In this document: one piece after another, positions 1 through 61,295 of the stretch | Numbering within the stretch: position 1 is the stretch's first letter | Layout of the letters: each line of letters opens with the position of its first letter | Origin: Zetaproteobacteria bacterium CG_4_9_14_3_um_filter_49_83 | GTDB lineage: Bacteria; Pseudomonadota; Zetaproteobacteria; Mariprofundales; Mariprofundaceae | Direction: 5' to 3' | Length of the DNA stretch: 61,295 bases | Assembly: GCA_002791545.1 (NCBI GenBank) | Contig: PFXG01000018.1 | Span: 1 to 61,295, forward strand | Notes under the pieces: generated by a model | Told to the model about the DNA's origin: nothing | What the model saw: only the letters and a program-made list of their open reading frames with translations | The model's database searches: none | Position numbers and translations under genes: made by a program

Positions 1-40
1 ATATCATATATATCAGTAGTTTAACATCATTTTAATAGTA

Positions 41-394
41 TTATTTCGACCTATTTCCATAAATAAAAAACATGCTTTTAAGGGTGCGGAATGTCGGGTT
101 AAAAATAGCAATCTGATAGTTACAGCTTGGCATGGTGAGGAGCTGATAGGTATTGCGCGTTCGATGACGGATTTTCATTATGCCTGTTACCTTTCTGACT
201 TGGCGGTTCATAAAAAATATCAAAGGGGTGGCATAGGAAAGAAACTTCAAGTCAAAACTCAGGAGCAATTGGGACCGAACTGCAAGTTGATTCTGGTTGC
301 TGCCCCTGACGCCAACTCCTATTACGAGCATATTGGTTTTACAAATAACCAAAGGTGTTGGATTCTTGAGCGTAATACAAGCATCAGCAGCTAA
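41..394 (+). pseudogene. GNAT acetyltransferase remnant
   Basis: The frame reads as the C-terminal two thirds of a small GNAT N-acetyltransferase. It contains the acetyl-CoA binding signature (QRGGIGKKL, from about 218) and the late GNAT motif YYEHIGF. There is no start codon before the core: the open frame begins after a stop at 17 and passes through a short AT-rich stretch resembling the N-terminal edge of such proteins (RPISI). It then jumps to a segment that normally lies about 25 residues further on. The first internal ATG is at 164, too late for a whole domain. I read it as an internally deleted relic. It ends inside an attC-like palindrome, which suits a gene-cassette origin. Family assignment is secure; functional status is not. 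Confidence 0.6.
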
Positions 395-460
395 CCGGGC
401 GCTCCATCCGACCGCTCAACCGCCGCGCGGTTTCGTGTCGGCTGAGCTTGGTCGTTGGGC
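389..460 (+). other. attC-like recombination site (integron cassette junction)
   Basis: A 72-bp imperfect palindrome starts at the stop codon of the GNAT relic. Outer arms are CTAAC (391-395) and GTTGGGC (454-460, a fit to the GTTRRRY core). Inner stems are GCTC/GAGC (401-404 with 444-447), CCGAC/GTCGG (408-412 with 437-441) and AACCGC/GCGGTT (418-423 with 427-432). Arrangement and size match integron attC sites, and the next gene starts 30 bp after the core, as in cassettes. The left core has one mismatch to RYYYAAC. No integrase gene is in the window. Confidence 0.6.
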
Positions 461-489
461 AACAAGAGAGCTTCGCACCGGAGTAGCGC

Positions 490-897
490 ATGACTAAGAC
501 CACATCGACTTACTGGAACGCATTAGACCCATCGAGTCGGAGTCGGTGGACACCGATCAAAGGGCTAGAGAAAATCGCCGAAGAACTCACTTTGAGTATC
601 GATCCAGTCACCGGTGAATACACCAGATTGACGCGCTTTCTTCCAGGGGCTGATACAATCTCACTCGGTGGGAAGACGCACCCGTACCCCGAGGAGGTGT
701 TTATTGTGAGCGGGCGCCTCTATGACAAGGCATTTGATATGTGGCTGGAAGCAGGGCATTACGCAAGCCGTCCCCCGGGAGAGATTCATGGACCATTTAA
801 AACCGATGTAGGGTGCGTTGTATTGGAGGTGTCGTTTCCTGATCGCCTAGGTGATGGCATTGTCGCCCAACACTGTGCTCCAAGGGACGCGTCGTAA
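490..897 (+). CDS. Cupin-domain protein (ChrR-like cupin), cassette-borne
   Basis: A 135-residue protein of the cupin fold. The middle has the cupin motif pattern: a Gly-rich turn before THPYPEEVFIVSGRL (about residues 63-77), and a second motif ending in PPGEIHGPF (about 96-104), with His and Glu residues typical of a metal-binding cupin. Such small cupins resemble the C-terminal domain of ChrR-type anti-sigma factors or stand-alone dioxygenase-like proteins. The substrate cannot be told. It starts just after one attC-like site and its stop lies inside a second, so it is best read as an integron cassette gene. No strong ribosome site is visible upstream. Confidence 0.7.
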   Translation: MTKTTSTYWNALDPSSRSRWTPIKGLEKIAEELTLSIDPVTGEYTRLTRFLPGADTISLGGKTHPYPEEVFIVSGRLYDKAFDMWLEAGHYASRPPGEIHGPFKTDVGCVVLEVSFPDRLGDGIVAQHCAPRDAS

Positions 898-914
898 GCG
901 GCTCGCCCCTGAAG
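865..914 (+). other. Truncated attC-like site
   Basis: GCCCAAC (865-871) is a perfect RYYYAAC core. It is followed by the inner part of an attC palindrome: AGGGACGCG (883-891) can pair with CGCCCCT (904-910). The distal GTTRRRY core is missing; sequence after about 914 is unrelated. The site overlaps the stop codon of the cupin gene, as cassette attC sites often do. I infer that the cassette array was cut here. Confidence 0.5.
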
Positions 915-916
915 TA

Positions 917-945
917 AAATCAATCGTGTCTGACTCCATTGATTT
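917..945. promoter_or_regulatory. 8-bp inverted repeat upstream of the XRE gene
   Basis: AAATCAAT (917-924) and ATTGATTT (938-945) form a perfect inverted repeat with a 13-nt centre, 15 bp before the start of the HTH gene and just before its ribosome site AGGAGG. XRE antitoxins commonly repress their own promoter through such repeats. The operator role is inferred from position only. Confidence 0.35.
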
Positions 946-960
946 CAACAGGAGGTTGTC

Positions 961-1236
961 ATGCGTGATTTGCAAAAATATATCAGTAATCGGCAGGCTA
1001 TAGATTCCGCCTTCGGAGAAAACTACGAAGACGACTACCACTCTTTTAAAATTGGAGTTCTTCTTCGTCAAGCCAGGGAAGCCTCGGGGTTAACTCAAGA
1101 AGAAATTGCTGAAAGGTTACACACAAAAACGTCAGCCATTTCAAGAATTGAAAACCATTCAGAAGATATAAAACTATCCACCTTGGAAAAATTCGCCTCA
1201 GTTCTTGGTCGAAAGATTGAGGTTTCGATTGTATAA
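961..1236 (+). CDS. XRE-family HTH protein, HigA-like orphan antitoxin
   Basis: A 91-residue protein with a Cro/C1-type helix-turn-helix in its C-terminal two thirds (LRQAREASGLTQEEIAERL, then SAISRIENH at about residues 59-67). The N-terminal extension of about 35 residues is typical of HigA/RelB-type antitoxins of type II systems. In that family the RelE-like toxin gene normally lies directly upstream, but here only 63 bp separate it from the cupin gene, so it is an orphan. Start is fixed by the ribosome site CAGGAGG at about 949-955. It may be the last remnant of the cassette array, since toxin-antitoxin pairs are frequent cassette cargo. Confidence 0.75.
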   Translation: MRDLQKYISNRQAIDSAFGENYEDDYHSFKIGVLLRQAREASGLTQEEIAERLHTKTSAISRIENHSEDIKLSTLEKFASVLGRKIEVSIV

Positions 1237-1311
1237 AGCAGTGAACAAGCGAGATAATTCAGCTTGTGATAGCAACACTACGAAAGAACACAAAGGATCA
1301 ATCAATAAACG

Positions 1312-2379
1312 ATGAATGAGCTGAAAAGCATCGGCTACAGCGACTGGTTCCAGCATCGGGCGGATGATGAGAAAATAGCCGCGCATGGTATTGCCCGTGT
1401 CGTTTCTGTGCATAAAGATAGCTATACCGTCACCAATGGCGGGGAAGAGGTGTTTGCTGAGCTGTCAGGCAATCTGCTTTATGGCACTGAATCGGCCAGT
1501 GACCTGCCGACCACGGGCGACTGGGTATATGCCGATTTTTTCGATGATGATAGCCATGCCATTATCTATGGCGTGTTCCCGAGAAAAACACTGTTGAAGC
1601 GAAAAACAGCCGGAAAGCTGGTTGATGTACAGTTGATCGCGGCAAACATTGATGTTGCCTTCATTATGCAATCGTTGAATGACAATTTTAATCTGCGCCG
1701 CCTGGAACGTTATCTGGTGATGGTCAACGAAAGTGGCATTGAACCAGTGGTTCTGCTGAGTAAGTGCGATTTACTGGCCGAAGACGATGTTAACGCATTC
1801 AGCAATCAGGTGCTGGCTATTGCGCCGCAAACGCGTGTGATGGCATTCAGTAATGTGAACCGGGAGAATCTTGATTCGATTATTGGCTTATTAGAGGCCG
1901 GAAACTCCTATTGTTTACTCGGTTCATCCGGCGTGGGTAAAACGACTTTGCTCAACAGCATCATCGGTCATGAGGTGTTTGAAACCCGACCGGTCAGCCA
2001 TATGCAAAGCAAGGGCCGACATACGACAACGACGCGTCAACTGGTTCGTCTGAAAAACGGGGCGATGATCATCGACACGCCGGGCATGCGAGAGCTGGGC
2101 AGCTTGTCCGTTGATGATGGGCTGGATGAAACCTTCTCGGAAATTCTGGCGCTTTCTCAAAACTGCAGGTTTGCCGATTGCTCTCACAGCAATGAAAAAG
2201 GCTGTGCAATTCTGGCTGCGATCGAAGCCGGAGATCTGTCCGGGCCACGATATCAAAACTATCTGAAGATGAAAAAAGAGTCCGAATTCAATCAAATGTC
2301 CTATCTGGAAAAAAGGAAGAAGGACAAGAACTTCGGCAAGATGATTAAATCAACCCTGAAGCATAAGAAGAAATCATAA
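1312..2379 (+). CDS. rsgA: Ribosome small subunit-dependent GTPase A
   Basis: RsgA (YjeQ) is a circularly permuted GTPase that helps the late maturation of the 30S ribosomal subunit. The 355-residue protein has an N-terminal OB-fold, then the permuted G motifs: the G4-like LLSKCDL (about 143-149), the P-loop GSSGVGKTTLLN (about 204-215), a switch region with RHTTTTRQL, and G3 DTPGMRELG. The C-terminal zinc domain is complete (C-x4-C-x-H-x5-C, NCRFADCSHSNEKGC). The C-terminus is Lys-rich, as expected for rRNA contact. It is monocistronic here. Confidence 0.93.
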   Translation: MNELKSIGYSDWFQHRADDEKIAAHGIARVVSVHKDSYTVTNGGEEVFAELSGNLLYGTESASDLPTTGDWVYADFFDDDSHAIIYGVFPRKTLLKRKTAGKLVDVQLIAANIDVAFIMQSLNDNFNLRRLERYLVMVNESGIEPVVLLSKCDLLAEDDVNAFSNQVLAIAPQTRVMAFSNVNRENLDSIIGLLEAGNSYCLLGSSGVGKTTLLNSIIGHEVFETRPVSHMQSKGRHTTTTRQLVRLKNGAMIIDTPGMRELGSLSVDDGLDETFSEILALSQNCRFADCSHSNEKGCAILAAIEAGDLSGPRYQNYLKMKKESEFNQMSYLEKRKKDKNFGKMIKSTLKHKKKS

Positions 2380-2682
2380 AAGCCCGGCAATCGTATTTAT
2401 GCCACACAGTCCATGACAGATGAGGCCGGATACCGGGAGGCTGCATTGGGCAGATTCATTGCAAAGGGAGCTAACCTGATGCCGCGCAGCTGCACCTGAA
2501 TGTGTTTTCAAATCTTATTTCGGGCACGAAAGCGTGGATGGAAAAAACAATTTGGGACATAGTTCAGCAAAGAATGAATTATTAATTTCTTAGGCGTTAT
2601 TCCGGGTTAATTCGCTCAGGTATAAAAAAGGATGGTCTACACATGTTGGCGGAATTGCTGTCATGAAGCTGAGGATGCCTGA
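2380..2682. other. Intergenic region without recognisable gene
   Basis: About 300 bp between rsgA and the ParA-like gene. I see no coding frame with good support, no RNA gene and no convincing terminator after rsgA. Confidence 0.4.
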
Positions 2683-3435
2683 ATGAAGGTGATAGCTTCC
2701 TACAATATCAAGGGTGGTGTCGGTAAAACAACCACAGCTGTGAATCTGGCCTGGCTGGCCGCCTCACAAGGTAAACGAACGTTGTTGTGGGATCTTGATC
2801 CGCAGGGGGCGGCGGGATACTGCCTGCGAGTGAAGGGTAAGGGGCACGGTAAAAGGCTATTGAAGGGGAAATCCGATGCCGGGGATGTTATTCAAAACAC
2901 GAATTACGTCGATCTTGATCTGTTGCCTTCTGATTTTTCCTATCGGAATGCCGATGTGCTGTTGCATGAAGAAAAATATCCGCTCAAGCGTTTACAAAAG
3001 GTTATCAAGCCATTGAAGCATGACTACGACATCATCATCCTGGATTGTCCACCGGGGTTGACGCTGCTTTCCGAGGCGGTGTTCCGGGCTTCTGATGCTT
3101 TGCTTGTGCCTACATTGCCATCCATTCTTTCGTTACGTTCATTGAAGATGCTGTTGGAGTTCAGGAAAGAAAAATCGCTTAAGGATTTGCAACTATTTGC
3201 GTTTCTGAACATGGTGGATCGCCGCAAAAAACTGCACAACGATGTGCTGAATTCGCGGCTCCGCATGAAGAGCTGGATGCTGGAAGGTTATATCCCCTAT
3301 GTCAGCGAACTGGAACAGATTGCCGAGCGACGTGAACCTGTTTTCGTTTATGCTCCCGGCGGGCGCGCTGCTGAGGGGTATCGTGAACTGTGGAACGAAA
3401 TCAATGAATGGCTGGGGTTGACTTTGGGCTCCTGA
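2683..3435 (+). CDS. ParA/MinD-family ATPase
   Basis: A 250-residue deviant-Walker ATPase. The N-terminus has the ParA Walker A motif KGGVGKTT (about 10-17), followed by the A' motif LLWDLDPQGAA and the Walker B segment IIILDCPPGL. These proteins dimerise on ATP and position DNA, chemoreceptors or other cargo. There is no parB, parS-like site or chemotaxis gene next to it, so it is an orphan ParA whose cargo cannot be inferred. Upstream is a long non-coding stretch; downstream it converges on dgkA. Confidence 0.85.
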   Translation: MKVIASYNIKGGVGKTTTAVNLAWLAASQGKRTLLWDLDPQGAAGYCLRVKGKGHGKRLLKGKSDAGDVIQNTNYVDLDLLPSDFSYRNADVLLHEEKYPLKRLQKVIKPLKHDYDIIILDCPPGLTLLSEAVFRASDALLVPTLPSILSLRSLKMLLEFRKEKSLKDLQLFAFLNMVDRRKKLHNDVLNSRLRMKSWMLEGYIPYVSELEQIAERREPVFVYAPGGRAAEGYRELWNEINEWLGLTLGS

Positions 3436-3458
3436 GTTCGTGCGCTAGCATCCATTGC

Positions 3459-3475
3459 CGGGGCATGATGCCCTG
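3459..3475. terminator. Small hairpin between convergent genes
   Basis: GGGCAT-GATGCCC (around 3461-3473) forms a short GC-rich hairpin in the 56-bp gap between the convergent parA-like and dgkA genes. There is no clear U-tract on either strand, so a terminator role is only suggested by location. Confidence 0.3.
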
Positions 3476-3491
3476 CATCAATCTAATCCGG

Positions 3492-3869
3492 TCAAAATTT
3501 TGGTATCAGAATACAAGCCCAAATCACTGCAATATTGATCAACGAGATTAACACGGCGGCACTACCGATATCCTTGGCGCGTTTGGAAAGCGGGTGTTTT
3601 TCCTGTGAAACACGATCAACAATCGCCTCAATGGCTGAATTGACCAGCTCGATAATTAACACCAGTAGCAGCGAAAAAATCATCAGTGCCCGTTCCACTC
3701 CCGAAACATCGAAGCAGAATGCCAGCGGCAGCAAAATGACACACACCACCAACTCTTGCCGGAAAGCAGCCTCGTGCACGCAGGCAGCGCGCAGGCCATC
3801 TATCGAATATGACGTGGCATTGAATATTCGTTGCAGACCACCGGTGCTTTTTTGAGGATGAGGATTCAT
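3492..3869 (-). CDS. dgkA: Diacylglycerol kinase
   Basis: A small integral membrane diacylglycerol kinase that phosphorylates diacylglycerol to phosphatidic acid at the inner membrane. The 125-residue length is normal. Family motifs are present: EAAFRQE (about 33-39) and the signature ELVNSAIEAIVD (about 74-85). Three hydrophobic segments follow the expected pattern (about 39-57, 61-78 and 103-122). The start at 3869 gives a short basic N-terminus typical of the family. It is convergent with the ParA-like gene. Confidence 0.92.
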   Translation of the reverse strand: MNPHPQKSTGGLQRIFNATSYSIDGLRAACVHEAAFRQELVVCVILLPLAFCFDVSGVERALMIFSLLLVLIIELVNSAIEAIVDRVSQEKHPLSKRAKDIGSAAVLISLINIAVIWACILIPKF

Positions 3870-3954
3870 AGCCTTGAACCATAATCAGTAGATGGCGGAT
3901 TTGCCAGATTCAGCTTTGATGAATGTTTGGTGCTGCTCAGAAGTCAGAAGTTTG

Positions 3955-4009
3955 TGGCTGGGAGGCTGTCCGAGAATAGAAGAATCTGTTGTGGAAAAGC
4001 GGATATGGG
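3955..4009 (+). repeat. Copy of a terminal repeat found also near 38.7 kb
   Basis: The stretch beginning GGGAGGCTGTCCGAGAATAG and running to about 4009 closely matches, over roughly 50 bp and with a few mismatches, the reverse complement of 38685-38731. It also shares about 20 bp with 38566-38590. It is probably an end of a transposable element or MITE. The other end is not seen here. The rest of the 3870-4179 gap holds no gene I can support. Confidence 0.6.
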
Positions 4010-4179
4010 CTGACATCGCCGAAGAATAAAGTGAACCATCCTGTCCGGTTCGAAAGTAGCCCGGGTTATGCCGAAGGTGTTGGGTATTGGATTTTATGCG
4101 CTGGACGTTATGAATCACTGGCCATAGGTTGTTTCCACTGGTCAGCGTCAGACTTCAATTCGAAAGGTAGCGGACTGTA

Positions 4180-4549
4180 TTGAGCAAGGAGTTGAATATA
4201 AAACATCATTCTTTACTGCTGCGTTTGATGATGCTTGCCTTGCTGAGTGTTGCCATGCTCGGTATTCATACCACAGGAGCCATAGCGATGGATTTGCAAT
4301 CGGCCAAGGCTGCCGGAAAAGTCGGTGAACAACCGGATGGTTATCTTGGGATGGTTGCCAGTGCGCCGGGTGTTTGAAGTGCTGCTTTCCGATATTAACG
4401 GCAAACGCCGCGATGCTTATAAGCAAATAGCCATTAAAAATGGCACAACATTGCAGGCTGTTGAAACACTTGCCGGTGAAAAGGCCATGCAAAAAACACC
4501 ATCCGGCCAATATATCAAGGATGCATCCGACAACTGGGTGCAAAAATAA
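4180..4549 (+). pseudogene. YdbL-family (DUF1318) periplasmic protein, frameshifted
   Basis: Two overlapping frames together make one DUF1318/YdbL-type protein. The first (4180-4377) has a signal peptide (hydrophobic segment around residues 13-36) and the start of the mature domain (KVGEQPDGYLGMVAS). The second (in frame to 4549) carries the rest, INGKRRDAYKQIAIKNGTTL through to the conserved KTPSGQYI and the C-terminal WVQK. The switch lies at about 4365-4378, where one indel would join them. In enterobacteria ydbL is in an operon with ynbE and ydbH, but neither is here. The start (TTG at 4180) is uncertain. A sequencing error is possible. Confidence 0.7.
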
Positions 4550-4556
4550 TACCGAT

Positions 4557-5033
4557 ATGCAAGCAAACGCTGAACCTAATCCCGCAAACAACTTTCTGGC
4601 AGCCCATGCCGGCTTGTTGATAAGCAGCTTCCGTCGTTTGACGGGCAGGGATCTGGTATGCTGTGAAGAACCCGCCAGTGATCTGCCCCGCGCATTGTTT
4701 GAAGCACCGTTTGCCGTGCTTTCGCACACCACTGATGCCGATCCTGTGTTTAATTATGCCAATCAGACCGCCATGCAATTGTTCGAGATGGATTGGCAAA
4801 CTTTCACGCATTTACCATCACGGCATTCTGCCGAACCGCTGGCACGGGAAGAGCGCGCAAGATTATTGGAACGGGTTACGTGCAATGGTTTTGTGGATGA
4901 TTACAGGGGTGTCAGAATCTCCGCTACCGGTAAACGCTTTTTGCTTGAGGAAGCAACCGTCTGGAACCTGATTGATGAAGATGGTATCTATTGCGGTCAG
5001 GCAGCGGCCTTATTCCGATGGTCAGGGCTGTAA
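4557..5033 (+). CDS. MEKHLA-domain (PAS-like) protein
   Basis: A 158-residue soluble protein matching the bacterial MEKHLA domain, a PAS-related module also found at the end of plant HD-ZIP III factors. Diagnostic stretches are the FNYANQTAMQLFEMDW segment (about 61-76), DYRGVRIS followed by GKRFLLEEATVWNL, and YCGQAAALF near the end. It is a single-domain sensor-like protein with no output domain, and the ligand is unknown. The ATG at 4557 is preferred over an in-frame ATG at 4440, because the upstream codons lie in the YdbL frame region and read as unrelated residues. It begins 7 bp after the YdbL stop, which suggests co-transcription. Confidence 0.7.
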   Translation: MQANAEPNPANNFLAAHAGLLISSFRRLTGRDLVCCEEPASDLPRALFEAPFAVLSHTTDADPVFNYANQTAMQLFEMDWQTFTHLPSRHSAEPLAREERARLLERVTCNGFVDDYRGVRISATGKRFLLEEATVWNLIDEDGIYCGQAAALFRWSGL

Positions 5034-5106
5034 CAAAACGGTTTTTTAAATATTCGGGTTAACACTTCAAGGGGATATCTGCGATGGAAGTAACAACGCT
5101 GCACTC

Positions 5107-5181
5107 AGCCCGGATTATTCATGAATCGTTGTGGACAAAGGGACAAGCAAGACGCAACAGAATTTATGAGTAATCCGGGTT
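5107..5181. repeat. Imperfect inverted repeat, possible MITE remnant
   Basis: Two 20-bp arms (5107-5126 and 5162-5181) are inverted copies with 17 matches, separated by 35 bp. The arms read AGCCCGGATTATTCATG outward, the kind of sequence found at IS ends. No transposase frame lies between them. The wider 5034-5482 gap otherwise holds only the RegR-like box. Confidence 0.45.
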
Positions 5182-5361
5182 AGAGTCCCCGGTAGGGATC
5201 TGTAAACTTTGATGCGGTAGAGGAATCTGTTGAATGGCCGAAATATCCGGCTTATAGACGTAAGCCTAAGTTACCAAATAATAGTTTCACCACAGGTATA
5301 TTGTGATGCGCGATGGTATACAGCGCATCTGGACTTCGGGTAAATCAACTTGCGTGAAAAT

Positions 5362-5376
5362 GCGACAATTTGTCAC
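5362..5376. promoter_or_regulatory. RegA/RegR-type box upstream of regB
   Basis: GCGACAATTTGTCAC is a near-perfect palindrome close to the published RegR box (GNGRCRTTNNGNCGC). It lies about 107 bp before the preferred start of regB. The same core (GCGACAAT) recurs upstream of exbB at 7518-7545. This suggests autoregulation of the two-component operon. Binding is inferred from sequence similarity alone. Confidence 0.5.
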
Positions 5377-5482
5377 ACACACATTCCGGGGCATTTGTAT
5401 ATCTTTCGTGGCCAGAGAAAAGGCAGATAGTTACTGTGGTTGCCGGGCGAGAATGCCTTATATTCAGATAAAAGAGGCATCG

Positions 5483-6790
5483 ATGTTTATTCAAGGCTCC
5501 GTTGATGAGATGGTTGGAACCTATAATCTGAAACGCTTGTTTGTTTTCAGAACTGCCGTGATCGCCAGTGAGCTGGCGGCGATAGGTCTGGCTGTGTACT
5601 GGCAGGCTGCGAAGTTACCGCTTACCTTCATGTTCTCGGTGATCGGGGTTTATAGCCTGTTTAATCTGTATGTGTGGATGGGTCTGCGTAAAAAATCTTC
5701 GGCTTCCGCCAATGAGTTTTTTTTGCATCTGGTTCTGGATGTGCTGGCTCTGGCATCGCTGCTCTATTTTGCCGGAGGTTCGAGCAATCCGTTTGTCTCC
5801 CTGTTTCTGCTGCCGCTGGTGATTGTGGCGGCAACATTGCCCAGGCGATATGCATGGGGTATGGCAGCGGTGACGCTCGGTTTTTATACCCTGCTGATGG
5901 TCATTAATGTGCCACTGACGCAGAAGATGACAGATCATACACATGACAACCTTGCCGGGCACACTATGGCAGCAACAAAAGACTTCAGTCTGCATGTGCT
6001 GGATATGTGGTTCAGCTTTCTGCTGGCAGTCGGACTGATTCTTTTCTTTGTCGTTTCCATGGCTGAAGCACTGCGCCAGCGTAATCAGAAGCTGGCCGAG
6101 GCGCGTGAGAAACACCTGCGTGATGAACATATGGTTTCGCTGGGCACACTGGCAGCCGGTGCGGCCCATGAGCTGGGTACGCCACTGGCGACGATGGCTG
6201 TGCTGACCAAGGAGATGGAGCAGGAGTACAAACAGCAGCCGGAACTGTTGGAGCAGATTGAGATTCTGCGTTCACAGGTCGATCGCTGTAAAACCATACT
6301 GGGTCAGATCAGTGCCAGAGCCGGCCAGATCAAGGCCGAAAGTGGGCATAGTGAGGATGTGAAAAATTATCTTCAATACTGCCTAAGTCGCTGGGATGAA
6401 CTGTATCCGAAGACGGCAATATCAGTGAGTTTGAAAGGCTGCGATCCGGCCCCGTTCATCGTGGTGGATGAAACGCTGAATCAGGCGATTATTAATGTAT
6501 TGAATAATGCCGCTGAAGCATCGCCTGAACGAATTGAACTGAGGGCTGTCTGGACTCACTCTGAATTGGATATTGAAGTGCGTGATTTTGGTGCCGGATT
6601 GAGTCCGGCTGCACTGAAAGAGCTTGGAAAACCATTTTTTACTACTAAGAAAGATGGTTGTGGTCTGGGCTTTTATCTGGCACAGGAAGTGGTGCGCAGA
6701 CTTGGCGGAGATGTGAGTCTCACCAATCACAGGGATGGTGGAGCCTGTGTTTTAATCAGCCTGCCACTGCAAAAGCTATTAGCGGAGTAG
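5483..6790 (+). CDS. regB: Redox sensor histidine kinase RegB/PrrB family
   Basis: Membrane sensor kinase of the RegB/PrrB/ActS family, which reads the redox state of the quinone pool and phosphorylates RegA. From the ATG at 5483 it is 435 residues, with about six N-terminal membrane segments. The quinone-sensing heptapeptide GGXXNPF is present as GGSSNPF. The H-box is AAGAAHELGTPLATM, and the conserved redox-active Cys just after it is present in QVDRCKTIL. The ATPase domain has NVLNNAAEAS, DFGAGLS and a GCGLGFYLAQEVV G2 box. An in-frame ATG at 5303 is rejected: its extra 60 residues are not family-like and would span the RegR box. A ribosome site AGAGG precedes 5483. Confidence 0.92.
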   Translation: MFIQGSVDEMVGTYNLKRLFVFRTAVIASELAAIGLAVYWQAAKLPLTFMFSVIGVYSLFNLYVWMGLRKKSSASANEFFLHLVLDVLALASLLYFAGGSSNPFVSLFLLPLVIVAATLPRRYAWGMAAVTLGFYTLLMVINVPLTQKMTDHTHDNLAGHTMAATKDFSLHVLDMWFSFLLAVGLILFFVVSMAEALRQRNQKLAEAREKHLRDEHMVSLGTLAAGAAHELGTPLATMAVLTKEMEQEYKQQPELLEQIEILRSQVDRCKTILGQISARAGQIKAESGHSEDVKNYLQYCLSRWDELYPKTAISVSLKGCDPAPFIVVDETLNQAIINVLNNAAEASPERIELRAVWTHSELDIEVRDFGAGLSPAALKELGKPFFTTKKDGCGLGFYLAQEVVRRLGGDVSLTNHRDGGACVLISLPLQKLLAE

Positions 6791-7339
6791 ATGATGGAAT
6801 CAAATGGTGATCTGCCTAACCTGCTGCTGGTCGATGATGACACGCTGTTTTGCCGTGTTCTTTCATCGGCGCTGGAAAAGCGCGGTTTTGCCGTACGGGT
6901 ATCGCATAATGTGGCCGATGCTATCGGGTTGATCGGTGATGCAGCGCCCGAATACGCCGTTGTTGATCTAAGTATGCCGGGAGACTCCGGTCTGGTGTTG
7001 GTCGAAAGGCTGCATCAGATGGATGAACATACGCGTATTGTTGTGCTCACCGGCTTCGCCTCGATTGCCACGGCGGTGGAGGCAATCAAGCTGGGAGCCA
7101 CGCATTATCTGGCTAAACCGGCTGATGCGGATGAAGTACTGGCAGCGCTGGGCAGGGAATGTGGTGACACTGCGGCGGAGATTTCCGAACAGCCGATGTC
7201 CACCAGGCGACTGGAGTGGGAATATATACAGAAGGTGTTGATGGAGTGCGACGGCAATATCTCGGAAACGGCCAGAAAGCTCGGCATGCACCGACGCACC
7301 TTGCAGCGAAAGCTGGCCAAGCGCCCATCCAAATCCTGA
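6791..7339 (+). CDS. regA: Redox response regulator RegA/PrrA family
   Basis: Partner regulator of RegB, starting immediately after its stop codon. The receiver domain has the acidic pair DDD (about 16-18), the phospho-acceptor Asp in YAVVDLSMPG and the Lys of HYLAKPAD. The short C-terminal Fis-like helix-turn-helix is strongly diagnostic: NISETARKLGMHRRTLQRKL is close to the near-invariant RegA recognition helix. In other proteobacteria RegA controls photosynthesis, CO2 and nitrogen fixation, hydrogenases and terminal oxidases. Here palindromes upstream of regB and exbB are candidate targets. Length 182 residues is normal. Confidence 0.93.
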   Translation: MMESNGDLPNLLLVDDDTLFCRVLSSALEKRGFAVRVSHNVADAIGLIGDAAPEYAVVDLSMPGDSGLVLVERLHQMDEHTRIVVLTGFASIATAVEAIKLGATHYLAKPADADEVLAALGRECGDTAAEISEQPMSTRRLEWEYIQKVLMECDGNISETARKLGMHRRTLQRKLAKRPSKS

Positions 7340-7517
7340 AGCGATCTCTTAAGGGTGGTGGCGGCAGGGCTTACGGATAGCATGAAAGCAGACCTGTCCG
7401 GAGGCTTTTTGATTGAATCCGCGAATCTATAAAACCGTTTACATGTTTCATTATTTTTCCCGTTATGCGTGGTCAGGCGTGGCTTCGATCATTGTGAACC
7501 CATAGCTATTCCAAACT

Positions 7518-7545
7518 GCGACAATCTGTCGCGCGACAATTTGCC
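7518..7545. promoter_or_regulatory. Tandem RegA/RegR-type boxes upstream of exbB
   Basis: GCGACAATCTGTCGC (7518-7532) is a palindrome with perfect 6-bp arms, and matches the RegR box consensus at 14 of 15 positions. It is directly followed by a second, weaker copy, GCGACAATTTGCC (7533-7545). The pair sits about 60-85 bp before exbB, a good position for an activator or repressor site of the long uptake operon. Confidence 0.55.
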
Positions 7546-7602
7546 TAATTTTCACATTGCCTGACCTCCATAGTCTTCGCTCCGAATTTCAGGGGGAGAA
7601 TC

Positions 7603-8232
7603 ATGGAAATCACTGAACTGATTGAGAAAGGTGGGCCGGTTATGTGGGTGCTGATCGGATATTCCGTTGTGGCTGTTGCTATTGTCGTGGAACGGCTGAT
7701 TCATCTGAACCTGTTGCCCGGAATCAGCGGTGATCTGGACGACCTGTATCAGACAAACGGTAAACGTATTTCGCCGGAAGCGGCCATTGCTATCGGGGTT
7801 AAAGAGGCTGCGGCTCAGGGTGTGAAGGATCTGGCGCGTGTGGCTTCGCGTATCGGCAGTGATCAACTGGCGCGAATGGAGTCCGGCCTGCGTACCCTGG
7901 CATGGCTGGGTAATACGGCTCCGCTGTTGGGGCTGTTCGGTACCATTACCGGTATGATCAAGGCCTTTCAGGTGATCGAAGCGGCCGGTGGCAAGGTGGA
8001 TGCGATGGTGCTTGCCGGCGGCATATGGGAAGCCATGGTGACCACCGGTGCCGGGCTGGCCGTAGCTATTCCGGTGCTCTTTCTGCTGCATTTTCTCGAA
8101 GGGCTGGTGGATAAACGCGCGAGGTCGATGCAGCGGGTGGCTTCAATGCTTATTGAGCGCTTGCCGCATACACCTGAAAACAGCCCCCGCGACCAGATAA
8201 AACACAGGGATTCTCTGGCTCATGCAATTTGA
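7603..8232 (+). CDS. exbB: MotA/TolQ/ExbB proton channel family protein
   Basis: Inner-membrane ExbB-type subunit of the TonB energising motor. The 209-residue protein has three membrane segments: one near the N-terminus (VMWVLIGYSVVAVAIVV, about 13-29) and two around 104-122 and 145-163. The family core LAWLGNTAPLLGLFGTITGMIKAF and the Gly/Ala-rich TTGAGLAVAIPVLF are present. First gene of the exbB-exbD-tonB-receptor run, overlapping exbD by 11 bp. A ribosome site GGGGGAG precedes the ATG. It could also be called TolQ-like, but the tonB and receptor context favours ExbB. Confidence 0.88.
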   Translation: MEITELIEKGGPVMWVLIGYSVVAVAIVVERLIHLNLLPGISGDLDDLYQTNGKRISPEAAIAIGVKEAAAQGVKDLARVASRIGSDQLARMESGLRTLAWLGNTAPLLGLFGTITGMIKAFQVIEAAGGKVDAMVLAGGIWEAMVTTGAGLAVAIPVLFLLHFLEGLVDKRARSMQRVASMLIERLPHTPENSPRDQIKHRDSLAHAI

Positions 8233-8632
8233 GGGGACTCGCAGAAGCGGTCAGGCCCCGAACCTGACACCGCTGATTGATATTGTTTTTTTGCTGCTGG
8301 TCTTTTTCATGCTCACCGCCCATTTCGTCCGTGATGAGGGGCTGCCGATTGAGTTGCCGGAAGCGGCCAGCGCAGTGTCTATTGAAGAGCAGCATCCGCT
8401 TGAAATCAAAATTTCCAACACCGGTCTGATCAGCGTGACAGATCAGTTAATTGCTGTGGAAAACCTGAGCGACTATTTGCGTCCACTGCTTGCAGGGAAA
8501 ACTGAAAAACGGGTGGTGATTCGTGGAGATAAAGAAACAGGTCTTGATGATTCGGTAAACGTTATCGATGCGGCCCGTCTGGCTGGCGCTACAGGTGTGG
8601 ATATTGTTACTGAGCAGCCGCAGCGACCATAA
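8222..8632 (+). CDS. exbD: Biopolymer transport protein ExbD family
   Basis: A 136-residue ExbD/TolR-type protein with one N-terminal membrane helix carrying the proton-conducting Asp (NLTPLIDIVFLLLVFFML, about 14-31). The periplasmic domain that follows has the usual ExbD ending (VVIRGDKETGLDDSVNVID). It works with ExbB to drive TonB. It overlaps exbB at its start and is followed one base after its stop by tonB, so the three are translationally coupled. Confidence 0.88.
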   Translation: MQFEGTRRSGQAPNLTPLIDIVFLLLVFFMLTAHFVRDEGLPIELPEAASAVSIEEQHPLEIKISNTGLISVTDQLIAVENLSDYLRPLLAGKTEKRVVIRGDKETGLDDSVNVIDAARLAGATGVDIVTEQPQRP

Positions 8633-8633
8633 G

Positions 8634-9515
<882 letters not shown>

Positions 9516-9542
9516 TTATTTTATTCAATAACAGAAGGAGAG

Positions 9543-11743
9543 ATGATGAATTTTAAGATGAAACAACATGTGGCAGGCGCCGCATCTGTAATAACCATGC
9601 TGCTGAGTGCCAATGTGGTCACAGCCGAAGATATGGGGCTGATGCATGTGGACTCCACCACCATTGATGACCGTTTTGAATCCAAGCGTGGTGAGCCATC
9701 CAATATTTCAATGATATCCGGAGACAAGGTGGAGAAGGCGCACACCGAGAATATCCAGCAGGTTCTCAATGCTATTCCGGGTGTGACTACCGAGTTACAG
9801 AGCCAGGATTCGCTGAAGATTCATATTCGAGGTGTGGAAAACCAGCGTTTCATGGGGGAAAACCGGGTGTGGCCGTGGTGATTGACGGTGTCCCCGTGTT
9901 TGAACGGACAGGAAGCGTTAATATCAATATGGATGATATTGAATCGATCAAGGTGATCAAGGGTGGTGCATCCTACCTGTTCGGTGAGGATGCGCTGGCT
10001 GGTGCCGTGATTATTACCACCAAACGCGGTGCGAAGATGGCTGGTGGCAGTATTTCTACCGAGGCTGGCAGCTTCGGCTATAAACGCGGTATGGCACGCG
10101 CCGGTTTTGCCAATGACAAGCTCTCCGGACACGTGCAGGTCAGTCGCCGCGATGCCAAGGGATACTATTTTCAGGGCGACTACAAGGCCGATTATCTCAA
10201 CGGCAAATTGCAGGGCTACCTTTCTGACTCCAGCGATCTTACCTTTGGCTGGGAAGTGGCCAAGCGCTTCAAGGATAGTCATGGCACGGTGACAGGTGTG
10301 ACGCAGGCAGCCATTGACCCGACCAGCGTGAATGGCAGCGATTATGCCCGCCACTACAATGTTGATCTGGGTAAATTCTACCTGACCTATGCCAACGATA
10401 TCACTGAGACCAGTAACCTGATGCTTAATCTCTACCAGTTTGGTGACCATACCAGATTCTGGACCGCCCCTGTGCGTTTTGATGCAGCCGGTGCAGCTGT
10501 TACGGATGTGAATGCCTATAGCAACAATAATGACTACAAGCAGGTGCAACGCGGCCTGAAGGGTGAGTGGCGCGCCAGTGGTGAGCATCTCGGCTGGCTC
10601 GCTGCAATCGATCTGCGCGACAACAGCTACAAAAATAGAGTGAATGTGTTGCAGAGCTACCGTGCAAGTCCGAGGGCGCCGGTAGTGGCTGCGGGTACTC
10701 TGTCGGCTGACAATAAAACGAATGAGAGTATGTTCGCCGGTTACGGTGAGCTGAAGTTCCGACTTGCAGACGGCTTTAGCGCGACCATGAACGGACGTTT
10801 CGATCACATCAAGCTGGATTACAATGACTACCTGCCAACGGCAACAGCCTTAAATCTCTCCAAGAGCTTTAATGTCGGCTCGTGGCGTGGTGGGCTGAAT
10901 TATGATGTCAGTGATTCGTTATCACTCTACTCCAATGCTTCGACCGGATTCCGTGCTCCGACTATCAGTCAGCTCTTTGCCGGCACGATCAACTTGAACG
11001 GATCTGTTGCAGCCAATCCGAACCTGAAGCCGGAACAGGCGATTAACTATGAGATCGGCCTGCGCGGCAAAATTGATCTGGTCAGTGGTTTGGAGTGGGA
11101 TATCGCTGCTTTTCAGATCGATCGCAAGGATTTCATTCTTAATGTGGCCGGTCAGTATTCTGCTCCGGCGACCGGTGTGACAGATCAGTACCGGAATATC
11201 GGCGGCATACGTAACCGTGGTGTCGAGCTGGCAGTAAAGAGCGACCAGGAGCAGTTCTTCTCGATGGATGTCGCTTATACATTGCTGGATGCGAAGTTTA
11301 CTAATTATAGTAATTTCAATTTGCAGATGGGGCCACGTGGCAGACAGACGGTCGTACCTTACAACAACACAGGCAAAGCCGTCCCACGAGTATCTAAACA
11401 TAAGCTGTTTGTGGCTGGTCGCGTTAAACCAATTTCCGGCTTCACATTAAGCGGTGAGATGAATGCTCAGACCTCCTATTTTGCTGATGAGATCAATCAG
11501 GAGAAAATAGGCGGTCATGCCGTATTTGATCTGATAGGCAACTACGATTTCTCTGTCGGGGCTAACAAGGCGGTGAAATTCAATCTCTTCGGACGAGTCG
11601 ATAACCTTTTTGACCGCACCTATTTCAACACTGCGCATGGTACAAACGACAGCAATGGTGATCTGACTTACAACGCACAGGACCTCTCGATTGTGGTCAA
11701 TCCGGGACGCCGCTGGACTGCCGGTATCACGGCAACTTTCTAA
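9543..11743 (+). CDS. TonB-dependent outer-membrane receptor, split by a frameshift
   Basis: Outer-membrane TonB-dependent receptor of about 730 residues. The first frame (9543-9881) has a signal peptide ending near VVTA, and the start of the plug domain (NIQQVLNAIPGVTTELQ, IHIRGVENQRFMG). The second (to 11743) continues with VVIDGVPVFE, ASYLFGEDALAGAVIITTKRG (plug end) and a 22-strand-type barrel, with TGFRAPTISQLF and LKPEQAINYEIGLRG, ending in Phe as barrel proteins do. The join needs one extra base in the ATGGGGGAAAA tract at about 9853-9862. That is a homopolymer, so sequencing error or reversible slippage are both possible. The ligand is unknown; the following genes suggest a metal. Confidence 0.85.
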
Positions 11744-11778
11744 TTCGGGCTAAATACATTCAACAAGGAGAAAATGAT

Positions 11779-12303
11779 ATGAACAAGATGACAAAGCACA
11801 TGATAATAGCTGCCATGATGGTTGTACTGCCGGTCAGTGCCATCGCCTGTGAGACCAAAGGGGTGAAGTCGCCTGCCTGTACGTTGGATGGCCATGGCTC
11901 CTATCACGGTAAACAGGGGCACAATGCTATTCCGGGCAGAACTCCGGATTATCTGCGCAATATTCTTAAGGGCGCAGATCGTATCGGCCTGAACGGGAAA
12001 CAGCGCACCATGATCGGTGAGCTGCTGGTAGAAGCCGAGAGTGATGCGGCGAAAGCGCATGCCGAGGCAGAGGTTACAGTTGCCGAGTTTAAATTACGCC
12101 TGCACTCCGGCTCGCTGAGCGACAAAGAGGTGAATGCCTACACGAAGAAGATGGGCGAGCTGCGTGCCGCACAACTTGCCGCTAATCTGAAAGCATCGGT
12201 TGCCGCTTCACGTCTGCTGTCGGATGAGCAGAAGGCGAAGCTATACACCTCCAAAAAGTACGACTCTAAAAAGTACGACTCTAAAAAGAGCGACTCCAAA
12301 TGA
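11779..12303 (+). CDS. Periplasmic Spy/CpxP-like protein
   Basis: A 174-residue secreted protein. The N-terminus has a clear signal peptide ending near SAIA, followed by a Cys/His-containing stretch (CETKGVKSPAC, DGHGSYHGKQGH) that could bind metal. The middle is mostly helical and Ala/Glu-rich, with LSDEQKAKLY resembling the LTxxQ motif of Spy/CpxP chaperones. The C-terminus is a three-fold KYDSK-type repeat coded by 15-bp units. Its place between a receptor and membrane redox genes suggests periplasmic metal handling or envelope stress protection. Family assignment is moderate because the helical core is weakly diagnostic. Confidence 0.55.
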   Translation: MNKMTKHMIIAAMMVVLPVSAIACETKGVKSPACTLDGHGSYHGKQGHNAIPGRTPDYLRNILKGADRIGLNGKQRTMIGELLVEAESDAAKAHAEAEVTVAEFKLRLHSGSLSDKEVNAYTKKMGELRAAQLAANLKASVAASRLLSDEQKAKLYTSKKYDSKKYDSKKSDSK

Positions 12304-13103
12304 GAGGCGTATGGCTTGCAGGCGTGTTGGCGGCCATGGCAGTGATGCCGTGTCCGGCTGCTGCCGCCATGCACTGGGCACCTGCGCCGGTGGAGCATGA
12401 AAAGGGCCATGGCGGTCATGACAGAAGTGCTGGTAAGGCATTTGTACTGGTTGACGGGGAGGGGGCAAACCTCACGCTGATCAATCCGAAACTGCTTGAG
12501 AAACCTCTGGCTTCAGAGGGAAGCAGCGTGACGCTTAAAGCAACCGGTATGGGCAACTACCACGCGCTGCTGGCACGGCGCAGTCAGGCCGGGCTGCAGG
12601 AGTCGGCAATCCGTTATCATTATATGAATGGGAAGCCATCGGGCACGTCACCCTCGCTTTTGATTGCTCACGAAAAGTCGGCGCTGGAAATTGTACCGGA
12701 TCCTCTGGCACGTGAGCACTGGCGCTATTACGCCAATACTGATGCTCGCTTTATCGTCCGCTTTCAGGGAAAACCGCTTGCAGGTGCAACTGTCATGATG
12801 GCGACCACCAACGGAACGACTGTTGGATTTATGGCTGATGCTGACGGCAACCTGAGTATACCGCTTCCTGAAGATTTTGCAGAGGTGAAAGCGGGGCGTG
12901 CAGATAACCGGCCTGCCGAATTCGTACTGACGGCAAGTCACCATGATGGCGACAGCCGGTTTGTCACCACCTTCTCAGCTGCCTATCACGTCAACCCCGA
13001 ACAGTGGCAGTCCACCGGACTGGGGCTTGCCACGGCCGGTGGCGGCATGCTGCTCGGTGGCGTGATGATTTGGCGAATGCGCCGTCGTAAGGAGGATAAG
13101 TAA
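12300..13103 (+). CDS. DUF4198-like periplasmic protein with C-terminal membrane anchor
   Basis: A 267-residue envelope protein. It has an N-terminal signal sequence, a His-rich patch (HEKGHGGHDR, about 33-42) and an all-beta domain with FIVRFQGKPLAGATVMM (about 151-167), typical of DUF4198/carboxypeptidase-regulatory-like folds in metal-uptake operons. It ends with one membrane helix near 240-258 followed by RMRRRKEDK, a type I anchor. It starts in the ATGA overlap with the upstream gene and ends in a TAATG overlap with the next. DUF4198 proteins often accompany nickel, cobalt or iron receptors. The exact function is unknown. Confidence 0.55.
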   Translation: MRGVWLAGVLAAMAVMPCPAAAAMHWAPAPVEHEKGHGGHDRSAGKAFVLVDGEGANLTLINPKLLEKPLASEGSSVTLKATGMGNYHALLARRSQAGLQESAIRYHYMNGKPSGTSPSLLIAHEKSALEIVPDPLAREHWRYYANTDARFIVRFQGKPLAGATVMMATTNGTTVGFMADADGNLSIPLPEDFAEVKAGRADNRPAEFVLTASHHDGDSRFVTTFSAAYHVNPEQWQSTGLGLATAGGGMLLGGVMIWRMRRRKEDK

Positions 13104-14131
13104 TGCCACTCTGGAAAAATCTCTCTGTCATCCGCAAGGGCGTGCAGCTTCTGGCGTTTCTCTTTCTGGTCTACGGTTCGGTCTTTGTCGGTTTCTATTC
13201 TGCCGATAAAATTTCCGGTGCGTTTCCTGCGCTCTCCTGTGCCTATGATGCAAAAACGGCTGACTACTGCGTTCTGATTCCACTACAGCATCAGTTTGGT
13301 CACAGCGTAGGACGGGCTCTTGCTGCAGGCACATTCACACTGAGTCTGCTGCTGCCGATTCTGACAACGCTGGGCACTTTCCTGATTCTCTTCGTGTTGC
13401 TGAACAAAGCCTTCTGCGGCTGGCTCTGTCCACTTGGATTCTTCCAGGAGGTCATGGGCATGATCGGTCAAAAGTTGCGTTTGCATCGCACAGAGTCGCT
13501 GGATGATAAACTGGTGGATCGCATTCGGCCTGCCAAATGGCTGATGCTGAGCTTGTTGGTGATTCTGTTTCCACTGGCCTCAGGATTAGGTTTTGTCGGC
13601 CAGGAGCTGGGTGATCCGTTCTGTAAAATCTGCCCGAGCCGCATTTTAACAACTCTGGCAGCCGGGCAGCTCAATCAGCTCTATATCGATACCTCGTCAA
13701 TCGGTTATATGATCCTCTCGATCATTGCCGACACGCTGTTCGGTCTGGTTCTGGTACTCTCATTGACCATGCGTCAGCCCTTCTGCCGTATCTGCCCGAT
13801 GCTGGCGCTGCATACGCTGTTCCGTAAAGTGGGGTTGGTGAAGCTGGTGAAAAACTATACCTCGCGTTGCGATAAGTGTGGTCTCTGTGCCAAAGCCTGC
13901 CCGATGGATATTCGCGAGATTCACACCTCCAAAGAGAAGGATATTCTTATGCCTGACTGCACACTGTGCGGGCGCTGTGTGGAGTTCTGCCCGGACAAGG
14001 GTGTGATGGCGCTTAAATATGCGGTGATTCCGATCAAGGTATCCGATCCGTACTATTTCAAGGAACGTAATCGTGCTCAAAAAGTCTGGGAGGGTAAGAA
14101 AACAACAGCCCGCCAGTCGAAAAAGAGCTGA
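13103..14131 (+). CDS. NapH/NosR/YccM-type membrane polyferredoxin
   Basis: A 342-residue integral membrane iron-sulfur protein. It has about five membrane segments. Two CxxxCP motifs are characteristic of the NapH/NosR/CcoG group: CGWLCP (at about 101) together with CKICPSR and CRICPML. Two [4Fe-4S] ferredoxin clusters follow near the C-terminus (CDKCGLCAKACP, then CTLCGRCVEFCP). Such proteins move electrons from the quinone pool or cytoplasm across the membrane. Within this operon it could feed a periplasmic or receptor-associated metal reduction step. The particular electron donor and acceptor are not visible. Confidence 0.8.
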   Translation: MPLWKNLSVIRKGVQLLAFLFLVYGSVFVGFYSADKISGAFPALSCAYDAKTADYCVLIPLQHQFGHSVGRALAAGTFTLSLLLPILTTLGTFLILFVLLNKAFCGWLCPLGFFQEVMGMIGQKLRLHRTESLDDKLVDRIRPAKWLMLSLLVILFPLASGLGFVGQELGDPFCKICPSRILTTLAAGQLNQLYIDTSSIGYMILSIIADTLFGLVLVLSLTMRQPFCRICPMLALHTLFRKVGLVKLVKNYTSRCDKCGLCAKACPMDIREIHTSKEKDILMPDCTLCGRCVEFCPDKGVMALKYAVIPIKVSDPYYFKERNRAQKVWEGKKTTARQSKKS

Positions 14132-14133
14132 AT

Positions 14134-14775
14134 GTGGAGGTGCTGTTTTCCTCCATGCTGGCGACATTCATCATCGGCCTCTCCTTCGGGGCCGGTGCAT
14201 GTATGTTTACCTGTATTCCAACGCTGGGTGTGATGTTGCTGGCGCAGGATATCGGAGCCAAAGAGACCGCATTGCAAACACTACGCTTTAACCTTGGCCG
14301 CATGAGTGCGTATATGTTGCTGACAGCAACATCCGGATTCATCGGCGCATCGCTGGTTGGTATGCTGAAGGTAAGCCATGCTAACTATATCTTTGCAGTC
14401 ATGCTCTTTATCTCCGCTATATTGTTGTGGTACAAGGGTAAAGTAAGCGCTTGCTCGACTGCCCGGAACAAGCAACTCAGGGCAGGATTGTTTGGTATCG
14501 GTTTTTCTTTGGGGCTACGTCCCTGTGCACCATTGGCGGGTGTGATGGCTGCATCGGGTGTAACCGGCTCAGCCTTATATGGGCTGCTGCTAGGGCTATC
14601 ATTTGGAGCCGGGGCCATTGTCATACCGCAGCTTGTGTTCGGGTACGGGCTGGGTAGAGCTGGAGCCGAAATCCGTTCCCAACTCAGGGGTAGGCAACAA
14701 CAATTAGCACGAACAGGAGCTTCGATTCTGGCTTGTGTGGGTGTTGGTGTAGGGATGGGGTGGATTACTTTATGA
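14134..14775 (+). CDS. CcdA/DsbD-like or TauE-like membrane protein
   Basis: A 213-residue membrane protein with about six hydrophobic segments. Two membrane-embedded Cys contexts, GACMFTCIPTLG (about 21-32) and SLGLRPCAPLAG (about 125-136), resemble the reactive cysteines of CcdA/DsbD thiol electron carriers; homologs are often labelled sulfite exporter TauE/SafE or UreH-like. It starts with GTG two bases after the polyferredoxin stop, so it is coupled to it. I infer it delivers reducing power to periplasmic cysteines in the same module. A transport role is the alternative. Last gene of the plus-strand run. Confidence 0.6.
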   Translation: MEVLFSSMLATFIIGLSFGAGACMFTCIPTLGVMLLAQDIGAKETALQTLRFNLGRMSAYMLLTATSGFIGASLVGMLKVSHANYIFAVMLFISAILLWYKGKVSACSTARNKQLRAGLFGIGFSLGLRPCAPLAGVMAASGVTGSALYGLLLGLSFGAGAIVIPQLVFGYGLGRAGAEIRSQLRGRQQQLARTGASILACVGVGVGMGWITL

Positions 14776-14879
14776 ATGCGCAATAAGCAGGCTTTGATTT
14801 GCCGGGTGTTTGGTATGGCATCATCGCGGTATAAATAAAAAACTCTGTTCCGGACAATGAGCAGCCATTCATCTCACGT

Positions 14880-15110
14880 TTACTTTCTGCGCGACAAGTA
14901 GATAAGGAGACTGCCAAAGGCCATGGGTAGCCCGGAAATCAGCAGAACGGTTAAAAGATCGTAGAAATTAAATGCGGCAACGACAAGGAAAAAACCTCCG
15001 CATGTCCCTGATAGCGTAACGATCAGCCAGCCAACGATCTCTAGTGCTATTTGCCAACCACTGCGTGGTTCACTGTTGTTGGTTGCCGGTTCCGGCTTTT
15101 TATTTTGCAT
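14880..15110 (-). CDS. Small two-helix membrane protein
   Basis: A 76-residue hypothetical protein. The N-terminal 18 residues are polar, followed by two membrane helices (about 20-42 and 48-69) and an SRRK tail. The ATG at 15110 overlaps the last 11 bp of the radical SAM gene, so it is the last member of that operon. No family recognised. An in-frame start upstream at 15380 lies within the radical SAM gene and is rejected. Confidence 0.6.
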   Translation of the reverse strand: MQNKKPEPATNNSEPRSGWQIALEIVGWLIVTLSGTCGGFFLVVAAFNFYDLLTVLLISGLPMAFGSLLIYLSRRK

Positions 15111-16485
15111 GTTGGTCTCCCTGTTTGATTTCAAAGCGATGAAAAAGATTCCGCGTATCGAAGGGGATGATTCTGCCGTCATCGGTGACGAAGTGGATGC
15201 AGGAGCGTTTGACACCGCCAAGGCAGAAGTTGAAACGATCCATGAACTCGACGATGACGACGCGGAATACAGCATCATAGCCCAATCTGGCCGGAGCGGA
15301 GATTTGCGGCAGGCAGCAAAGTAGGGCGTGCAGCTTCTCTTCGCCCGCATCGCCGATGCAGGAGAGTGAAAGCAGCTCATTGATCCGTTGGCGCAGATGG
15401 GGGAAACGCTCGAAGCTGATGCTGTTGGGCAGTGTGCGCAGTAGTTCTTCGCGTGGAATCATGCTGGTCAATGGTGTGAGCCCATCTTGCTGACGCAGGC
15501 CGTAGCCGATGCAGATGGATTGCGGATTGCAGGGCAGCGGAATCAGATCCTGTTCCGAGAAATAGTCGCTCTGTTCGATAATGCCACGCCTGATCTGGCT
15601 GAGGGTGATACGTTCGGACTGCCGGTAGTTGTCGTTGCGCCCACAATCCTGAACCGTTTGAAACGTCACGCCGCGTACACAGTTCCAGCCGAGGGCATAA
15701 CGGATAATCTCGCCCAGCTCCCCATCATTTACCCCCTGCTTGACCACGCAGACCAGCGTGGTGGAGATCCCTTCGGCCTCCAGGTGCTCCAGCGCCTTGT
15801 GGTGGATGCTGCGCAGATCGGCTCCGCGAATGTTGTGCAGCGCTGCCGCTTGCAGGGAGTCGAATTGCAGACTTACCTCGAAGCCGGTGCGAAACTCCGC
15901 CAACGCGCGCACAAAATCGCGATCCTGTGCCAGCCGCAGACCGTTGGTGTTGAGCATCAGATGACGAATCGGTTTGCTGCGCGCCAGACGAATAATATCG
16001 AGCAGCTGTGGGTGCAACGTCGGCTCACCACCACTGAGCTGCACCAGATCGGGTTCGCCTTCACTGGCAACCAATCTGTCAAGCATCGCCTCCACTTCGG
16101 CCAGCGTGCGAATGCCGCCGCGCCCCGGTGCCGAATCGGCAAAGCAGACCGGGCAGCTTAGATTGCATTCATCGATGATCTCTATGATGCCGAGGCAGCT
16201 GTGCTGCTCATGATCGGGGCAGAGGCCGCAATCGTACGGGCAGCCTTTGACCGTCTCGGTCTGGCAGACAAGCTGCTGGTCGCCCGGCTTCAGGTATTGC
16301 TGGCAGAGCCGGTAATAGTCGGCATCGTTAGAGATCATCCGCTCCAGCGATCCATGATCCGGGCAGCGTTTGCGAAAGTAGATGCAACCATCACGTTGAA
16401 TGATCTTGGCAGGCACAAGCTCCTGACAGGTTTCGCACAGCGAAACGGTCTGGCCTAAAAACAGATAATCACGCGCTGTCGCCAT
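15100..16485 (-). CDS. Radical SAM protein, Tes/MJ0619-like
   Basis: A 461-residue radical SAM enzyme. The N-terminus carries a rubredoxin-like Cys set (SLCETCQELVPAKI, then CPDHG) and the conserved KGCPYDCGLCPDH element. The radical SAM cluster motif is CNLSCPVC (CxxxCxxC), with the GGEPT SAM-binding motif (LVQLSGGEPTLHP) and LNTNGLRL after it. This architecture matches the MJ0619/Tes family, which includes archaeal tetraether lipid synthase and methylases, and whose bacterial members are candidates for lipid C-C coupling. It overlaps the Lgt-like gene by 17 bp, supporting a lipid or lipoprotein substrate. The substrate itself is inference. Confidence 0.75.
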   Translation of the reverse strand: MATARDYLFLGQTVSLCETCQELVPAKIIQRDGCIYFRKRCPDHGSLERMISNDADYYRLCQQYLKPGDQQLVCQTETVKGCPYDCGLCPDHEQHSCLGIIEIIDECNLSCPVCFADSAPGRGGIRTLAEVEAMLDRLVASEGEPDLVQLSGGEPTLHPQLLDIIRLARSKPIRHLMLNTNGLRLAQDRDFVRALAEFRTGFEVSLQFDSLQAAALHNIRGADLRSIHHKALEHLEAEGISTTLVCVVKQGVNDGELGEIIRYALGWNCVRGVTFQTVQDCGRNDNYRQSERITLSQIRRGIIEQSDYFSEQDLIPLPCNPQSICIGYGLRQQDGLTPLTSMIPREELLRTLPNSISFERFPHLRQRINELLSLSCIGDAGEEKLHALLCCLPQISAPARLGYDAVFRVVIVEFMDRFNFCLGGVKRSCIHFVTDDGRIIPFDTRNLFHRFEIKQGDQHAK

Positions 16486-17191
16486 TGGGACTCCTTGGTT
16501 GCCGGATCATCCACAAAGCATGGATCGCCAGCAGTATCATCAGATAGTGAAACAGATTCAGGCCAAACGCCAGCTCAGCATAGGGCTTAAGAAACTCCCA
16601 ACAGAAGCGCTGAAGCGCATACCAGAGCACAAACAGGTAAAAACCCAGGCGGAGCATCAACATACGGCGATAGATCAACGCAGGTATAAACATCAGCAAG
16701 AACAGCAACATTGACGCTGATTCATAAAGCTGCACCGGATGACGATGCAAGCCGTCGCCAAAATCGTAACCCCATGGCATATCTGTGGCCACCCCGAAGG
16801 TAAAATCATCCAGTCCGGCGAAGAAGCAGCCCAGTCGACCCACGACCAGCCCAACAGCCAGCGGCACCACAAAAATCGCCCCTGTGCTGATACGAATGTC
16901 ATGCAACCATTTGTAGAGCTCCACCCCCATGATGCCACCTGCAATAGCTCCGGCACTGCTATGGCCCAGTCGAAAGCCCTGCCAGTTCCACGCCACGCCC
17001 GCTTGCAAATTGAGCGTGCCAAAGAGAAAAGCGCCGAGAATCGCGCCGATGCCCAAATAGAAGAAATAGCCGGGATGGAGATCGTGATCAAAATGGTTCG
17101 CTGCATCACCAGGCAGCCGAAACCGAACCAACACACCCGCCCCAATGGCACAGCCCCAGGCAAGCAGATCAAACAGCGTATGCACCAACAT
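16469..17191 (-). CDS. Lgt-like (prolipoprotein diacylglyceryl transferase family) membrane protein
   Basis: A 240-residue multi-pass membrane protein of the Lgt superfamily. It has the Lgt signature region VVGRLGCFFAGLDDFTFG (about 114-131) with the key Arg and Gly residues, and then RHPVQLYES (about 150-158), where Lgt has its HPxQLYE motif. It is shorter than housekeeping Lgt, as are the paralogs that sit beside radical SAM genes. The visible ATG at 17191 lacks a ribosome site. The coding-like frame extends up to about 17212, behind an AGGAG, without an ATG, so an unusual start is possible. Operon: Rieske, this gene, radical SAM, small membrane protein. Confidence 0.75.
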   Translation of the reverse strand: MLVHTLFDLLAWGCAIGAGVLVRFRLPGDAANHFDHDLHPGYFFYLGIGAILGAFLFGTLNLQAGVAWNWQGFRLGHSSAGAIAGGIMGVELYKWLHDIRISTGAIFVVPLAVGLVVGRLGCFFAGLDDFTFGVATDMPWGYDFGDGLHRHPVQLYESASMLLFLLMFIPALIYRRMLMLRLGFYLFVLWYALQRFCWEFLKPYAELAFGLNLFHYLMILLAIHALWMIRQPRSPNGDSA

Positions 17192-17265
17192 GGCATCAAG
17201 TTCAGTGTGAATGATGATCTCCTGCCTGTTTGATTATTACCATGGTCGCCAACTGTTGCCGCGTC

Positions 17266-17895
17266 TCAAGCCTTACCCTCAGAAGACGGCGATTGCGCCG
17301 CTGGTGGATGCGCCCCGATTCTGATCAGGTTATCGGCAACAAAGTGATGCGGCGGGATAGTCAAATTCGTTCGGCCAGGCGAGCCCTTGTAGACCCTCCC
17401 AGCCAAATCGAAGAGAGAGCCGTGACAGGGGCAGTCAAAACCAGCCAATCTGGCGTAATCCGGCCAATCGTGCTTCTCCAGATGAGGCTTGAACAATAAT
17501 TTGCAACCGAGATGGGTGCATCTGTTGACCCCGACGAATATATCCTTGCGCAGTGAACGATAGGCGTTTTGTACATAGGGCGGTTGTTCCGATTCCTTCG
17601 AATAGGGGTCTTTCAGATCAGGTAATAGCTGATCCAGGTAACTTAACTCCTGTTCCGTTCTGCGCACGATTGCTATGAAGCCAATCAGATGCCATTCATT
17701 GGTCCAGGGAACCTCTTTCATGCCGCCCGGCGGAATATCGCTGATATCGACAAGGGCGTTGTGCTCATCCAGATACTCCTGCTCTGTCTGAACAGGACGC
17801 ATGGAGCTGATAAAGGGAATAGTCACGACAGCGCCACCAGCCACCGTCATGGCGATGGCCGTTTGTTTCAGGAATTTGCGTTTTGCGTCATCCAT
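17266..17895 (-). CDS. Rieske iron-sulfur protein (cytochrome bc1-type), copy 1
   Basis: A 209-residue Rieske protein with a Tat-type N-terminal anchor (KRKFLKQTAIAMTVAGGAVV, about 5-24). The cluster ligands are intact: CTHLGC and CPCHGS, the His/Cys pairs of the [2Fe-2S] Rieske centre. These proteins normally serve the bc1 or b6f complex, but no cytochrome b or c1 gene is near. It is the first gene of the minus-strand run with the Lgt-like and radical SAM genes. Its first 60 or so residues are identical at DNA level to copy 2 at 19.3-19.9 kb, while the catalytic domains differ substantially. Confidence 0.88.
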   Translation of the reverse strand: MDDAKRKFLKQTAIAMTVAGGAVVTIPFISSMRPVQTEQEYLDEHNALVDISDIPPGGMKEVPWTNEWHLIGFIAIVRRTEQELSYLDQLLPDLKDPYSKESEQPPYVQNAYRSLRKDIFVGVNRCTHLGCKLLFKPHLEKHDWPDYARLAGFDCPCHGSLFDLAGRVYKGSPGRTNLTIPPHHFVADNLIRIGAHPPAAQSPSSEGKA

Positions 17896-17897
17896 GT
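17716..17897 (-). repeat. 182-bp block identical to 19769-19950
   Basis: Comparing the two Rieske genes base by base, 17716-17897 and 19769-19950 are identical. The block covers the 5' coding part (signal/anchor) and two bases before the ATG. Similarity drops abruptly on both sides, which points to gene conversion or recent partial duplication. Confidence 0.93.
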
Positions 17898-18278
17898 CAC
17901 AGCTCCTTTATCGACTTAACTGTATCCGATTACCACAATATTCAGCTAACGCGCAAAAGAATCAAAGGGTTCTGTTAACCACAGACTTGGAAGGAATCTG
18001 AATGAGACGTGGAGACACGTTTGTTGGAGGGCTGCTGGGTCGCGAAAGCGGCTTTTGCAGGGGAACTCACACTGGCAGTTAAAGGGTTTGAGGCAGGCAA
18101 CAGCCCCCGGCCACTCGGATGAAAGGTCAGATTTTCAACCTGAAAGTCTTTAAAGAGAGAAAGACATTCCAGCACATTCAGGGTGGTTATCGCTCTTTCG
18201 CAGCTAAAGGCAATCTATTAGTATGCAAAACGCTACCAAGCCTGCCCACGATTGGAGGAAATATGGTTATAAATTTTA
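17898..18278. other. Intergenic region
   Basis: About 380 bp between the divergent first Rieske gene and the membrane-protein gene at 18279. I see no gene with good support. A clear ribosome site (TTGGAGGAA) lies at 18253-18261 ahead of an ATG at 18263, discussed with the next gene. Confidence 0.35.
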
Positions 18279-19211
18279 TTGTCCTTTTCTGCTGTGTTCA
18301 TAGCTATGGCCGGGTTACACCTTATCGGATTTCCATGGTGGTCAATCATTGGGTGGCCGGTCTGGTTACTGGTTAGCTGGATAACATATTTTTTACTGTT
18401 TAAGCTGCTGCGGTCAACAAAGGTAGTGGATGAAAAGCCCTCGAAGTTCATCACAGTGGCAGTCCCTGTCATAACGTGGTTTTTATTGTTTTTTTGCGCT
18501 TTCATTTTGGTTGCATCCTCCTCTTATTTTGAAGAAGTTTATCTCAGAATCGCAAAACCATTCGGTCATGCACCTACCACAAGCAACGAGCTGATCAATA
18601 CAACACTAAGCAACAAAACGCTCATTCATCCTAAGAATTATGTTTGGTATTATTCACATCAGACTAGCGGCAAAAAAGACATGCTGTTTCTGGAGGCCCT
18701 CTACCCTGAAATGAAGCCCTATTCCGCAGACAACAGAGAAGAGTTTCTTACCACAGGGATAGGAAGGGTAATCAGGATTACCGTCAGTGATCAGGGCGGC
18801 ATACGATCCGATATATTTCAATCATACTACAGTGAAAAATATCAACTGCGCTCAGATGGTCGATTCACTGAACTTTCGAGATATTTGCGAAAGGTTGAGA
18901 GCAATGACGGATTTGGCGCTGAACTCTACCTATTGGGTAAACGGGAGCAGCCGGATTTCTATCTGATATGCGATAAATATGAGGGCTATAGCTATCCGCT
19001 GAATCCTGGATGCGAAGCCAGAGGCGAGGTGTGTGGTCTGAGTATTGAGTACGTGTATAGCCGTGATTACCTCAATCACTGGCATATGATTCATCAACGG
19101 GTGATCAATCTTGTGCAATCGTTTATCCAATTGGACTCCTACACCTGCAACGCTGAGCAGGCATCCATAGAGTCCGGCCCAAAAGTTCGAAACAGATCTG
19201 ATTGCAAGTAG
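18279..19211 (+). CDS. Hypothetical membrane-anchored protein
   Basis: A protein of about 310 residues that I do not recognise. It has two or three N-terminal membrane segments (about 4-20, 24-42 and 58-82), then a soluble domain of about 220 residues rich in aromatic residues, with a few cysteines late in the chain (CEARGEVC). The start is uncertain. The frame opens at a TTG (18279), but the only good ribosome site is ahead of ATG 18263 in another frame; one base less in the T-run at 18273-18280 would fuse them (MVIN-LLSFSAV). It lies between the two Rieske copies on the opposite strand. Confidence 0.5.
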   Translation: MSFSAVFIAMAGLHLIGFPWWSIIGWPVWLLVSWITYFLLFKLLRSTKVVDEKPSKFITVAVPVITWFLLFFCAFILVASSSYFEEVYLRIAKPFGHAPTTSNELINTTLSNKTLIHPKNYVWYYSHQTSGKKDMLFLEALYPEMKPYSADNREEFLTTGIGRVIRITVSDQGGIRSDIFQSYYSEKYQLRSDGRFTELSRYLRKVESNDGFGAELYLLGKREQPDFYLICDKYEGYSYPLNPGCEARGEVCGLSIEYVYSRDYLNHWHMIHQRVINLVQSFIQLDSYTCNAEQASIESGPKVRNRSDCK

Positions 19212-19321
19212 GTTAGTCCATAAAAAAACCGATTTTTTTGAATAGCTTTCTGTTTACCAAAGCGATAGCGGGCTTGTTGTTTCTTCCGATTTACCATTGC
19301 CTATCCAAATACTCTCTCTCT

Positions 19322-19948
19322 CTACGCCTTAGGTTCAGTTGACGCCTGCGTCGCTGGTGGATGCACCCCGATTCTGATCAGGTTTTCGGCAACAAAGTGA
19401 TAAGGAGGAATGCTCAAATTCTCTTTCGCTGGCATACCCTTGTATACCCGCCCGGCCAGATCGAAATAGGAGCCATGACAGGGGCAGTCAAAACCGCCTC
19501 GCCAATAATCCGGGCCGTATCTTTCGTACGCATAATCGGGTTTGAATGTCAGTCCGCAGCCAAGGTGAGTGCAACTATTGATTGCGACGAAGATATCTTT
19601 GCGCAGAGAGCGATGGATATTTTGCGCATAGGATGGTTGCTTCGAATCCTGAGAAAATGGGTCGAGAAGTAGTGGCTGTAGGAAATGCAGATCGCTAATT
19701 TCCTGCTCGGTTCTACGTACGACCGTGATGATTCTTACAACATTCCATGCCATGAGCCAATTCATTTTTTTCATGCCGCCCGGCGGAATATCGCTGATAT
19801 CGACAAGGGCGTTGTGCTCATCCAGATACTCCTGCTCTGTCTGAACAGGACGCATGGAGCTGATAAAGGGAATAGTCACGACAGCGCCACCAGCCACCGT
19901 CATGGCGATGGCCGTTTGTTTCAGGAATTTGCGTTTTGCGTCATCCAT
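19322..19948 (-). CDS. Rieske iron-sulfur protein, copy 2
   Basis: A 208-residue paralog of the protein at 17266-17895. The Rieske ligands are complete (CTHLGC and CPCHGS). The N-terminal 59 residues are identical to copy 1, while the remainder has many substitutions, including around the cluster-flanking loops (GLTFKPDYAYERYGPDY). Both copies are orphan with respect to cytochrome b and c1. Divergent cluster domains under one shared anchor suggest they swap into the same partner complex under different conditions. Downstream on the same strand there is only the intervening gap and the opposite-strand hypothetical gene. Confidence 0.87.
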   Translation of the reverse strand: MDDAKRKFLKQTAIAMTVAGGAVVTIPFISSMRPVQTEQEYLDEHNALVDISDIPPGGMKKMNWLMAWNVVRIITVVRRTEQEISDLHFLQPLLLDPFSQDSKQPSYAQNIHRSLRKDIFVAINSCTHLGCGLTFKPDYAYERYGPDYWRGGFDCPCHGSYFDLAGRVYKGMPAKENLSIPPYHFVAENLIRIGVHPPATQASTEPKA

Positions 19949-19950
19949 GT
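19769..19950 (-). repeat. Second copy of the 182-bp identical block
   Basis: Partner of 17716-17897. Its upstream edge (about 19950) coincides with the point where the adjacent PLDc_N-type reading frame loses its family-like sequence, marking a recombination breakpoint. Confidence 0.9.
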
Positions 19951-20154
19951 AAGCCCCCTGGTCAAATCAGCTTTATTTCGATCTTTTGCAGAGTTCGGTG
20001 TAAGTTCCGGAAGCAACTCCACAATAAAATATGCAATGGAGCCAGCCAAAGGAAGCATCAAAACAATCCAGATCCAGTAGGTGCTTCGCCCTGTCTTGGC
20101 GATATGAACGATAAATGCGACTTGCAGCAGAACAGAAAGGACTATTAACGGCAT
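19921..20154 (-). pseudogene. Truncated PLDc_N-type small membrane protein
   Basis: The first 66 residues read as a typical PLDc_N-like two-helix protein: LLQVAFIVHIAKTGRSTYWIWI, then PLAGSIAYFIVELLPEL. After NKADLTRG the frame runs into the 5' end of Rieske copy 2 and stops inside it in an unrelated frame. Members of this family usually continue well beyond this point. The simplest reading is that duplication or conversion of the Rieske 5' region cut the gene. A short functional membrane protein is possible. Confidence 0.55.
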
Positions 20155-20785
20155 GATAACTCTCCAGATTCAAAATTTATTTCAGAATAAATAAACACAG
20201 CTTTCAGATCGACCAAACATGAACCATAATCCCAGTGTCCGGCGCTTAGCCCTGAATCTGACTTTTGTGATTTAATGTTTCATTCTCATAACGATCAAGA
20301 GATGAGAGCCGGATTCATCTCGATGTGTCACTGTTTTTTTTTATTCCATTATTTACAAGAGCAAAAGTCTGCATGAGTCAAAATTCGTTGTAATCATCAA
20401 CATTGATGATAATGAACATTTATTTCTGAAGAATGTCACTTTTTTCTCGGTTTCCACAATCTGCGTGAAAATGCATACGGCGCCCGGGAAAATGATGAAG
20501 GGGAATGTATGGCTTTTCACGCTGCAGCGAGAAAGTCGCTAGACATGGATGTAACAAGGCTGAAGACCTTGTCTGGAAGAGCAGAATTTGCTGGTGCGTA
20601 ATTGGTTTCAAATGATAAACAATAGAACTCAAGCTCTGGCAATTTACTTCAGAGGTAAGTGCTCAGGTGCGTGGGTTACTTGCAATACAGCGGAATACAA
20701 AAAATGATGTAATGATCTTTTGAGTGTTGGAAAACACCTGCCTCGGGTGCCCGTTTTTTCGTCACAGAAGAATTGAAAGCCCGGA
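20155..20785. other. Long intergenic region with a palindrome
   Basis: About 630 AT-rich bases with no supported gene. It contains the inverted repeat ATCATCAA-CA-TTGATGAT at 20393-20410, a plausible regulator site of unknown owner. Confidence 0.4.
20735..20758. terminator. Possible terminator after the phosphodiesterase-like gene
   Basis: CACC (20735-20738) pairs with GGTG (20746-20749). T-runs follow on both strands (CGTTTTTTC on the plus strand, GGTGTTTT on the minus strand). The stem is short, so confidence is low. Confidence 0.35.
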
Positions 20786-21754
20786 CTAAAACTCTAAACG
20801 TGTTCCCTGACTGACCAGAATAAAATGGATGCCAAGATCATTATGGCTGGCCAACTGCTGTTCGATGATCTGGCGCGTGTTATCCGGTTTGCTGGCGAGT
20901 AGACATGGTTTGATATGGGCAATCACCACTTTTAATCCTGCCAGAGCCTGCTGCGGCTGATTTGGCTCCACCATCAAGGCGAGTTTTCTGAAACTTTTCA
21001 ATATCCATTTGGGTGTCAGATGACCAAATAACAGTTCTTCCGGATGTGAATCGACAAATGATGCTTCGATGGTGATCATGTGCAGTCTGTTTTCACGGAT
21101 CAGCGGGGCAATTCGTTTCCAGAGATCTTCGGTGGTTGTTCTTTGCTCTACCTCATCCGGGCCGGTATCTCCCATGTAAAGCACGTAATGACCATCGTGA
21201 TCGATCAGAAAAGCAGCGGAATCTGCCGAATTACTATGCGCCAGAGAGAGCGCTTCAACGTGCATGCTCGTATTTTCAATGGGGGTGCGCCTGCCTTCGC
21301 TCAGGCGCTGGTATTGATATTGGCCGACCGGATTTTTGCCTTCATTGCCCATATTGGGCCAGCTTACCCAGTTGAAAATCGAATCGCGAATACCGTCAAT
21401 GGTTTCAGGCAGACCGATGATGGGTTTGGGTGTGTCATTCGGCGAGACGCTGACAAGTCCGTGAAGGTGATCCAGAAAACTGTGGGAAATGAGATAGGCT
21501 TTGACATGAGATTTTAGAACGACGCTTTCTACACATTGATCGGGCTGGTCCTGCATCGGAATATCGTGGAAGCATCCATTGTTGGCGGCGACCTGTAAGC
21601 CTGCGAACAGCGTGCCCGCATCAAGGCAGATGAAATCGCTCGATTGATATGGTGCCAGCAAATAAGCATTCAGATTGCTTTCGTTAATGCCGCCCTCTAC
21701 GCCCAGAGAAATCCAGACAAATTTTGGCGGTAAATTACGCATGACAGGCTTCAT
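20786..21754 (-). CDS. Class II cAMP phosphodiesterase-like metallo-hydrolase
   Basis: A 322-residue cytosolic protein of the metallo-beta-lactamase fold resembling class II (PDE1/CpdP-type) cyclic-nucleotide phosphodiesterases. The region YLISHSFLDHLHGLVSVSP (about 108-126) aligns with the family signature HxHLDHxxGLVxxSP, and YMGDTGPDE supplies the later metal-binding Asp. One position differs: the second His of HxHLDH is Phe (HSFLDH). That may affect one metal site or reflect variation within the family. Other candidate ligands, such as ALSLAHSNS and GHLTP, are present. Substrate not proven; cAMP is the family default. Confidence 0.7.
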   Translation of the reverse strand: MKPVMRNLPPKFVWISLGVEGGINESNLNAYLLAPYQSSDFICLDAGTLFAGLQVAANNGCFHDIPMQDQPDQCVESVVLKSHVKAYLISHSFLDHLHGLVSVSPNDTPKPIIGLPETIDGIRDSIFNWVSWPNMGNEGKNPVGQYQYQRLSEGRRTPIENTSMHVEALSLAHSNSADSAAFLIDHDGHYVLYMGDTGPDEVEQRTTTEDLWKRIAPLIRENRLHMITIEASFVDSHPEELLFGHLTPKWILKSFRKLALMVEPNQPQQALAGLKVVIAHIKPCLLASKPDNTRQIIEQQLASHNDLGIHFILVSQGTRLEF

Positions 21755-21872
21755 ATTGACGCATAGGAGAAAAGATAAACCTCAATGCACAAAAATGCGA
21801 ATGGAATTTCTTTTTTAAGAATTTTCTATAAATCGATGATTATTTTTTTGGGGGCTGTAATCTGTTCCACAC

Positions 21873-23324
21873 ATGACAAATACGATGATTGATATAAACC
21901 TGAGTTCACAATGGATGATTGCCTTGCTGTTTGGCCTGCTGCTGCTATTGGCGGTGTTGCTGGTGAATTTCCGTAAGCAGCAACAAGCTGCGAAAATGCT
22001 GGAAACTACAGTTGAGATGCAGCACCAGCAGCTGGGGGAGCAATCCCGTCTGCTTGCTCTGCAAACAACCGAGCATGCATTGCTGGGTGAACGTCTGAGC
22101 CAGCAGGCTATGCAGTGTGAAGCATTGCAGCAGAGGCTGGATACGCGGGAAAAGCTGATTGCTTCACTTCAGCAACAGCTGTCGGAAAGTCAGTCCGGCA
22201 TAGCGAGGCTGGAAACGCGCCTGACCGAGGAAAGGAAGGCTGCTGCTGAAAAGCTGGCCTTGCTGGATGAAGCCAAGGCAAAACTCGGCAATGAGTTCAG
22301 GCTGCTGGCCAACCAGATCTTTGAAGAAAAAGGCAAAGCCTTAAGCGAGCAAAGTCGCGATACTCTGGATGCTGTGCTGAAACCGATGCGTGAGCAGTTC
22401 AGGGATTTCCGCTCACGTGTTGATGAAATTCATACCGATGAAAGCAAAGAGCGGGCAAGTCTGAAAGCGCATCTGGCACAATTGGAGCAACTGAATCGTC
22501 AGATGTCCGAAGACGCGATTAATCTGACACATGCGCTGAAAGGAGACAGTAAAGCGCAGGGCAATTGGGGTGAGATGATTCTTGAGCGTATTCTTGAATC
22601 TTCAGGCTTGCGTGAAGGACACGAATTTGTACGTGAAGACTCCACCACCATCGATGCGCATAAACGTCTGCGGCCTGATGTGGTGATTCGCATGCCGGGT
22701 GATAAACATATTATTATCGATTCAAAAGTATCGCTGACCGATTACGAACGGGTGATTGCGGCAAATGACAGCGAGACACGCAAGAAATACCGCAAGGCGC
22801 ATGTGCAGAGTATCAGAAGCCATATTCGCGGTTTGTCGGATAAACACTATGCACATCTTCCCGGTATTCATTCGCCTGATTATGTGTTGATGTTCATGCC
22901 TGTTGAGGGCGCTTACATGATGGCGATTGAAACCGATCAGGGGATTTTTGAAGCGGCTTTTGAGAAGGGGGTGGCTGTGGTAACCCCTTCAACACTGTAT
23001 GCCACACTGAAGCTGATTGAGCAGCTTTGGCGAGCGGAAAAGCAAAGCGATAACGTGATCAGGCTGATTGATCGTGCCGGGAAGCTGCATGATAAAATGG
23101 TGTCGTTTGTCGAATCGTTTGTGGATATTGGTAATCGTCTCAAGCAGGCACAGGATGCGTACGATCTTTCGTTGAACCGTATGAAAGATGGCCCTGGCAA
23201 TGTCATTCGGCAGATCGATGAGATCGGTAAACTTGCCGGAAAAACAAAAAAGGAAATGCCTGCATCCATGCTCGGTGAAGTTGATGATGAGCCATTGGAT
23301 AAACTTGGAGATAATCTCAAATGA
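21873..23324 (+). CDS. rmuC: DNA recombination protein RmuC
   Basis: RmuC-family protein, a membrane-anchored predicted nuclease that limits inverted-repeat recombination. The 483 residues comprise one N-terminal membrane helix (about 14-32), a long coiled coil (about 40-210) and the conserved RmuC domain: KAQGNWGEMILERILESSGL, RPDVVIRMPGDKHIIIDSKVSL (a nuclease-like D/DSK motif), then VEGAYMMAI and VAVVTPSTLYATLK. The next gene starts at the overlapping ATGATG, so the two are probably co-transcribed. ATG 21885 is an alternative start. Confidence 0.93.
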   Translation: MTNTMIDINLSSQWMIALLFGLLLLLAVLLVNFRKQQQAAKMLETTVEMQHQQLGEQSRLLALQTTEHALLGERLSQQAMQCEALQQRLDTREKLIASLQQQLSESQSGIARLETRLTEERKAAAEKLALLDEAKAKLGNEFRLLANQIFEEKGKALSEQSRDTLDAVLKPMREQFRDFRSRVDEIHTDESKERASLKAHLAQLEQLNRQMSEDAINLTHALKGDSKAQGNWGEMILERILESSGLREGHEFVREDSTTIDAHKRLRPDVVIRMPGDKHIIIDSKVSLTDYERVIAANDSETRKKYRKAHVQSIRSHIRGLSDKHYAHLPGIHSPDYVLMFMPVEGAYMMAIETDQGIFEAAFEKGVAVVTPSTLYATLKLIEQLWRAEKQSDNVIRLIDRAGKLHDKMVSFVESFVDIGNRLKQAQDAYDLSLNRMKDGPGNVIRQIDEIGKLAGKTKKEMPASMLGEVDDEPLDKLGDNLK

Positions 23325-24172
23325 TGATTGAATTAGGCAACATCAACGCACTGAAAGTCGTTAAAGAAGTGGATTTCGGTTTGTATCTGGATGGTGGTGA
23401 TGCGGGTGAAATTCTTTTGCCGACACGTTATGTGCCCCGCCATTATACGATCGGAGAGCCGCTGGATGTATTTATCTATTGCGACTCCGAAGATCGGCTG
23501 ATTGCCACAACTGAAAAACCGTATGCCATGGTGGGAGATTTTGCCTGCCTGAAAGTGGTGTCTGTTTCCAAAACCGGCGCATTTCTGGATTGGGGCCTGT
23601 CCAAGGATTTGCTGTTGCCGTATTCGGAACAGATTCATCGCATGGAAGAAGGTAAACGTTATGTTGTGGTTGTGTTTGTCGATGAACAGAGCAACCGCAT
23701 TGCGGCTTCGGCAAAGTTGGACGATTTTCTATACGAAGAAAATGAAGGGACGTATGTGGCTGGCGAAGCAGTCAGCTTGTTTGTCGCTAACAAAACTGAA
23801 CTGGGCTACAAAGTGATTATTAACCATGGACACTGGGGGCTGTTACATCATCAGGAAGCCGTTCGCGATTTGAAACGCGGTGAAGTTATCGAAGGTTTTA
23901 TCAAAGGCATTCGACCTGATGATAAAATTGATGTCTGCATGCGTTTGCGGCCATCCGAAAAAACCGACTATGTGGCTGAGATGATTGTGGATGCACTCGG
24001 GCATGCGGGCGGCTTTTTACCACTCACCGATAAAAGCTCGGCCGATGAGATTCATGCTCGCTTTGGTATCAGCAAGAGCACCTTTAAAAAGGCGATTGGC
24101 GCATTATACAGAAAACGCGTCATTCTTCTTGAGCGTGATGGCTTGCGTCTGATGGACAAACAAGACAGCTAA
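23321..24172 (+). CDS. cvfB: S1 RNA-binding protein CvfB family
   Basis: A 283-residue CvfB/YitL-like RNA-binding protein. Three S1-type OB folds are in order (about 1-65, 68-135 and 140-210), recognisable by VVKEVDFGLYLDGGDAGEILLP and VVSVSKTGAFLDWGLSKDLLLP. The end is a winged helix (HARFGISKSTFKKAIGALYR, about 247-266). Homologs affect virulence gene expression and bind RNA. It overlaps the rmuC stop by 4 bp. A downstream ribosome site precedes the next gene after a 46-bp gap. Confidence 0.88.
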   Translation: MMIELGNINALKVVKEVDFGLYLDGGDAGEILLPTRYVPRHYTIGEPLDVFIYCDSEDRLIATTEKPYAMVGDFACLKVVSVSKTGAFLDWGLSKDLLLPYSEQIHRMEEGKRYVVVVFVDEQSNRIAASAKLDDFLYEENEGTYVAGEAVSLFVANKTELGYKVIINHGHWGLLHHQEAVRDLKRGEVIEGFIKGIRPDDKIDVCMRLRPSEKTDYVAEMIVDALGHAGGFLPLTDKSSADEIHARFGISKSTFKKAIGALYRKRVILLERDGLRLMDKQDS

Positions 24173-24218
24173 TACAGAATACTCACACGCTTGTGATGAA
24201 AATGAGAAGGAGGACTCT

Positions 24219-25928
24219 TTGGCTAAAGTTTCTAAACATGCAAAGAACAAACCGGTGAATCGCATATCAAATAACAAAAAGAAGAAAATCATGCTGCTGG
24301 CCGATGAAGCGCTGCAGGCGCTGTCGATGCGGAATGCAGTCTGGGTTGAGCAACGCTGTCAGCAGATATTTGATTTGCATCCGGATCACCCCGAAGCCTT
24401 GAATTTGCTGGGTATGCTGGCTTCGCAGCGGGGCCAGATTGATGATGCGATGGCGCTCTTTAGCAGAGCTTCTGAACAGGCACCGGGTGAGATCCGCTTT
24501 CGTGGTAATCTTGCTGCGATGCATATGTTGCGCGGTGAGCACCAGAAAGCCTTGGTGTTGTATCGTGAGATTCTGAAAAAATCGCCGCATGAAATGGTGG
24601 CACTTGCCGGTGCCGGAACAGCATTATTGCATCTGGGTAAATATCGTCTGGCCGTGGAATATCTGGAAAAGGCCAGAGATCGTGACCCGAAAAATGTGCA
24701 TGTTTTGCAGCATCTGGGCTCGGCTTTGCATAAGCATGATGAGCATGGAAAAGCTGAAGTGGTGTTTGATGCCCTGTTAAAAATCCGGCCGGATCATGCG
24801 GTAGCACATTTTGCAAGGGCTCTGTTGTCGATGGAAGGTGGTCATATAGAGCAGGGAATTTTGCAGTTGCGTCAGGCCATTCGTTGTAATCCGACGTATG
24901 CTGAAGCGTATAAGGTGTTAACGGACTGCAAGAAGATTGAACGGGATGATGAGGATTTTGAGCGTATCAAGACTCTGTATGCTGCCTCTGAAAACAAACC
25001 GGATCGACTGCCTTTGGCGCTGGCGATGGCGAAATGCATGGAAGATCAGGGTGATGACGAAGGTGCATTTAAATACCTTCAGGAGGGTAACGGTTTAGCC
25101 CGCAAGCTTGCTCATTATGACGCTTCAGAAGAAGCCGCTATCATGCATGAAATCAGGCAGGTGTTCTCAACTCCCGTCGCGGTAAAAGAGCAAGTTGAAA
25201 CCCTTCCGGTCACGCCGATTTTTATCGTAGGTATGCCGCGCAGCGGTTCGACCTTGCTTGAGCAAATGTTGCGATGTCACCCTCAGGCTGATGGTGTCGG
25301 AGAGGTACCATATTTTTACGAAACCATGGAAGCACAGGGCTTGTTGCATGATCGGCGCATGCAACCGGATCAGATGAGTTCGGAATCACTCGCGTTGGTG
25401 GCGAGTCAATATTGTCAGATGTTGCAGCAGAAGTGCAGGTCAGATGTAACGTTTATCGTGGATAAAAACCTGACAAATTTCCTGTATCTGGGAGCCATTC
25501 ATGCAGCCCTGCCTCAGGCGAAAATTGTGCACATGCGTCGGAATCCTATGGATTGTTGTTTATCCATGTTCAGGAATGACCTGCAGGATTCAATGTTTCA
25601 GTACTGTTATGATTTGCAGGAGTTGGGTGATTATTATCGGATGTATCAAAACATGATGGAGCACTGGCGAAACACATTGTCTGCTGATGCATGGCTTGAA
25701 TCAGATTATGAAGCTTTGGTTGCATCGCCAAAGCAAACGCTTGGTCAGATACTCGATTACTGCGGACTACCCTGGGACGACGCATGTCTGCAATTTCAGG
25801 ATGCTGATAATCATGTGCAAACAGCCAGCGTTTTGCAGGTGCGCCAGGGTGTATATCAAAGTTCCGTGGAAAAATGGCGTCGCTTTGAGAAACAACTGGC
25901 GCCGCTGGCTGAACGTTTGCAGAAGTAA
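24219..25928 (+). CDS. TPR-repeat sulfotransferase family protein
   Basis: A 569-residue two-domain protein. The N-terminal half (about 25-240) is a series of tetratricopeptide repeats, e.g. HPEALNLLGMLASQRGQIDD and NVHVLQHLGSALHKHDEHGK. The C-terminal half is a sulfotransferase domain. It has the PAPS-binding loop FIVGMPRSGSTLLEQML (about 331-347) and a second PAPS-contact region KIVHMRRNPMDCCLSMF. The acceptor is unknown; relatives modify proteins, glycans or lipids. A TTG start at 24219 is chosen because a strong AAGGAGG lies 6-7 bases upstream and no nearby ATG fits. It is followed by a long hairpin terminator. Confidence 0.87.
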   Translation: MAKVSKHAKNKPVNRISNNKKKKIMLLADEALQALSMRNAVWVEQRCQQIFDLHPDHPEALNLLGMLASQRGQIDDAMALFSRASEQAPGEIRFRGNLAAMHMLRGEHQKALVLYREILKKSPHEMVALAGAGTALLHLGKYRLAVEYLEKARDRDPKNVHVLQHLGSALHKHDEHGKAEVVFDALLKIRPDHAVAHFARALLSMEGGHIEQGILQLRQAIRCNPTYAEAYKVLTDCKKIERDDEDFERIKTLYAASENKPDRLPLALAMAKCMEDQGDDEGAFKYLQEGNGLARKLAHYDASEEAAIMHEIRQVFSTPVAVKEQVETLPVTPIFIVGMPRSGSTLLEQMLRCHPQADGVGEVPYFYETMEAQGLLHDRRMQPDQMSSESLALVASQYCQMLQQKCRSDVTFIVDKNLTNFLYLGAIHAALPQAKIVHMRRNPMDCCLSMFRNDLQDSMFQYCYDLQELGDYYRMYQNMMEHWRNTLSADAWLESDYEALVASPKQTLGQILDYCGLPWDDACLQFQDADNHVQTASVLQVRQGVYQSSVEKWRRFEKQLAPLAERLQK

Positions 25929-25944
25929 CACCGTGTACGTGTAG

Positions 25945-25977
25945 CACCGGGAAACCATGCTTTATGGTTTCCCGGTG
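25945..25977. terminator. Bidirectional hairpin between sulfotransferase and malQ
   Basis: Perfect 14-bp stem: CACCGGGAAACCAT (25945-25958) pairs with ATGGTTTCCCGGTG (25964-25977), loop GCTTT. It lies in the 54-bp gap between convergent genes. The T-tract is weak (TGTTATT on the plus strand). Confidence 0.75.
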
Positions 25978-25982
25978 TGTTA

Positions 25983-27440
25983 TTAGCGCTTAAAACGCTG
26001 GCAAAGCTGACGACTATGTTGCCAGCAAGCTGCATCTGCCTCTGGCAAGTCGGTCATGCGCCATTGCCAGTTTTCTTCAAGTGTGCCGGGGGTGTTGAAA
26101 CGGGCTTCATGGCCCAGTTCAAGGAGATCCTGCATCGGGATAATGCTCAGGTGGGCAGGTGATGCCATTGCGGATTCGATCAATGCCCATGGCATGTCTG
26201 CTTCCTCAGCCTGTAAGATGCTTAACGCATGCTCGCGTGTATAGGCATCACAACTGCTAAACCAGCCCAGCGTTGTGTCATTGTCGTGTGTGCCGGTATA
26301 AACCACGCTGTTTTCTTCATGGTTGGCTGGCAGGTAAGGGTTATCCTCTCCGCCACCGAAGGCAAAATGCAGGATTTTCATGCCGGGAAGGCCGAAAGCT
26401 TCGCGCAGAGCGGTGACTTCATCGGTGATAATTCCAAGATCTTCTGCAATTAAAGGCAATGACCCCAGTGCTTGTTTCAGGGCTTCCAGCATGGCCTGTC
26501 CGGGGGCCTTCCGCCATTCACCAATTACACCGTCATTGCTGTTGCCCGGAATTGCCCAGTAAGCTTCGAGGCCTCTGAAATGATCAATGCGCAGCATATG
26601 CATGCGGTGAAACTGGCCGCGAATTCGTTTAATCCACCAGTCAAAGCCATCTGCCTGCATGATTTCCCAGTGGTATAAGGGGTTACCCCAGCGTTGTCCT
26701 GTTTCCGAAAAATAATCCGGAGGTACGCCAGCCACTTCTTCGCACAGGCCGATGTCATTAATGGTAAATAGTTCGGGGTTCTTCCAGACATCGGCGGAGT
26801 CATGTGCCACGTAAATGGGTAAATCGCCGAAGAGTTGAACGCCGGTGGATTCTGCATGTGCTTTCAAATATTGCCATTGCCGATCAAATAAAAACTGCTC
26901 AAAAACGCATTGTGATATGGCTTCGTGGTGACTGGATGTAAATTCAAGTAAAGCTTCGGCGTTTCTGTCTCTGATTGTCTCCGGCCATTCCCACCATGGG
27001 CGATTGTGGTAGGCCTTTTTAAGGGCCGAGAACAAGGCGAAATCTTTTAGCCAGTCCTGATGGGCTTGTTCAAATAAAGCGACGGAAGCAGCTAATTCGG
27101 CATTGTTGGCAACACTTTGCCAAAAGCCCTGCGATGCCAGTTGCCGCTGTTCGGCATGTGTTTGGTCCTGGCGAATTCCACCCAGCCAACCGCTATCCAC
27201 ACATTGGCGTAAATCCAGAAAGTCAGGGTTGCCGGCAAACGATGATAGGCTTTCATAGGGCGAGCCATGGTCATGGGTTGGACCTAAGGGTAAAAACTGC
27301 CAGATTTTGTAGCCTGCCTCAGCCAGTAAATCGATAAACTCTCTGGCTTCAGGACCAAGTACACCTTTGGCAAAAGGTCCCGGCAGAGAGCTGATGTGCA
27401 GCAGTACGGCAGCGCTTCGCTGCTTGAGCCAGCTATCCAT
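25983..27440 (-). CDS. malQ: 4-alpha-glucanotransferase (amylomaltase)
   Basis: GH77 disproportionating enzyme that transfers alpha-1,4-glucan segments in glycogen or maltodextrin metabolism. The 485-residue protein has the family order: LLHISSLPGPFAKGVLG at the N-terminus, IYVAHDSADVW, the nucleophile motif LRIDHFRGLEAYW, the acid/base IAEDLGIIT and the transition-state Asp in YTGTHDNDTTLGW. It is downstream of the GH57 gene on the same strand with a 33-bp gap, forming a small glycogen-metabolism group with glgC. Confidence 0.94.
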   Translation of the reverse strand: MDSWLKQRSAAVLLHISSLPGPFAKGVLGPEAREFIDLLAEAGYKIWQFLPLGPTHDHGSPYESLSSFAGNPDFLDLRQCVDSGWLGGIRQDQTHAEQRQLASQGFWQSVANNAELAASVALFEQAHQDWLKDFALFSALKKAYHNRPWWEWPETIRDRNAEALLEFTSSHHEAISQCVFEQFLFDRQWQYLKAHAESTGVQLFGDLPIYVAHDSADVWKNPELFTINDIGLCEEVAGVPPDYFSETGQRWGNPLYHWEIMQADGFDWWIKRIRGQFHRMHMLRIDHFRGLEAYWAIPGNSNDGVIGEWRKAPGQAMLEALKQALGSLPLIAEDLGIITDEVTALREAFGLPGMKILHFAFGGGEDNPYLPANHEENSVVYTGTHDNDTTLGWFSSCDAYTREHALSILQAEEADMPWALIESAMASPAHLSIIPMQDLLELGHEARFNTPGTLEENWQWRMTDLPEADAACWQHSRQLCQRFKR

Positions 27441-27473
27441 GACAAGTCACGCTAAAGAAAGTTGAAAAAAACA

Positions 27474-29171
27474 TCATGCGTCAGCCCCGCCACGACGCAT
27501 GGCACCACCACCTTCTGCATCACCACCGCCTTGTGATATGGAATTGCTGAGTGAAGCAGACTGTGGCAGACCAAGCAGCTGATACAGCTTAGCCAGATGC
27601 TGGCGGTACAGGCGATCAAAATCACGTACTGCATCACTCGGGTTATAATCACCAAACCACCAGTTCCAGTCTGAACCTTCACAAATACGCAACTGTTCAG
27701 CGGCGGCGTGTTGTTGTTTTTCACCTAATGTGCCGACATGAGCGTCAAATGCTTTTTTGGCTTCGATTAACAGTTCCCAGCCGCGTGTTTTGGACTTGTC
27801 ACCAATCCAGGTCGATAGGTTGCCGTAAACCCAGGAGCCCGGGGTCAAGTGTTTGAGGTGATGCGTCGCCGGATGTTTGTTCAGGTATGCACTGAACGTG
27901 GTCAAATTATAATCTTCGTGGTTTGCAATGGCCTGATACAAACCTTCCAGAAAGGGAAGGGCATTCTGGTCAAAGTGTTCCCATGCATTTTCGCCATCCA
28001 TAATAATAGCAACCAGTGGTGCTTTCATGCCTTTTGTGCGGTGGTGGATATCCGCCAGTTCATGCATGAAGTTGGCAATTGCATCGTGTGTTGCCCATTT
28101 CGAGTACTCAAAACCGATCAGGTCGGACAGGCGGTCATCACGGAAAAAACAGGTGATGGCCTCATCATCTTTGCCGACAATCCAAGGATGATACAAATCA
28201 CGGTTGCCTTGTTGCTCACGTAAATTGGATTTGAGTGAGTGGTGTAATACAGACTCGCCGGTTGCACACCACTGGAATCCGGCCTTACCAAGCAGGGAAA
28301 GTGTGCCTTCACACACGGCACCTTCGGCAGGCCAGACACCGGAAGGTACTTGGCCGAATAAGGCTGCATGGCTTTCACGTGCCATCGTAATGTGCTCAAT
28401 CGCACGCTGCTTGCCTCCCGGATATGGTTCTTTAGGGATCAATGCATCAGGTACGGTGGCTTTGGCGGCATTGAAATCAAGCATCAGCGGAATAATCGGG
28501 TGGGCATAAGGTGTGGTGGTCAGTTCAATGCGTCCACTTTCGACCAGTTTGCGATGTTTTTCCGGGATTTCAGTGAGCAGGCCGGCAATCAGTGTTAACA
28601 GGTCGCGGCGGTCCTGATAGCTGAAGTCGCGGCCTTTTTCTATCAGACGACGCGCGACAAAGTTGTTGCGGCGAACTGTTTCTGCCAGCCAGCCTAAATG
28701 GTACCAGGTGACCAGATCGGTAAAATAGTTATTGCCAAGATATTCAGTGCTTTGATGGGTTTTGGCTTGTTCTGATAAAGTGAACAGACGGCTGTAATCC
28801 GGGTAACGGTGAAGGTTGCGCTCATGGTTCAGGCGGAAACAGGATTGCAGAAGAAAGATACGATCTTTGTCGGAGTAGCAGCCCTTGTCACTGGCCAGAG
28901 CAGCCAGCAGCGGGTCGGCAAGTTCATGAAACACACCATCCAGATATAATCGCAGGGAGGTTGCATAATCCTCGATCTGAGCAGTTAGTGACGGTACGTA
29001 ATTAATAACAGCGTGAGCCTGTGGGTTCTGCTCCAGGATCACCGCCATATCGGTGTAATCTTTAATGGCATGCAGGTATACCCAGGGTAAATGGTAACGG
29101 CCGGAGTCTGCTTCTCGATAAAAAGGTTGATGCATATGCCAGTAAAAGACAACGGATAATGGTTGGGTCAT
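27474..29171 (-). CDS. Glycoside hydrolase family 57 protein
   Basis: A 565-residue GH57 alpha-glucan-active enzyme (amylase, 4-alpha-glucanotransferase or branching type). It begins with the family hallmark VVFYWHMHQPFY. It then has the nucleophile region GVWPAEGAVCEGTL (Glu), the acid/base region AIIMDGENAWEHFD (Asp), and the C-terminal helical domain ending with SDWNWWFGDYNPSD. The last 20 or so residues are a low-complexity Gly/Ala tail (GGGDAEGGGAMRRGGADA), unusual for the family. Together with malQ and glgC it points to glycogen turnover. The exact bond specificity cannot be deduced. Confidence 0.9.
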   Translation of the reverse strand: MTQPLSVVFYWHMHQPFYREADSGRYHLPWVYLHAIKDYTDMAVILEQNPQAHAVINYVPSLTAQIEDYATSLRLYLDGVFHELADPLLAALASDKGCYSDKDRIFLLQSCFRLNHERNLHRYPDYSRLFTLSEQAKTHQSTEYLGNNYFTDLVTWYHLGWLAETVRRNNFVARRLIEKGRDFSYQDRRDLLTLIAGLLTEIPEKHRKLVESGRIELTTTPYAHPIIPLMLDFNAAKATVPDALIPKEPYPGGKQRAIEHITMARESHAALFGQVPSGVWPAEGAVCEGTLSLLGKAGFQWCATGESVLHHSLKSNLREQQGNRDLYHPWIVGKDDEAITCFFRDDRLSDLIGFEYSKWATHDAIANFMHELADIHHRTKGMKAPLVAIIMDGENAWEHFDQNALPFLEGLYQAIANHEDYNLTTFSAYLNKHPATHHLKHLTPGSWVYGNLSTWIGDKSKTRGWELLIEAKKAFDAHVGTLGEKQQHAAAEQLRICEGSDWNWWFGDYNPSDAVRDFDRLYRQHLAKLYQLLGLPQSASLSNSISQGGGDAEGGGAMRRGGADA

Positions 29172-29268
29172 ATTTTTTTCCTTTGAAAGAGATCGATGGT
29201 TTGATTTAACTGGATGAGATAAAACATGTCGGCAACTATGAATTATTTATCCGGCCCGGTATATAAAT

Positions 29269-29297
29269 ACGGCGGTCAGGACTGGCCGGACCGCCGT
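29269..29297. terminator. Hairpin terminator after glgC
   Basis: ACGGCGGTC (29269-29277) and GACCGCCGT (29289-29297) form a perfect 9-bp GC-rich stem. On the minus strand it follows the glgC stop by about 30 bp and runs into ATTTATAT. It also lies upstream of the GH57 gene, so glgC and GH57 are probably separate units. Confidence 0.7.
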
Positions 29298-29325
29298 GTT
29301 TGACCCGTGATGCTAGTCGAAAGGC

Positions 29326-30588
29326 TTAAACCTCGTGAAGGTTTTGTCCGAGCATTTCAGGTGTCACCAGCACGATGCCATTTTCACTGACGTAAAAACG
29401 CTTGGCATCATCTTCGGGATTTTCACCAATAATTGTACCTTCAGGCACAATTGTACCTTTATCGATGACGCAACGCTTGATACGGCAATGTTGCATAATC
29501 TCCACATCAGGCAGGATGACTGAGTCTTCAACCGTTGAATAGGAGTGAACCCGCACGCTGGAGAAGAGTACTGAATGGCGTACTGCTGAACCTGTAATCA
29601 GGCAGCCGCCTGAAATAAGTGAATCGACGGCATAGCCGCGACGGTCGTCGTCATCAAAGGCGAATTTGGCAGGAGGTAATTGTTCCTGATAGGTCCAGAT
29701 AGGCCACTCCTGATCATACATGTCGAGTTCCGGTGTCAGGTCAGCCAGATTGATATTGGCTTCCCAATACGCATCAATCGTACCAACATCACGCCAGTAA
29801 GCAGTGGAGCCGGTATTGGCATCAACAAAGCGGAAAGCAAAAGCGTTGTCGTGTTCAATGGCATGTGGAATTAAATCATGTCCGAAATCATGCGTGGAAG
29901 ACTCGTTTTTAGCATCTTCACTCAAGCGTTGGCGCAGATAACTGGTAGTGAATACATAAATGCCCATTGAGGCTAAAGCCTGGGTGTCGTCGACGGGCAT
30001 AGGCTTTGGATTATTCGGCTTTTCGGCAAATTCGACAATGCGCTCCTTATTGTCAACGGCCATGACGCCAAAGGATCTGGCTTCATTAATCGACACGGGA
30101 ATGCAACCTACGGTGATGTCCGCGCCTTTGGCAACGTGAGCGGCAATCATTTTGCCGTAATCCATTTTATAGATGTGGTCGCCAGCCAGAATGATGACGT
30201 AATCCGGATTGTAGTGGCGGATAATATCGAGGTTCTGATATACAGCATCAGCTGTACCTTCGTACCAACCTTCACCGGTGCGTTGCTGTGCCGGTAGCAC
30301 TTCCATGAACTCACCGAACTGACCGGACAGGAAGCTCCAGCCGCGTTGCAGGTGACGTTGCAGTGAATGGGATTTGTATTGGGTCAAAACCGAGATGTGG
30401 CGAATGCCTGAATTAATACAGTTGGACATCGGGAAGTCGATAATGCGGAATTTACCACCGAATGGTACGGCTGGTTTGGCGCGCCAGTCGGTTAATGCTT
30501 TTAATCTTGAACCACGTCCGCCAGCAAGCACCAGTGCAACGGTGTTGGCTGTAAGTTTACTGATATGTCGATCCATCTGAAGACTCAT
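29326..30588 (-). CDS. glgC: Glucose-1-phosphate adenylyltransferase
   Basis: ADP-glucose pyrophosphorylase, the committed step of glycogen synthesis. The 420-residue protein has the nucleotide-binding start [26 protein letters not shown] (quoted here in part: GGRGSRL and KPAVPFGGK), the [14 protein letters not shown] segment and the catalytic region [20 protein letters not shown] and the beta-helix C-terminal domain ([20 protein letters not shown]) follow. The length matches bacterial GlgC. It is followed by a hairpin terminator; the glycogen synthase gene is not in the window. Confidence 0.95.
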
Positions 30589-30657
30589 TGGTTACCCTCC
30601 ATGTGTTTTGCCCTAGGCGGCATTGTATCAGGAAAAGTTGCTAATGGGTATGCCAAA

Positions 30658-31125
30658 TCAAAGGCTTTTTTGTTTTCTGCGCTGCCGGAAAAATTGCTTT
30701 AACTGCGCAGAACACGCGTCTTGCAGCACATGTGCCCGGGTCAGTGGCTGGTGGTTCAAACGGTGATCGTCGAGCAGCTGATACAGTGATGCAACAGCGC
30801 CGGTTTTTGGATCATCCGCACCATAAACCAGTCGGGCAATACGTGCGTGAACGATTGCGCCAGCACACATGATGCATGGCTCCAGCGTGACAAAAAGCGT
30901 GGCATCAGTCAGGCGATAGTTGCCGATGGCGGTACAGGCTTGCCGGATTACCTGTATTTCTGCATGGGCAGACGGGTCATGTAAGGCGATGGGTTGGTTG
31001 TGCGAGGCGAAATATCGACCATCGGCCAGTTGTAATACGGCACCAACGGGTACTTCTCCCATCGCGGTAGCTTTTTCTGCTTCGGCGATGGCCAGTTGCA
31101 TCATCACTTCATCCTGATCTTGCAT
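30658..31125 (-). CDS. tadA: tRNA-specific adenosine deaminase
   Basis: TadA converts adenosine to inosine at the wobble position of tRNA-Arg(ACG). The 155-residue protein has the zinc deaminase motifs: HAEIQVIRQA (about 53-62, with the catalytic Glu) and the paired cysteines in LEPCIMCAGAIVHARI (about 81-96). VYGADDPKTGAVAS follows, as in TadA. Length is slightly short but complete. It lies 14 bp downstream of oppC on the same strand. Confidence 0.92.
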   Translation of the reverse strand: MQDQDEVMMQLAIAEAEKATAMGEVPVGAVLQLADGRYFASHNQPIALHDPSAHAEIQVIRQACTAIGNYRLTDATLFVTLEPCIMCAGAIVHARIARLVYGADDPKTGAVASLYQLLDDHRLNHQPLTRAHVLQDACSAQLKQFFRQRRKQKSL

Positions 31126-31139
31126 GGGGTGATGACAGT

Positions 31140-31988
31140 TCAGCGGTTGTTTTGTTTGGGGTCAAACATGTCACGCAGCCCCTCACCCAGCAGGTTGTAA
31201 CCCAGCACGGTGATTAAAATTGCCAGTCCGGGAAACAGTGATAACCACCATGCCAGTTGCAGATTGTCTTTACCCTCGGTCAGAATATTTCCCCATGACG
31301 GATCAGGAGGCTGTACGCCCAGACCGAGAAACGACAGGCCCGATTCAACCAGTACCGCTCCGGCGATACCCAGAACCGCTGAAACAAGGATCGGGCCCAT
31401 GGCGTTGGGCAACAGATAACGCATAATGAGCGACAGCGGTGCAACGCCGAGACTTTTGGCGGCCAGTGAAAATTCACGTTCGCGCAACGATAAAAATTCC
31501 GCCCGCACCAGACGGGTCACGCCCATCCATGAGGTCAGGCCGATCACAATCATAATATTCCAGATCGAAGGTTCAAGAAAGGCAATCACCGCCAGAATCA
31601 GGAAAAACGTCGGAAAACAAAGCACCATATCAGTCAATCGCATCAATAAGGTATCAACATAACCACCGGCATAGCCTGCAATGGCACCCAGTGCGATACC
31701 GATCAGCATTGAAATGCCGACGGCAACAAAGCCGACAGAAAGCGAAATACGTGCGCCATACAGCATGCGCGAGAAAATATCCCGGCCCAGCGTATCCGTG
31801 CCACACCAATGCGTTGAGGAAGGTGGCTGCAACATATCCCGTACATTAATAGCGGAAGGATCATACGGTGCAATCCATGGCGCCAGCAGTGCCAGCAGGC
31901 TGACAACCAGCACAATGATGCCGCCCAGACACATCAGGGGATAATGCTTCAGCAGGTCTTTCAACAGATAGTTCAGCATGGCATTCAT
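31140..31988 (-). CDS. Peptide ABC transporter permease, OppC/DppC family
   Basis: A 282-residue inner-membrane permease with about six membrane helices. The N-terminal OppC domain contains WIAPYDPSAINV and the conserved HWCGTDTLGRDIFSRMLYGAR (split here as HWCGTDTLGRD and IFSRMLYGAR). The EAA-loop is AAKSLGVAPLSLIMRYLLPN, where the ATPase subunit docks. The end GLSFLGLGVQPPDPSWG is typical. It overlaps oppB by 4 bp. Neither a substrate-binding protein nor ATPase subunits are adjacent, so the transported peptide or metal-chelate is unknown. Confidence 0.9.
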   Translation of the reverse strand: MNAMLNYLLKDLLKHYPLMCLGGIIVLVVSLLALLAPWIAPYDPSAINVRDMLQPPSSTHWCGTDTLGRDIFSRMLYGARISLSVGFVAVGISMLIGIALGAIAGYAGGYVDTLLMRLTDMVLCFPTFFLILAVIAFLEPSIWNIMIVIGLTSWMGVTRLVRAEFLSLREREFSLAAKSLGVAPLSLIMRYLLPNAMGPILVSAVLGIAGAVLVESGLSFLGLGVQPPDPSWGNILTEGKDNLQLAWWLSLFPGLAILITVLGYNLLGEGLRDMFDPKQNNR

Positions 31989-32965
31989 GCTGAACCGGTT
32001 CGAATGCGCGGATCAACCAGTGCATAGGAAAGATCCGCAATCAGATTACCAACCAGAGTGAGAATGGCACCGATCACCGTAATACCCATGACAAGAGGAT
32101 AATCGCGGGAAAGCACCGCTTCATAAAACAATAAACCCATGCCGGGAATGGAAAATAACTGTTCTACAATAACCGAACCACCGATGAGGCCGGGGATGGA
32201 AAGTCCGAGCAGCGTTACAATCGGCAGCACTGCATTTTTAAGGGCCAGCTTATAACGGATCGTCGATTCGGGTACGCCCATGGCTCTTGCTGTGGTGATG
32301 TAATCAGCGCGAATCACTTCCAGCATACCATTGCGCATAAAGCGGCTCATGCCTGCCAATCCGCCAATCGCAGAAATGCCGATGGGCAGGATCAGGTGTT
32401 TGATCATGTCCAGTTGCTGTTCGAGCCAGTTCATGCTTTGCCAGTTGTAATTGTGGATACCGGAAATAGGCAGAATCTGCATGTTCACACCCAGTGAAAT
32501 CATCAGCAATAAACCTAGCCAGAATGATGGAATGGCAAAGGCAAGGAAGACGAAGATGGTCATGCCACGATCAAACCAGGTGTTCTGATGTACGGCTGAA
32601 AGCACGCCAATGGGAATGGCTATTACGATGATCAGCAGCATGGCCAGCGCATTGATCCATAAAGTCACCGGAATCCGTTCACTGATTTTTTCCAGAACCG
32701 GGCGTGCATCAGACGAAAAAGACTGGCCGAAATCAAGCGCTGCCAACCGTTCCAGCCAGTGCCAGTATTGCACGTACAGCGGCTGATCCAGTCCGTAATA
32801 CGTGCGCAGGCGCTCGATATCCTGAGCCGATACCTTGGGGTTGAATTCACTGCCGACGACGCTGGGCTCACCGGGAGCCAGATGCATCATGCCAAAGGAA
32901 ATAATGGTGATGCCTAACAGCAGGGGAATCATGCCGAGCAGGCGTTTGAGCGCATAGCGTTTCAT
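31985..32965 (-). CDS. Peptide ABC transporter permease, OppB/DppB family
   Basis: A 326-residue permease partner of the downstream OppC-type protein. It begins with the family pattern RLLGMIPLLLGITIISFGMM. The EAA loop is ITTARAMGVPESTIRYKLAL, followed by VEQLFSIPGMGLLFYEAVLSRDYPLVMG (split at the usual GMG). Six membrane helices can be counted. First gene of the oppB-oppC-tadA run; the missing oppA, oppD and oppF must be elsewhere if the transporter is functional. Confidence 0.9.
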   Translation of the reverse strand: MKRYALKRLLGMIPLLLGITIISFGMMHLAPGEPSVVGSEFNPKVSAQDIERLRTYYGLDQPLYVQYWHWLERLAALDFGQSFSSDARPVLEKISERIPVTLWINALAMLLIIVIAIPIGVLSAVHQNTWFDRGMTIFVFLAFAIPSFWLGLLLMISLGVNMQILPISGIHNYNWQSMNWLEQQLDMIKHLILPIGISAIGGLAGMSRFMRNGMLEVIRADYITTARAMGVPESTIRYKLALKNAVLPIVTLLGLSIPGLIGGSVIVEQLFSIPGMGLLFYEAVLSRDYPLVMGITVIGAILTLVGNLIADLSYALVDPRIRTGSA

Positions 32966-33043
32966 GGGCGTGTACTTTAACGCAGGAAATTACGAATAAC
33001 AGCGTTACAGCCGTCTCTGAAATAATCAGGTATTATTTCGCGC

Positions 33044-34897
33044 TTAACTGTTGAGAAAAACTCTGTTTCGTCCGGCTTCTTTGGCTCTGTACAGACCGAT
33101 ATCAGCCTGCTTGATCATTTGTTCAATGGTCATTTCCTTGATTTTATCACCTGTCGAAAAAATGCCCTGACTGACGGTGAGCGTTATTGAAATATCACCG
33201 AGTTTGAACGGCGTTTCTTCTATTTTGCTACGGAGTCTTTCAGCAAAAGCACATGCGGGCAGTGCGCCGGTTTCCCGCAGAAACAGGGCAAATTCCTCGC
33301 CGCCCAGTCGAGCGAAAATATCGGTTTCCCGTTTGATGGATGCAATAAGAGAAACAATATGCATCAGCACATGGTCACCCACATCATGGCCGTAATTGTC
33401 ATTGACCGGTTTGAAGTGATCAATATCCAACACAATCAGCGATACAGGGCGTTGGTAGCGCAAGGCGCTGATGATTTCGTGCGTACCCATGTCGATAAAA
33501 TGACGGCGATTAAAAATACCGGTTAAACTGTCGGTGGTCGCCAGTATTTTGAGTTTTTCGTTGGCATTCTCCAGCTCTGCTGTGCGTTCAGCTACTTTCT
33601 GCTTCAGTTCAGACTTACTCTTTGCCTGTAATGCGATGAACTGTTCCTGAGCCAGAATCCGTTCCTGTTTCTCTATGTTGATACGTTCACCCAGCGCCAG
33701 CGACAGCAGAATCATCTCCAGTGCCATGCCGATCGGCAGAAAACTTTCACTCCAGAAGCTGCGTGGCAACACACCGAATTTTTCAAGTGACGCCAGAATG
33801 ACGGCAATCAGAAGAGCGCTCCAGGCAATGGTGAAATATCGTGCAATGATTTCACCCTTTTTCCACATCAGTATGCCGCTGCAGAGGGCTAGAATTGAGA
33901 TGAGCATGGTCAGGACCAGCGCTACTTGCACGGTGAAATTGTAAGATGTGAAGGGTAGCAGCAGGATCAGCAGTAACAGGCAGATCACGATAACATTCAA
34001 CAATTTCCCAATGAAAGGGGCTTTCTTTGGAAGCTCAAGGAAATAATGCGTAAATCGGCAGACAAAGATGTCGCCCATTATAATAAAGATAGCCAGTCCG
34101 TATTGCTGGAAAGCAATGGCCTCCGGCCAGACAAATTTGTAACCCCAGCCGGTCAGTCCGGCGATGAATAGTCCGAACATCAGCACATACAGGACATAAT
34201 ACAGATAAGCGGGTTCGTACACCCGGATAAAAAGAAACATATTGTACAGCACCAGCGAAAGAATGATGCCGAAATAGATGGCGATTGCCGCCATGGCAAA
34301 TTCATCGTGCTCGTAATAACTTTTCTCACTCCACAAGCTTAGCGGCACTTGCAGTGAGCCGGATGTTTGGACACGCAGATACATTGTTACAGCCGTATTT
34401 GCCGGGATAGTGAGTGGCATGACGAATGTTCTGAAGCGCAGTGGCCGGTTGATATACGGTTCTGAATCACCGGTGTTGAATTGCTGCAATAAGCGGTTTT
34501 CGTTAAACAGGTAGACGTCGATATGGTCAAGTAGCGGGTGTCCGACTTCGAGAAGTCTTGCTTGCGAATCCGAGGAGGAAATGTTCAATCGGAACCAGTA
34601 GGCGGAATCAGTAAAGCCAAAATTAGGTATACTTGGCCCGTGTTGTTTCCATGCTTGATCCGCCAGCTGTTGTATCGCCTCAATATCCAGCTTGCCGGAA
34701 GAATCCTCCAGATATTCCACCTGACTGTTGAGCGAGTATTCCGGCTGCTCGCTTTCAAGCTGCAGGGTGGTCATGGCGCTGGCATTCACCGCAAAAAAGT
34801 ATGAGAAGCAGCATAATACTGCAACGCAGAGAATGTTCATCTGATTGAATATCCGATTGAACGTCCGATGGTTTCGCTGTGTAACAAATAACGCCAT
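33044..34897 (-). CDS. Diguanylate cyclase with 7TMR-DISM sensor
   Basis: A 617-residue membrane sensor that makes cyclic di-GMP. There is an N-terminal membrane segment and signal-like region, a periplasmic 7TMR-DISMED2 domain (about 45-190, with DSAYWFRLNISS and HIDVYLFNENRLL) and seven membrane helices (about 205-405). A short coiled coil (about 410-455) is followed by a GGDEF domain. The active-site signature is GGEEF (RLGGEEFALFL), a functional variant of GGDEF, with LDIDHFKPVNDNYGHDVGD before it. No clear RxxD inhibitory site was seen. It is monocistronic. Confidence 0.9.
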   Translation of the reverse strand: MALFVTQRNHRTFNRIFNQMNILCVAVLCCFSYFFAVNASAMTTLQLESEQPEYSLNSQVEYLEDSSGKLDIEAIQQLADQAWKQHGPSIPNFGFTDSAYWFRLNISSSDSQARLLEVGHPLLDHIDVYLFNENRLLQQFNTGDSEPYINRPLRFRTFVMPLTIPANTAVTMYLRVQTSGSLQVPLSLWSEKSYYEHDEFAMAAIAIYFGIILSLVLYNMFLFIRVYEPAYLYYVLYVLMFGLFIAGLTGWGYKFVWPEAIAFQQYGLAIFIIMGDIFVCRFTHYFLELPKKAPFIGKLLNVIVICLLLLILLLPFTSYNFTVQVALVLTMLISILALCSGILMWKKGEIIARYFTIAWSALLIAVILASLEKFGVLPRSFWSESFLPIGMALEMILLSLALGERINIEKQERILAQEQFIALQAKSKSELKQKVAERTAELENANEKLKILATTDSLTGIFNRRHFIDMGTHEIISALRYQRPVSLIVLDIDHFKPVNDNYGHDVGDHVLMHIVSLIASIKRETDIFARLGGEEFALFLRETGALPACAFAERLRSKIEETPFKLGDISITLTVSQGIFSTGDKIKEMTIEQMIKQADIGLYRAKEAGRNRVFLNS

Positions 34898-34920
34898 TAA
34901 AAAAGTTCTCTGCTCATGGC

Positions 34921-35583
34921 CTACAGTACCATGCTTTCATCGATGTTGAAGCAGCCATGTTTGAGAAAATATATTGTCTGCTCAATAACCGCTGCATTTT
35001 TCATGATGAACGGATGTGTTACCGGCAGGCTGATAAAATCCTGCATGCCTTTGACCTTGGCCGATTCCACAGAAACCTTTCCGTCATTCTTTCCCGGTAA
35101 CATCGTGGACAGAAGCAGATTGATGCTTTGCGTGCCAGCGATGACGCCAAGCTGAAAATCAACCAGCCCCAGTAATTTGGGAATATCGTTGCTCGCAGTG
35201 CCTAATTGCATGCCGGCCGGGCCATTTATTAGCTCGTAGCCGGGAGCATGCTTCAGCTTGTCGGCCACTTCACTGCCCTGATTCGGTGGCCCCAGCATGA
35301 CAACCCGGCCGATATCGTCACGCTGGTGCATGGTCAGATAAAAGCGAACTAAAATTCCACCCAGCGAATGCGTCACGAAGTGGATTTTTGAGGCCGATTG
35401 TTTCTCGCAAGCTGCGATGCCCTGCCCGACAGCTATTTCTGCTAAGGCTTCAATCGGGTGCTTTCTTGATGGATAGTTGACGTTGACGACAGTGTACCCC
35501 TGATCGCTCAGTCGTTTATCAAGTGTTCGCATCGAATCAGCAGTACGCGCCAGGCCGTGCAGCAATACAACGCATTCATTCAT
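34921..35583 (-). CDS. Alpha/beta hydrolase (lipase-like)
   Basis: A 220-residue alpha/beta-fold hydrolase. The oxyanion-hole region is VVLLHGLARTADSM (about 5-18). The nucleophile elbow HFVTHSLGGILVRFYL (about 68-83) fits GxSxG with Thr in place of the first Gly position (THSLGG). A late Asp and the final VTHPFIM His complete a plausible catalytic triad. Similar proteins are annotated as triacylglycerol lipase-like or PGAP1-like. There is no signal peptide, so it is probably cytosolic. Substrate unknown. Confidence 0.82.
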   Translation of the reverse strand: MNECVVLLHGLARTADSMRTLDKRLSDQGYTVVNVNYPSRKHPIEALAEIAVGQGIAACEKQSASKIHFVTHSLGGILVRFYLTMHQRDDIGRVVMLGPPNQGSEVADKLKHAPGYELINGPAGMQLGTASNDIPKLLGLVDFQLGVIAGTQSINLLLSTMLPGKNDGKVSVESAKVKGMQDFISLPVTHPFIMKNAAVIEQTIYFLKHGCFNIDESMVL

Positions 35584-35696
35584 CAGGGGTGCACCATGGA
35601 TTGCTGGGTTTTGAAAGATAAATCATCGGCTCTCCCGTGTTTTGATGAATTTGCTGTCAGCAGAGTAGTCCGCCCGGGCATCATGTCTATGGGAGG

Positions 35697-36608
35697 CTAT
35701 TTTTTATTTTTCAGCTTTTCTAAAAGCGCGACTTCAACGGGTTTACTCGCTTCACCAAAATAGAGCGTTTGATGCGGGAAGGGGATTTCAATGTTTGCAT
35801 CGTCAAAGGCCAGCTTGATTCGGCGTAGATATTCTCGGCCGACCTGCCATTGGCGGATGGGTTTTGTCTTGATCCGGCCTTTGATGACCACCGCCGAGCT
35901 GTCAAATTTATCAACACCGAAAATTTCAGGCTCTTCAATCATGTATGAGCCAAGGATTTCTTCCTGTTTCATTGCAGCGCCAACGCGGCTCATCACTTCA
36001 ATCACCTTGTCCGTATTTTCTTTATAGGCAACGCCGATCTCAAACACATAAGCCGACCAGTCATTGGTCAGATTGCTGAGTGTGGTGACCGTGCCGTTGG
36101 GGAAAATATGCACAATGCCGCCCAGATCGCGCAGGACAAGGGTGCGGAAATTCACTTCTTCCACCAGTCCCCCAGTACCATTAACGATAGCTACATCACC
36201 CACACGTACCTGATTTTCAAGAATAAAGAAGAACCCGGCAATAAAGTCGCGAACCAGATTTTGTGCCCCGAAGCCGACGGCCAGTCCGACAATGCCGGCA
36301 CTGGCCAGCACCGGCGTGACATCAACACCGATCTCTTTAAGTAAAATGAGAATGGTGGTGACCCAAAGGAGAATAAGGACAGCCTGTTTTATCAGGCGTA
36401 TCAGAGTCTCCACCCGTTTCTCGGACTCTGAAAGCGGTTCGCCGGCTGAGGTGCTTTGTTCAAGCAGATGTTGTTCAAGTTGGCCTAATATCTTCTGCAA
36501 GATAAACATAGCCAACCATGCCAAAGAGAGAACTATCAAAATTCGGGTGCTGGTGAATATGATCTGTTCCCAGTTAATCCCCTGAAATTGATGTAAGAAA
36601 ATATCCAT
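35697..36608 (-). CDS. mscS: Small-conductance mechanosensitive channel family protein
   Basis: A 303-residue MscS-type channel. There is one N-terminal membrane segment (about 19-40) and a second (about 70-90). The pore-lining TM3 follows, LASAGIVGLAVGFGAQNLVRDFIAGFFFILENQ (key part GLAVGFGAQNLVRDFIAG), and the beta domain with VGDVAIVNGTGGLVEEV and IHIFPNGTVTTLSN. The C-terminal alpha/beta vestibule ends IEIPFPHQTLYFG. The channel opens on membrane tension and lets solutes out during osmotic downshift. The length is like E. coli MscS. Confidence 0.92.
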   Translation of the reverse strand: MDIFLHQFQGINWEQIIFTSTRILIVLSLAWLAMFILQKILGQLEQHLLEQSTSAGEPLSESEKRVETLIRLIKQAVLILLWVTTILILLKEIGVDVTPVLASAGIVGLAVGFGAQNLVRDFIAGFFFILENQVRVGDVAIVNGTGGLVEEVNFRTLVLRDLGGIVHIFPNGTVTTLSNLTNDWSAYVFEIGVAYKENTDKVIEVMSRVGAAMKQEEILGSYMIEEPEIFGVDKFDSSAVVIKGRIKTKPIRQWQVGREYLRRIKLAFDDANIEIPFPHQTLYFGEASKPVEVALLEKLKNKK

Positions 36609-37043
36609 AACATGCTCCTTTTTTTCCCAGGCTTAACGTAATCTTGTCCATAGTCCGGGATACCCATAGTCCGGGATACCCATAGTCCGGGACAGGACTC
36701 TCTGGCAATCACCATGTGCGTGCACACGCATCTTTTTAGTCAAATTCAGTGAACGTTGTGAATCAAATTTGATGGCGCTGTGTATGCCCGTTGCGGGCCT
36801 GAGTTGATGGGGATGTAAGCTCCCGGTGTGTGAATCCTTTCGTCAAGATGGTGAAACAAATATCAGTCGAAGGCAAGGGCGAAGCCGCAAGGCATGAGCG
36901 GTGGATTGCAAAACGAAAAGTTAAAAACTGCAATCAATCGAGTCTGCAGCTGTGATTTTGTGTGTGTGCCCGGAGCATGATACGGGTGATATATCAAACT
37001 GAATGTATTACATTGGCGCTTGGCTGCAAGCGAGGGAACTGAT
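36609..37043. other. Intergenic region with a 16-bp tandem repeat
   Basis: About 435 bp between divergent mscS and the cytochrome b561 gene. Three head-to-tail copies of a 16-bp unit CCATAGTCCGGGATAC lie at 36648-36695 (third copy imperfect). The copies are upstream of mscS. No gene recognised in the rest. Confidence 0.6.
36648..36695 (+). repeat. Three 16-bp direct repeats
   Basis: Units at 36648-36663, 36664-36679 and 36680-36695. The first two are identical and the third differs at its last bases. They lie 40-90 bp upstream of the mscS start, so they could be repeated regulator sites or simple replication slippage. Confidence 0.85.
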
Positions 37044-37721
37044 ATGAGTGATGTTGTTACAAATGAAGTTTATGCGAGACCAATCCGGATTTTTCATAGT
37101 GTTTTTGCCTTATGTATGATGACGCAACTGGCAGTTGGCGAGTTGATGGATGTTCCGGAAGTGGAAAAAGAATATGAAGCATCCATCCAATGGGTGACTT
37201 CTGCAATTGCGCACGAAGCTCATCACACGCCTGTTGTGGTCGGCGGTGCTGTTGAAAAGACGCCGGGTTTTGAAATGCACGAGTTGCTGGGTTTAACCAT
37301 CGCTACGCTGCTGCTGGTTCGCATCATTCTTGCTATGAGTTCACTGCCGGGGGCGAACTGGCGGTATCTTTTTCCCTGGCTGTTTGCAGCAGGGCGTAAG
37401 CAGCTTGGGCAAGAGGTGAAGTTGCAAGTGGCGGGATGGAAGCAGATAAAACTTGCAGCCCCTGAAGATGGTGAATCAGTTGCCCGCAGTGTGCATGGTC
37501 TCATCCTGTTGGCATCCGTAGTGATGGGTGTGACAGGTACACTTCTTTTCTTTGGCTGGAGTACAACGGCTCCGCAAGTTGAGTGGGTGGAAATTGTCGC
37601 AGAAGTGCATGAGTTGGTGGTGGGTGCATTAGAGGCTCTGTTAGCAGCACATATTTTGGCGGTTATTCTGCATCAGCGTCAGGGTCATGATATCATCAGT
37701 CGAATTAAGCCAACGGCTTAA
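37044..37721 (+). CDS. Cytochrome b561-type membrane protein
   Basis: A 225-residue membrane cytochrome of the b561/Ni-Fe-hydrogenase b-type family. It has four membrane helices with histidines in the expected places: IFHSVFAL (helix 1), EMHELLG (helix 2), SVHGLIL (helix 3) and EVHELVVGALEALLAAHILAV (helix 4). Such proteins exchange electrons between quinone and a periplasmic partner. The partner is unknown, since neighbouring genes give no hint. ATG 37044 is preferred over the upstream in-frame start at 37020 because of the GAGGGA ribosome site. Confidence 0.82.
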   Translation: MSDVVTNEVYARPIRIFHSVFALCMMTQLAVGELMDVPEVEKEYEASIQWVTSAIAHEAHHTPVVVGGAVEKTPGFEMHELLGLTIATLLLVRIILAMSSLPGANWRYLFPWLFAAGRKQLGQEVKLQVAGWKQIKLAAPEDGESVARSVHGLILLASVVMGVTGTLLFFGWSTTAPQVEWVEIVAEVHELVVGALEALLAAHILAVILHQRQGHDIISRIKPTA

Positions 37722-37979
37722 TTTTCACGGGTGAATAAATGCAATGTCCGATTTACCGATACTGTTTTTTATTATTGCGAAAGTGATCAGGGTCAAAATC
37801 AAGCCTTTGTAACAACGTCCTTAAGTTTTTTGCCTTGAAGCCGGAGGTGGGATGTAAACTTTCGACAACGGTATTTTGCGCTAGTGTTGCGTATCCAGTT
37901 GTGTACAGCTTACCTTCTCGCTATGTTCGGTATCGGAACGAATGCAAGTCAGAAAAGAGTTTTTGTGCGGGAGGGGAAT
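37722..37979. other. Intergenic region
   Basis: About 260 bp between two plus-strand genes. No gene, RNA or strong hairpin recognised. Confidence 0.3.
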
Positions 37980-38567
37980 ATGCTGTTGTTTTACATGTTG
38001 ATTGTTGCCTGTCTACTTGCTTTGACATTGATCATTGTGGCTATAAAACGTATCAGTAAAGAAGGACTGACCGTTACCGATACCAGGCAACATTTTGTTC
38101 GCTCGGTCGAGGATGTAAAACGGCAGCTTGAGCAGGAGCGAAAGGAAGCCAGTATTACTGAAAAGTTGGATGAAGCCGGTAGTATCTTCTATTCCAGCCA
38201 CGGATTCGGTAAGTGTGTGGACGAATCGGTGGAAAATGCCGCCCTTAAAGTGGAAGTAGAGCTGAGTATGGCGGGTATTCATGTCATCGATAAGATCGAT
38301 ATCAACAAGTTGCTGGGGCGTGTAAATAAAGCGCCATACTTTTCAATCATTTTCTGCGACCGGAAGATCGCCGTTACCGCACTGGAAACTGATCCTTCAC
38401 TGGGTCTGCTGCAGTTTACGGCCATCATCAGAAAGGATTTCGACGATACCGTGAAGGTTGAGTTCATGGACCCTGTACGGGTAGTTAAAGCGGACAAGCT
38501 TAGTGCATCAAATCAGGCAGCACTTAATCTGAAGGAGACACTAATCCGCATCCTCAACAGTTTCTAG
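37980..38567 (+). CDS. Hypothetical single-pass membrane protein
   Basis: A 195-residue protein of no recognised family. It has one N-terminal membrane helix (about 2-20), a basic stretch, a short charged helix (VKRQLEQERKEASITEKLDEA, about 45-65, part quoted: EERKE-like charged run) and a soluble alpha/beta domain. The ATG at 37980 is supported by the ribosome site GGAGGGG; an upstream in-frame start at 37884 lacks one. Its 3' end directly abuts the MITE-like repeat at 38566, which supplies the end of its stop codon region. Confidence 0.55.
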   Translation: MLLFYMLIVACLLALTLIIVAIKRISKEGLTVTDTRQHFVRSVEDVKRQLEQERKEASITEKLDEAGSIFYSSHGFGKCVDESVENAALKVEVELSMAGIHVIDKIDINKLLGRVNKAPYFSIIFCDRKIAVTALETDPSLGLLQFTAIIRKDFDDTVKVEFMDPVRVVKADKLSASNQAALNLKETLIRILNSF

Positions 38568-38731
38568 GAGGCTGTCCGAGAATAGGAATCGTCGCGAGGG
38601 AAAGCGGGATTGATTCAATTTCCCCGTTCATTTGAGACAAATACTGCTTGTATTTCATGAGAGTGAACGGGGGAAGTGGCCAATATCCGCTTTTCCGCAG
38701 TAGGTTCTTCTATTCTTGGACAGGCTCCTGG
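38566..38731. mobile_element. MITE-like element with 20-bp-class terminal inverted repeats
   Basis: The left end AGGAGGCTGTCCGAGAATAG (38566-38585) is inverted at the right end (about 38709-38731; the revcomp starts AGGAGCCTGTCCAAGAATAG). An internal inverted repeat pairs TTTCCCCGTTCA with TGAACGGGGGAA (around 38620-38676). The whole is about 166 bp with no transposase. The right half recurs at 3955-4009. These features suit a non-autonomous element or fused IS ends. Confidence 0.6.
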
Positions 38732-38851
38732 TTGATTGAGAATGACAGCAGCTCTTGCTTCAATGCGTTGAAACCTGTGGGAGTTCTGAATGAAACAAAA
38801 TAGCAATAGGATTATTGATGCGCATGATGCTAGCCCCAAGCTGGGCATATA

Positions 38852-39121
38852 GTGATGGTGTTTTCATCCTATCACATTGTCGATACGGGAGTTACCACAT
38901 TTTATGGCAGCTCATCCATTATCTCCGCACCCAAAGCCGGTGATGCATACTTCGGACAAGATGCCCAATATCAAATCAATTCTCCTTCTTATACCGATAA
39001 CACTGGTTTAATTTGGCAGAAGATGATGGATGAAAAGTTGTCATTTGATGAGGTGTTAAGAAAAAGTAAAAGGATGCGTCGGAATACGCAGTTTCGACAA
39101 AGCTGCTTAAAGAGATCATGA
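38852..39121 (+). pseudogene. DUF1566-domain (Lcl-like) protein fragment
   Basis: The reading frame has the start of a DUF1566/Lcl-type domain: YHIVDTGVTTFYG, GQDAQYQINSPSYTDN and TGLIWQKM are family-typical. It lacks a signal peptide and the spacer normally found between SYTDN and TGLIWQ. After LSFDEVL the residues stop resembling the family (basic run RKSKRMRRN), which suggests a frameshift or deletion. It lies between the MITE-like element and an IS4 fragment. Confidence 0.5.
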
Positions 39122-39286
39122 AGCCACGTTTTATTTCAAGTGCTGGCGAAACAAAATCCTCGGCGCCAACTTCCTGATCCGATTCGGGCTGATCTCTTGC
39201 GAAACGCAAAGTGACACTCAGGAGACTATCCATGCTTGAGCGCGACAAAGAGTACAATTAGTGCATTTAGTAAACCATCACCGTAA

Positions 39287-39784
39287 TTGCCTCTGGAATG
39301 GCTGCTTTTAACCTCCTTGCCTGTTTCAACATTCAGTCAGGCAAAAGTTATTGCTCAATGGTATGGTATTCGCTGGTGTATTGAGGTTTACTTTCATGTG
39401 CTGAAAAGCGGCTGCCAAATTAGTGAGCTTCAGCTTGAGACAATAGAGAGGCAGCTTGCCTGTTTGGCGCTGTATATGATCATTGCGTGGCGCATTATGT
39501 TTATCACGATGCTTGCCCGAACATGTTCGAGTGTTGATTGTGAAGTGATTTTTGATCGCATGGAGTGGCAGGCCGCTTATATTGTGTACCACCATGAATC
39601 TCCGCCAGCCACTCCTATATCTTTGGGTGAAATGGTGACTCTGGTAGCTTGCCTTGGCGGTTACCTCAATCGGAAAAATGATGCTCCTCCAGGCCCAAAG
39701 ACCATTTGGAGAGGATTACAGCGAATCCGAGATTATGCAGTGGCATTGGATGCTAACAAACATCTGGGGGAACGATGTGTATAA
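39287..39784 (+). mobile_element. IS4-family (Tn5-like) transposase fragment
   Basis: The C-terminal part of an IS4/Tn5-type transposase. The YREK signature is complete, Y-x2-R-x3-E-x6-K in YGIRWCIEVYFHVLKSGC (about residues 27-44), so the catalytic Glu is present. GGYLNRK and KTIWRGLQRIRDY near the end are typical. A stop codon lies directly upstream (39284) and the DDE Asp residues of the N-terminal half are absent. The element is a truncated relic and I could not find its terminal repeats. Confidence 0.75.
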
Positions 39785-39895
39785 CGTTGAGCGCAGGAAC
39801 GTGAGAACGTGCAATTGTTTTGAACCACTGCGGGCAATGATTCGTGAGATCAAGTTCAGTGCGATTTTAACTTTTAAAATGGAGGTTAGTTACCC

Positions 39896-40198
39896 ATGAA
39901 ACCAGGCAAGAGAGACATACCCGTCAAAATAAAAATTCAGGGCAGGCAATTGGAAGAGTTGCAAGCTCATACAGTACATATGTGCGAAGCATATGGTCTG
40001 GATACTAAAGTTTATAACTACAAGGGCGTTCGTCCTATATCCTTCTACCGATGGGATCTGGACTGCTTGATTGATGTGATGGATTATGTGCTGGCTGACA
40101 AAAAAAAGTACCCCGATCCATATGACGAAGGATATATAGCGCTTAGCTCATTAAATGTGGAATTGAAGCGCAGATACAAAGAGCTGTATGAAAGCTAA
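39896..40198 (+). CDS. Hypothetical 100-residue protein
   Basis: A small soluble protein I do not recognise. It begins with basic residues, has two predicted helices (RQLEELQAHTVHMCEAYGL and LDCLIDVMDYVLAD), and ends with a charged tail KRRYKELYES. A ribosome site (TGGAGG) lies about 13 bases upstream of the ATG. It follows the IS4 fragment and precedes the AAA/Toprim pair on the same strand, so it may be an accessory gene of the defence island. Confidence 0.5.
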   Translation: MKPGKRDIPVKIKIQGRQLEELQAHTVHMCEAYGLDTKVYNYKGVRPISFYRWDLDCLIDVMDYVLADKKKYPDPYDEGYIALSSLNVELKRRYKELYES

Positions 40199-40325
40199 AC
40201 CCCAGTTGCTTGCGTTCTTGCGTGGGAACAGAAAATGGGTCTGTGTTCGAGCATTGAATATGATGAAGTTGACCTGTCCACTGCCAACACTTTGATTTGC
40301 CTGTAACTGCTACCGAGGGATCGTC

Positions 40326-41465
40326 ATGATTAATGAAGTATATATTGATAATTTTAAGTCGTTGGTTGGCTTCAGGATGAAGTTTGCCAAGTTTAATTGT
40401 CTTATCGGGCTTAATGGTGCAGGTAAATCTACTGTTCTTCAGGCGCTCGATTTTTTGGCGCAGTTGATGCAGGGCGATATCAATGGCTGGCTGGAGGAGA
40501 GGTACTGGGATAAGAGCGAATTAAACAGCAAACTGAGTAAAAAACAGAATATCAGTTTTGAGGTAACCAGTAGCCAAAAAGCGGCGGGTGAATTGAAGTG
40601 GTTCGGTGAGTTTAACCGTCAGAAGCTTTATTGTTCATCTGAAACGATCACGTTGAACGGCAAAACATTACTGAAAGTTGCCGATGGACGTTTTGCAATC
40701 AATGGTGATATCAGTCAGCCCATCATATTTTCATACCAGGGTTCTATTTTGTCCGTCTTAAAAGAGAAAGAGCTTTCAGACGGGTTGCTCGCACTCAAGA
40801 CGGAACTTTCATCAATGAAATCGATGGATTTGCTCTCGCCTCACCTGCTGCGTCAAAAGGCGCGGGAAAGCGGCATGGATGTCGGTCTTGGCGGTGAAAA
40901 GCTATCGGCTTTTCTGCATGAGCTTTCCAGTGAAAAGCGTGTGATGTTGGAACAATCCCTGAAAAGCTATTACCCAAGCTTCAGCACATATCAGACAAGC
41001 GCGATGAAATCGGGCTGGAAGAAACTATCAGTTCATGAAATGTTTGACGGTCAGCCTGTAGAGACAGAGGCAAGGCACATGAATGATGGCATGTTGCGTA
41101 TCATGGCCATTGTGGCGCAAACATTGGCCGAACACTCATTCCTGCTCTTTGATGAGATTGAAGATGGAATCAATCCAGAGTTGATTGAACAGTTGGTAGA
41201 TCAACTGGTCGATGCACCGCAGCAAATGTTGGTGACAACCCACAGTCCGATGATTTTGAACTATCTGGAAGATGAAGTCGCCATTGCTGGGGTGCAGCTA
41301 ATCTATAAAAATAAACAGGGGCTTACTCGGGCCAAAGCGTTTTTTAAAATTCCATCCATGGCTGAAAAACTCCGGCTGATGGGGCCGGGTGAGGTGTTTG
41401 TTGATACAGAACTGAAGACGCTTGTTAATGAACTGATTGAGAACCCTGAGGGGTCAGCGTCTTGA
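40326..41465 (+). CDS. AAA-family ATPase (OLD/RecF-like), defence-associated
   Basis: A 379-residue ABC-type ATPase of the AAA_15/AAA_21 group. It starts with VYIDNFKSLVGF and a Walker A LIGLNGAGKSTVLQAL (about 27-42). The ABC-like signature region is METEARHMNDGMLRIMAI-like (RHMNDGMLRIMAI). Walker B is SFLLFDEIEDGINPELIEQL (about 273-292), and the switch His is in QQMLVTTHSPMIL. Single-gene OLD nucleases fuse such an ATPase to a Toprim domain; here the next gene overlaps by 4 bp and looks like that Toprim partner. I infer an anti-phage or nucleic-acid-damage effector pair. Confidence 0.78.
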   Translation: MINEVYIDNFKSLVGFRMKFAKFNCLIGLNGAGKSTVLQALDFLAQLMQGDINGWLEERYWDKSELNSKLSKKQNISFEVTSSQKAAGELKWFGEFNRQKLYCSSETITLNGKTLLKVADGRFAINGDISQPIIFSYQGSILSVLKEKELSDGLLALKTELSSMKSMDLLSPHLLRQKARESGMDVGLGGEKLSAFLHELSSEKRVMLEQSLKSYYPSFSTYQTSAMKSGWKKLSVHEMFDGQPVETEARHMNDGMLRIMAIVAQTLAEHSFLLFDEIEDGINPELIEQLVDQLVDAPQQMLVTTHSPMILNYLEDEVAIAGVQLIYKNKQGLTRAKAFFKIPSMAEKLRLMGPGEVFVDTELKTLVNELIENPEGSAS

Positions 41466-42181
41466 TCTTGCTACTCAGTGGTGAAGGTCCATCAGATATT
41501 GGTACCTGTGATAACATGACAGGTTTTTGTGATTGCTCATCTTTTGTGCCCGGGCCGATGGCAGTTTTTGTCGACCAGTTGGTTGAGATTGTTCTTGGTT
41601 ACTCATGTCTAGGAATTGGTTGTCTACGGTTTGTCAGTGAACATCAGCTGAAAGAAATTGGCAGCGGTTTGAAGCAAAAACGTCGTCTTACGTTACCCGG
41701 TAAAAAGAAGCAACGGGAAACAGGTTATTTTGAGAAAAATGCACGGGCGCTGGCGGTCACAGCCAAACAGCTGATGGTTGAATTGAATGATGAAGTGGTC
41801 GCGGTTCTTTTTCGTGATGTAGATGGTACCAGATCGACGAAGCGTGGGCTTTACGAAGCTAAGCGAGATTCGATGATGCGGGGCTTTGAAATGGAAGAAT
41901 ATGCCAAAGGTATTCCCATGATGCCAAATCCACAGTCCGAGGCGTGGTTATTGTGCGCTGTGCAAGAGAGTCCATACGATAACTGCGATAAGCTTGAAAA
42001 TATGTCGGGCAATGACAATAGCCCCAATGATTTGAAGACGCAGCTGGAAAAGACGATCGGTGAACATGTAGGCGCTCAAGAACTGGCTGAAATGGCTTTG
42101 GATGGAAGAATTGATGTACATCGGATTGATATGCCAAGCATGAATTGGTTTAAAAAACGGTTGAGTGAGGCTCTCTCATGA
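41462..42181 (+). CDS. Toprim-like (DUF4276-type) putative nuclease
   Basis: A 239-residue protein overlapping the AAA ATPase gene by 4 bp. It begins LLLSGEGPSDIG, matching the N-terminal Glu motif of Toprim-like folds. The acidic pair is in VAVLFRDVDGTRST (DxD, about 115-128), and PMMPNPQSEAWLLCAV (about 154-169) is the late conserved element of DUF4276 proteins. This suggests a metal-dependent nuclease acting with the ATPase, like a split OLD system. Family-level assignment is by motif pattern only. Also comparable to PARIS-like AAA/Toprim pairs, though I cannot confirm membership. Confidence 0.6.
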   Translation: MILLLSGEGPSDIGTCDNMTGFCDCSSFVPGPMAVFVDQLVEIVLGYSCLGIGCLRFVSEHQLKEIGSGLKQKRRLTLPGKKKQRETGYFEKNARALAVTAKQLMVELNDEVVAVLFRDVDGTRSTKRGLYEAKRDSMMRGFEMEEYAKGIPMMPNPQSEAWLLCAVQESPYDNCDKLENMSGNDNSPNDLKTQLEKTIGEHVGAQELAEMALDGRIDVHRIDMPSMNWFKKRLSEALS

Positions 42182-42232
42182 ACCGCATCTCTCAGTTACG
42201 AAATAATTTTAATGTATGGAATGTAGCCTGAT

Positions 42233-43585
42233 ATGAGCGAATCGCAGCATGTGGAGTGGAAAGAGTCGTGGCGGGATGAATACCTGAAATGGGTCTGCGG
42301 CTTTGCCAATGCTGATGGTGGCGTGTTGATTGTCGGGCGTAATGATGAAGGCGAAGCGGTGGGTATTGCTGATGCGCGCCAGCTTTTGGAAACGCTTCCC
42401 AACAAAGTGCGCGATTTGCTGGGCATCATTGTGGATGTGAATTTAGTCGAAGAAGCTGGTAAGCAGATGCTTGAGATTGTGGTGGAGCCTTACCCTTATC
42501 CCATCAGTTACAAAGGCCAATACCATTACCGCACGGGTAGCACCAAGCAGGAGCTCAAAGGCGCTGCGCTGGATCAGTTTTTGCTCAAGAAGCAGGGCAA
42601 GCGCTGGGATGGTGTGCCTGTTCCCCATGTGACCGCCGATGATTTGAACGCCAAGACATTCGATGATTTCAAAGCCCAAGCGATGAAGAGCAAGCGGGTG
42701 GATGAAGAGGTGCTGGGTGAGAGCAATGCCCACTTGCTTGAAAGATTGCACCTTAATGATGGCGCGTATTTGAAACGCGCAGCTGTTTTGTTGTTTCATC
42801 CTGACCCTGAGCGCTTTGTGACCGGGGCTTATGTGAAGATTGGTTACTTTGCATCGGATGATGATTTGCGCTATCAGGATGAGGTGCATGGTAATCTCTT
42901 TGAACAGGTGAAAGGTTGTTTGGATCTGTTGCGCACCAAATATATGAAGGCTGAAATTCGCTATGAAGGCGCGCAGCGGATTGAGGAGTTTTCTTACCCT
43001 GATGCAGCTCTGCGTGAAGCCTTGCTCAATGCCATTGCGCACAAGGATTACAGCGGCGGCACACCCATTCAAATCAGTGTGTACGACAATAAAATGATGT
43101 TTTGGAATGAAGGGAAATTGCCTGAGCATTGGACGATAGCGCAACTGAGCGAGAAACATCCCTCCAAACCGCACAATCCCGATATTGCCAATGCCTTCTT
43201 TCGCGCTGGGCTCATTGAATCGTGGGGTAGAGGCACACTGAAAATTCTTAAGGCGTGTGCTGATGCTGGGTTGCCTGTGCCGACCTATAAGTATGACCTT
43301 TCTGGTTTTATCTTGGAAATGCCGGGGAAAACGCGGGTGGAAACGCCGGGGAAAACAGCCCAAGAAAAGTTGGGTGAAAAGTTGGGTGAAAAGTTGGGTG
43401 AAAACAGGCAGGCGATTGTGAGTGCCATGGACAGTGAACCCACCATTACCATAACTGAATTGGCTAACAAGCTGGGGCTGAGCACGACGGCTATTGAGAA
43501 TAATGTTAAATGGCTTAGAGAAAAGGGTTATATACAGCGGGTTGGCCCTGCAAAAGGCGGCTACTGGAAGGTGTTGGGGGAATAG
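42233..43585 (+). CDS. AlbA_2-domain ATP-binding/HTH protein, RM-associated
   Basis: A 450-residue protein with an N-terminal AlbA_2 (divergent AAA_4) domain: HVEWKESWRDEYLKWVCGFANADGGVLIVG. A GHKL-like region follows (YPDAALREALLNAIAHKDYS, FWNEGKLPEHW, AFFRAGLIESWGRGTLKI), then a C-terminal winged helix (ITITELANKLGLSTTAIENNVKWL). Such genes are frequently found between hsdS and hsdR in type I restriction loci. The linker contains three exact 12-bp units at 43364-43399 that encode the repeated GEKL stretch. It directly precedes hsdR (3 bp), so it is part of that operon. Confidence 0.8.
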   Translation: MSESQHVEWKESWRDEYLKWVCGFANADGGVLIVGRNDEGEAVGIADARQLLETLPNKVRDLLGIIVDVNLVEEAGKQMLEIVVEPYPYPISYKGQYHYRTGSTKQELKGAALDQFLLKKQGKRWDGVPVPHVTADDLNAKTFDDFKAQAMKSKRVDEEVLGESNAHLLERLHLNDGAYLKRAAVLLFHPDPERFVTGAYVKIGYFASDDDLRYQDEVHGNLFEQVKGCLDLLRTKYMKAEIRYEGAQRIEEFSYPDAALREALLNAIAHKDYSGGTPIQISVYDNKMMFWNEGKLPEHWTIAQLSEKHPSKPHNPDIANAFFRAGLIESWGRGTLKILKACADAGLPVPTYKYDLSGFILEMPGKTRVETPGKTAQEKLGEKLGEKLGENRQAIVSAMDSEPTITITELANKLGLSTTAIENNVKWLREKGYIQRVGPAKGGYWKVLGE

Positions 43586-43587
43586 GA

Positions 43588-46218
43588 ATGAGCGATATAG
43601 GTCAACGCGAACGCGCCACCCAGAACCGGGTGGTGCAACTATTCAGGGATAAACTGGATTATGAGTATTACGGTGATTGGCAAGATCGCGCTGATAACGC
43701 CAATATCGAAGAAGCCTATCTTTTAGAATGGTTGGGCAAGCAGGGCGTGGATGCTTCAACGGCAACCCTTGCCATTCGTGATTTCAAACGCGCTGCCAAT
43801 ATGGGTGATGGCAAGCATCTCTTTGATGCCAACAAGGCTATTTACAGCCTGCTCAGATATGGGGTGAAAGTGCGCCAAGGGCAGGGCGAAAACACCAGGA
43901 CGGTCTGGTTGATTGATTGGAATAAGCCACTTAATAATGACTTTGCCATTGCCGAAGAGGTCTCTGTAAAAGGGCAAAACACCAAACGCCCGGATATTGT
44001 GTTGTATGTAAATGGTATTGCGTTGGGGGTGCTTGAACTCAAACGCTCATCGGTATCGGTGACAGAAGGTATTCGCCAGAATCTGGATAATCAGAAAAAG
44101 ACGTTTATTCGTGATTTCTTTACCACCATGCAGTTGGTGATGGCGGGTAATGATTCGGAAGGCTTGCGCTACGGCGCCATTGAAACCCCTGAAAAGCACT
44201 ATTACAGCTGGAAAGAAGAAAATCCTGATTACAATCCTGAAGTGGATGAGCCGGGTAAAAAGCATTTGTCGGTACATGATGCGGGTGACGGCATTGGCCA
44301 GCTTGATTTTGATATCCTTAATTTCTGCAACAAAGAACGCTTCCTGGAAATGATTCACCATTTTATCCTTTTTGATGCGGGGGTGAAAAAGAGCTGCCGT
44401 CAGAATCAGTATTTTGGGGTGAAGGCGGCGCAAAAACGTTTGTTGGCTAACGAAGGTGGCATTATTTGGCATACTCAGGGCTCTGGCAAAAGCCTGACCA
44501 TGGTATGGCTGGCCAAGTGGCTTCGTGAGCATGTAGCCAATGCACGGGTATTGGTGATTACCGACCGAACGGAACTGGACGAGCAAATCGAAGGTGTGTT
44601 TGCTGGTGTAGATGAACATATTTACCGTTCCAAAAGTGGCGCAGACCTGATTGCCAGCCTGAATGAACCCGAGCCATGGTTGCTCTGCTCACTGGTGCAC
44701 AAGTTCGGCAGGCAGGGCGGCAATGATCAAGAACAGGATGATGAACAGGCGACAGACGATTATCTGCAAGCCCTGAAAAGCAGTCTGGGCAAAGATTTTA
44801 GTGCCAAGGGTAAGGTGTTTGTGTTTGTGGATGAGTGTCACCGCACCCAGTCGGGTAAATTGCACGATGCGATGGAGGCGATTTTACCCGAAGCCATTTT
44901 TGTCGGTTTTACAGGCACACCGCTGCTGAAAAAAGATAAGCAAAAGAGTATTGAGGTGTTTGGCTCGTTTATTCATACCTACAAATTTGATGAAGCCGTT
45001 GCTGATAAAGTGGTGCTCGATCTGCAATATGAAGCGCGCGACATTGATCAATATATTCGTGCTCCAGACAAAATTGATGAGTGGTTTGAAATCAATACCC
45101 AGGGTCTCACCGATATGGCCAAGGTGCAGCTCAAACAGCGCTGGGGAACCATGCAGAAAGTGCTATCCAGCCAGGATCGCCTTGAAATGATTGTGAACGA
45201 TATCTGGAAGGATATGAAAATCAGGCCACGTCTGGCGGATGGGCGCGGTAATGCCATGCTGGTTTGCGCGAGCATTTACCAGGCATGTAAGGTGTATGAG
45301 CTGTTTAGTCGCACCGATTTAAAGGGAAAGTGCGCCATTGTCACCAGCTACCTGCCATCATCTGCGGATATCAAAGGTGAAGAAACGGGTGAGGGTTTAA
45401 CTGAAAAACTGCATCAGTATGAAATTTACCGTGAGATGCTGGCTGACTATTTTGAAGTGAGCAAAGACGAAGCCATCAAAAAGGCTGAAGAGTTTGAAAC
45501 ACGGGTGAAAAAGCAGTTTAAGGAAGAGCCCGGGCAGATGCGTTTGCTGATTGTGGTGGATAAGCTGCTTACTGGCTTTGATGCACCGTCTGCGACCTAT
45601 TTGTATATTGATAAGAAGATGCAGGATCATGGGTTGTTTCAGGCCATTTGCCGGGTGAATCGTCTGGATGGTGAGGATAAAGATTACGGCTACATCATCG
45701 ACTACAAAGATCTGTTTCACAGCCTTGAAACATCCATTGGTGATTACACCAGTGGCGCATTTGATGCTTATGATGCCAAGGATGTGCAGGGCTTATTAAG
45801 CAATCGCTTGGAGACAGCTAAAGAAAAGCTCGAAGAAGCAAGGGAAGCCACCAAGGCATTGTGTGAACCTGTGTTGCAGCCCAAAGCATTGATTGATTAC
45901 ATCCGTTATTTCTGCGGCGATGTGGCCAATAAAGATGCCTTGAAAGCCAATGAGGCCAAGCGGGTATCGCTGTATAAAAACGTTGCGGCACTGGTGCGCA
46001 AGTACGCCAATATTGCCAATGAAATTCAGGCGGCGGGATACAGCGCCAGCGAAGCAAAGGCCATCAAAGCTGAGGTGGAGCACTTCAGTCAGATGCGCCA
46101 GGAAATCAAACTGGCCTCAAAAGACGAAGTGGATATGAAGCAGTATGAGCCGGGCATGCGCCGCCTTCTTGATAGTTTTGTGCGCGCCAATGACAGCGTC
46201 AAAGTCGTGGATTTTTAA
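43588..46218 (+). CDS. hsdR: Type I restriction enzyme R subunit, main part (interrupted by in-frame stop)
   Basis: HsdR cleaves DNA after ATP-driven translocation. This 876-residue part has the nuclease motif RPDIVLYVNGIALGVLELKR (PD-ExK type). The helicase motifs are also present: HTQGSGKSLTMVW (motif I), VFVDECHRTQSGKLH (motif II, DECH), FVGFTGTPLL (III), LIVVDKLLTGFDAP (V) and QAICRVNRL (VI). The frame stops with TAA at 46216-46218, but the same frame continues with typical HsdR C-terminal sequence for another 173 codons. GAA to TAA is one base change and gives DFENLGLIEL when reverted. hsdM and hsdS are absent from this window. Confidence 0.88.
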   Translation: MSDIGQRERATQNRVVQLFRDKLDYEYYGDWQDRADNANIEEAYLLEWLGKQGVDASTATLAIRDFKRAANMGDGKHLFDANKAIYSLLRYGVKVRQGQGENTRTVWLIDWNKPLNNDFAIAEEVSVKGQNTKRPDIVLYVNGIALGVLELKRSSVSVTEGIRQNLDNQKKTFIRDFFTTMQLVMAGNDSEGLRYGAIETPEKHYYSWKEENPDYNPEVDEPGKKHLSVHDAGDGIGQLDFDILNFCNKERFLEMIHHFILFDAGVKKSCRQNQYFGVKAAQKRLLANEGGIIWHTQGSGKSLTMVWLAKWLREHVANARVLVITDRTELDEQIEGVFAGVDEHIYRSKSGADLIASLNEPEPWLLCSLVHKFGRQGGNDQEQDDEQATDDYLQALKSSLGKDFSAKGKVFVFVDECHRTQSGKLHDAMEAILPEAIFVGFTGTPLLKKDKQKSIEVFGSFIHTYKFDEAVADKVVLDLQYEARDIDQYIRAPDKIDEWFEINTQGLTDMAKVQLKQRWGTMQKVLSSQDRLEMIVNDIWKDMKIRPRLADGRGNAMLVCASIYQACKVYELFSRTDLKGKCAIVTSYLPSSADIKGEETGEGLTEKLHQYEIYREMLADYFEVSKDEAIKKAEEFETRVKKQFKEEPGQMRLLIVVDKLLTGFDAPSATYLYIDKKMQDHGLFQAICRVNRLDGEDKDYGYIIDYKDLFHSLETSIGDYTSGAFDAYDAKDVQGLLSNRLETAKEKLEEAREATKALCEPVLQPKALIDYIRYFCGDVANKDALKANEAKRVSLYKNVAALVRKYANIANEIQAAGYSASEAKAIKAEVEHFSQMRQEIKLASKDEVDMKQYEPGMRRLLDSFVRANDSVKVVDF

Positions 46219-46737
46219 AACCTTGGTCTGATTGAGTTAATCGTTGAAAAGATTAAACAAAACCCTGAGCCACGATCCGGGAAAAAAGTGCCTGAAGCGA
46301 TGGCTGAAACCATTGAAAATAATATGCGTAAGCTGATTATTGATGGGCAACCGATTAATCCGAAATATTATGAAAAAATGTCGGAGCTGCTTGATGCCCT
46401 TATTCAGCAGCGCCGTACTGAAGCACTGAGTTATCAGGAGTATCTTGAGCAGGTGAAAAAGCTTGCGGAAGGGATTGAGAATCCACAACGGCCATCTGAT
46501 TACCCGGATAGTATGGACAGTAGAGCTAAGCAGTCGTTGTATGACAATCTGGATCAGAATGAAGAGCTGGTGACGCGTATTGATACAGCGATTCGATACA
46601 CCAAAAAGGCAGACTGGAAAACCAACAGCTTCAAACAACGGAAAGTGGAACATGCTGTAAGAGAAGAGCTTGGTGACTATGCCTTTGATGTGAAAGAGGT
46701 GATGGATCTGGTGAAGAATCAGGCGGAGTATGATTAG
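46219..46737 (+). pseudogene. hsdR C-terminal remnant
   Basis: The in-frame continuation of hsdR after the TAA stop. NLGLIELIVEK, PEAMAETIENNMRKLIID and NPKYYEKMSELLDALIQQRR are conserved C-terminal segments of this HsdR class. The internal ATG at 46288 could start a 149-residue fragment, but no ribosome site is obvious. It overlaps the following YgjP-like gene by 8 bp, an arrangement that would be ordinary if hsdR were intact. Confidence 0.75.
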
Positions 46738-47487
46738 TAACCCGGTGAAGATGATGATTACGGTAAGTGGTATCGATGTACAGATTGTGAGAAAAAATAT
46801 TAAGAATTTGCATCTGGGTGTTTACCCGCCCAACGGTCATGTGCGCGTGGCTGTGCCTGAACATGTGACGGACGACAATGTGCGTTTAGCTGTTGTATCA
46901 AAGTTAGGCTGGATAAAGAAACAGCAGCAAGTGTTCAGGGATCAGCCACGGCAGTCTGAGAGAACATATATCTCAGGGGAGTGTCATTACTTCTTTGGTA
47001 AACGTTATCGCCTTGAGTTAATCGAGCGCACTGGAAAGTATGAAGTGCAACGGTTGAAATCAGGCAAACTGAAAATGTTTATAAAAGCAGGGGCTTCCAT
47101 TGAAAGCAAAGAGAAGCTTTTAAACGGCTGGTACCGGGAAGAGCTGAAGCAGATGATTCCTCTGCTGCTGGATAAGTGGCAACCCATTGTTGGCAAAAAA
47201 GCCGAAAACTTGGGCATCAAAAAGATGAAAACTTGGGCATCAAAAAGATGAAAACCAGGTGGGGCAGCTGCAATATTGAACAGCGCCGTATCTGGCTGAA
47301 CCTTGAGCTGGCAAAGAAACCACCGGAGTGCCTGGAATATATTTTAGTGCATGAGTTGCTTCATTTGCATGAGCGCAACCATAATGAGCGATTCAAAAGG
47401 CTTCTTGAACAGTTTTTACCCAACTGGCGGACCAGTCAGAAGACTTTGAATCAATCACCCTTAGCCCATGAAGAGTGGCAGTATTAA
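46730..47487 (+). pseudogene. YgjP-like (DUF45) metallohydrolase, disrupted by a 23-bp duplication
   Basis: A DUF45/YgjP-type protein that accompanies many type I restriction loci. The N-terminal part (46730-47251) carries the beta domain (LHLGVYPPNGHVRVAVPEHV) and the start of the catalytic domain. The second frame (to 47487) has the conserved RWGSCN and the zinc motif HELLHLHERNHNERF (HExxH with a third His). The two are separated by an exact 23-bp tandem repeat at 47204-47249. Removing one unit restores a single frame of about 244 residues. The lesion is therefore a small tandem duplication. Confidence 0.85.
47204..47249 (+). repeat. Perfect 23-bp tandem duplication
   Basis: Units 47204-47226 and 47227-47249 are identical (each begins GAAAACTTGGGCATC). 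The length is not a multiple of three, so the duplication itself shifts the frame of the YgjP-like gene. Confidence 0.97.
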
Positions 47488-47571
47488 AACTTGAGTCTTT
47501 CAGGGAAGGTAGTGCTGCATCAAACAATTTGCTTTGTTCGCTTTGTTGCAAAGTTGTCGTAAAGGAGCGCT

Positions 47572-47587
47572 TGTCGTGTTTGCTACA
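47572..47587. promoter_or_regulatory. NifA upstream activator site for nifE
   Basis: TGT-N10-ACA (TGT at 47572-47574, ACA at 47585-47587) is an exact fit to the NifA binding consensus. It is centred about 79 bp before the expected transcription start, in the usual range for NifA action via DNA looping. Confidence 0.75.
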
Positions 47588-47631
47588 ATCTGTCATGGCT
47601 TGAATATGTTGATTTAGAAAGAAAAATACAC

Positions 47632-47647
47632 TGGCACTGCAATTGCA
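47632..47647 (+). promoter_or_regulatory. Sigma-54 (-24/-12) promoter of nifE
   Basis: TGGCACTGCAATTGCA fits the consensus TGGCAC-N5-TTGC with GG at -24 and GC at -12 in exact spacing. Transcription would start near 47658, which places the in-frame start at 47648 upstream of the mRNA and favours the nifE start at 47684. Confidence 0.85.
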
Positions 47648-47683
47648 ATGGTTTATGCAAAACCCTCAATGGCAGGAGTGTGC

Positions 47684-49105
47684 ATGAAACAGAGCGACAT
47701 TGCAGAACTGCTGAACGAACCGGCATGTGAGCATAACAAGAAAGCCAAATCGGGCTGTGCTAAACCGAAACCGGGTGCGAGCGCTGGCGGCTGTGCTTTT
47801 GATGGTGCTCAGATCGCGCTGCTGCCGATTGCTGATGTGGCGCATATCGTGCATGGCCCGATCGCCTGTGCCGGTTCATCGTGGGATAATCGCGGCACAC
47901 GCTCCTCCGGTCCTGAGCTTTATCGTATGGGCTTTACCACCGACCTCACCGAGCAGGACATCATCATGGGCCGCTCGGAGAAACGCCTTTTTCATGCCAT
48001 TAAACAGGCTGTCGAAGAGCATTCGCCAGCGGCTGTTTTCGTTTATAACACCTGTGTTCCGGCTCTGATCGGCGATGATGTTGATGCGGTGTGCAAAGCT
48101 GCTGCCGAGCGCTGGGGTGTGCCGGTAGTGCCTGTCGATGCCGCTGGCTTCTACGGCACCAAGAATCTCGGCAACCGCATTGCCGGTGAATCGATGGTCA
48201 AATATGTGATCGGCACGGCCGAAGCGAAACCGCTGCCGAAGGGGAGTGAGCGGGCCGGTATCAAAGTGCACGATGTGAATCTGATCGGTGAATACAACAT
48301 TGCCGGTGAACTGTGGCATGTGCTGCCGCTGCTCGATGAGCTGGGTATCCGTGTGCTCTGCACGCTGGCGGGTGATGCCCGTTTCCATGAGGTGCAGTCG
48401 ATGCACTGCGCTGAAGTGAACATGATGGTCTGCTCCAAGGCGATGGTGAATGTGGCCCGCAAACTTGAATCAATGTTCGGCACACCGTGGTTTGAGGGCA
48501 GCTTCTACGGCGTTGAAGACACCTCGCAGGCACTCAGGGATTTTGCACGTGTGATTGATGATCCGTCACTGAGCGAACGTACCGAAGCATTGATTGCCCG
48601 TGAAGAGGCGAAAATCAATGAAAAACTGCAAGCATGGCGTGAACGGCTCAGAGGCAAAAGAGCGCTGCTGTATACCGGTGGCGTGAAATCGTGGTCGATT
48701 ATTTCGGCTTTGCAGGATCTCGGCATGACCGTGGTGGCTACCGGCACCAAGAAATCTACTGAAGAGGACAAGGCGCGCATCCGTGATCTGATGGGCGATG
48801 AGGCGGTGATGATTGAGGATGGTAATCCGCGTGCACTGCTGAAGATCGTTGATGACTATCAGGCCGACATTCTCATTGCCGGTGGGCGCAATATGTACAC
48901 GGCACTGAAATCACGCTTGCCGTTTCTCGATATCAATCAGGAGCGCGAATTCGGTTATGCCGGTTACGACGGCATGGTCGAGCTGGCGCGTCAGTTTGCA
49001 CTCACGCTTGAGAGCCCGGTATGGGCCGATGTGCGCAAGCCTGCGCCGTGGCAGCAAAGCGCCGCGATTGGCGAACCCCTGGGTACGGAGGTGAAACATG
49101 GCTAG
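47684..49105 (+). CDS. nifE: Nitrogenase iron-molybdenum cofactor biosynthesis protein NifE
   Basis: NifE forms the NifEN scaffold on which the nitrogenase FeMo-cofactor precursor matures. The 473-residue protein has [10 protein letters not shown] at its start with a ribosome site AGGAG. The three cluster-ligating cysteines fall at exactly the NifE positions: Cys37 ([10 protein letters not shown]), Cys62 ([10 protein letters not shown]) and Cys124 (VYNTCVPAL). [21 protein letters not shown] near the end is typical. An earlier in-frame start at 47648 is rejected because it lies in the promoter. First gene of the NifA-controlled operon; the next small ORF starts 8 bp before its stop. Confidence 0.95.
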
Positions 49106-49310
49106 TTCGTTTGATTTATATTGGGTTTTGTCTGAACAGCACGAAGCACATACAGCTCGTGAAGAAACTTTTTCGGCAGGGCGAAGCCATTTCCGCGCCG
49201 CTATGCACTTTGTACTCTCTGTGCTGAAATGGCTTTGCTCGCATGCTTGTGCGCCGGTGCATCGCAGCTTCGAATATCGCGATGGCCTCAGGGAGGTGAG
49301 CCGTGGCTGA
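49098..49310 (+). CDS. Small ORF between nifE and nifN
   Basis: A 70-residue reading frame whose ATG overlaps the nifE stop by 8 bp and whose stop lies 8 bp into nifN. That is exactly the spacing of a translationally coupled gene. The product is not recognised: an acidic/polar N-terminus, a short hydrophobic helix with two Cys ([12 protein letters not shown], about 40-51) and a basic end. Alternatively it is only the long nifE-nifN spacer, because part of it (CACGAAGCACAT around 49140) resembles the intergenic palindromes further on in this operon. Coding status uncertain. Confidence 0.35.
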
Positions 49311-50715
49311 AGTACTCAAACGAAACAAGGCGATGAGTGTAAGTCCGCTGAAGGCCAGCCAGCCTGTTGGTGGTGTGCTTGCCTTTCTGGGAATGAATCG
49401 ATGTATGCCGATGCTGCATGGTTCTCAGGGGTGTTCGGCTTTCGCTAAAGTGTTTTTTGTGCGTCATTTCAGGGAGCCGATTCCGTTGCAGACCACAGCG
49501 ATGGATCAGGTCAGCTCGGTGATGGGGGCGGACGATAACGTCGTGGAAGGTCTGAAAACTGTTTGTGAGAAGAATAGTCCGGCGATAGTCGGTTTGCTGA
49601 CCACCGGCCTCTCCGAAACACAGGGGACGGATATCAAGCGCACGGTGAAGATGTTCCGTGAAAAGCATCCCGAGCATAACGATGTTGTTGTTGTACCGGT
49701 GACAACGCCCGATTTTTCCGGCGCTTCCGAGTCCGGCTTCGCGGCGGCGGTGGAGGCGATGATTGATACGATGGTACCTGCGGCTGCAGTGGCTGGCACT
49801 ACACCATGCATGCGTCCGCGTCAGGTGAATGTGCTGGCGGGTTCCATGCTGACGCCGGGCGATCTTGAATTTATCAAGGAGACGATTGAGCGTTTCGGTA
49901 TGCGGCCGCTGGTGCTGCCTGACATCTCTGAATCGCTGGATGGACATCTGGGCGATAATAATTTTTCGCCGATTACCACTGGCGGCACCACTGTCGAGGA
50001 TGTGATGACGATGGGTGAATCGATGGTTACGCTGGTGATCGGAGCCTCCCTGAATAAAGCAGCCGATCTGCTGCAAGAGCGTACCGGTGTGCCTGACTTC
50101 CGCTTTGATTCGCTGATGGGGCTGAATCAAGTTGATCAATTGATGCTGGCCTTGAAAAAGATTTCCGGAGTGCCGGTGCCGGCACGTCTCGAACGGCAGC
50201 GTTCACAGTTGCAGGATGCCATGCTCGATACACATTTCATGCTGGGGCAAGCGAAAGTGATTGTCGCTGCCGATGCCGATCTTCTCTACAGCTTTGCCGG
50301 ATTGATTCACAGCATGGGTGGCGATGTTGTTGCGGCAGTGGCTCCGGCGCGCGCCGCCATTCTGGAACAGATTCAGGCTGAAGTGATCAAAATCGGTGAT
50401 CTGGAAGATGCTGAAAAGCTGGTTTCGGGTCAGAAGGTCGATCTTATCATCGGCAATTCGCATGCCGGTGCATCAGCCGAGAGGCTTGATTGCCAGCTGC
50501 TGCGAGCAGGTTTTCCGCAATACGATCTGCTTGGCGGTTTCCAGCGGACATGGATCGGCTATGCCGGAACACGGCAGGCACTGTTTGATCTGGCCAATCT
50601 GATGACAGCATGTGGTAAGGGTGAAATCGAGCCTTATCACTCCATCTATTCACAAAAAGAGGCTTATGGCTACGGAGGTGACTATGCAGTTGCAACGGCA
50701 GTTGCGGGTGGTTGA
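49303..50715 (+). CDS. nifN: Nitrogenase iron-molybdenum cofactor biosynthesis protein NifN
   Basis: Second subunit of the NifEN scaffold. The 470-residue protein starts with GTG at 49303 behind a GGGAGGTG ribosome site and reads [20 protein letters not shown], a typical NifN beginning. The cluster ligand Cys44 is in place ([16 protein letters not shown]). [18 protein letters not shown] and [24 protein letters not shown] are further NifN/NifK-type motifs. The 3' end overlaps nifX by 32 bp. Confidence 0.95.
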
Positions 50716-51160
50716 TCCCGTGGCGGATATTGAAGCGAGTTTGAAGGTCGCCTTCGCCACGACCGATATGAAACAGGTGAACCAGCATTTCGGTTCGGCC
50801 AAATCATTTGCCATTTACGCCATCAACGCGGAGCAGGCGACGCTGCTGGAGGTGGCCCAGTTCGGACGTCTGGATCAGGACGGCAATGAGGACAAGCTGA
50901 CGGTGAAGCTCGAAGCACTTAAGGGCTGCGGCATTGTCTACAGTCAGGCTGTCGGTTCTTCGGCGGTGCAGCAATTGATGCGTCTGAATATTCAGCCGGT
51001 ACGCGTTGAGGCGGGTAGTCGGATTGCCGATCTGATCAAATCTTTGCAGGAGGATCTGGTTCAAGGTCCGTCGGCATGGGTGGCCAAGGCGCTGGCCAGT
51101 CATCGGAAAGAAAGCAGTGATCGTTTTGATACGATGGAAGATGAAGGCTGGTCGGAATGA
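50684..51160 (+). CDS. nifX: Nitrogen fixation protein NifX
   Basis: NifX carries FeMo-cofactor precursors between NifB and NifEN. The chosen ATG at 50684 has a GGAGGTG ribosome site and gives a 158-residue protein starting [10 protein letters not shown]. The dinitrogenase iron-molybdenum cofactor fold is clear from [20 protein letters not shown] and FAIYAI, then [21 protein letters not shown] and IQPVRVEAG. An upstream ATG (50666) and a GTG (50612) are less likely. Part of the nifE operon. Confidence 0.92.
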
Positions 51161-51174
51161 CAGCAAAAGATATG

Positions 51175-51243
51175 AACCACAAAGGTACTAAGACACAAAG
51201 AATTTTCATGATGTCAGCTCTGTGTCTTTGTGCTGCTGTGGTT
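51175..51243. repeat. Intergenic inverted repeat between nifX and the DUF269 gene
   Basis: The left arm starts AACCACAAAG (51175) and continues to AGACACA. The right arm ends TGTGGTT (51237-51243) and includes TGTGTCTTTGTG. The arms match at about 18 of 23 positions. It lies in an operon gap of exactly 100 bp and would form a long RNA hairpin. A second palindrome of similar style lies at 51741-51842. Confidence 0.7.
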
Positions 51244-51260
51244 AATAAACAGGAGTTTAT

Positions 51261-51734
51261 ATGAATTTTACAGAGATGGTGATAGCCGAGGACGATCCGA
51301 TACTGAAATCGGAATTTATGGTGGAGATGGTGCGCCAGATGCGGGCACTGGATACCTATGATACCTACGATGGATGGTCTGTGGCCAGGATTCTCGATCC
51401 GTTTATCCTGACCAAGGAGCGTCGCCGCGAGATTCCGATTATCGGCGATCCGGACGAGATCATTATGGCGCGGGTGAAATGTCTCTATAACGCCACTTCG
51501 TCTCTGATCGAGAAGCATACCGGAATTATGGCTGTGCCAGTGGTCAATCTGTCGCATGAAGGTTTCGGTCGGGTATTGATTACGACCGGTAAACTGGTGG
51601 TGCTTGATCGCTCTTTGCGCGATGTGCACCGCTTCGGCTTTCGTACGCTCGAAAAGATGCAGGAAGAAGGGGACAAGATGCTCGCAACTGCGCTGGGGCT
51701 GATTGAAAAATATCCGGAAGTTGCCAAAGAATAA
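51261..51734 (+). CDS. NifX-associated nitrogen fixation protein (DUF269)
   Basis: A 157-residue DUF269 protein that nearly always sits directly after nifX in proteobacteria. Conserved elements include LKSEFMVEMVRQMRALDTYDTYDGW (key part FMVEMVRQMRALDTYDTYDG), GDPDEIIMARVKCLYNA, and GRVLITTGKLVVLDRSLRDVHRFGF. Exact biochemistry is unproven; it is thought to help FeMo-co handling. A good ribosome site (ACAGGAG) lies just after the intergenic palindrome. Confidence 0.9.
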   Translation: MNFTEMVIAEDDPILKSEFMVEMVRQMRALDTYDTYDGWSVARILDPFILTKERRREIPIIGDPDEIIMARVKCLYNATSSLIEKHTGIMAVPVVNLSHEGFGRVLITTGKLVVLDRSLRDVHRFGFRTLEKMQEEGDKMLATALGLIEKYPEVAKE

Positions 51735-51740
51735 ACACGC

Positions 51741-51842
51741 TTTACCACGAAGAGCATGAAGAGAAGGGCCTCAACCGAAAATGGAATCAAATGATTACCG
51801 CTGAGTTTCACTACTTCCTCTTCATGTGCTTCGTGCTGAGTA
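51741..51842. repeat. Second intergenic inverted repeat in the nif operon
   Basis: The left arm ACCACGAAGAGCATGAAGAG (from about 51743) pairs with the right arm CTCTTCATGTGCTTCGTGCT (to about 51837). There are only a few mismatches and about 55 bases in between. Same design as the palindrome at 51175-51243: an operon gap filled by a long hairpin. Confidence 0.7.
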
Positions 51843-51858
51843 GAAAGGAGAATAAGAG

Positions 51859-52077
51859 ATGAGTGATGAGGGTTTGAAAGCGCTGCAAAAGGATATGCGC
51901 CGCAAAAAACGCATTGCCAGCGAGTGGGCCTCACAGCTGCATGATCTGGTCGAGGACCGCTTACCGGCAGGTTATGAGGAGATTCCGGCGATAGCGCAAT
52001 CCACCTATGACGCCTGCAAGGCATGGGAAGAGGCAAATAAAAAACTAATCGAGGCTGAAGGAGCAGAGAATGAGTGA
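51859..52077 (+). CDS. DUF683 / CCE_0567-type nif-associated small protein
   Basis: A 72-residue helical-hairpin protein of the DUF683 family, found after the nifX-DUF269 pair in many diazotrophs. It reads LKALQKDMRRKKRIASEWASQLHDLVEDRL, then LPAGYEEIPAIAQ and YDACKAWEEANKKL (each quoted in part). Cyanobacterial homologs bind metal and form four-helix bundles. It overlaps the downstream ferredoxin gene by 8 bp. Confidence 0.85.
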   Translation: MSDEGLKALQKDMRRKKRIASEWASQLHDLVEDRLPAGYEEIPAIAQSTYDACKAWEEANKKLIEAEGAENE

Positions 52078-52378
52078 GATGATTACTGGAATTACCCGTA
52101 GTGGCGAGGAATGGACACCGGAGTTTGTGACGGACATTAACCAGTCCACCTGCATCGGTTGCGGCCGTTGCTTCAAGGTCTGCCCGCGCGATGTGTTCGA
52201 TCTGGTCGAACGCGAAATGGATGATTCTGATTATGATGACGATTACGACGATATCGATGACGATGTGGTGATGGTGATGGCTATCAAAAATGCGATGGAC
52301 TGCATCGGCTGTAGCGCCTGTTCACGTGTTTGCCCGAAAAACTGCCATACTCATTCGCCACAACCGGTGCCCGCATGA
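52070..52378 (+). CDS. fdxB: Nif-specific ferredoxin III (FdxB family)
   Basis: A 102-residue ferredoxin with two [4Fe-4S] sites. The first motif is CIGCGRCFKVCP (about 24-35), with a strongly acidic insertion (DDSDYDDDYDDIDDD, about 52-66) before the second motif CIGCSACSRVCPKNC (about 77-91). The insertion and spacing identify the nif-specific FdxB type, a likely electron donor for nitrogenase cofactor synthesis or nitrogenase itself. It overlaps its neighbours on both sides. Confidence 0.9.
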   Translation: MSEMITGITRSGEEWTPEFVTDINQSTCIGCGRCFKVCPRDVFDLVEREMDDSDYDDDYDDIDDDVVMVMAIKNAMDCIGCSACSRVCPKNCHTHSPQPVPA

Positions 52379-52716
52379 TATTCGGCAAGATTCCCAAACC
52401 AAAGAAACACGTCTTTATCTGTGTTCAGAATCGTCCGGCTATGCATCCGCGTGGCTCATGCGTTGCTAAAGGCGCTACGGCTGTCTATGAAGCATTTGCC
52501 CGGCAGTTTGAGAAAGAAAAACTGTTTGGTGAATTCGCCCTTACCACAACCGGCTGTCTCGGACCCTGCATGAAAGGGCCGACCGTGCTGGTTTATCCGG
52601 ATGGCGTGATGTATGCCCAGCTGAAGCCTGAAGATGTGCCGGGTATTATTGAGCAACATCTTAAGGGCGGTAAGCCGGTTGAAGATCTGATGATCTCGCC
52701 AAATATCTGGGGCTGA
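52375..52716 (+). CDS. Thioredoxin-like [2Fe-2S] ferredoxin
   Basis: A 113-residue ferredoxin of the thioredoxin-like (Shethna-type) fold. Four cysteines are placed as expected: HVFICVQNRPAMHPRGSC (first two, about 16 and 29) and TTGCLGPCMKGPTVLVYPDG (last two). The start at 52375 forms an ATGA overlap with the ferredoxin III stop; an upstream in-frame start at 52330 is inside that gene. In Azotobacter a related FeSII protein protects nitrogenase against oxygen. Whether this one is protective or an electron carrier is unknown. Confidence 0.85.
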   Translation: MIFGKIPKPKKHVFICVQNRPAMHPRGSCVAKGATAVYEAFARQFEKEKLFGEFALTTTGCLGPCMKGPTVLVYPDGVMYAQLKPEDVPGIIEQHLKGGKPVEDLMISPNIWG

Positions 52717-52797
52717 CAGGGATTCTCAGATGCGTATGAGCTCAATTTACAGACGCAGGAGCTTGCTGATCGGAATTTATTCGCCAGCGCATGGTCA

Positions 52798-53163
52798 ATG
52801 ATGATTGATTTACCGTGTGAAACCATCCGGACCGATATCGAGGAGGTATGTGCGATGTTTCGCACGGCACTGCTGAATATCGGTCTGGATGAAGGTGCTG
52901 TGAAGTTGTTGTGTTTTGAGCAATGTAAATTAACAATGATGACGGATAATTATGATGGTGAAACGATCATAACAGGCCATTGGCTGAACCCGGGTGGTGA
53001 GCAATGCGCTTATCTAATTCGTTATGCCAACGGTACGATGTTTGCGGAGCAGGACGTTTTACTACCGTTTCCGACAGATCCCGGAATGTTTTTTGAAGCT
53101 GTCGAAGTATGGGGAAAGTCAGGGGCACTGAAGTATGAAGCCCGTTTGTTACCGGCACTATGA
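52798..53163 (+). CDS. Unknown protein in the nif operon (about 120 residues)
   Basis: I do not recognise this family. The protein is 121 residues, with two cysteines close together (LLCFEQCKLTMM, about 38-49), a beta-rich middle (GETIITGHWLNPGG) and a C-terminal EVWGKSGALKYEARLLPAL. The ATGATG at 52798 has no ribosome site. A strong GAGGAGG at 52841-52847 precedes ATG 52855 in the same frame, giving a shorter 102-residue alternative. It overlaps the DUF364 gene by 4 bp, so it is expressed with the nif genes. Confidence 0.55.
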   Translation: MMIDLPCETIRTDIEEVCAMFRTALLNIGLDEGAVKLLCFEQCKLTMMTDNYDGETIITGHWLNPGGEQCAYLIRYANGTMFAEQDVLLPFPTDPGMFFEAVEVWGKSGALKYEARLLPAL

Positions 53164-54200
53164 AGCGTCAGCACGGCAATAATGATTTTTATGACTGGCT
53201 GCTGTCGTATGTTGATACTCAGCAGCTTGCTGAACAGGTGCAGATCGGACTGGTCTGGACGCTGTGCAGCTCGCTTCACGGCACTGGTCTGGCGATGAGT
53301 CCGCAGGCTTATACGCGCAATATCGAGTGGCCTAAACCCTTATCGGGAACACCGCTGGCAGAGCTGGCAGAGCGAATCAGAAGCTGGAATCCTTACGAGG
53401 CCAGCGTGGCAATGGCGGCAATTAATGCAGCCATCAGGCCGGATTTCGCAAGCTTTGAGCCTCTTATCGAACTGCCCAACAGGAATGGTAATCTTGCCGT
53501 CTTCGACTATTTTCTGCCGCGTATCAAAGGGGCGAACATTGTTGTGGTCGGACGATATCCGGGGCTGGAGCGATTTGAGGAAACGTATGATATCCATGTG
53601 CTTGAGCGCCATCCCGGCGTTGGTGATTATCCCGATACCGCTGCTGAAGTACTGCTTCCCGAGGCGGATTGGGTTTTTATTACAGCCAGCGCCATCATCA
53701 ATAAATCTTTCCCGCGTCTGGCTGAATTAAGTCAAAATGCGATGACGGTGCTGATGGGGCCAACCACGCCGTGGTTGGTGGCATTGAATCAATGGGGTGT
53801 CGATTTTCTTGCCGGTGTGCAGGTGCGTGATGATGTATTGCTGCACCGCACCGTTGCCGAGGGTGGTGGCCGCACTATTTTTGATCAGGCCGTTTCCTAT
53901 GCGGTGGCCGATATCGGTTTGCCGCGTATGCAGGCTGTTAAACAAGAGATAGCACGGCTCGCCCGGGAGCGCGATGCTATGAAGCAGGAGATGGCGCAAT
54001 GGTATGGGTCAGGTCAGCACAGTCGCTTCCCCAAATTTACCGAGCTGGAAAGCGTCCAGACATCACTGTCGCGGCTCGATAGTCTCTACAAACAGATGTG
54101 GGATGTCCGCCATGTCGGTCAGAAAGATGAATGTGAAAATCATGAGAAAGTTGATAGGGAGAGTGATATGAAAAAGCTTGCCGAGGTGAGCCATGTTTGA
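53160..54200 (+). CDS. DUF364 (putative heavy-metal chelation) domain protein
   Basis: A 346-residue protein with an N-terminal DUF4213-like region (about 15-85, TLCSSLHGTGLAMSP) and a Rossmann-like DUF364 domain (NIVVVGRYPGLERFEETYDI, EVLLPEADWVFITASAIINKSFPRL and MGPTTPWLVALNQWGVDFLAG). The C-terminal 90 residues are a helical, charged extension (QEIARLARERDAMKQEMAQW) not usual in the family. DUF364 proteins are thought to bind metals or metal cofactors. A role in molybdenum or iron-sulfur supply to nitrogenase is a reasonable guess but unproven. Confidence 0.72.
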   Translation: MKRQHGNNDFYDWLLSYVDTQQLAEQVQIGLVWTLCSSLHGTGLAMSPQAYTRNIEWPKPLSGTPLAELAERIRSWNPYEASVAMAAINAAIRPDFASFEPLIELPNRNGNLAVFDYFLPRIKGANIVVVGRYPGLERFEETYDIHVLERHPGVGDYPDTAAEVLLPEADWVFITASAIINKSFPRLAELSQNAMTVLMGPTTPWLVALNQWGVDFLAGVQVRDDVLLHRTVAEGGGRTIFDQAVSYAVADIGLPRMQAVKQEIARLARERDAMKQEMAQWYGSGQHSRFPKFTELESVQTSLSRLDSLYKQMWDVRHVGQKDECENHEKVDRESDMKKLAEVSHV

Positions 54201-54639
54201 GCCTTCACCACTGATGGATTCAGCATCGATCATCCTCTATCACAAGCAGTCCACCAGTGCGATGACCCGTTTCTTCAGACTTGATGGGGGATCGGTGCTG
54301 ATCGGTCATCCCTTAGCGAAATTGAGCCGGGTCGTGACCGGTGAGGTCGAGCCCGATTCTTCGGTTGTGCCGCATCCCGGTTCTATTACGGCTGAAATAG
54401 AGCGTTGGCTGGGTTTGGCGAGCGGTGATCTGGAGGCGGAGCCGGAGTATCACGAACGGGTCGAGGTGCCCGGCAAGATTGTCCGCATCTACCTGGCCCG
54501 TTTTAAAACGATTGATCCGCCATTTGCCGAAGCTGAAGCGGTCAACGGTTCGTTTGTAGCGCTGACCCAGATGCGCAGTGCCACACCTGTGGAGCTGGAG
54601 TTGCTGCGCACCGCCTACACCATGATTATGGAAGGATGA
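54193..54639 (+). CDS. Unknown nif-operon protein (148 residues)
   Basis: A soluble protein of unknown family overlapping the DUF364 gene by 8 bp and the next gene by 4. It has ITAEIERWLGL (about 65-75), the beta-rich VPGKIVRIYLARF and the C-terminal helix TPVELELLRTAYTMIM. No cysteine cluster and no signal peptide. Its genomic context (after DUF364, within the NifA-driven operon) is the only clue to function. Confidence 0.6.
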   Translation: MFEPSPLMDSASIILYHKQSTSAMTRFFRLDGGSVLIGHPLAKLSRVVTGEVEPDSSVVPHPGSITAEIERWLGLASGDLEAEPEYHERVEVPGKIVRIYLARFKTIDPPFAEAEAVNGSFVALTQMRSATPVELELLRTAYTMIMEG

Positions 54640-54833
54640 TGAACCTTGAGACGAAGCGCGCCATCATCCTCGAAGCACGTTTAGCACGCAGAAAGCAGCT
54701 GTCTGAATCGGCCAACCCTTATCCGGAAGGTAGCGAGGCGTTCGAGGTGTGGCAGACATTCTATCGTATGGTGCTCGCCGACGAATTGCGTAACGATCTG
54801 ATCGATTCCGAGTACGAAGCCTCGGCCTACTGA
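54636..54833 (+). CDS. Small unknown nif-operon protein (65 residues)
   Basis: A helical 65-residue protein: KRAIILEARLARRKQLSESA, then PEGSEAFEVWQTFYRMVLADELRNDLIDSE (quoted in part: EAFEVWQTFYRMV). It starts in the ATGATG overlap with the preceding gene. It is the last gene of the run that begins with nifE, followed within about 20 bp by a hairpin. No family recognised. Confidence 0.6.
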   Translation: MMNLETKRAIILEARLARRKQLSESANPYPEGSEAFEVWQTFYRMVLADELRNDLIDSEYEASAY

Positions 54834-54851
54834 GCATCCTGAATCGATCAG

Positions 54852-54877
54852 TTGATCAAACCGACTGCTTTGATCAA
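54852..54877 (+). terminator. Hairpin at the end of the nifE operon
   Basis: TTGATCAAA (54852-54860) and TTTGATCAA (54869-54877) form a perfect 9-bp stem, loop CCGACTGC, shortly after the last gene of the operon. A T-run (CTATTTTTC) follows about 8 bases later, so it could end transcription. The remaining gap to 55057 has no recognised gene. Confidence 0.5.
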
Positions 54878-55057
54878 TGAAACTATTTTTCAAAGTTTTC
54901 GTGCCGCTCTACGCTTCAATGGATCAATAGATCAGGGCGGTGACAATGGCTGATTCATCCAATGTTCAACAGAGCCGGTTATTGCCTGGTTGAATGTTTC
55001 GATACCCGTTCGCTGTGGAAGCTGCAGCTGCTGCGTGCGGCTGGGAAAACAGGTCGC

Positions 55058-55552
55058 TCAGTCGAACTTTTTACGCATGGCAATAAGGTGGGTTTGTTCC
55101 CATGTATGTTTCCTGTAAAACTGATCGGCGGGTTCGTTACCCATATCGGTGAGCAGTTGCAGGCGGCTCATTTTCTGCTCGATGGCCACTTTTTCTATCG
55201 CATCGATGAGTACGCTACCGATACCCTGACCGCGCCATTTCTCGGAAACCACCAGGTCTTCAACGATGCCGACGATGCCGCCTTCAGCCGTGGAAACCAG
55301 GGGTTGTAATGTGCACATGCCGACAATTTCCTTATTGATAAGGGCAACCAGCAGGGTGGCATCCGGATTACTCATTAAGCTGGCCAGCCCCAACCGTTGA
55401 CGACGGACATCCGGTGTGAAATCGATCTCAATGGTGAAAAGCTCTTCCAGCAGGCTGGTCATACTGCCCAGATCCGAGGTGATGGCGGAGCGAACTGTTA
55501 CCTCTTTGTTTAACAGTTTGCGCGTCATATTCTGAATGGTTCTCTTGGCCAC
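55058..55552 (-). CDS. GNAT-family N-acetyltransferase
   Basis: A 164-residue acetyltransferase. The acetyl-CoA binding core is VEDLVVSEKWRGQGIGSVLI (about 97-116), preceded by ALINKEIVGMCTLQPL and followed by the late motif ADQFYRKHTWEQ. Substrate unknown. It lies 71 bp downstream of the DUF2750 gene on the same strand and could be the third gene of the nifF unit. The spacing also allows a separate promoter. Confidence 0.85.
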   Translation of the reverse strand: MAKRTIQNMTRKLLNKEVTVRSAITSDLGSMTSLLEELFTIEIDFTPDVRRQRLGLASLMSNPDATLLVALINKEIVGMCTLQPLVSTAEGGIVGIVEDLVVSEKWRGQGIGSVLIDAIEKVAIEQKMSRLQLLTDMGNEPADQFYRKHTWEQTHLIAMRKKFD

Positions 55553-55623
55553 GGTTGCTTACTCCTGAGTATCGGTGCTGCTTTGCTTTGTTGCGGCTAT
55601 CCTAAACAATCATCTCTGAGATG

Positions 55624-56019
55624 CTATCCTTCGATAAAGTATTGTTCCTCATCGAGTTTGCGATCAAAAATATGAAACAGTTCGGCCGCATTCATCTGCA
55701 TGCCGGGTTGGTTGCCCGGAAATACCTCGACGCGGATGCCTTCGGCATGCAGCTCTTTAAGATCGTGGTAAACAAAATGCTCCAGCGAAACAGCATCGGT
55801 AGCTTCACCTCGGGCGGCAAAAGGTTCGGCCAGTCCACGGTAAGGCCAGAGTGGCATGACCAGACTGCCGTCCTGTTCACGGCTGACCCAGTCGTCGGCA
55901 TCGCAAAGCCGCCATATCTCTTCGGACTCCATGGTGCGGCTGATGAAATAGTGCAGGCGCTCCGCACTATCCATCGTATCCAGACAGGCCAGTTCACTTG
56001 CCGTTGGTTCGTGTCTCAT
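55624..56019 (-). CDS. DUF2750-family protein, coupled to nifF
   Basis: A DUF2750-type protein. From the ATG at 56019, which forms an ATGA overlap with the nifF stop, it has 131 residues. Family-typical segments are AERLHYFISRTMESEEIWRL, LVMPLWPYRGLAEPFA and DLKELHAEGIRVEVFP. An in-frame start at 56061 inside nifF is rejected. The function of DUF2750 is unknown, but coupling to a NifA-controlled flavodoxin implies it is made under nitrogen-fixing conditions. Confidence 0.75.
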   Translation of the reverse strand: MRHEPTASELACLDTMDSAERLHYFISRTMESEEIWRLCDADDWVSREQDGSLVMPLWPYRGLAEPFAARGEATDAVSLEHFVYHDLKELHAEGIRVEVFPGNQPGMQMNAAELFHIFDRKLDEEQYFIEG

Positions 56020-56558
56020 AGCACGTCGCCAGTCAGTTTCGGCGTGATCTGGCTCAGCCATAGATCGATGCGCGCATCGGTGAGCAGCGACTGATTATGC
56101 TGATCCAGTGCCAGCCCGACGAATTGTCCGTCCAGCACGGCCATCGACTGATCGAACTGATAACCTTCAAGCGGCCACTGACCAACCATGGTAGCACCGC
56201 GTTCGCTGAAAAAACGGTAGAGGTGAATCATCGAGTCGAGAAAGCGATCGCTGTATTTTTCCTGATCACCGAGGCCGTAGAGGGCGATGGTTTTACCGGT
56301 GAAATCGATCACGTCGATATCAGGAAGAAACTCCTCCCAACTGCCGGCTTCAATGTCGGTGGATTTGCCGGGCAACTGATCGATGCCGTAAGTGGGGGTG
56401 CCGAGAATCAGCGCATCATGGTTGAGAAAGGCTTCCACATCGGTGCGGTTAATATTCAGCGGTTTATCGACAATATCGCCCAGCTTCTTTGCTATTTTTT
56501 TGGCAATCAGGCGGGTAGTGCCGGTGTCGGTGCCGAAGTAAATGCCGATCTTTTTCAT
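56016..56558 (-). CDS. nifF: Nif-type flavodoxin
   Basis: A 180-residue long-chain flavodoxin. The FMN phosphate loop is at the start (IGIYFGTDTGTTRLIAKKI), followed by LGTPTYGIDQLPGKS and IALYGLGDQEKYSDRF, both long-chain flavodoxin signatures. It is a likely electron donor to the nitrogenase Fe protein. The symbol nifF is favoured because a sigma-54 promoter (56646-56661) and a NifA site (56767-56782) lie upstream on the same strand. Length and motifs are normal. Confidence 0.88.
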   Translation of the reverse strand: MKKIGIYFGTDTGTTRLIAKKIAKKLGDIVDKPLNINRTDVEAFLNHDALILGTPTYGIDQLPGKSTDIEAGSWEEFLPDIDVIDFTGKTIALYGLGDQEKYSDRFLDSMIHLYRFFSERGATMVGQWPLEGYQFDQSMAVLDGQFVGLALDQHNQSLLTDARIDLWLSQITPKLTGDVL

Positions 56559-56645
56559 AGTGACTCCTTCTTCGCATCGTCACCGTTGTTGCGGTTGCGA
56601 ACGATCATATTTATTTGAATGGCGATGCCTTCCATTGAAACTATA

Positions 56646-56661
56646 AGCAATTATTAAACCA
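56646..56661 (-). promoter_or_regulatory. Sigma-54 (-24/-12) promoter of nifF
   Basis: On the minus strand the sequence TGGTTTAATAATTGCT has GG at -24 and GC at -12 with exact spacing. Transcription would begin near 56635, about 75 bases before the nifF start. Confidence 0.7.
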
Positions 56662-56766
56662 ACAGCATCGGCCTGGCTGAAACCCATGATTTGTTATATG
56701 AATCAATGTTGCAGGCGCTTGTGTTTTTTTGCTTTGAACCTTTTTATCTGCACAGCGAGAACAAAT

Positions 56767-56782
56767 TGTCGTAAAGCCGACA
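56767..56782. promoter_or_regulatory. NifA upstream activator site for nifF
   Basis: TGT-N10-ACA (TGT at 56767-56769, ACA at 56780-56782) is an exact consensus match, about 140 bp upstream of the expected start. It also lies just beyond the 3' end of the kinase gene on the same strand. Confidence 0.7.
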
Positions 56783-56839
56783 AAAATGAGGGGCCGCAAT
56801 CTTCAAGTTTTTGAGCTGTTGTTTATGGCTTGACCGGCC

Positions 56840-59365
56840 TTAGATTCTTCTGTTGCCGGACAGGCTTTTATGAATCATCTGGCTGATTTCGGCTGTGCGG
56901 TAGGGCTTGCTGATAAATTGATAATGATCCAGATCGGTAAGCTCAGCCACCAGTTCATTGGTGCTGTAGCCGGTTTGAAAGATCAAGGGGATTTCCCGGC
57001 GAATCATGCGTATTTGCTGCGCCGCAGCCGGGCCATTGAGTTGCGGCATAACCATATCCAGAAGCACCAGATCAATAGCTTCGGGCTGCTGGCAGAACAA
57101 CTTGACTGCCTCTTCGCCATTGCTGGCTTTGATGATGTTATAGCCGAGGTTTTTCAACTGGGTTGCCGTAACCAGCAGCACTTCGGGTTCATCATCAGCA
57201 ATGAGAATGGTTTCACCATGACCTTTGATAATGAGATGCTCTTCCAGCAGTGGCAGCGTTTTTACTTCAGTCGTCCTCGGGAAGTACAGGTTTACCGTGG
57301 TACCCTGACCTTCAATACTTTCTATGCTGATTCGTCCCTGATGCGCGGCGACCAGCCCCTGAATCACCGGCATACCCAGTCCGGTACCCTTGCCGACCTC
57401 CTTGGTGGTGAAAAAAGGTTCAAAGATTTTGTCCAGCTTATCAGCGGGGATACCGGAGCCATTATCTTTGACGCTAAGGTGCACAAATTGATAGGCCGTC
57501 CAGTGATTATGACGCAGGCGGAAATCTTTATCGGCTTCCCCACAGCTGAGCTCAACGGTGATTTCCGGATGCTCAAGGTGTTCTGAGGCATCGCGGGCAT
57601 TGTTCAGCAGATTGATGAAAATCTGATGCAGTTGCGTGGTGTCGGCCTTGATAAATAAGTCTTCACCGACATTCTGATGACAGTTCAGCTGGAAGCTGGC
57701 CGGTATTGACGATTGTGCAATTTTCAGGCCCTCATTGATCCACGTGGACATATTCACCACCTGAAGTTTCTGGTTGCCATTGTCTTTGCGGGCAAAGGTG
57801 AGTAGTTGTTTGATCATGTCGGCAGCTTTGTAGCAAATATCTTCGGCCGTGCTGAGCATCTGATGGGCCGGATTGTTTTTGTCGATCATATCCAGAGAAA
57901 GGAAAATGTTTCCAGAAATGCCAACCAGCATATTGTTGAATTCATGGGCAATGCCGCTGACTAAAGTGCCGACTGCCTCCATCTTCTGTGCCTGTCTGAG
58001 TTGAACTTCCAGTTCTTTTTTCTCACTGATATCAGAAAATACACCGACATAACTGATCACCTGTTCATCATCGTCAACGATGGCGGTAATGGTCAGTTGC
58101 TGCGTATATTCTTCGCCATTTTTTCGGCGATTGATTACTTCACCTTTCCAGCGACCCTCGCAAACGAGGCTTTGCCACATCTGGCTGTAAAAGGTCATGT
58201 CATGTTTGCCGGAGGATAATATTCTGGATGTCTTTCCAATAACTTCGTTCTCATCAAAGCCGGTGACTTCACTGAAAGCTTTATTGACGCTGAGAATTAC
58301 GCCGGATGGATCGGTGATGGTGACGGCTTCATGTGTTTCAAAAGCGGTAGCCGCCAGACGCATCATGGACTCGGCATGCTTGCGTTTGCTGATGTCGTGA
58401 TAGATCGTGAGAATGCCTTCAACGTTATTCTGTTCATTTAAAATGGGGGCTTTGTTAACTTCAAACCACCATTCTTTGGAAAGAATATTGCGTTTGAGCT
58501 CTTCATATTGCAGGTGTTTGCTTTGCTGATTGATGATGAGAAGCTCTTTATCTTCTTCCGCTTTAGCCTGGGCCGGGCTGAGCTTACCCAGATCGCTGTC
58601 GGTTTGTCCGATAATGGATGCACTGCTTTTAAAGCCAAAATCCTGCAGGAACAGGCGATTGGCACCGACATATTTCTGCTCTTTGTCTTTCCAGGAGATA
58701 CGTGCCGGAATATTTTCCAGTATCGAGGAAAAAAGGTTTTTCTGATGGGCTGCAATTTGTGCTTCAGCTTCCGTTTTGGCTTCATTGAACAGGATAGACT
58801 CACTGGATTTGCCTAATACAAAGGCAGTTCTGATCATCAACAGCACAAAAATCAGGCACAAGATACTTTCGGAAATAGCCATGCTATGCACATGACTGAT
58901 GAAATTGAACTCGACTGGTAACATTGTGAGCAGAATAAAAGTAACAGCGTGTTTGAAATTCGAACTTAAGGTTGCAATAGAACCTGCGCTGATAGCAACC
59001 AGTGCCAGCAGCAGAAAGACCTGATGATCCATAGCCGCGTTCGGAAACAACAGAATTCCGGCACCGCCCCACATCAGAGCTGACGCAATTACCCCGATAT
59101 AAAAACGCTGTTCATAGCTTTTTGCCATATCATAACTGCCATCAAAGTGGCTGTTGAAATGCCATAGCAGTGCGAGACGGGACGCACTGACGCAGGCAAG
59201 GCAGGCCAGCCAGGACCAGGCGTAAAATGCATCGATGACATGCGTCTGGATGCTTGCCAGTAGCAGAGCAAGGCAAAAACCAACAGCGAGATTGCCAGAA
59301 ATATTTGCATATAACTGTCTGGTCTTCTGAATATAAACCTTGCTGTGGAACTTCGCTTCGGGCAT
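56840..59365 (-). CDS. Membrane hybrid histidine kinase with PAS domains and receiver
   Basis: A hybrid sensor kinase of 841 residues from the ATG at 59365 (ribosome site GGAG). Order of domains: about six membrane helices (residues 15-195) and two PAS domains, recognisable by [16 protein letters not shown] and then [20 protein letters not shown]. Next is the HisKA region with [18 protein letters not shown], and the ATPase domain ([33 protein letters not shown]). A C-terminal receiver has ADDEPEVLL and phospho-acceptor Asp in [14 protein letters not shown]. An in-frame start at 59548 is rejected because it would include the NifA site of the divergent gene. Signal and target unknown. Confidence 0.88.
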
Positions 59366-59515
59366 TGCAGTTTTCTCCGGCTTGAGCTTACGTTTTGTGG
59401 TTGCATTAATACTTGAGCAAAAAACGTGCCAGCTATTTTCAGGCTGGATATTTCTGAGGGGCAGAGCGACCTGACTCGTGACTAAATTCAGTGCTCCAAT
59501 AATCAGACAATGGTT

Positions 59516-59531
59516 TGTAAAAAAGCTAACA
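59516..59531. promoter_or_regulatory. NifA upstream activator site for the Nif11-like gene
   Basis: TGT-N10-ACA (59516-59518 and 59529-59531) is an exact consensus match, centred about 85 bp before the expected start. It sits between the divergent kinase and the Nif11-like gene. Confidence 0.7.
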
Positions 59532-59582
59532 ATCGTGATGCACGGCATAGTGGAAGTTAAGTCATTTAAAGGCTTTTCGGCA

Positions 59583-59598
59583 GGGCACGGCTATTGCT
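59583..59598 (+). promoter_or_regulatory. Sigma-54 (-24/-12) promoter of the Nif11-like gene
   Basis: GGGCACGGCTATTGCT fits TGGCACG-N4-TTGCT with one mismatch at the first position and exact spacing. Transcription would begin near 59609. The leader contains the hairpin ATTGTTG-TCGGC-CAACAAT (59613-59631). Confidence 0.78.
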
Positions 59599-59652
59599 AA
59601 GGCAGTACGCCGATTGTTGTCGGCCAACAATTACGAGTAATGGAGTTAAGGA

Positions 59653-59871
59653 ATGTCGATGCAAACGATTAAAGATTTTTCAACTAAAGCCCGTACCGAT
59701 TCAGCGGTGGGAGAGAAGCTCAAAGCGTGCGAGAAGCTAAGGGACCTGATCAAGCTGGCCCGTGAAGAGGGGTTTGATGTGGACGAAGAGTTGTTTTATC
59801 CGCCTAACGACCCGCAATTCAGCGCTGAGCAGCTCTCCGAGAAGCTGGCCAACGCGTTGCTGCGTTGCTGA
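59653..59871 (+). CDS. Nif11-like small protein
   Basis: A 72-residue protein resembling the Nif11 domain. It starts MSMQTIKDFSTKARTDSAVG, typical of Nif11 (a helix followed by a D/E-rich short linker). ACEKLRDLIKLAREEGFDVDEE follows, with the characteristic ALAxxxGF-like element, and a C-terminal helix contains a final Cys (LLRC). Nif11 proteins occur in diazotrophs near nif genes and as leader-like domains elsewhere; their role in nitrogen fixation is unknown. The start is supported by GGAG at 59642 and the gene has its own NifA/sigma-54 promoter. Confidence 0.75.
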   Translation: MSMQTIKDFSTKARTDSAVGEKLKACEKLRDLIKLAREEGFDVDEELFYPPNDPQFSAEQLSEKLANALLRC

Positions 59872-59883
59872 GCAACAACATCA

Positions 59884-59913
59884 CGCTGCGGTTGGGCAAT
59901 TCCGACCGCAGCG
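59884..59913 (+). other. Intercistronic hairpin after the Nif11-like gene
   Basis: CGCTGCGGT (59884-59892) pairs with ACCGCAGCG (59905-59913), a perfect 9-bp stem with a 12-nt loop. There is no T-run after it, so it may protect or partly attenuate the transcript rather than end it. Confidence 0.6.
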
Positions 59914-59965
59914 AGGAGTTATCTTTGCATTATGCGTGTATTGCTATATGCAAAATTTGGTTTGT

Positions 59966-60322
59966 ATGAATATCTCTCCTGAGCAGTGGGTTGCCAGCCA
60001 TGCACTCAGCCCGATTGATATCGATTGTGTTTTCACCGTGATGCTCAAAATTCTCGATGGTAAATGCAAAATGAGCGGGCAGGGCAAGGAGGTCATGGAA
60101 AAGCTCTATGACCTGCTTAAAGGTCAAGCCGGCCATCATCTCGACGCTCAAGTCCATTTGTTGATCGGGCAAGCACGTGCAAGCCAGATAAGTGAAGCAC
60201 TACGCATGCAGATTTATGAATGCCGTCTGCTGGCCGAAACAACGATTTCGCGACCGGTAATGAAAGCATTCAAGGCAAGGCTGCGCGCTGATGGCGTGAT
60301 CGGGTCGGGCGTTGCCATTTAA
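59966..60322 (+). CDS. Unknown helical protein downstream of the Nif11-like gene
   Basis: A 118-residue, mostly helical protein: DIDCVFTVMLKILDGKCKMSG, EVMEKLYDLLKGQAGHHLDAQ, and a conserved-looking middle HLLIGQARASQISEALRM (parts quoted). No membrane segment or catalytic motif. The ATG at 59966 is chosen because upstream in-frame residues overlap the Nif11-like gene and the hairpin. It may be read through from the NifA promoter 370 bp upstream. Family unknown. Confidence 0.55.
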   Translation: MNISPEQWVASHALSPIDIDCVFTVMLKILDGKCKMSGQGKEVMEKLYDLLKGQAGHHLDAQVHLLIGQARASQISEALRMQIYECRLLAETTISRPVMKAFKARLRADGVIGSGVAI

Positions 60323-60467
60323 GACAATCAATAAGTAATTTCAACATTCAAGGCGGACCACACACACTAAGTAAAAAACTCAACCTGAACCCCTCCTGAA
60401 ATTTCACTTTAAAAGCAACTTTATATCGGATAACGCGAGGCGCTACTGATACGGATAGTGTGCTTTA

Positions 60468-60498
60468 TTGACATAGAAAAACTTAACCATTTTACATT
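60468..60498 (+). promoter_or_regulatory. Possible sigma-70 promoter
   Basis: TTGACA (60468-60473) is a perfect -35 box. A -10-like TACATT ends at 60498 with 19-bp spacing, and TTTACA is an alternative with 17 bp. It lies 50-80 bp before the gene at 60550. Confidence 0.4.
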
Positions 60499-60549
60499 TA
60501 AGGTTTATGTGTTAACAATTCGTCTGATATCAACCAGAGGAGGGTGAAT

Positions 60550-60906
60550 ATGCAAAGTACCAATGTCGCAATTGTAGGATTAGGAAAAATCGGTTCTTTC
60601 TTTCTGCAACAATTAATAAGTCGTTTTAACTTGGGTTTGAACATCATCTGTGCTGTAGAGCCCAATGATACCGAAGGTAAAGAACTGGCACAGAAAAATG
60701 GAATTGCTGTTGTTACTATTGATGATCTGATCAGCTTTGAAGATGACGTGCACATAATTTTTAACCTGACTGGCCTTGATAGTGTTCAGCAGGAAATTCG
60801 GCATAAGCTTGATGCTTCCTGTAATTTCAAGACAGAGCTTCTTTCGGATAATGTGCTAAAGGTGGTCTGGAGCATGTTAACCGACGAACCTATTCCCGAA
60901 CGGTAA
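60550..60906 (+). CDS. Small Rossmann-fold NAD(P)-binding protein
   Basis: A 118-residue protein containing only the nucleotide-binding half of a dehydrogenase. VAIVGLGKIGSFFLQQLI is a GxGxxG dinucleotide loop (about residues 6-23), and VEPNDTEGKELAQKNGI supplies the acidic end of the second strand. It then has DDVHIIFNLTG and ends VVWSMLTDEPIP. Aspartate- or homoserine-dehydrogenase-like N-termini look similar, but the catalytic domain is missing. A redox- or nucleotide-sensing role is possible. ATG 60550 follows AGGAGG; a GTG at 60544 is too close to it. Confidence 0.65.
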   Translation: MQSTNVAIVGLGKIGSFFLQQLISRFNLGLNIICAVEPNDTEGKELAQKNGIAVVTIDDLISFEDDVHIIFNLTGLDSVQQEIRHKLDASCNFKTELLSDNVLKVVWSMLTDEPIPER

Positions 60907-61295
60907 TCGTTTAGACAAAAAAACACATCCGCACTCATCCGGGGCACAGTCTAATTCAGCAGTCCCGAGCAAGTGATCTATAAGTCTTTCAAATGAAGGC
61001 TTGAAGTTGTTTTGTTCGGACAGGAGAGGGTGTGTGTCCGGGAAATATAAGTTTTTTATGTGGCGCAAGTGGATGTGAAAGAACTTTGATCTCTTTCGGC
61101 TCTGAGTAGGCCTAATGTAACCAATATCTTCAAGGTCTTTGCTGCGGATTTCTCTATCCAGTTATTTAAGCGTGATTATGTCTTCATTGTAGAGAATCAC
61201 CGTATAACCGACATTCCGCACCCATAATTTTTAATTTCAGGAATAACACCTGAGATAGCGAGTTCCCATTAGGCGCAACAGTTTCTCATGTTGAT
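60907..61295. other. Window end without recognised gene
   Basis: The last 390 bases contain no supported coding frame, RNA gene or strong repeat. Confidence 0.35.

Follow-up and report, generated by a model that had tools for sequence, protein, structure and literature searches.

The presence of a small Nif11-domain gene in a nif island raises the question of how this gene is controlled, and whether its product is an accessory protein of nitrogen fixation or, as its automatic database name states, a precursor of a RiPP. The window analyzed here is a whole contig of 61,295 bp, belonging to a genome of 2.68 Mb, and its 3′ third is occupied by the nif block. The order of genes in this block is nifE, nifN (nitrogenase component 1-type), nifX, a DUF269 gene, a 2Fe-2S gene, and DUF364, which are followed on the minus strand by a GNAT gene, a DUF2750 gene, a flavodoxin gene (fldA/nifF, 56016–56558) and a hybrid sensor kinase gene, and then on the plus strand by nif11 and the gene named here P118. 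The two open reading frames of 72 and 118 amino acids described in an earlier note on this DNA were confirmed, with nif11 located at 59653–59871 (+) and P118, which encodes an all-helical orphan protein, at 59966–60322 (+), leaving a gap of 94 bp. The start of P118 was chosen by family length, and its ATG at 59966 is not preceded by a clear ribosome-binding site. The genome also encodes a full-length NifA (TIGR01817, 680 bits versus a cut-off of 529). Just 5′ of the nif block there is a mobile/defence block, which consists of a Tn5-family transposase fragment (39287–39784) followed by genes for an AAA ATPase, a Schlafen/AlbA-type protein, and type I restriction HsdR (40326–46218).

Promoter elements upstream of nif11

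The earlier note placed a TGT-N10-ACA motif and a −24/−12 promoter upstream of nif11, and both elements are present. The NifA-type UAS (TGTAAAAAAGCTAACA) was located at 59516–59531 by the motif scan and the joint-motif scan, while the sigma54 −24/−12 element (GGGCACGGCTATTGC) was located at 59583–59597 (+) by the motif scan and the weighted score, with the transcription start of nif11 predicted at about 59609. This arrangement, in which TGT-N10-ACA lies 5′ of a GG-N10-GC −24/−12 element, is that of the NifA/sigma54 regulon. The motif scan also detected a second sigma54 element of perfect consensus (TGGCACGTTTTTTGC) at 59417–59431 (−), which faces the hybrid kinase gene. The UAS lies 51 bp 5′ of the −24 element of nif11 and 84 bp 5′ of that of the kinase, and because the perfect element on the opposite strand faces the kinase, it is probable that one UAS serves both divergent sigma54 promoters. 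Hence, of the dedicated promoter that had been proposed for nif11, the sigma54 element stands, while the UAS is apparently common to the divergent kinase promoter.

The TGT-N10-ACA motif by itself occurred 14 times in the window versus 14.7 times expected, which is no excess over chance, and the sigma54 consensus with two mismatches gave 89 matches versus 87 expected, and is uninformative without the UAS. The sigma54 elements were graded using a weighted 15-mer score with a maximum of 20, and both strands were scanned for joint sites, defined as a sigma54 score of at least 17 of 20 combined with a UAS located 40–135 bp upstream. Only three joint sites were found in 61 kb, all scoring at least 19 (19–20 of 20), and they precede nifE, nif11, and the divergent kinase, the last of which uses the nif11 UAS. 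Shuffled windows contained on average 0.15 joint sites at a score of at least 18. A weaker, fourth candidate pair was located 5′ of nifF, with a UAS at 56767–56782 and a sigma54 element (TGGTTTAATAATTGC) at 56647–56661 (−), which scored 16.9.

NtrC is another protein which activates sigma54 promoters during nitrogen limitation, and the genome contains other sigma54 activators, which could speak for a nif11 promoter driven by NtrC instead of NifA. However, the best NtrC-like match within 59401–59653 has 4 mismatches in 12 positions, while the NifA UAS is perfect and recurs in relatives, which makes NtrC control very unlikely. These data suggest that NifA, and not another activator, regulates nif11 in this genome.

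nif11 promoters and neighborhoods in other genomes

The strongest argument for NifA control of nif11 is the recurrence of the joint sites in other genomes. The combination of UAS and sigma54 element was found 5′ of 13 nif11 genes out of 33, counting that of the window, versus 0.15 expected from shuffles, and at these 13 loci the perfect TGT-N10-ACA motif was located 42–128 bp upstream of the sigma54 element. Such sites were also detected at loci in Amphritea, Billgrantia, Pseudomonas, and Oceanobacter, while a number of the Methylomonas loci are too closely related to count as independent. Further nif11 loci had good sigma54 elements with an imperfect UAS, and no sigma54 sites were found 5′ of nif11 at several Rhodocyclales or operon-embedded loci. 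Thus, the NifA/sigma54-type control that had been read from the single sequence gains strong support from the comparison.

The neighborhoods of nif11 were mostly not conserved; neighboring genes were taken from a simple, noisy ORF caller, and many were identified by inspection only. In Methylomonas, nif11 sits among genes of housekeeping type (lysS- and folP-like by inspection), far from nif, and yet it has NifA and sigma54 sites. The order in Methylobacter and Methylovulum is nifK-nifT-nifY-orf-LRV-orf-nif11, while in Azomonas and Billgrantia nif11 is located between a TOBE molybdenum-binding gene with iscA/nifU and a DUF364 accessory block like that in the window. In Rhodocyclales, the crude ORF caller placed an F12 gene 5′ of nif11.

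The published data on nif11-like genes are in agreement with this type of control. The PST1344 gene of Pseudomonas stutzeri A1501 was induced 7.2-fold under N2 fixation and fell to 0.21 after ammonium shock, with both NifA and RpoN sites listed as "Yes" (PMC2820453), and its level was 11-fold up in an E. coli into which the nif island had been placed (PMC6053447). PST1344 is annotated as Nif11-like (PMC11332353), and the window nif11 is apparently its counterpart, as judged by the published annotation and map position. Both are stand-alone Nif11-like genes located in a nif island, and both have consensus sites for NifA and RpoN; however, the A1501 gene is listed beside modCBA, whereas the window gene precedes P118 and is divergent from the hybrid kinase. 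The nif11 gene of Bradyrhizobium sp. DOA9, which has a sigma54 site (TGGCACGCTCCTTGC) at −76 and was lower in rpoN mutants (PMC13207237), shares with the window gene the Nif11 domain and the sigma54 site, but it is rhizobial, and the comparison is at the level of the Nif11 domain.

The Nif11 protein and the RiPP precursor label

The Pfam profile search confirmed the Nif11 domain proposed in the earlier note: residues 1–46 of the nif11 product matched PF07862 with E = 2.6e-13 and a score of 50.5 bits versus a cut-off of 23.8. A sequence search of the PDB gave one Nif11 entry, 9zn4 (E = 4e-4), and the structure model of the protein was of modest quality (pLDDT 74). The remark in that note that the function of Nif11 in diazotrophs is unsettled agrees with Haft et al. 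(2010), who give no known function for this domain (PMC2887384).

To define the protein subfamily, Nif11 sequences from other genomes were compared. Nif11 was present in 32 of 40 P118-carrying genomes, a set that gives a biased Nif11 sample because it was chosen for P118 carriage, and these proteins were 46%–65% identical to the window protein. All 30 translated Nif11 sequences of this set had 71 or 72 residues. The gene was nearly always single copy, although one genome had two adjacent matches; the most evident duplication was that of Amphritea atlantica (G155:C11:355986-356711), where two nif11 copies are adjacent. The window's own genome has one Nif11 only, and neither Nif11 nor P118 was found in a plasmid collection. 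The alignment of 22 Nif11 sequences (the window included) had no internal gap, with 51%–64% identity to the window protein, and the invariant positions include F9, S10, L23, K28, Y49-P50-P51-N52, Q55-F56, Q60, S62, and A68-L69-L70. The window protein therefore has the length of 71–72 residues together with the Y49PPN52, Q55F56, Q60, S62, and A68LL70 residues that mark the nif-linked subfamily. Conservation is highest in the C-terminal third, as the mean entropy is 0.50 for residues 47–72, which are outside of the Pfam domain, versus 1.16 for residues 1–46.

RiPP precursors carrying Nif11 domains have been described, and the N11P precursors are defined by a GG-type cleavage motif before a variable core (PMC2887384). 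The automatic NCBIfam name TIGR03798 would make the nif11 product such a precursor, with a leader peptide; this model scored above its cut-off for the window protein (40.9 versus 32.3 bits) and matched 22 of 22 family members scanned. However, the match in the window protein spans only positions 1–46 of the 68 in the model, which is the Nif11 domain that it has in common with the N11P/TIGR03798 proteins (cyanobacterial prochlorosins and others). The C-terminal motif of the window protein is YPPNDPQFSAEQLSEKLANALLRC, with no GG site and no core peptide; within the family, GG occurs just once, at the extreme C terminus of one sequence, and no variable core rich in Cys, Ser, or Thr was found. A C terminus more conserved than the domain runs contrary to the pattern of RiPP precursors, in which the core varies. 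The N11P genes come in paralogous families (Haft et al. 2010, PMC2887384), whereas nif11 is nearly single copy per genome, the genomic context is that of nif, and no transporter in the genome exceeds the NHLM/PCAT cut-off (TIGR03796). Hence, we regard a role as RiPP precursor as highly improbable, and since the C-terminal third is conserved and a core peptide is missing, the label appears to be a mis-annotation, which judging from these sequences is systematic for the stand-alone nif Nif11 proteins named by TIGR03798.

Distribution of Nif11 among nitrogen-fixing bacteria

To compare the occurrence of the 72-residue Nif11 with that of nitrogenase, 121 Methylococcales genomes were surveyed, of which 65 were nifD-positive and 56 nifD-negative. 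The protein was present in 41 of the 65 versus none of the 56 (nominal p = 1e-15, without phylogenetic correction), so that within Methylococcales all 41 Nif11-positive genomes carried nifD, while 24 of the 65 nifD-positive genomes were without this protein. Among 150 relatives of the window's genome, one other genome of the same family had any Nif11 domain, and this was located inside a 571-codon open frame. The closest relative with the same nif block (G016, locus L014), a genome of the same family, has no Nif11, which indicates that Nif11 is dispensable for having the nif cluster. At this syntenic locus P118 follows directly after nifF, and both the kinase and nif11 are missing; the two genes are thus additional in the window relative to L014. 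In a broad order which includes Dechloromonas, 3 of 150 genomes had Nif11 and 2 had P118, and each gene occurred without the other.

The divergent hybrid kinase

The divergent hybrid sensor kinase (56840–59365, −) described in the earlier note is real, with domain profiles showing a membrane N terminus, two PAS domains, HisKA, HATPase, and a receiver (REC) domain. Its sigma54 element is located just 5′ of position 59365, so that the ATG there is favored as the start over that of a longer ORF. The kinase is likely co-activated with nif11 through the common UAS, as the positions of the elements suggest, and it is a candidate NifA-induced hybrid kinase, although it is a local addition which does not accompany nif11 elsewhere. 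The divergent genes with their common UAS and two good sigma54 promoters could be taken to encode a nitrogen/redox signaling pair of Nif11 and the kinase. This seems quite unlikely, because the kinase is missing from the syntenic L014 locus and belongs to a large paralogous family, with paralogs 48%–49% identical in the window's genome itself, because the kinase divergent to nif11 at Zoogloea-type loci was grouped with another sensor kinase (by inspection DctB-like), and because nif11 neighborhoods are otherwise not conserved. The kinase–nif11 pair as a conserved unit was also rejected, since nif11 neighborhoods vary and the kinase is one of many paralogs. Thus, the kinase, being absent from L014 and part of an expanded family, says little about the function of Nif11.

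P118 as a probable member of the nif regulon

The description of P118 as a helical protein agrees with its AlphaFold2 model, in which six helices are predicted (pLDDT 94, pTM 0.87). No Pfam or NCBIfam family, PDB sequence, or PDB fold matched this protein. There were 162 P118 relatives in species-representative genomes, and among the 80 of them that were listed most were from beta- and gammaproteobacteria of diazotroph-rich genera. The invariant residues of the family are D20-C21, D31-G32-K33-C34, M36, R87, A90-E91, M99-K100, and K103 (motif DC...LDGKC.M). A UAS and sigma54 pair was found within 600 bp at 27 of the 80 P118 loci versus 0.3 expected; at L014 the gene is located beside nifF, directly behind its own UAS and sigma54 element (TGTAGTAAAGCGGACA, TGGCATGACGATTGC), without nif11. 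Judging from these alignments and promoters, P118 appears to be a conserved nif-regulon family missed by curated libraries.

The neighbors of P118 orthologs include a 120-residue Nitro_FeMo-Co protein, rhodanese, a GST-like protein, flavodoxin, LRV, or a nitroreductase-like gene (some by inspection). The Nitro_FeMo-Co protein, which is of NifX/NifY type, is encoded directly 5′ of P118 orthologs in Methylomonas, Pseudomonas, and Azomonas (L008, L009, L017, L061, and L066), and at the Methylomonas-type loci the two genes of this pair share a NifA/sigma54 promoter of their own, which lies away from the nif cluster. P118 differs from this neighbor in having no recognizable sequence or fold relative. 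A 568-residue nitroreductase-like protein (SagB/ThcOx-like by inspection) is encoded beside P118 in about 10 of the 80 loci, including L014, L066, L084, L020, L069, and L074. In A1501, PST1323 was considered as the P118 counterpart, by position.

The gap between nif11 and P118 in the window contained no good sigma54 element (best score 15.2), and P118 expression is therefore likely to depend on the nif11 promoter. The two genes would then be co-transcribed, with P118 probably reached by read-through from this promoter.

The relation between Nif11 and P118

The proposal that P118 is a dedicated partner of Nif11 did not hold, as P118, although it co-occurs with Nif11, mostly lies at a different genomic site, and each gene was also found without the other. 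The two could be functionally unrelated, with the promoter common here because nif11 and the kinase landed between nifF and a P118 gene that was already NifA-driven. This is consistent with the own promoter of P118 at L014, and with the finding that the genes are physically unlinked in almost every other genome; when P118 loci were first surveyed, Nif11 was within about 6 kb at L020 and L022 only. Moreover, 8 of 40 P118-positive genomes were without Nif11, and 22 of 41 Nif11-positive Methylococcales were without P118. On the other hand, P118 was nested in Nif11 in Methylococcales, where all 19 P118-positive genomes were Nif11-positive (nominal p = 2e-5 among nifD-positive genomes, without phylogenetic correction), and among the 40 P118-positive genomes, which span several classes, 32 carried Nif11. 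Taken together, we give unrelated functions a little less than an even chance. This alternative concerns the pairing only and is compatible with Nif11 being a NifA-regulated accessory protein. The safest statement is that Nif11 and P118 appear to share a regulon and to be partly co-inherited, while the two proteins might also contact each other.

A proposed role for Nif11

Overall, we consider it likely that nif11 encodes a NifA-regulated accessory protein which is not a RiPP precursor. The sequence basis of this reading is the Nif11 domain, the promoter architecture and its conservation, the co-occurrence with nifD in one order, and the absence of RiPP features. From the earlier interpretation as a whole, the Nif11 domain, the NifA/sigma54-type promoter, and the unsettled function were retained, while the dedicated promoter, the kinase context, the dedicated partner, and the leader hairpin were not. 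In the proposed mechanism, positions 59583–60322 would form a NifA/sigma54-driven nif11-P118 transcription unit, and the nif island that holds it would belong to a Zetaproteobacterium-like diazotroph. Under low fixed nitrogen and low oxygen, NifA would bind the UAS and activate sigma54 polymerase at the nif11 promoter, and from the same UAS it would probably also activate the divergent kinase promoter. The product would be the 72-residue Nif11 that proteobacterial diazotrophs have as a stand-alone protein, acting as an intact small helical accessory protein and not as a peptide precursor, and P118 would be a second accessory factor in the same regulon.

The Nif11 domains of RiPP precursors are recognized by modification enzymes, which makes it plausible that the stand-alone Nif11 is a protein-docking adaptor, and the neighborhoods of nif11 with nifK-nifT-nifY or with the TOBE gene, iscA, and nifU suggest a part in the maturation of nitrogenase or in supplying its Mo/Fe-S cofactors. 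A docking adaptor for these processes would be the likeliest function, to which we assign about one chance in three. It is more doubtful whether proteobacterial Mo-nitrogenase has an overlooked accessory module made up of Nif11 and P118, in which Nif11 would be the docking adaptor and P118, with its two invariant cysteines, would handle cofactor or sulfur, and of which the window would be a rare one-operon case. The Nif11 domain is named after nitrogen fixation, and the attention so far has been on its RiPP relatives, with the "RiPP precursor" database label being misdirecting. The 72-residue subfamily, which was always accompanied by nifD where tested and has NifA-type promoters even away from the nif cluster, is a clean knockout target, and Nif11 and P118 could matter when a complete and efficient set of nif genes is to be moved to another host.

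Hairpins in the proposed nif11-P118 unit

The possible leader stem GCCGAU-UGUU-GUCGGC at 59609–59624 (+), which had been noted as a leader hairpin, was no better than shuffles (z = −0.97), and Rfam gave no match. The second hairpin reported after nif11, a stem–loop with a 12-bp stem and a 6-nt loop at 59884–59913 (+) in the intergenic region, was strong, with a region z of −3.75 and none of 200 shuffles equal to it. It is not followed by a T-run, and hence it may act in processing or in partial termination between two genes that would be co-transcribed. Farther 3′, after P118, a small 118-residue Rossmann-like protein, matching only the GFO_IDH_MocA/CoA-binding N terminus, is encoded at 60544–60906 (+) without a sigma54 element.
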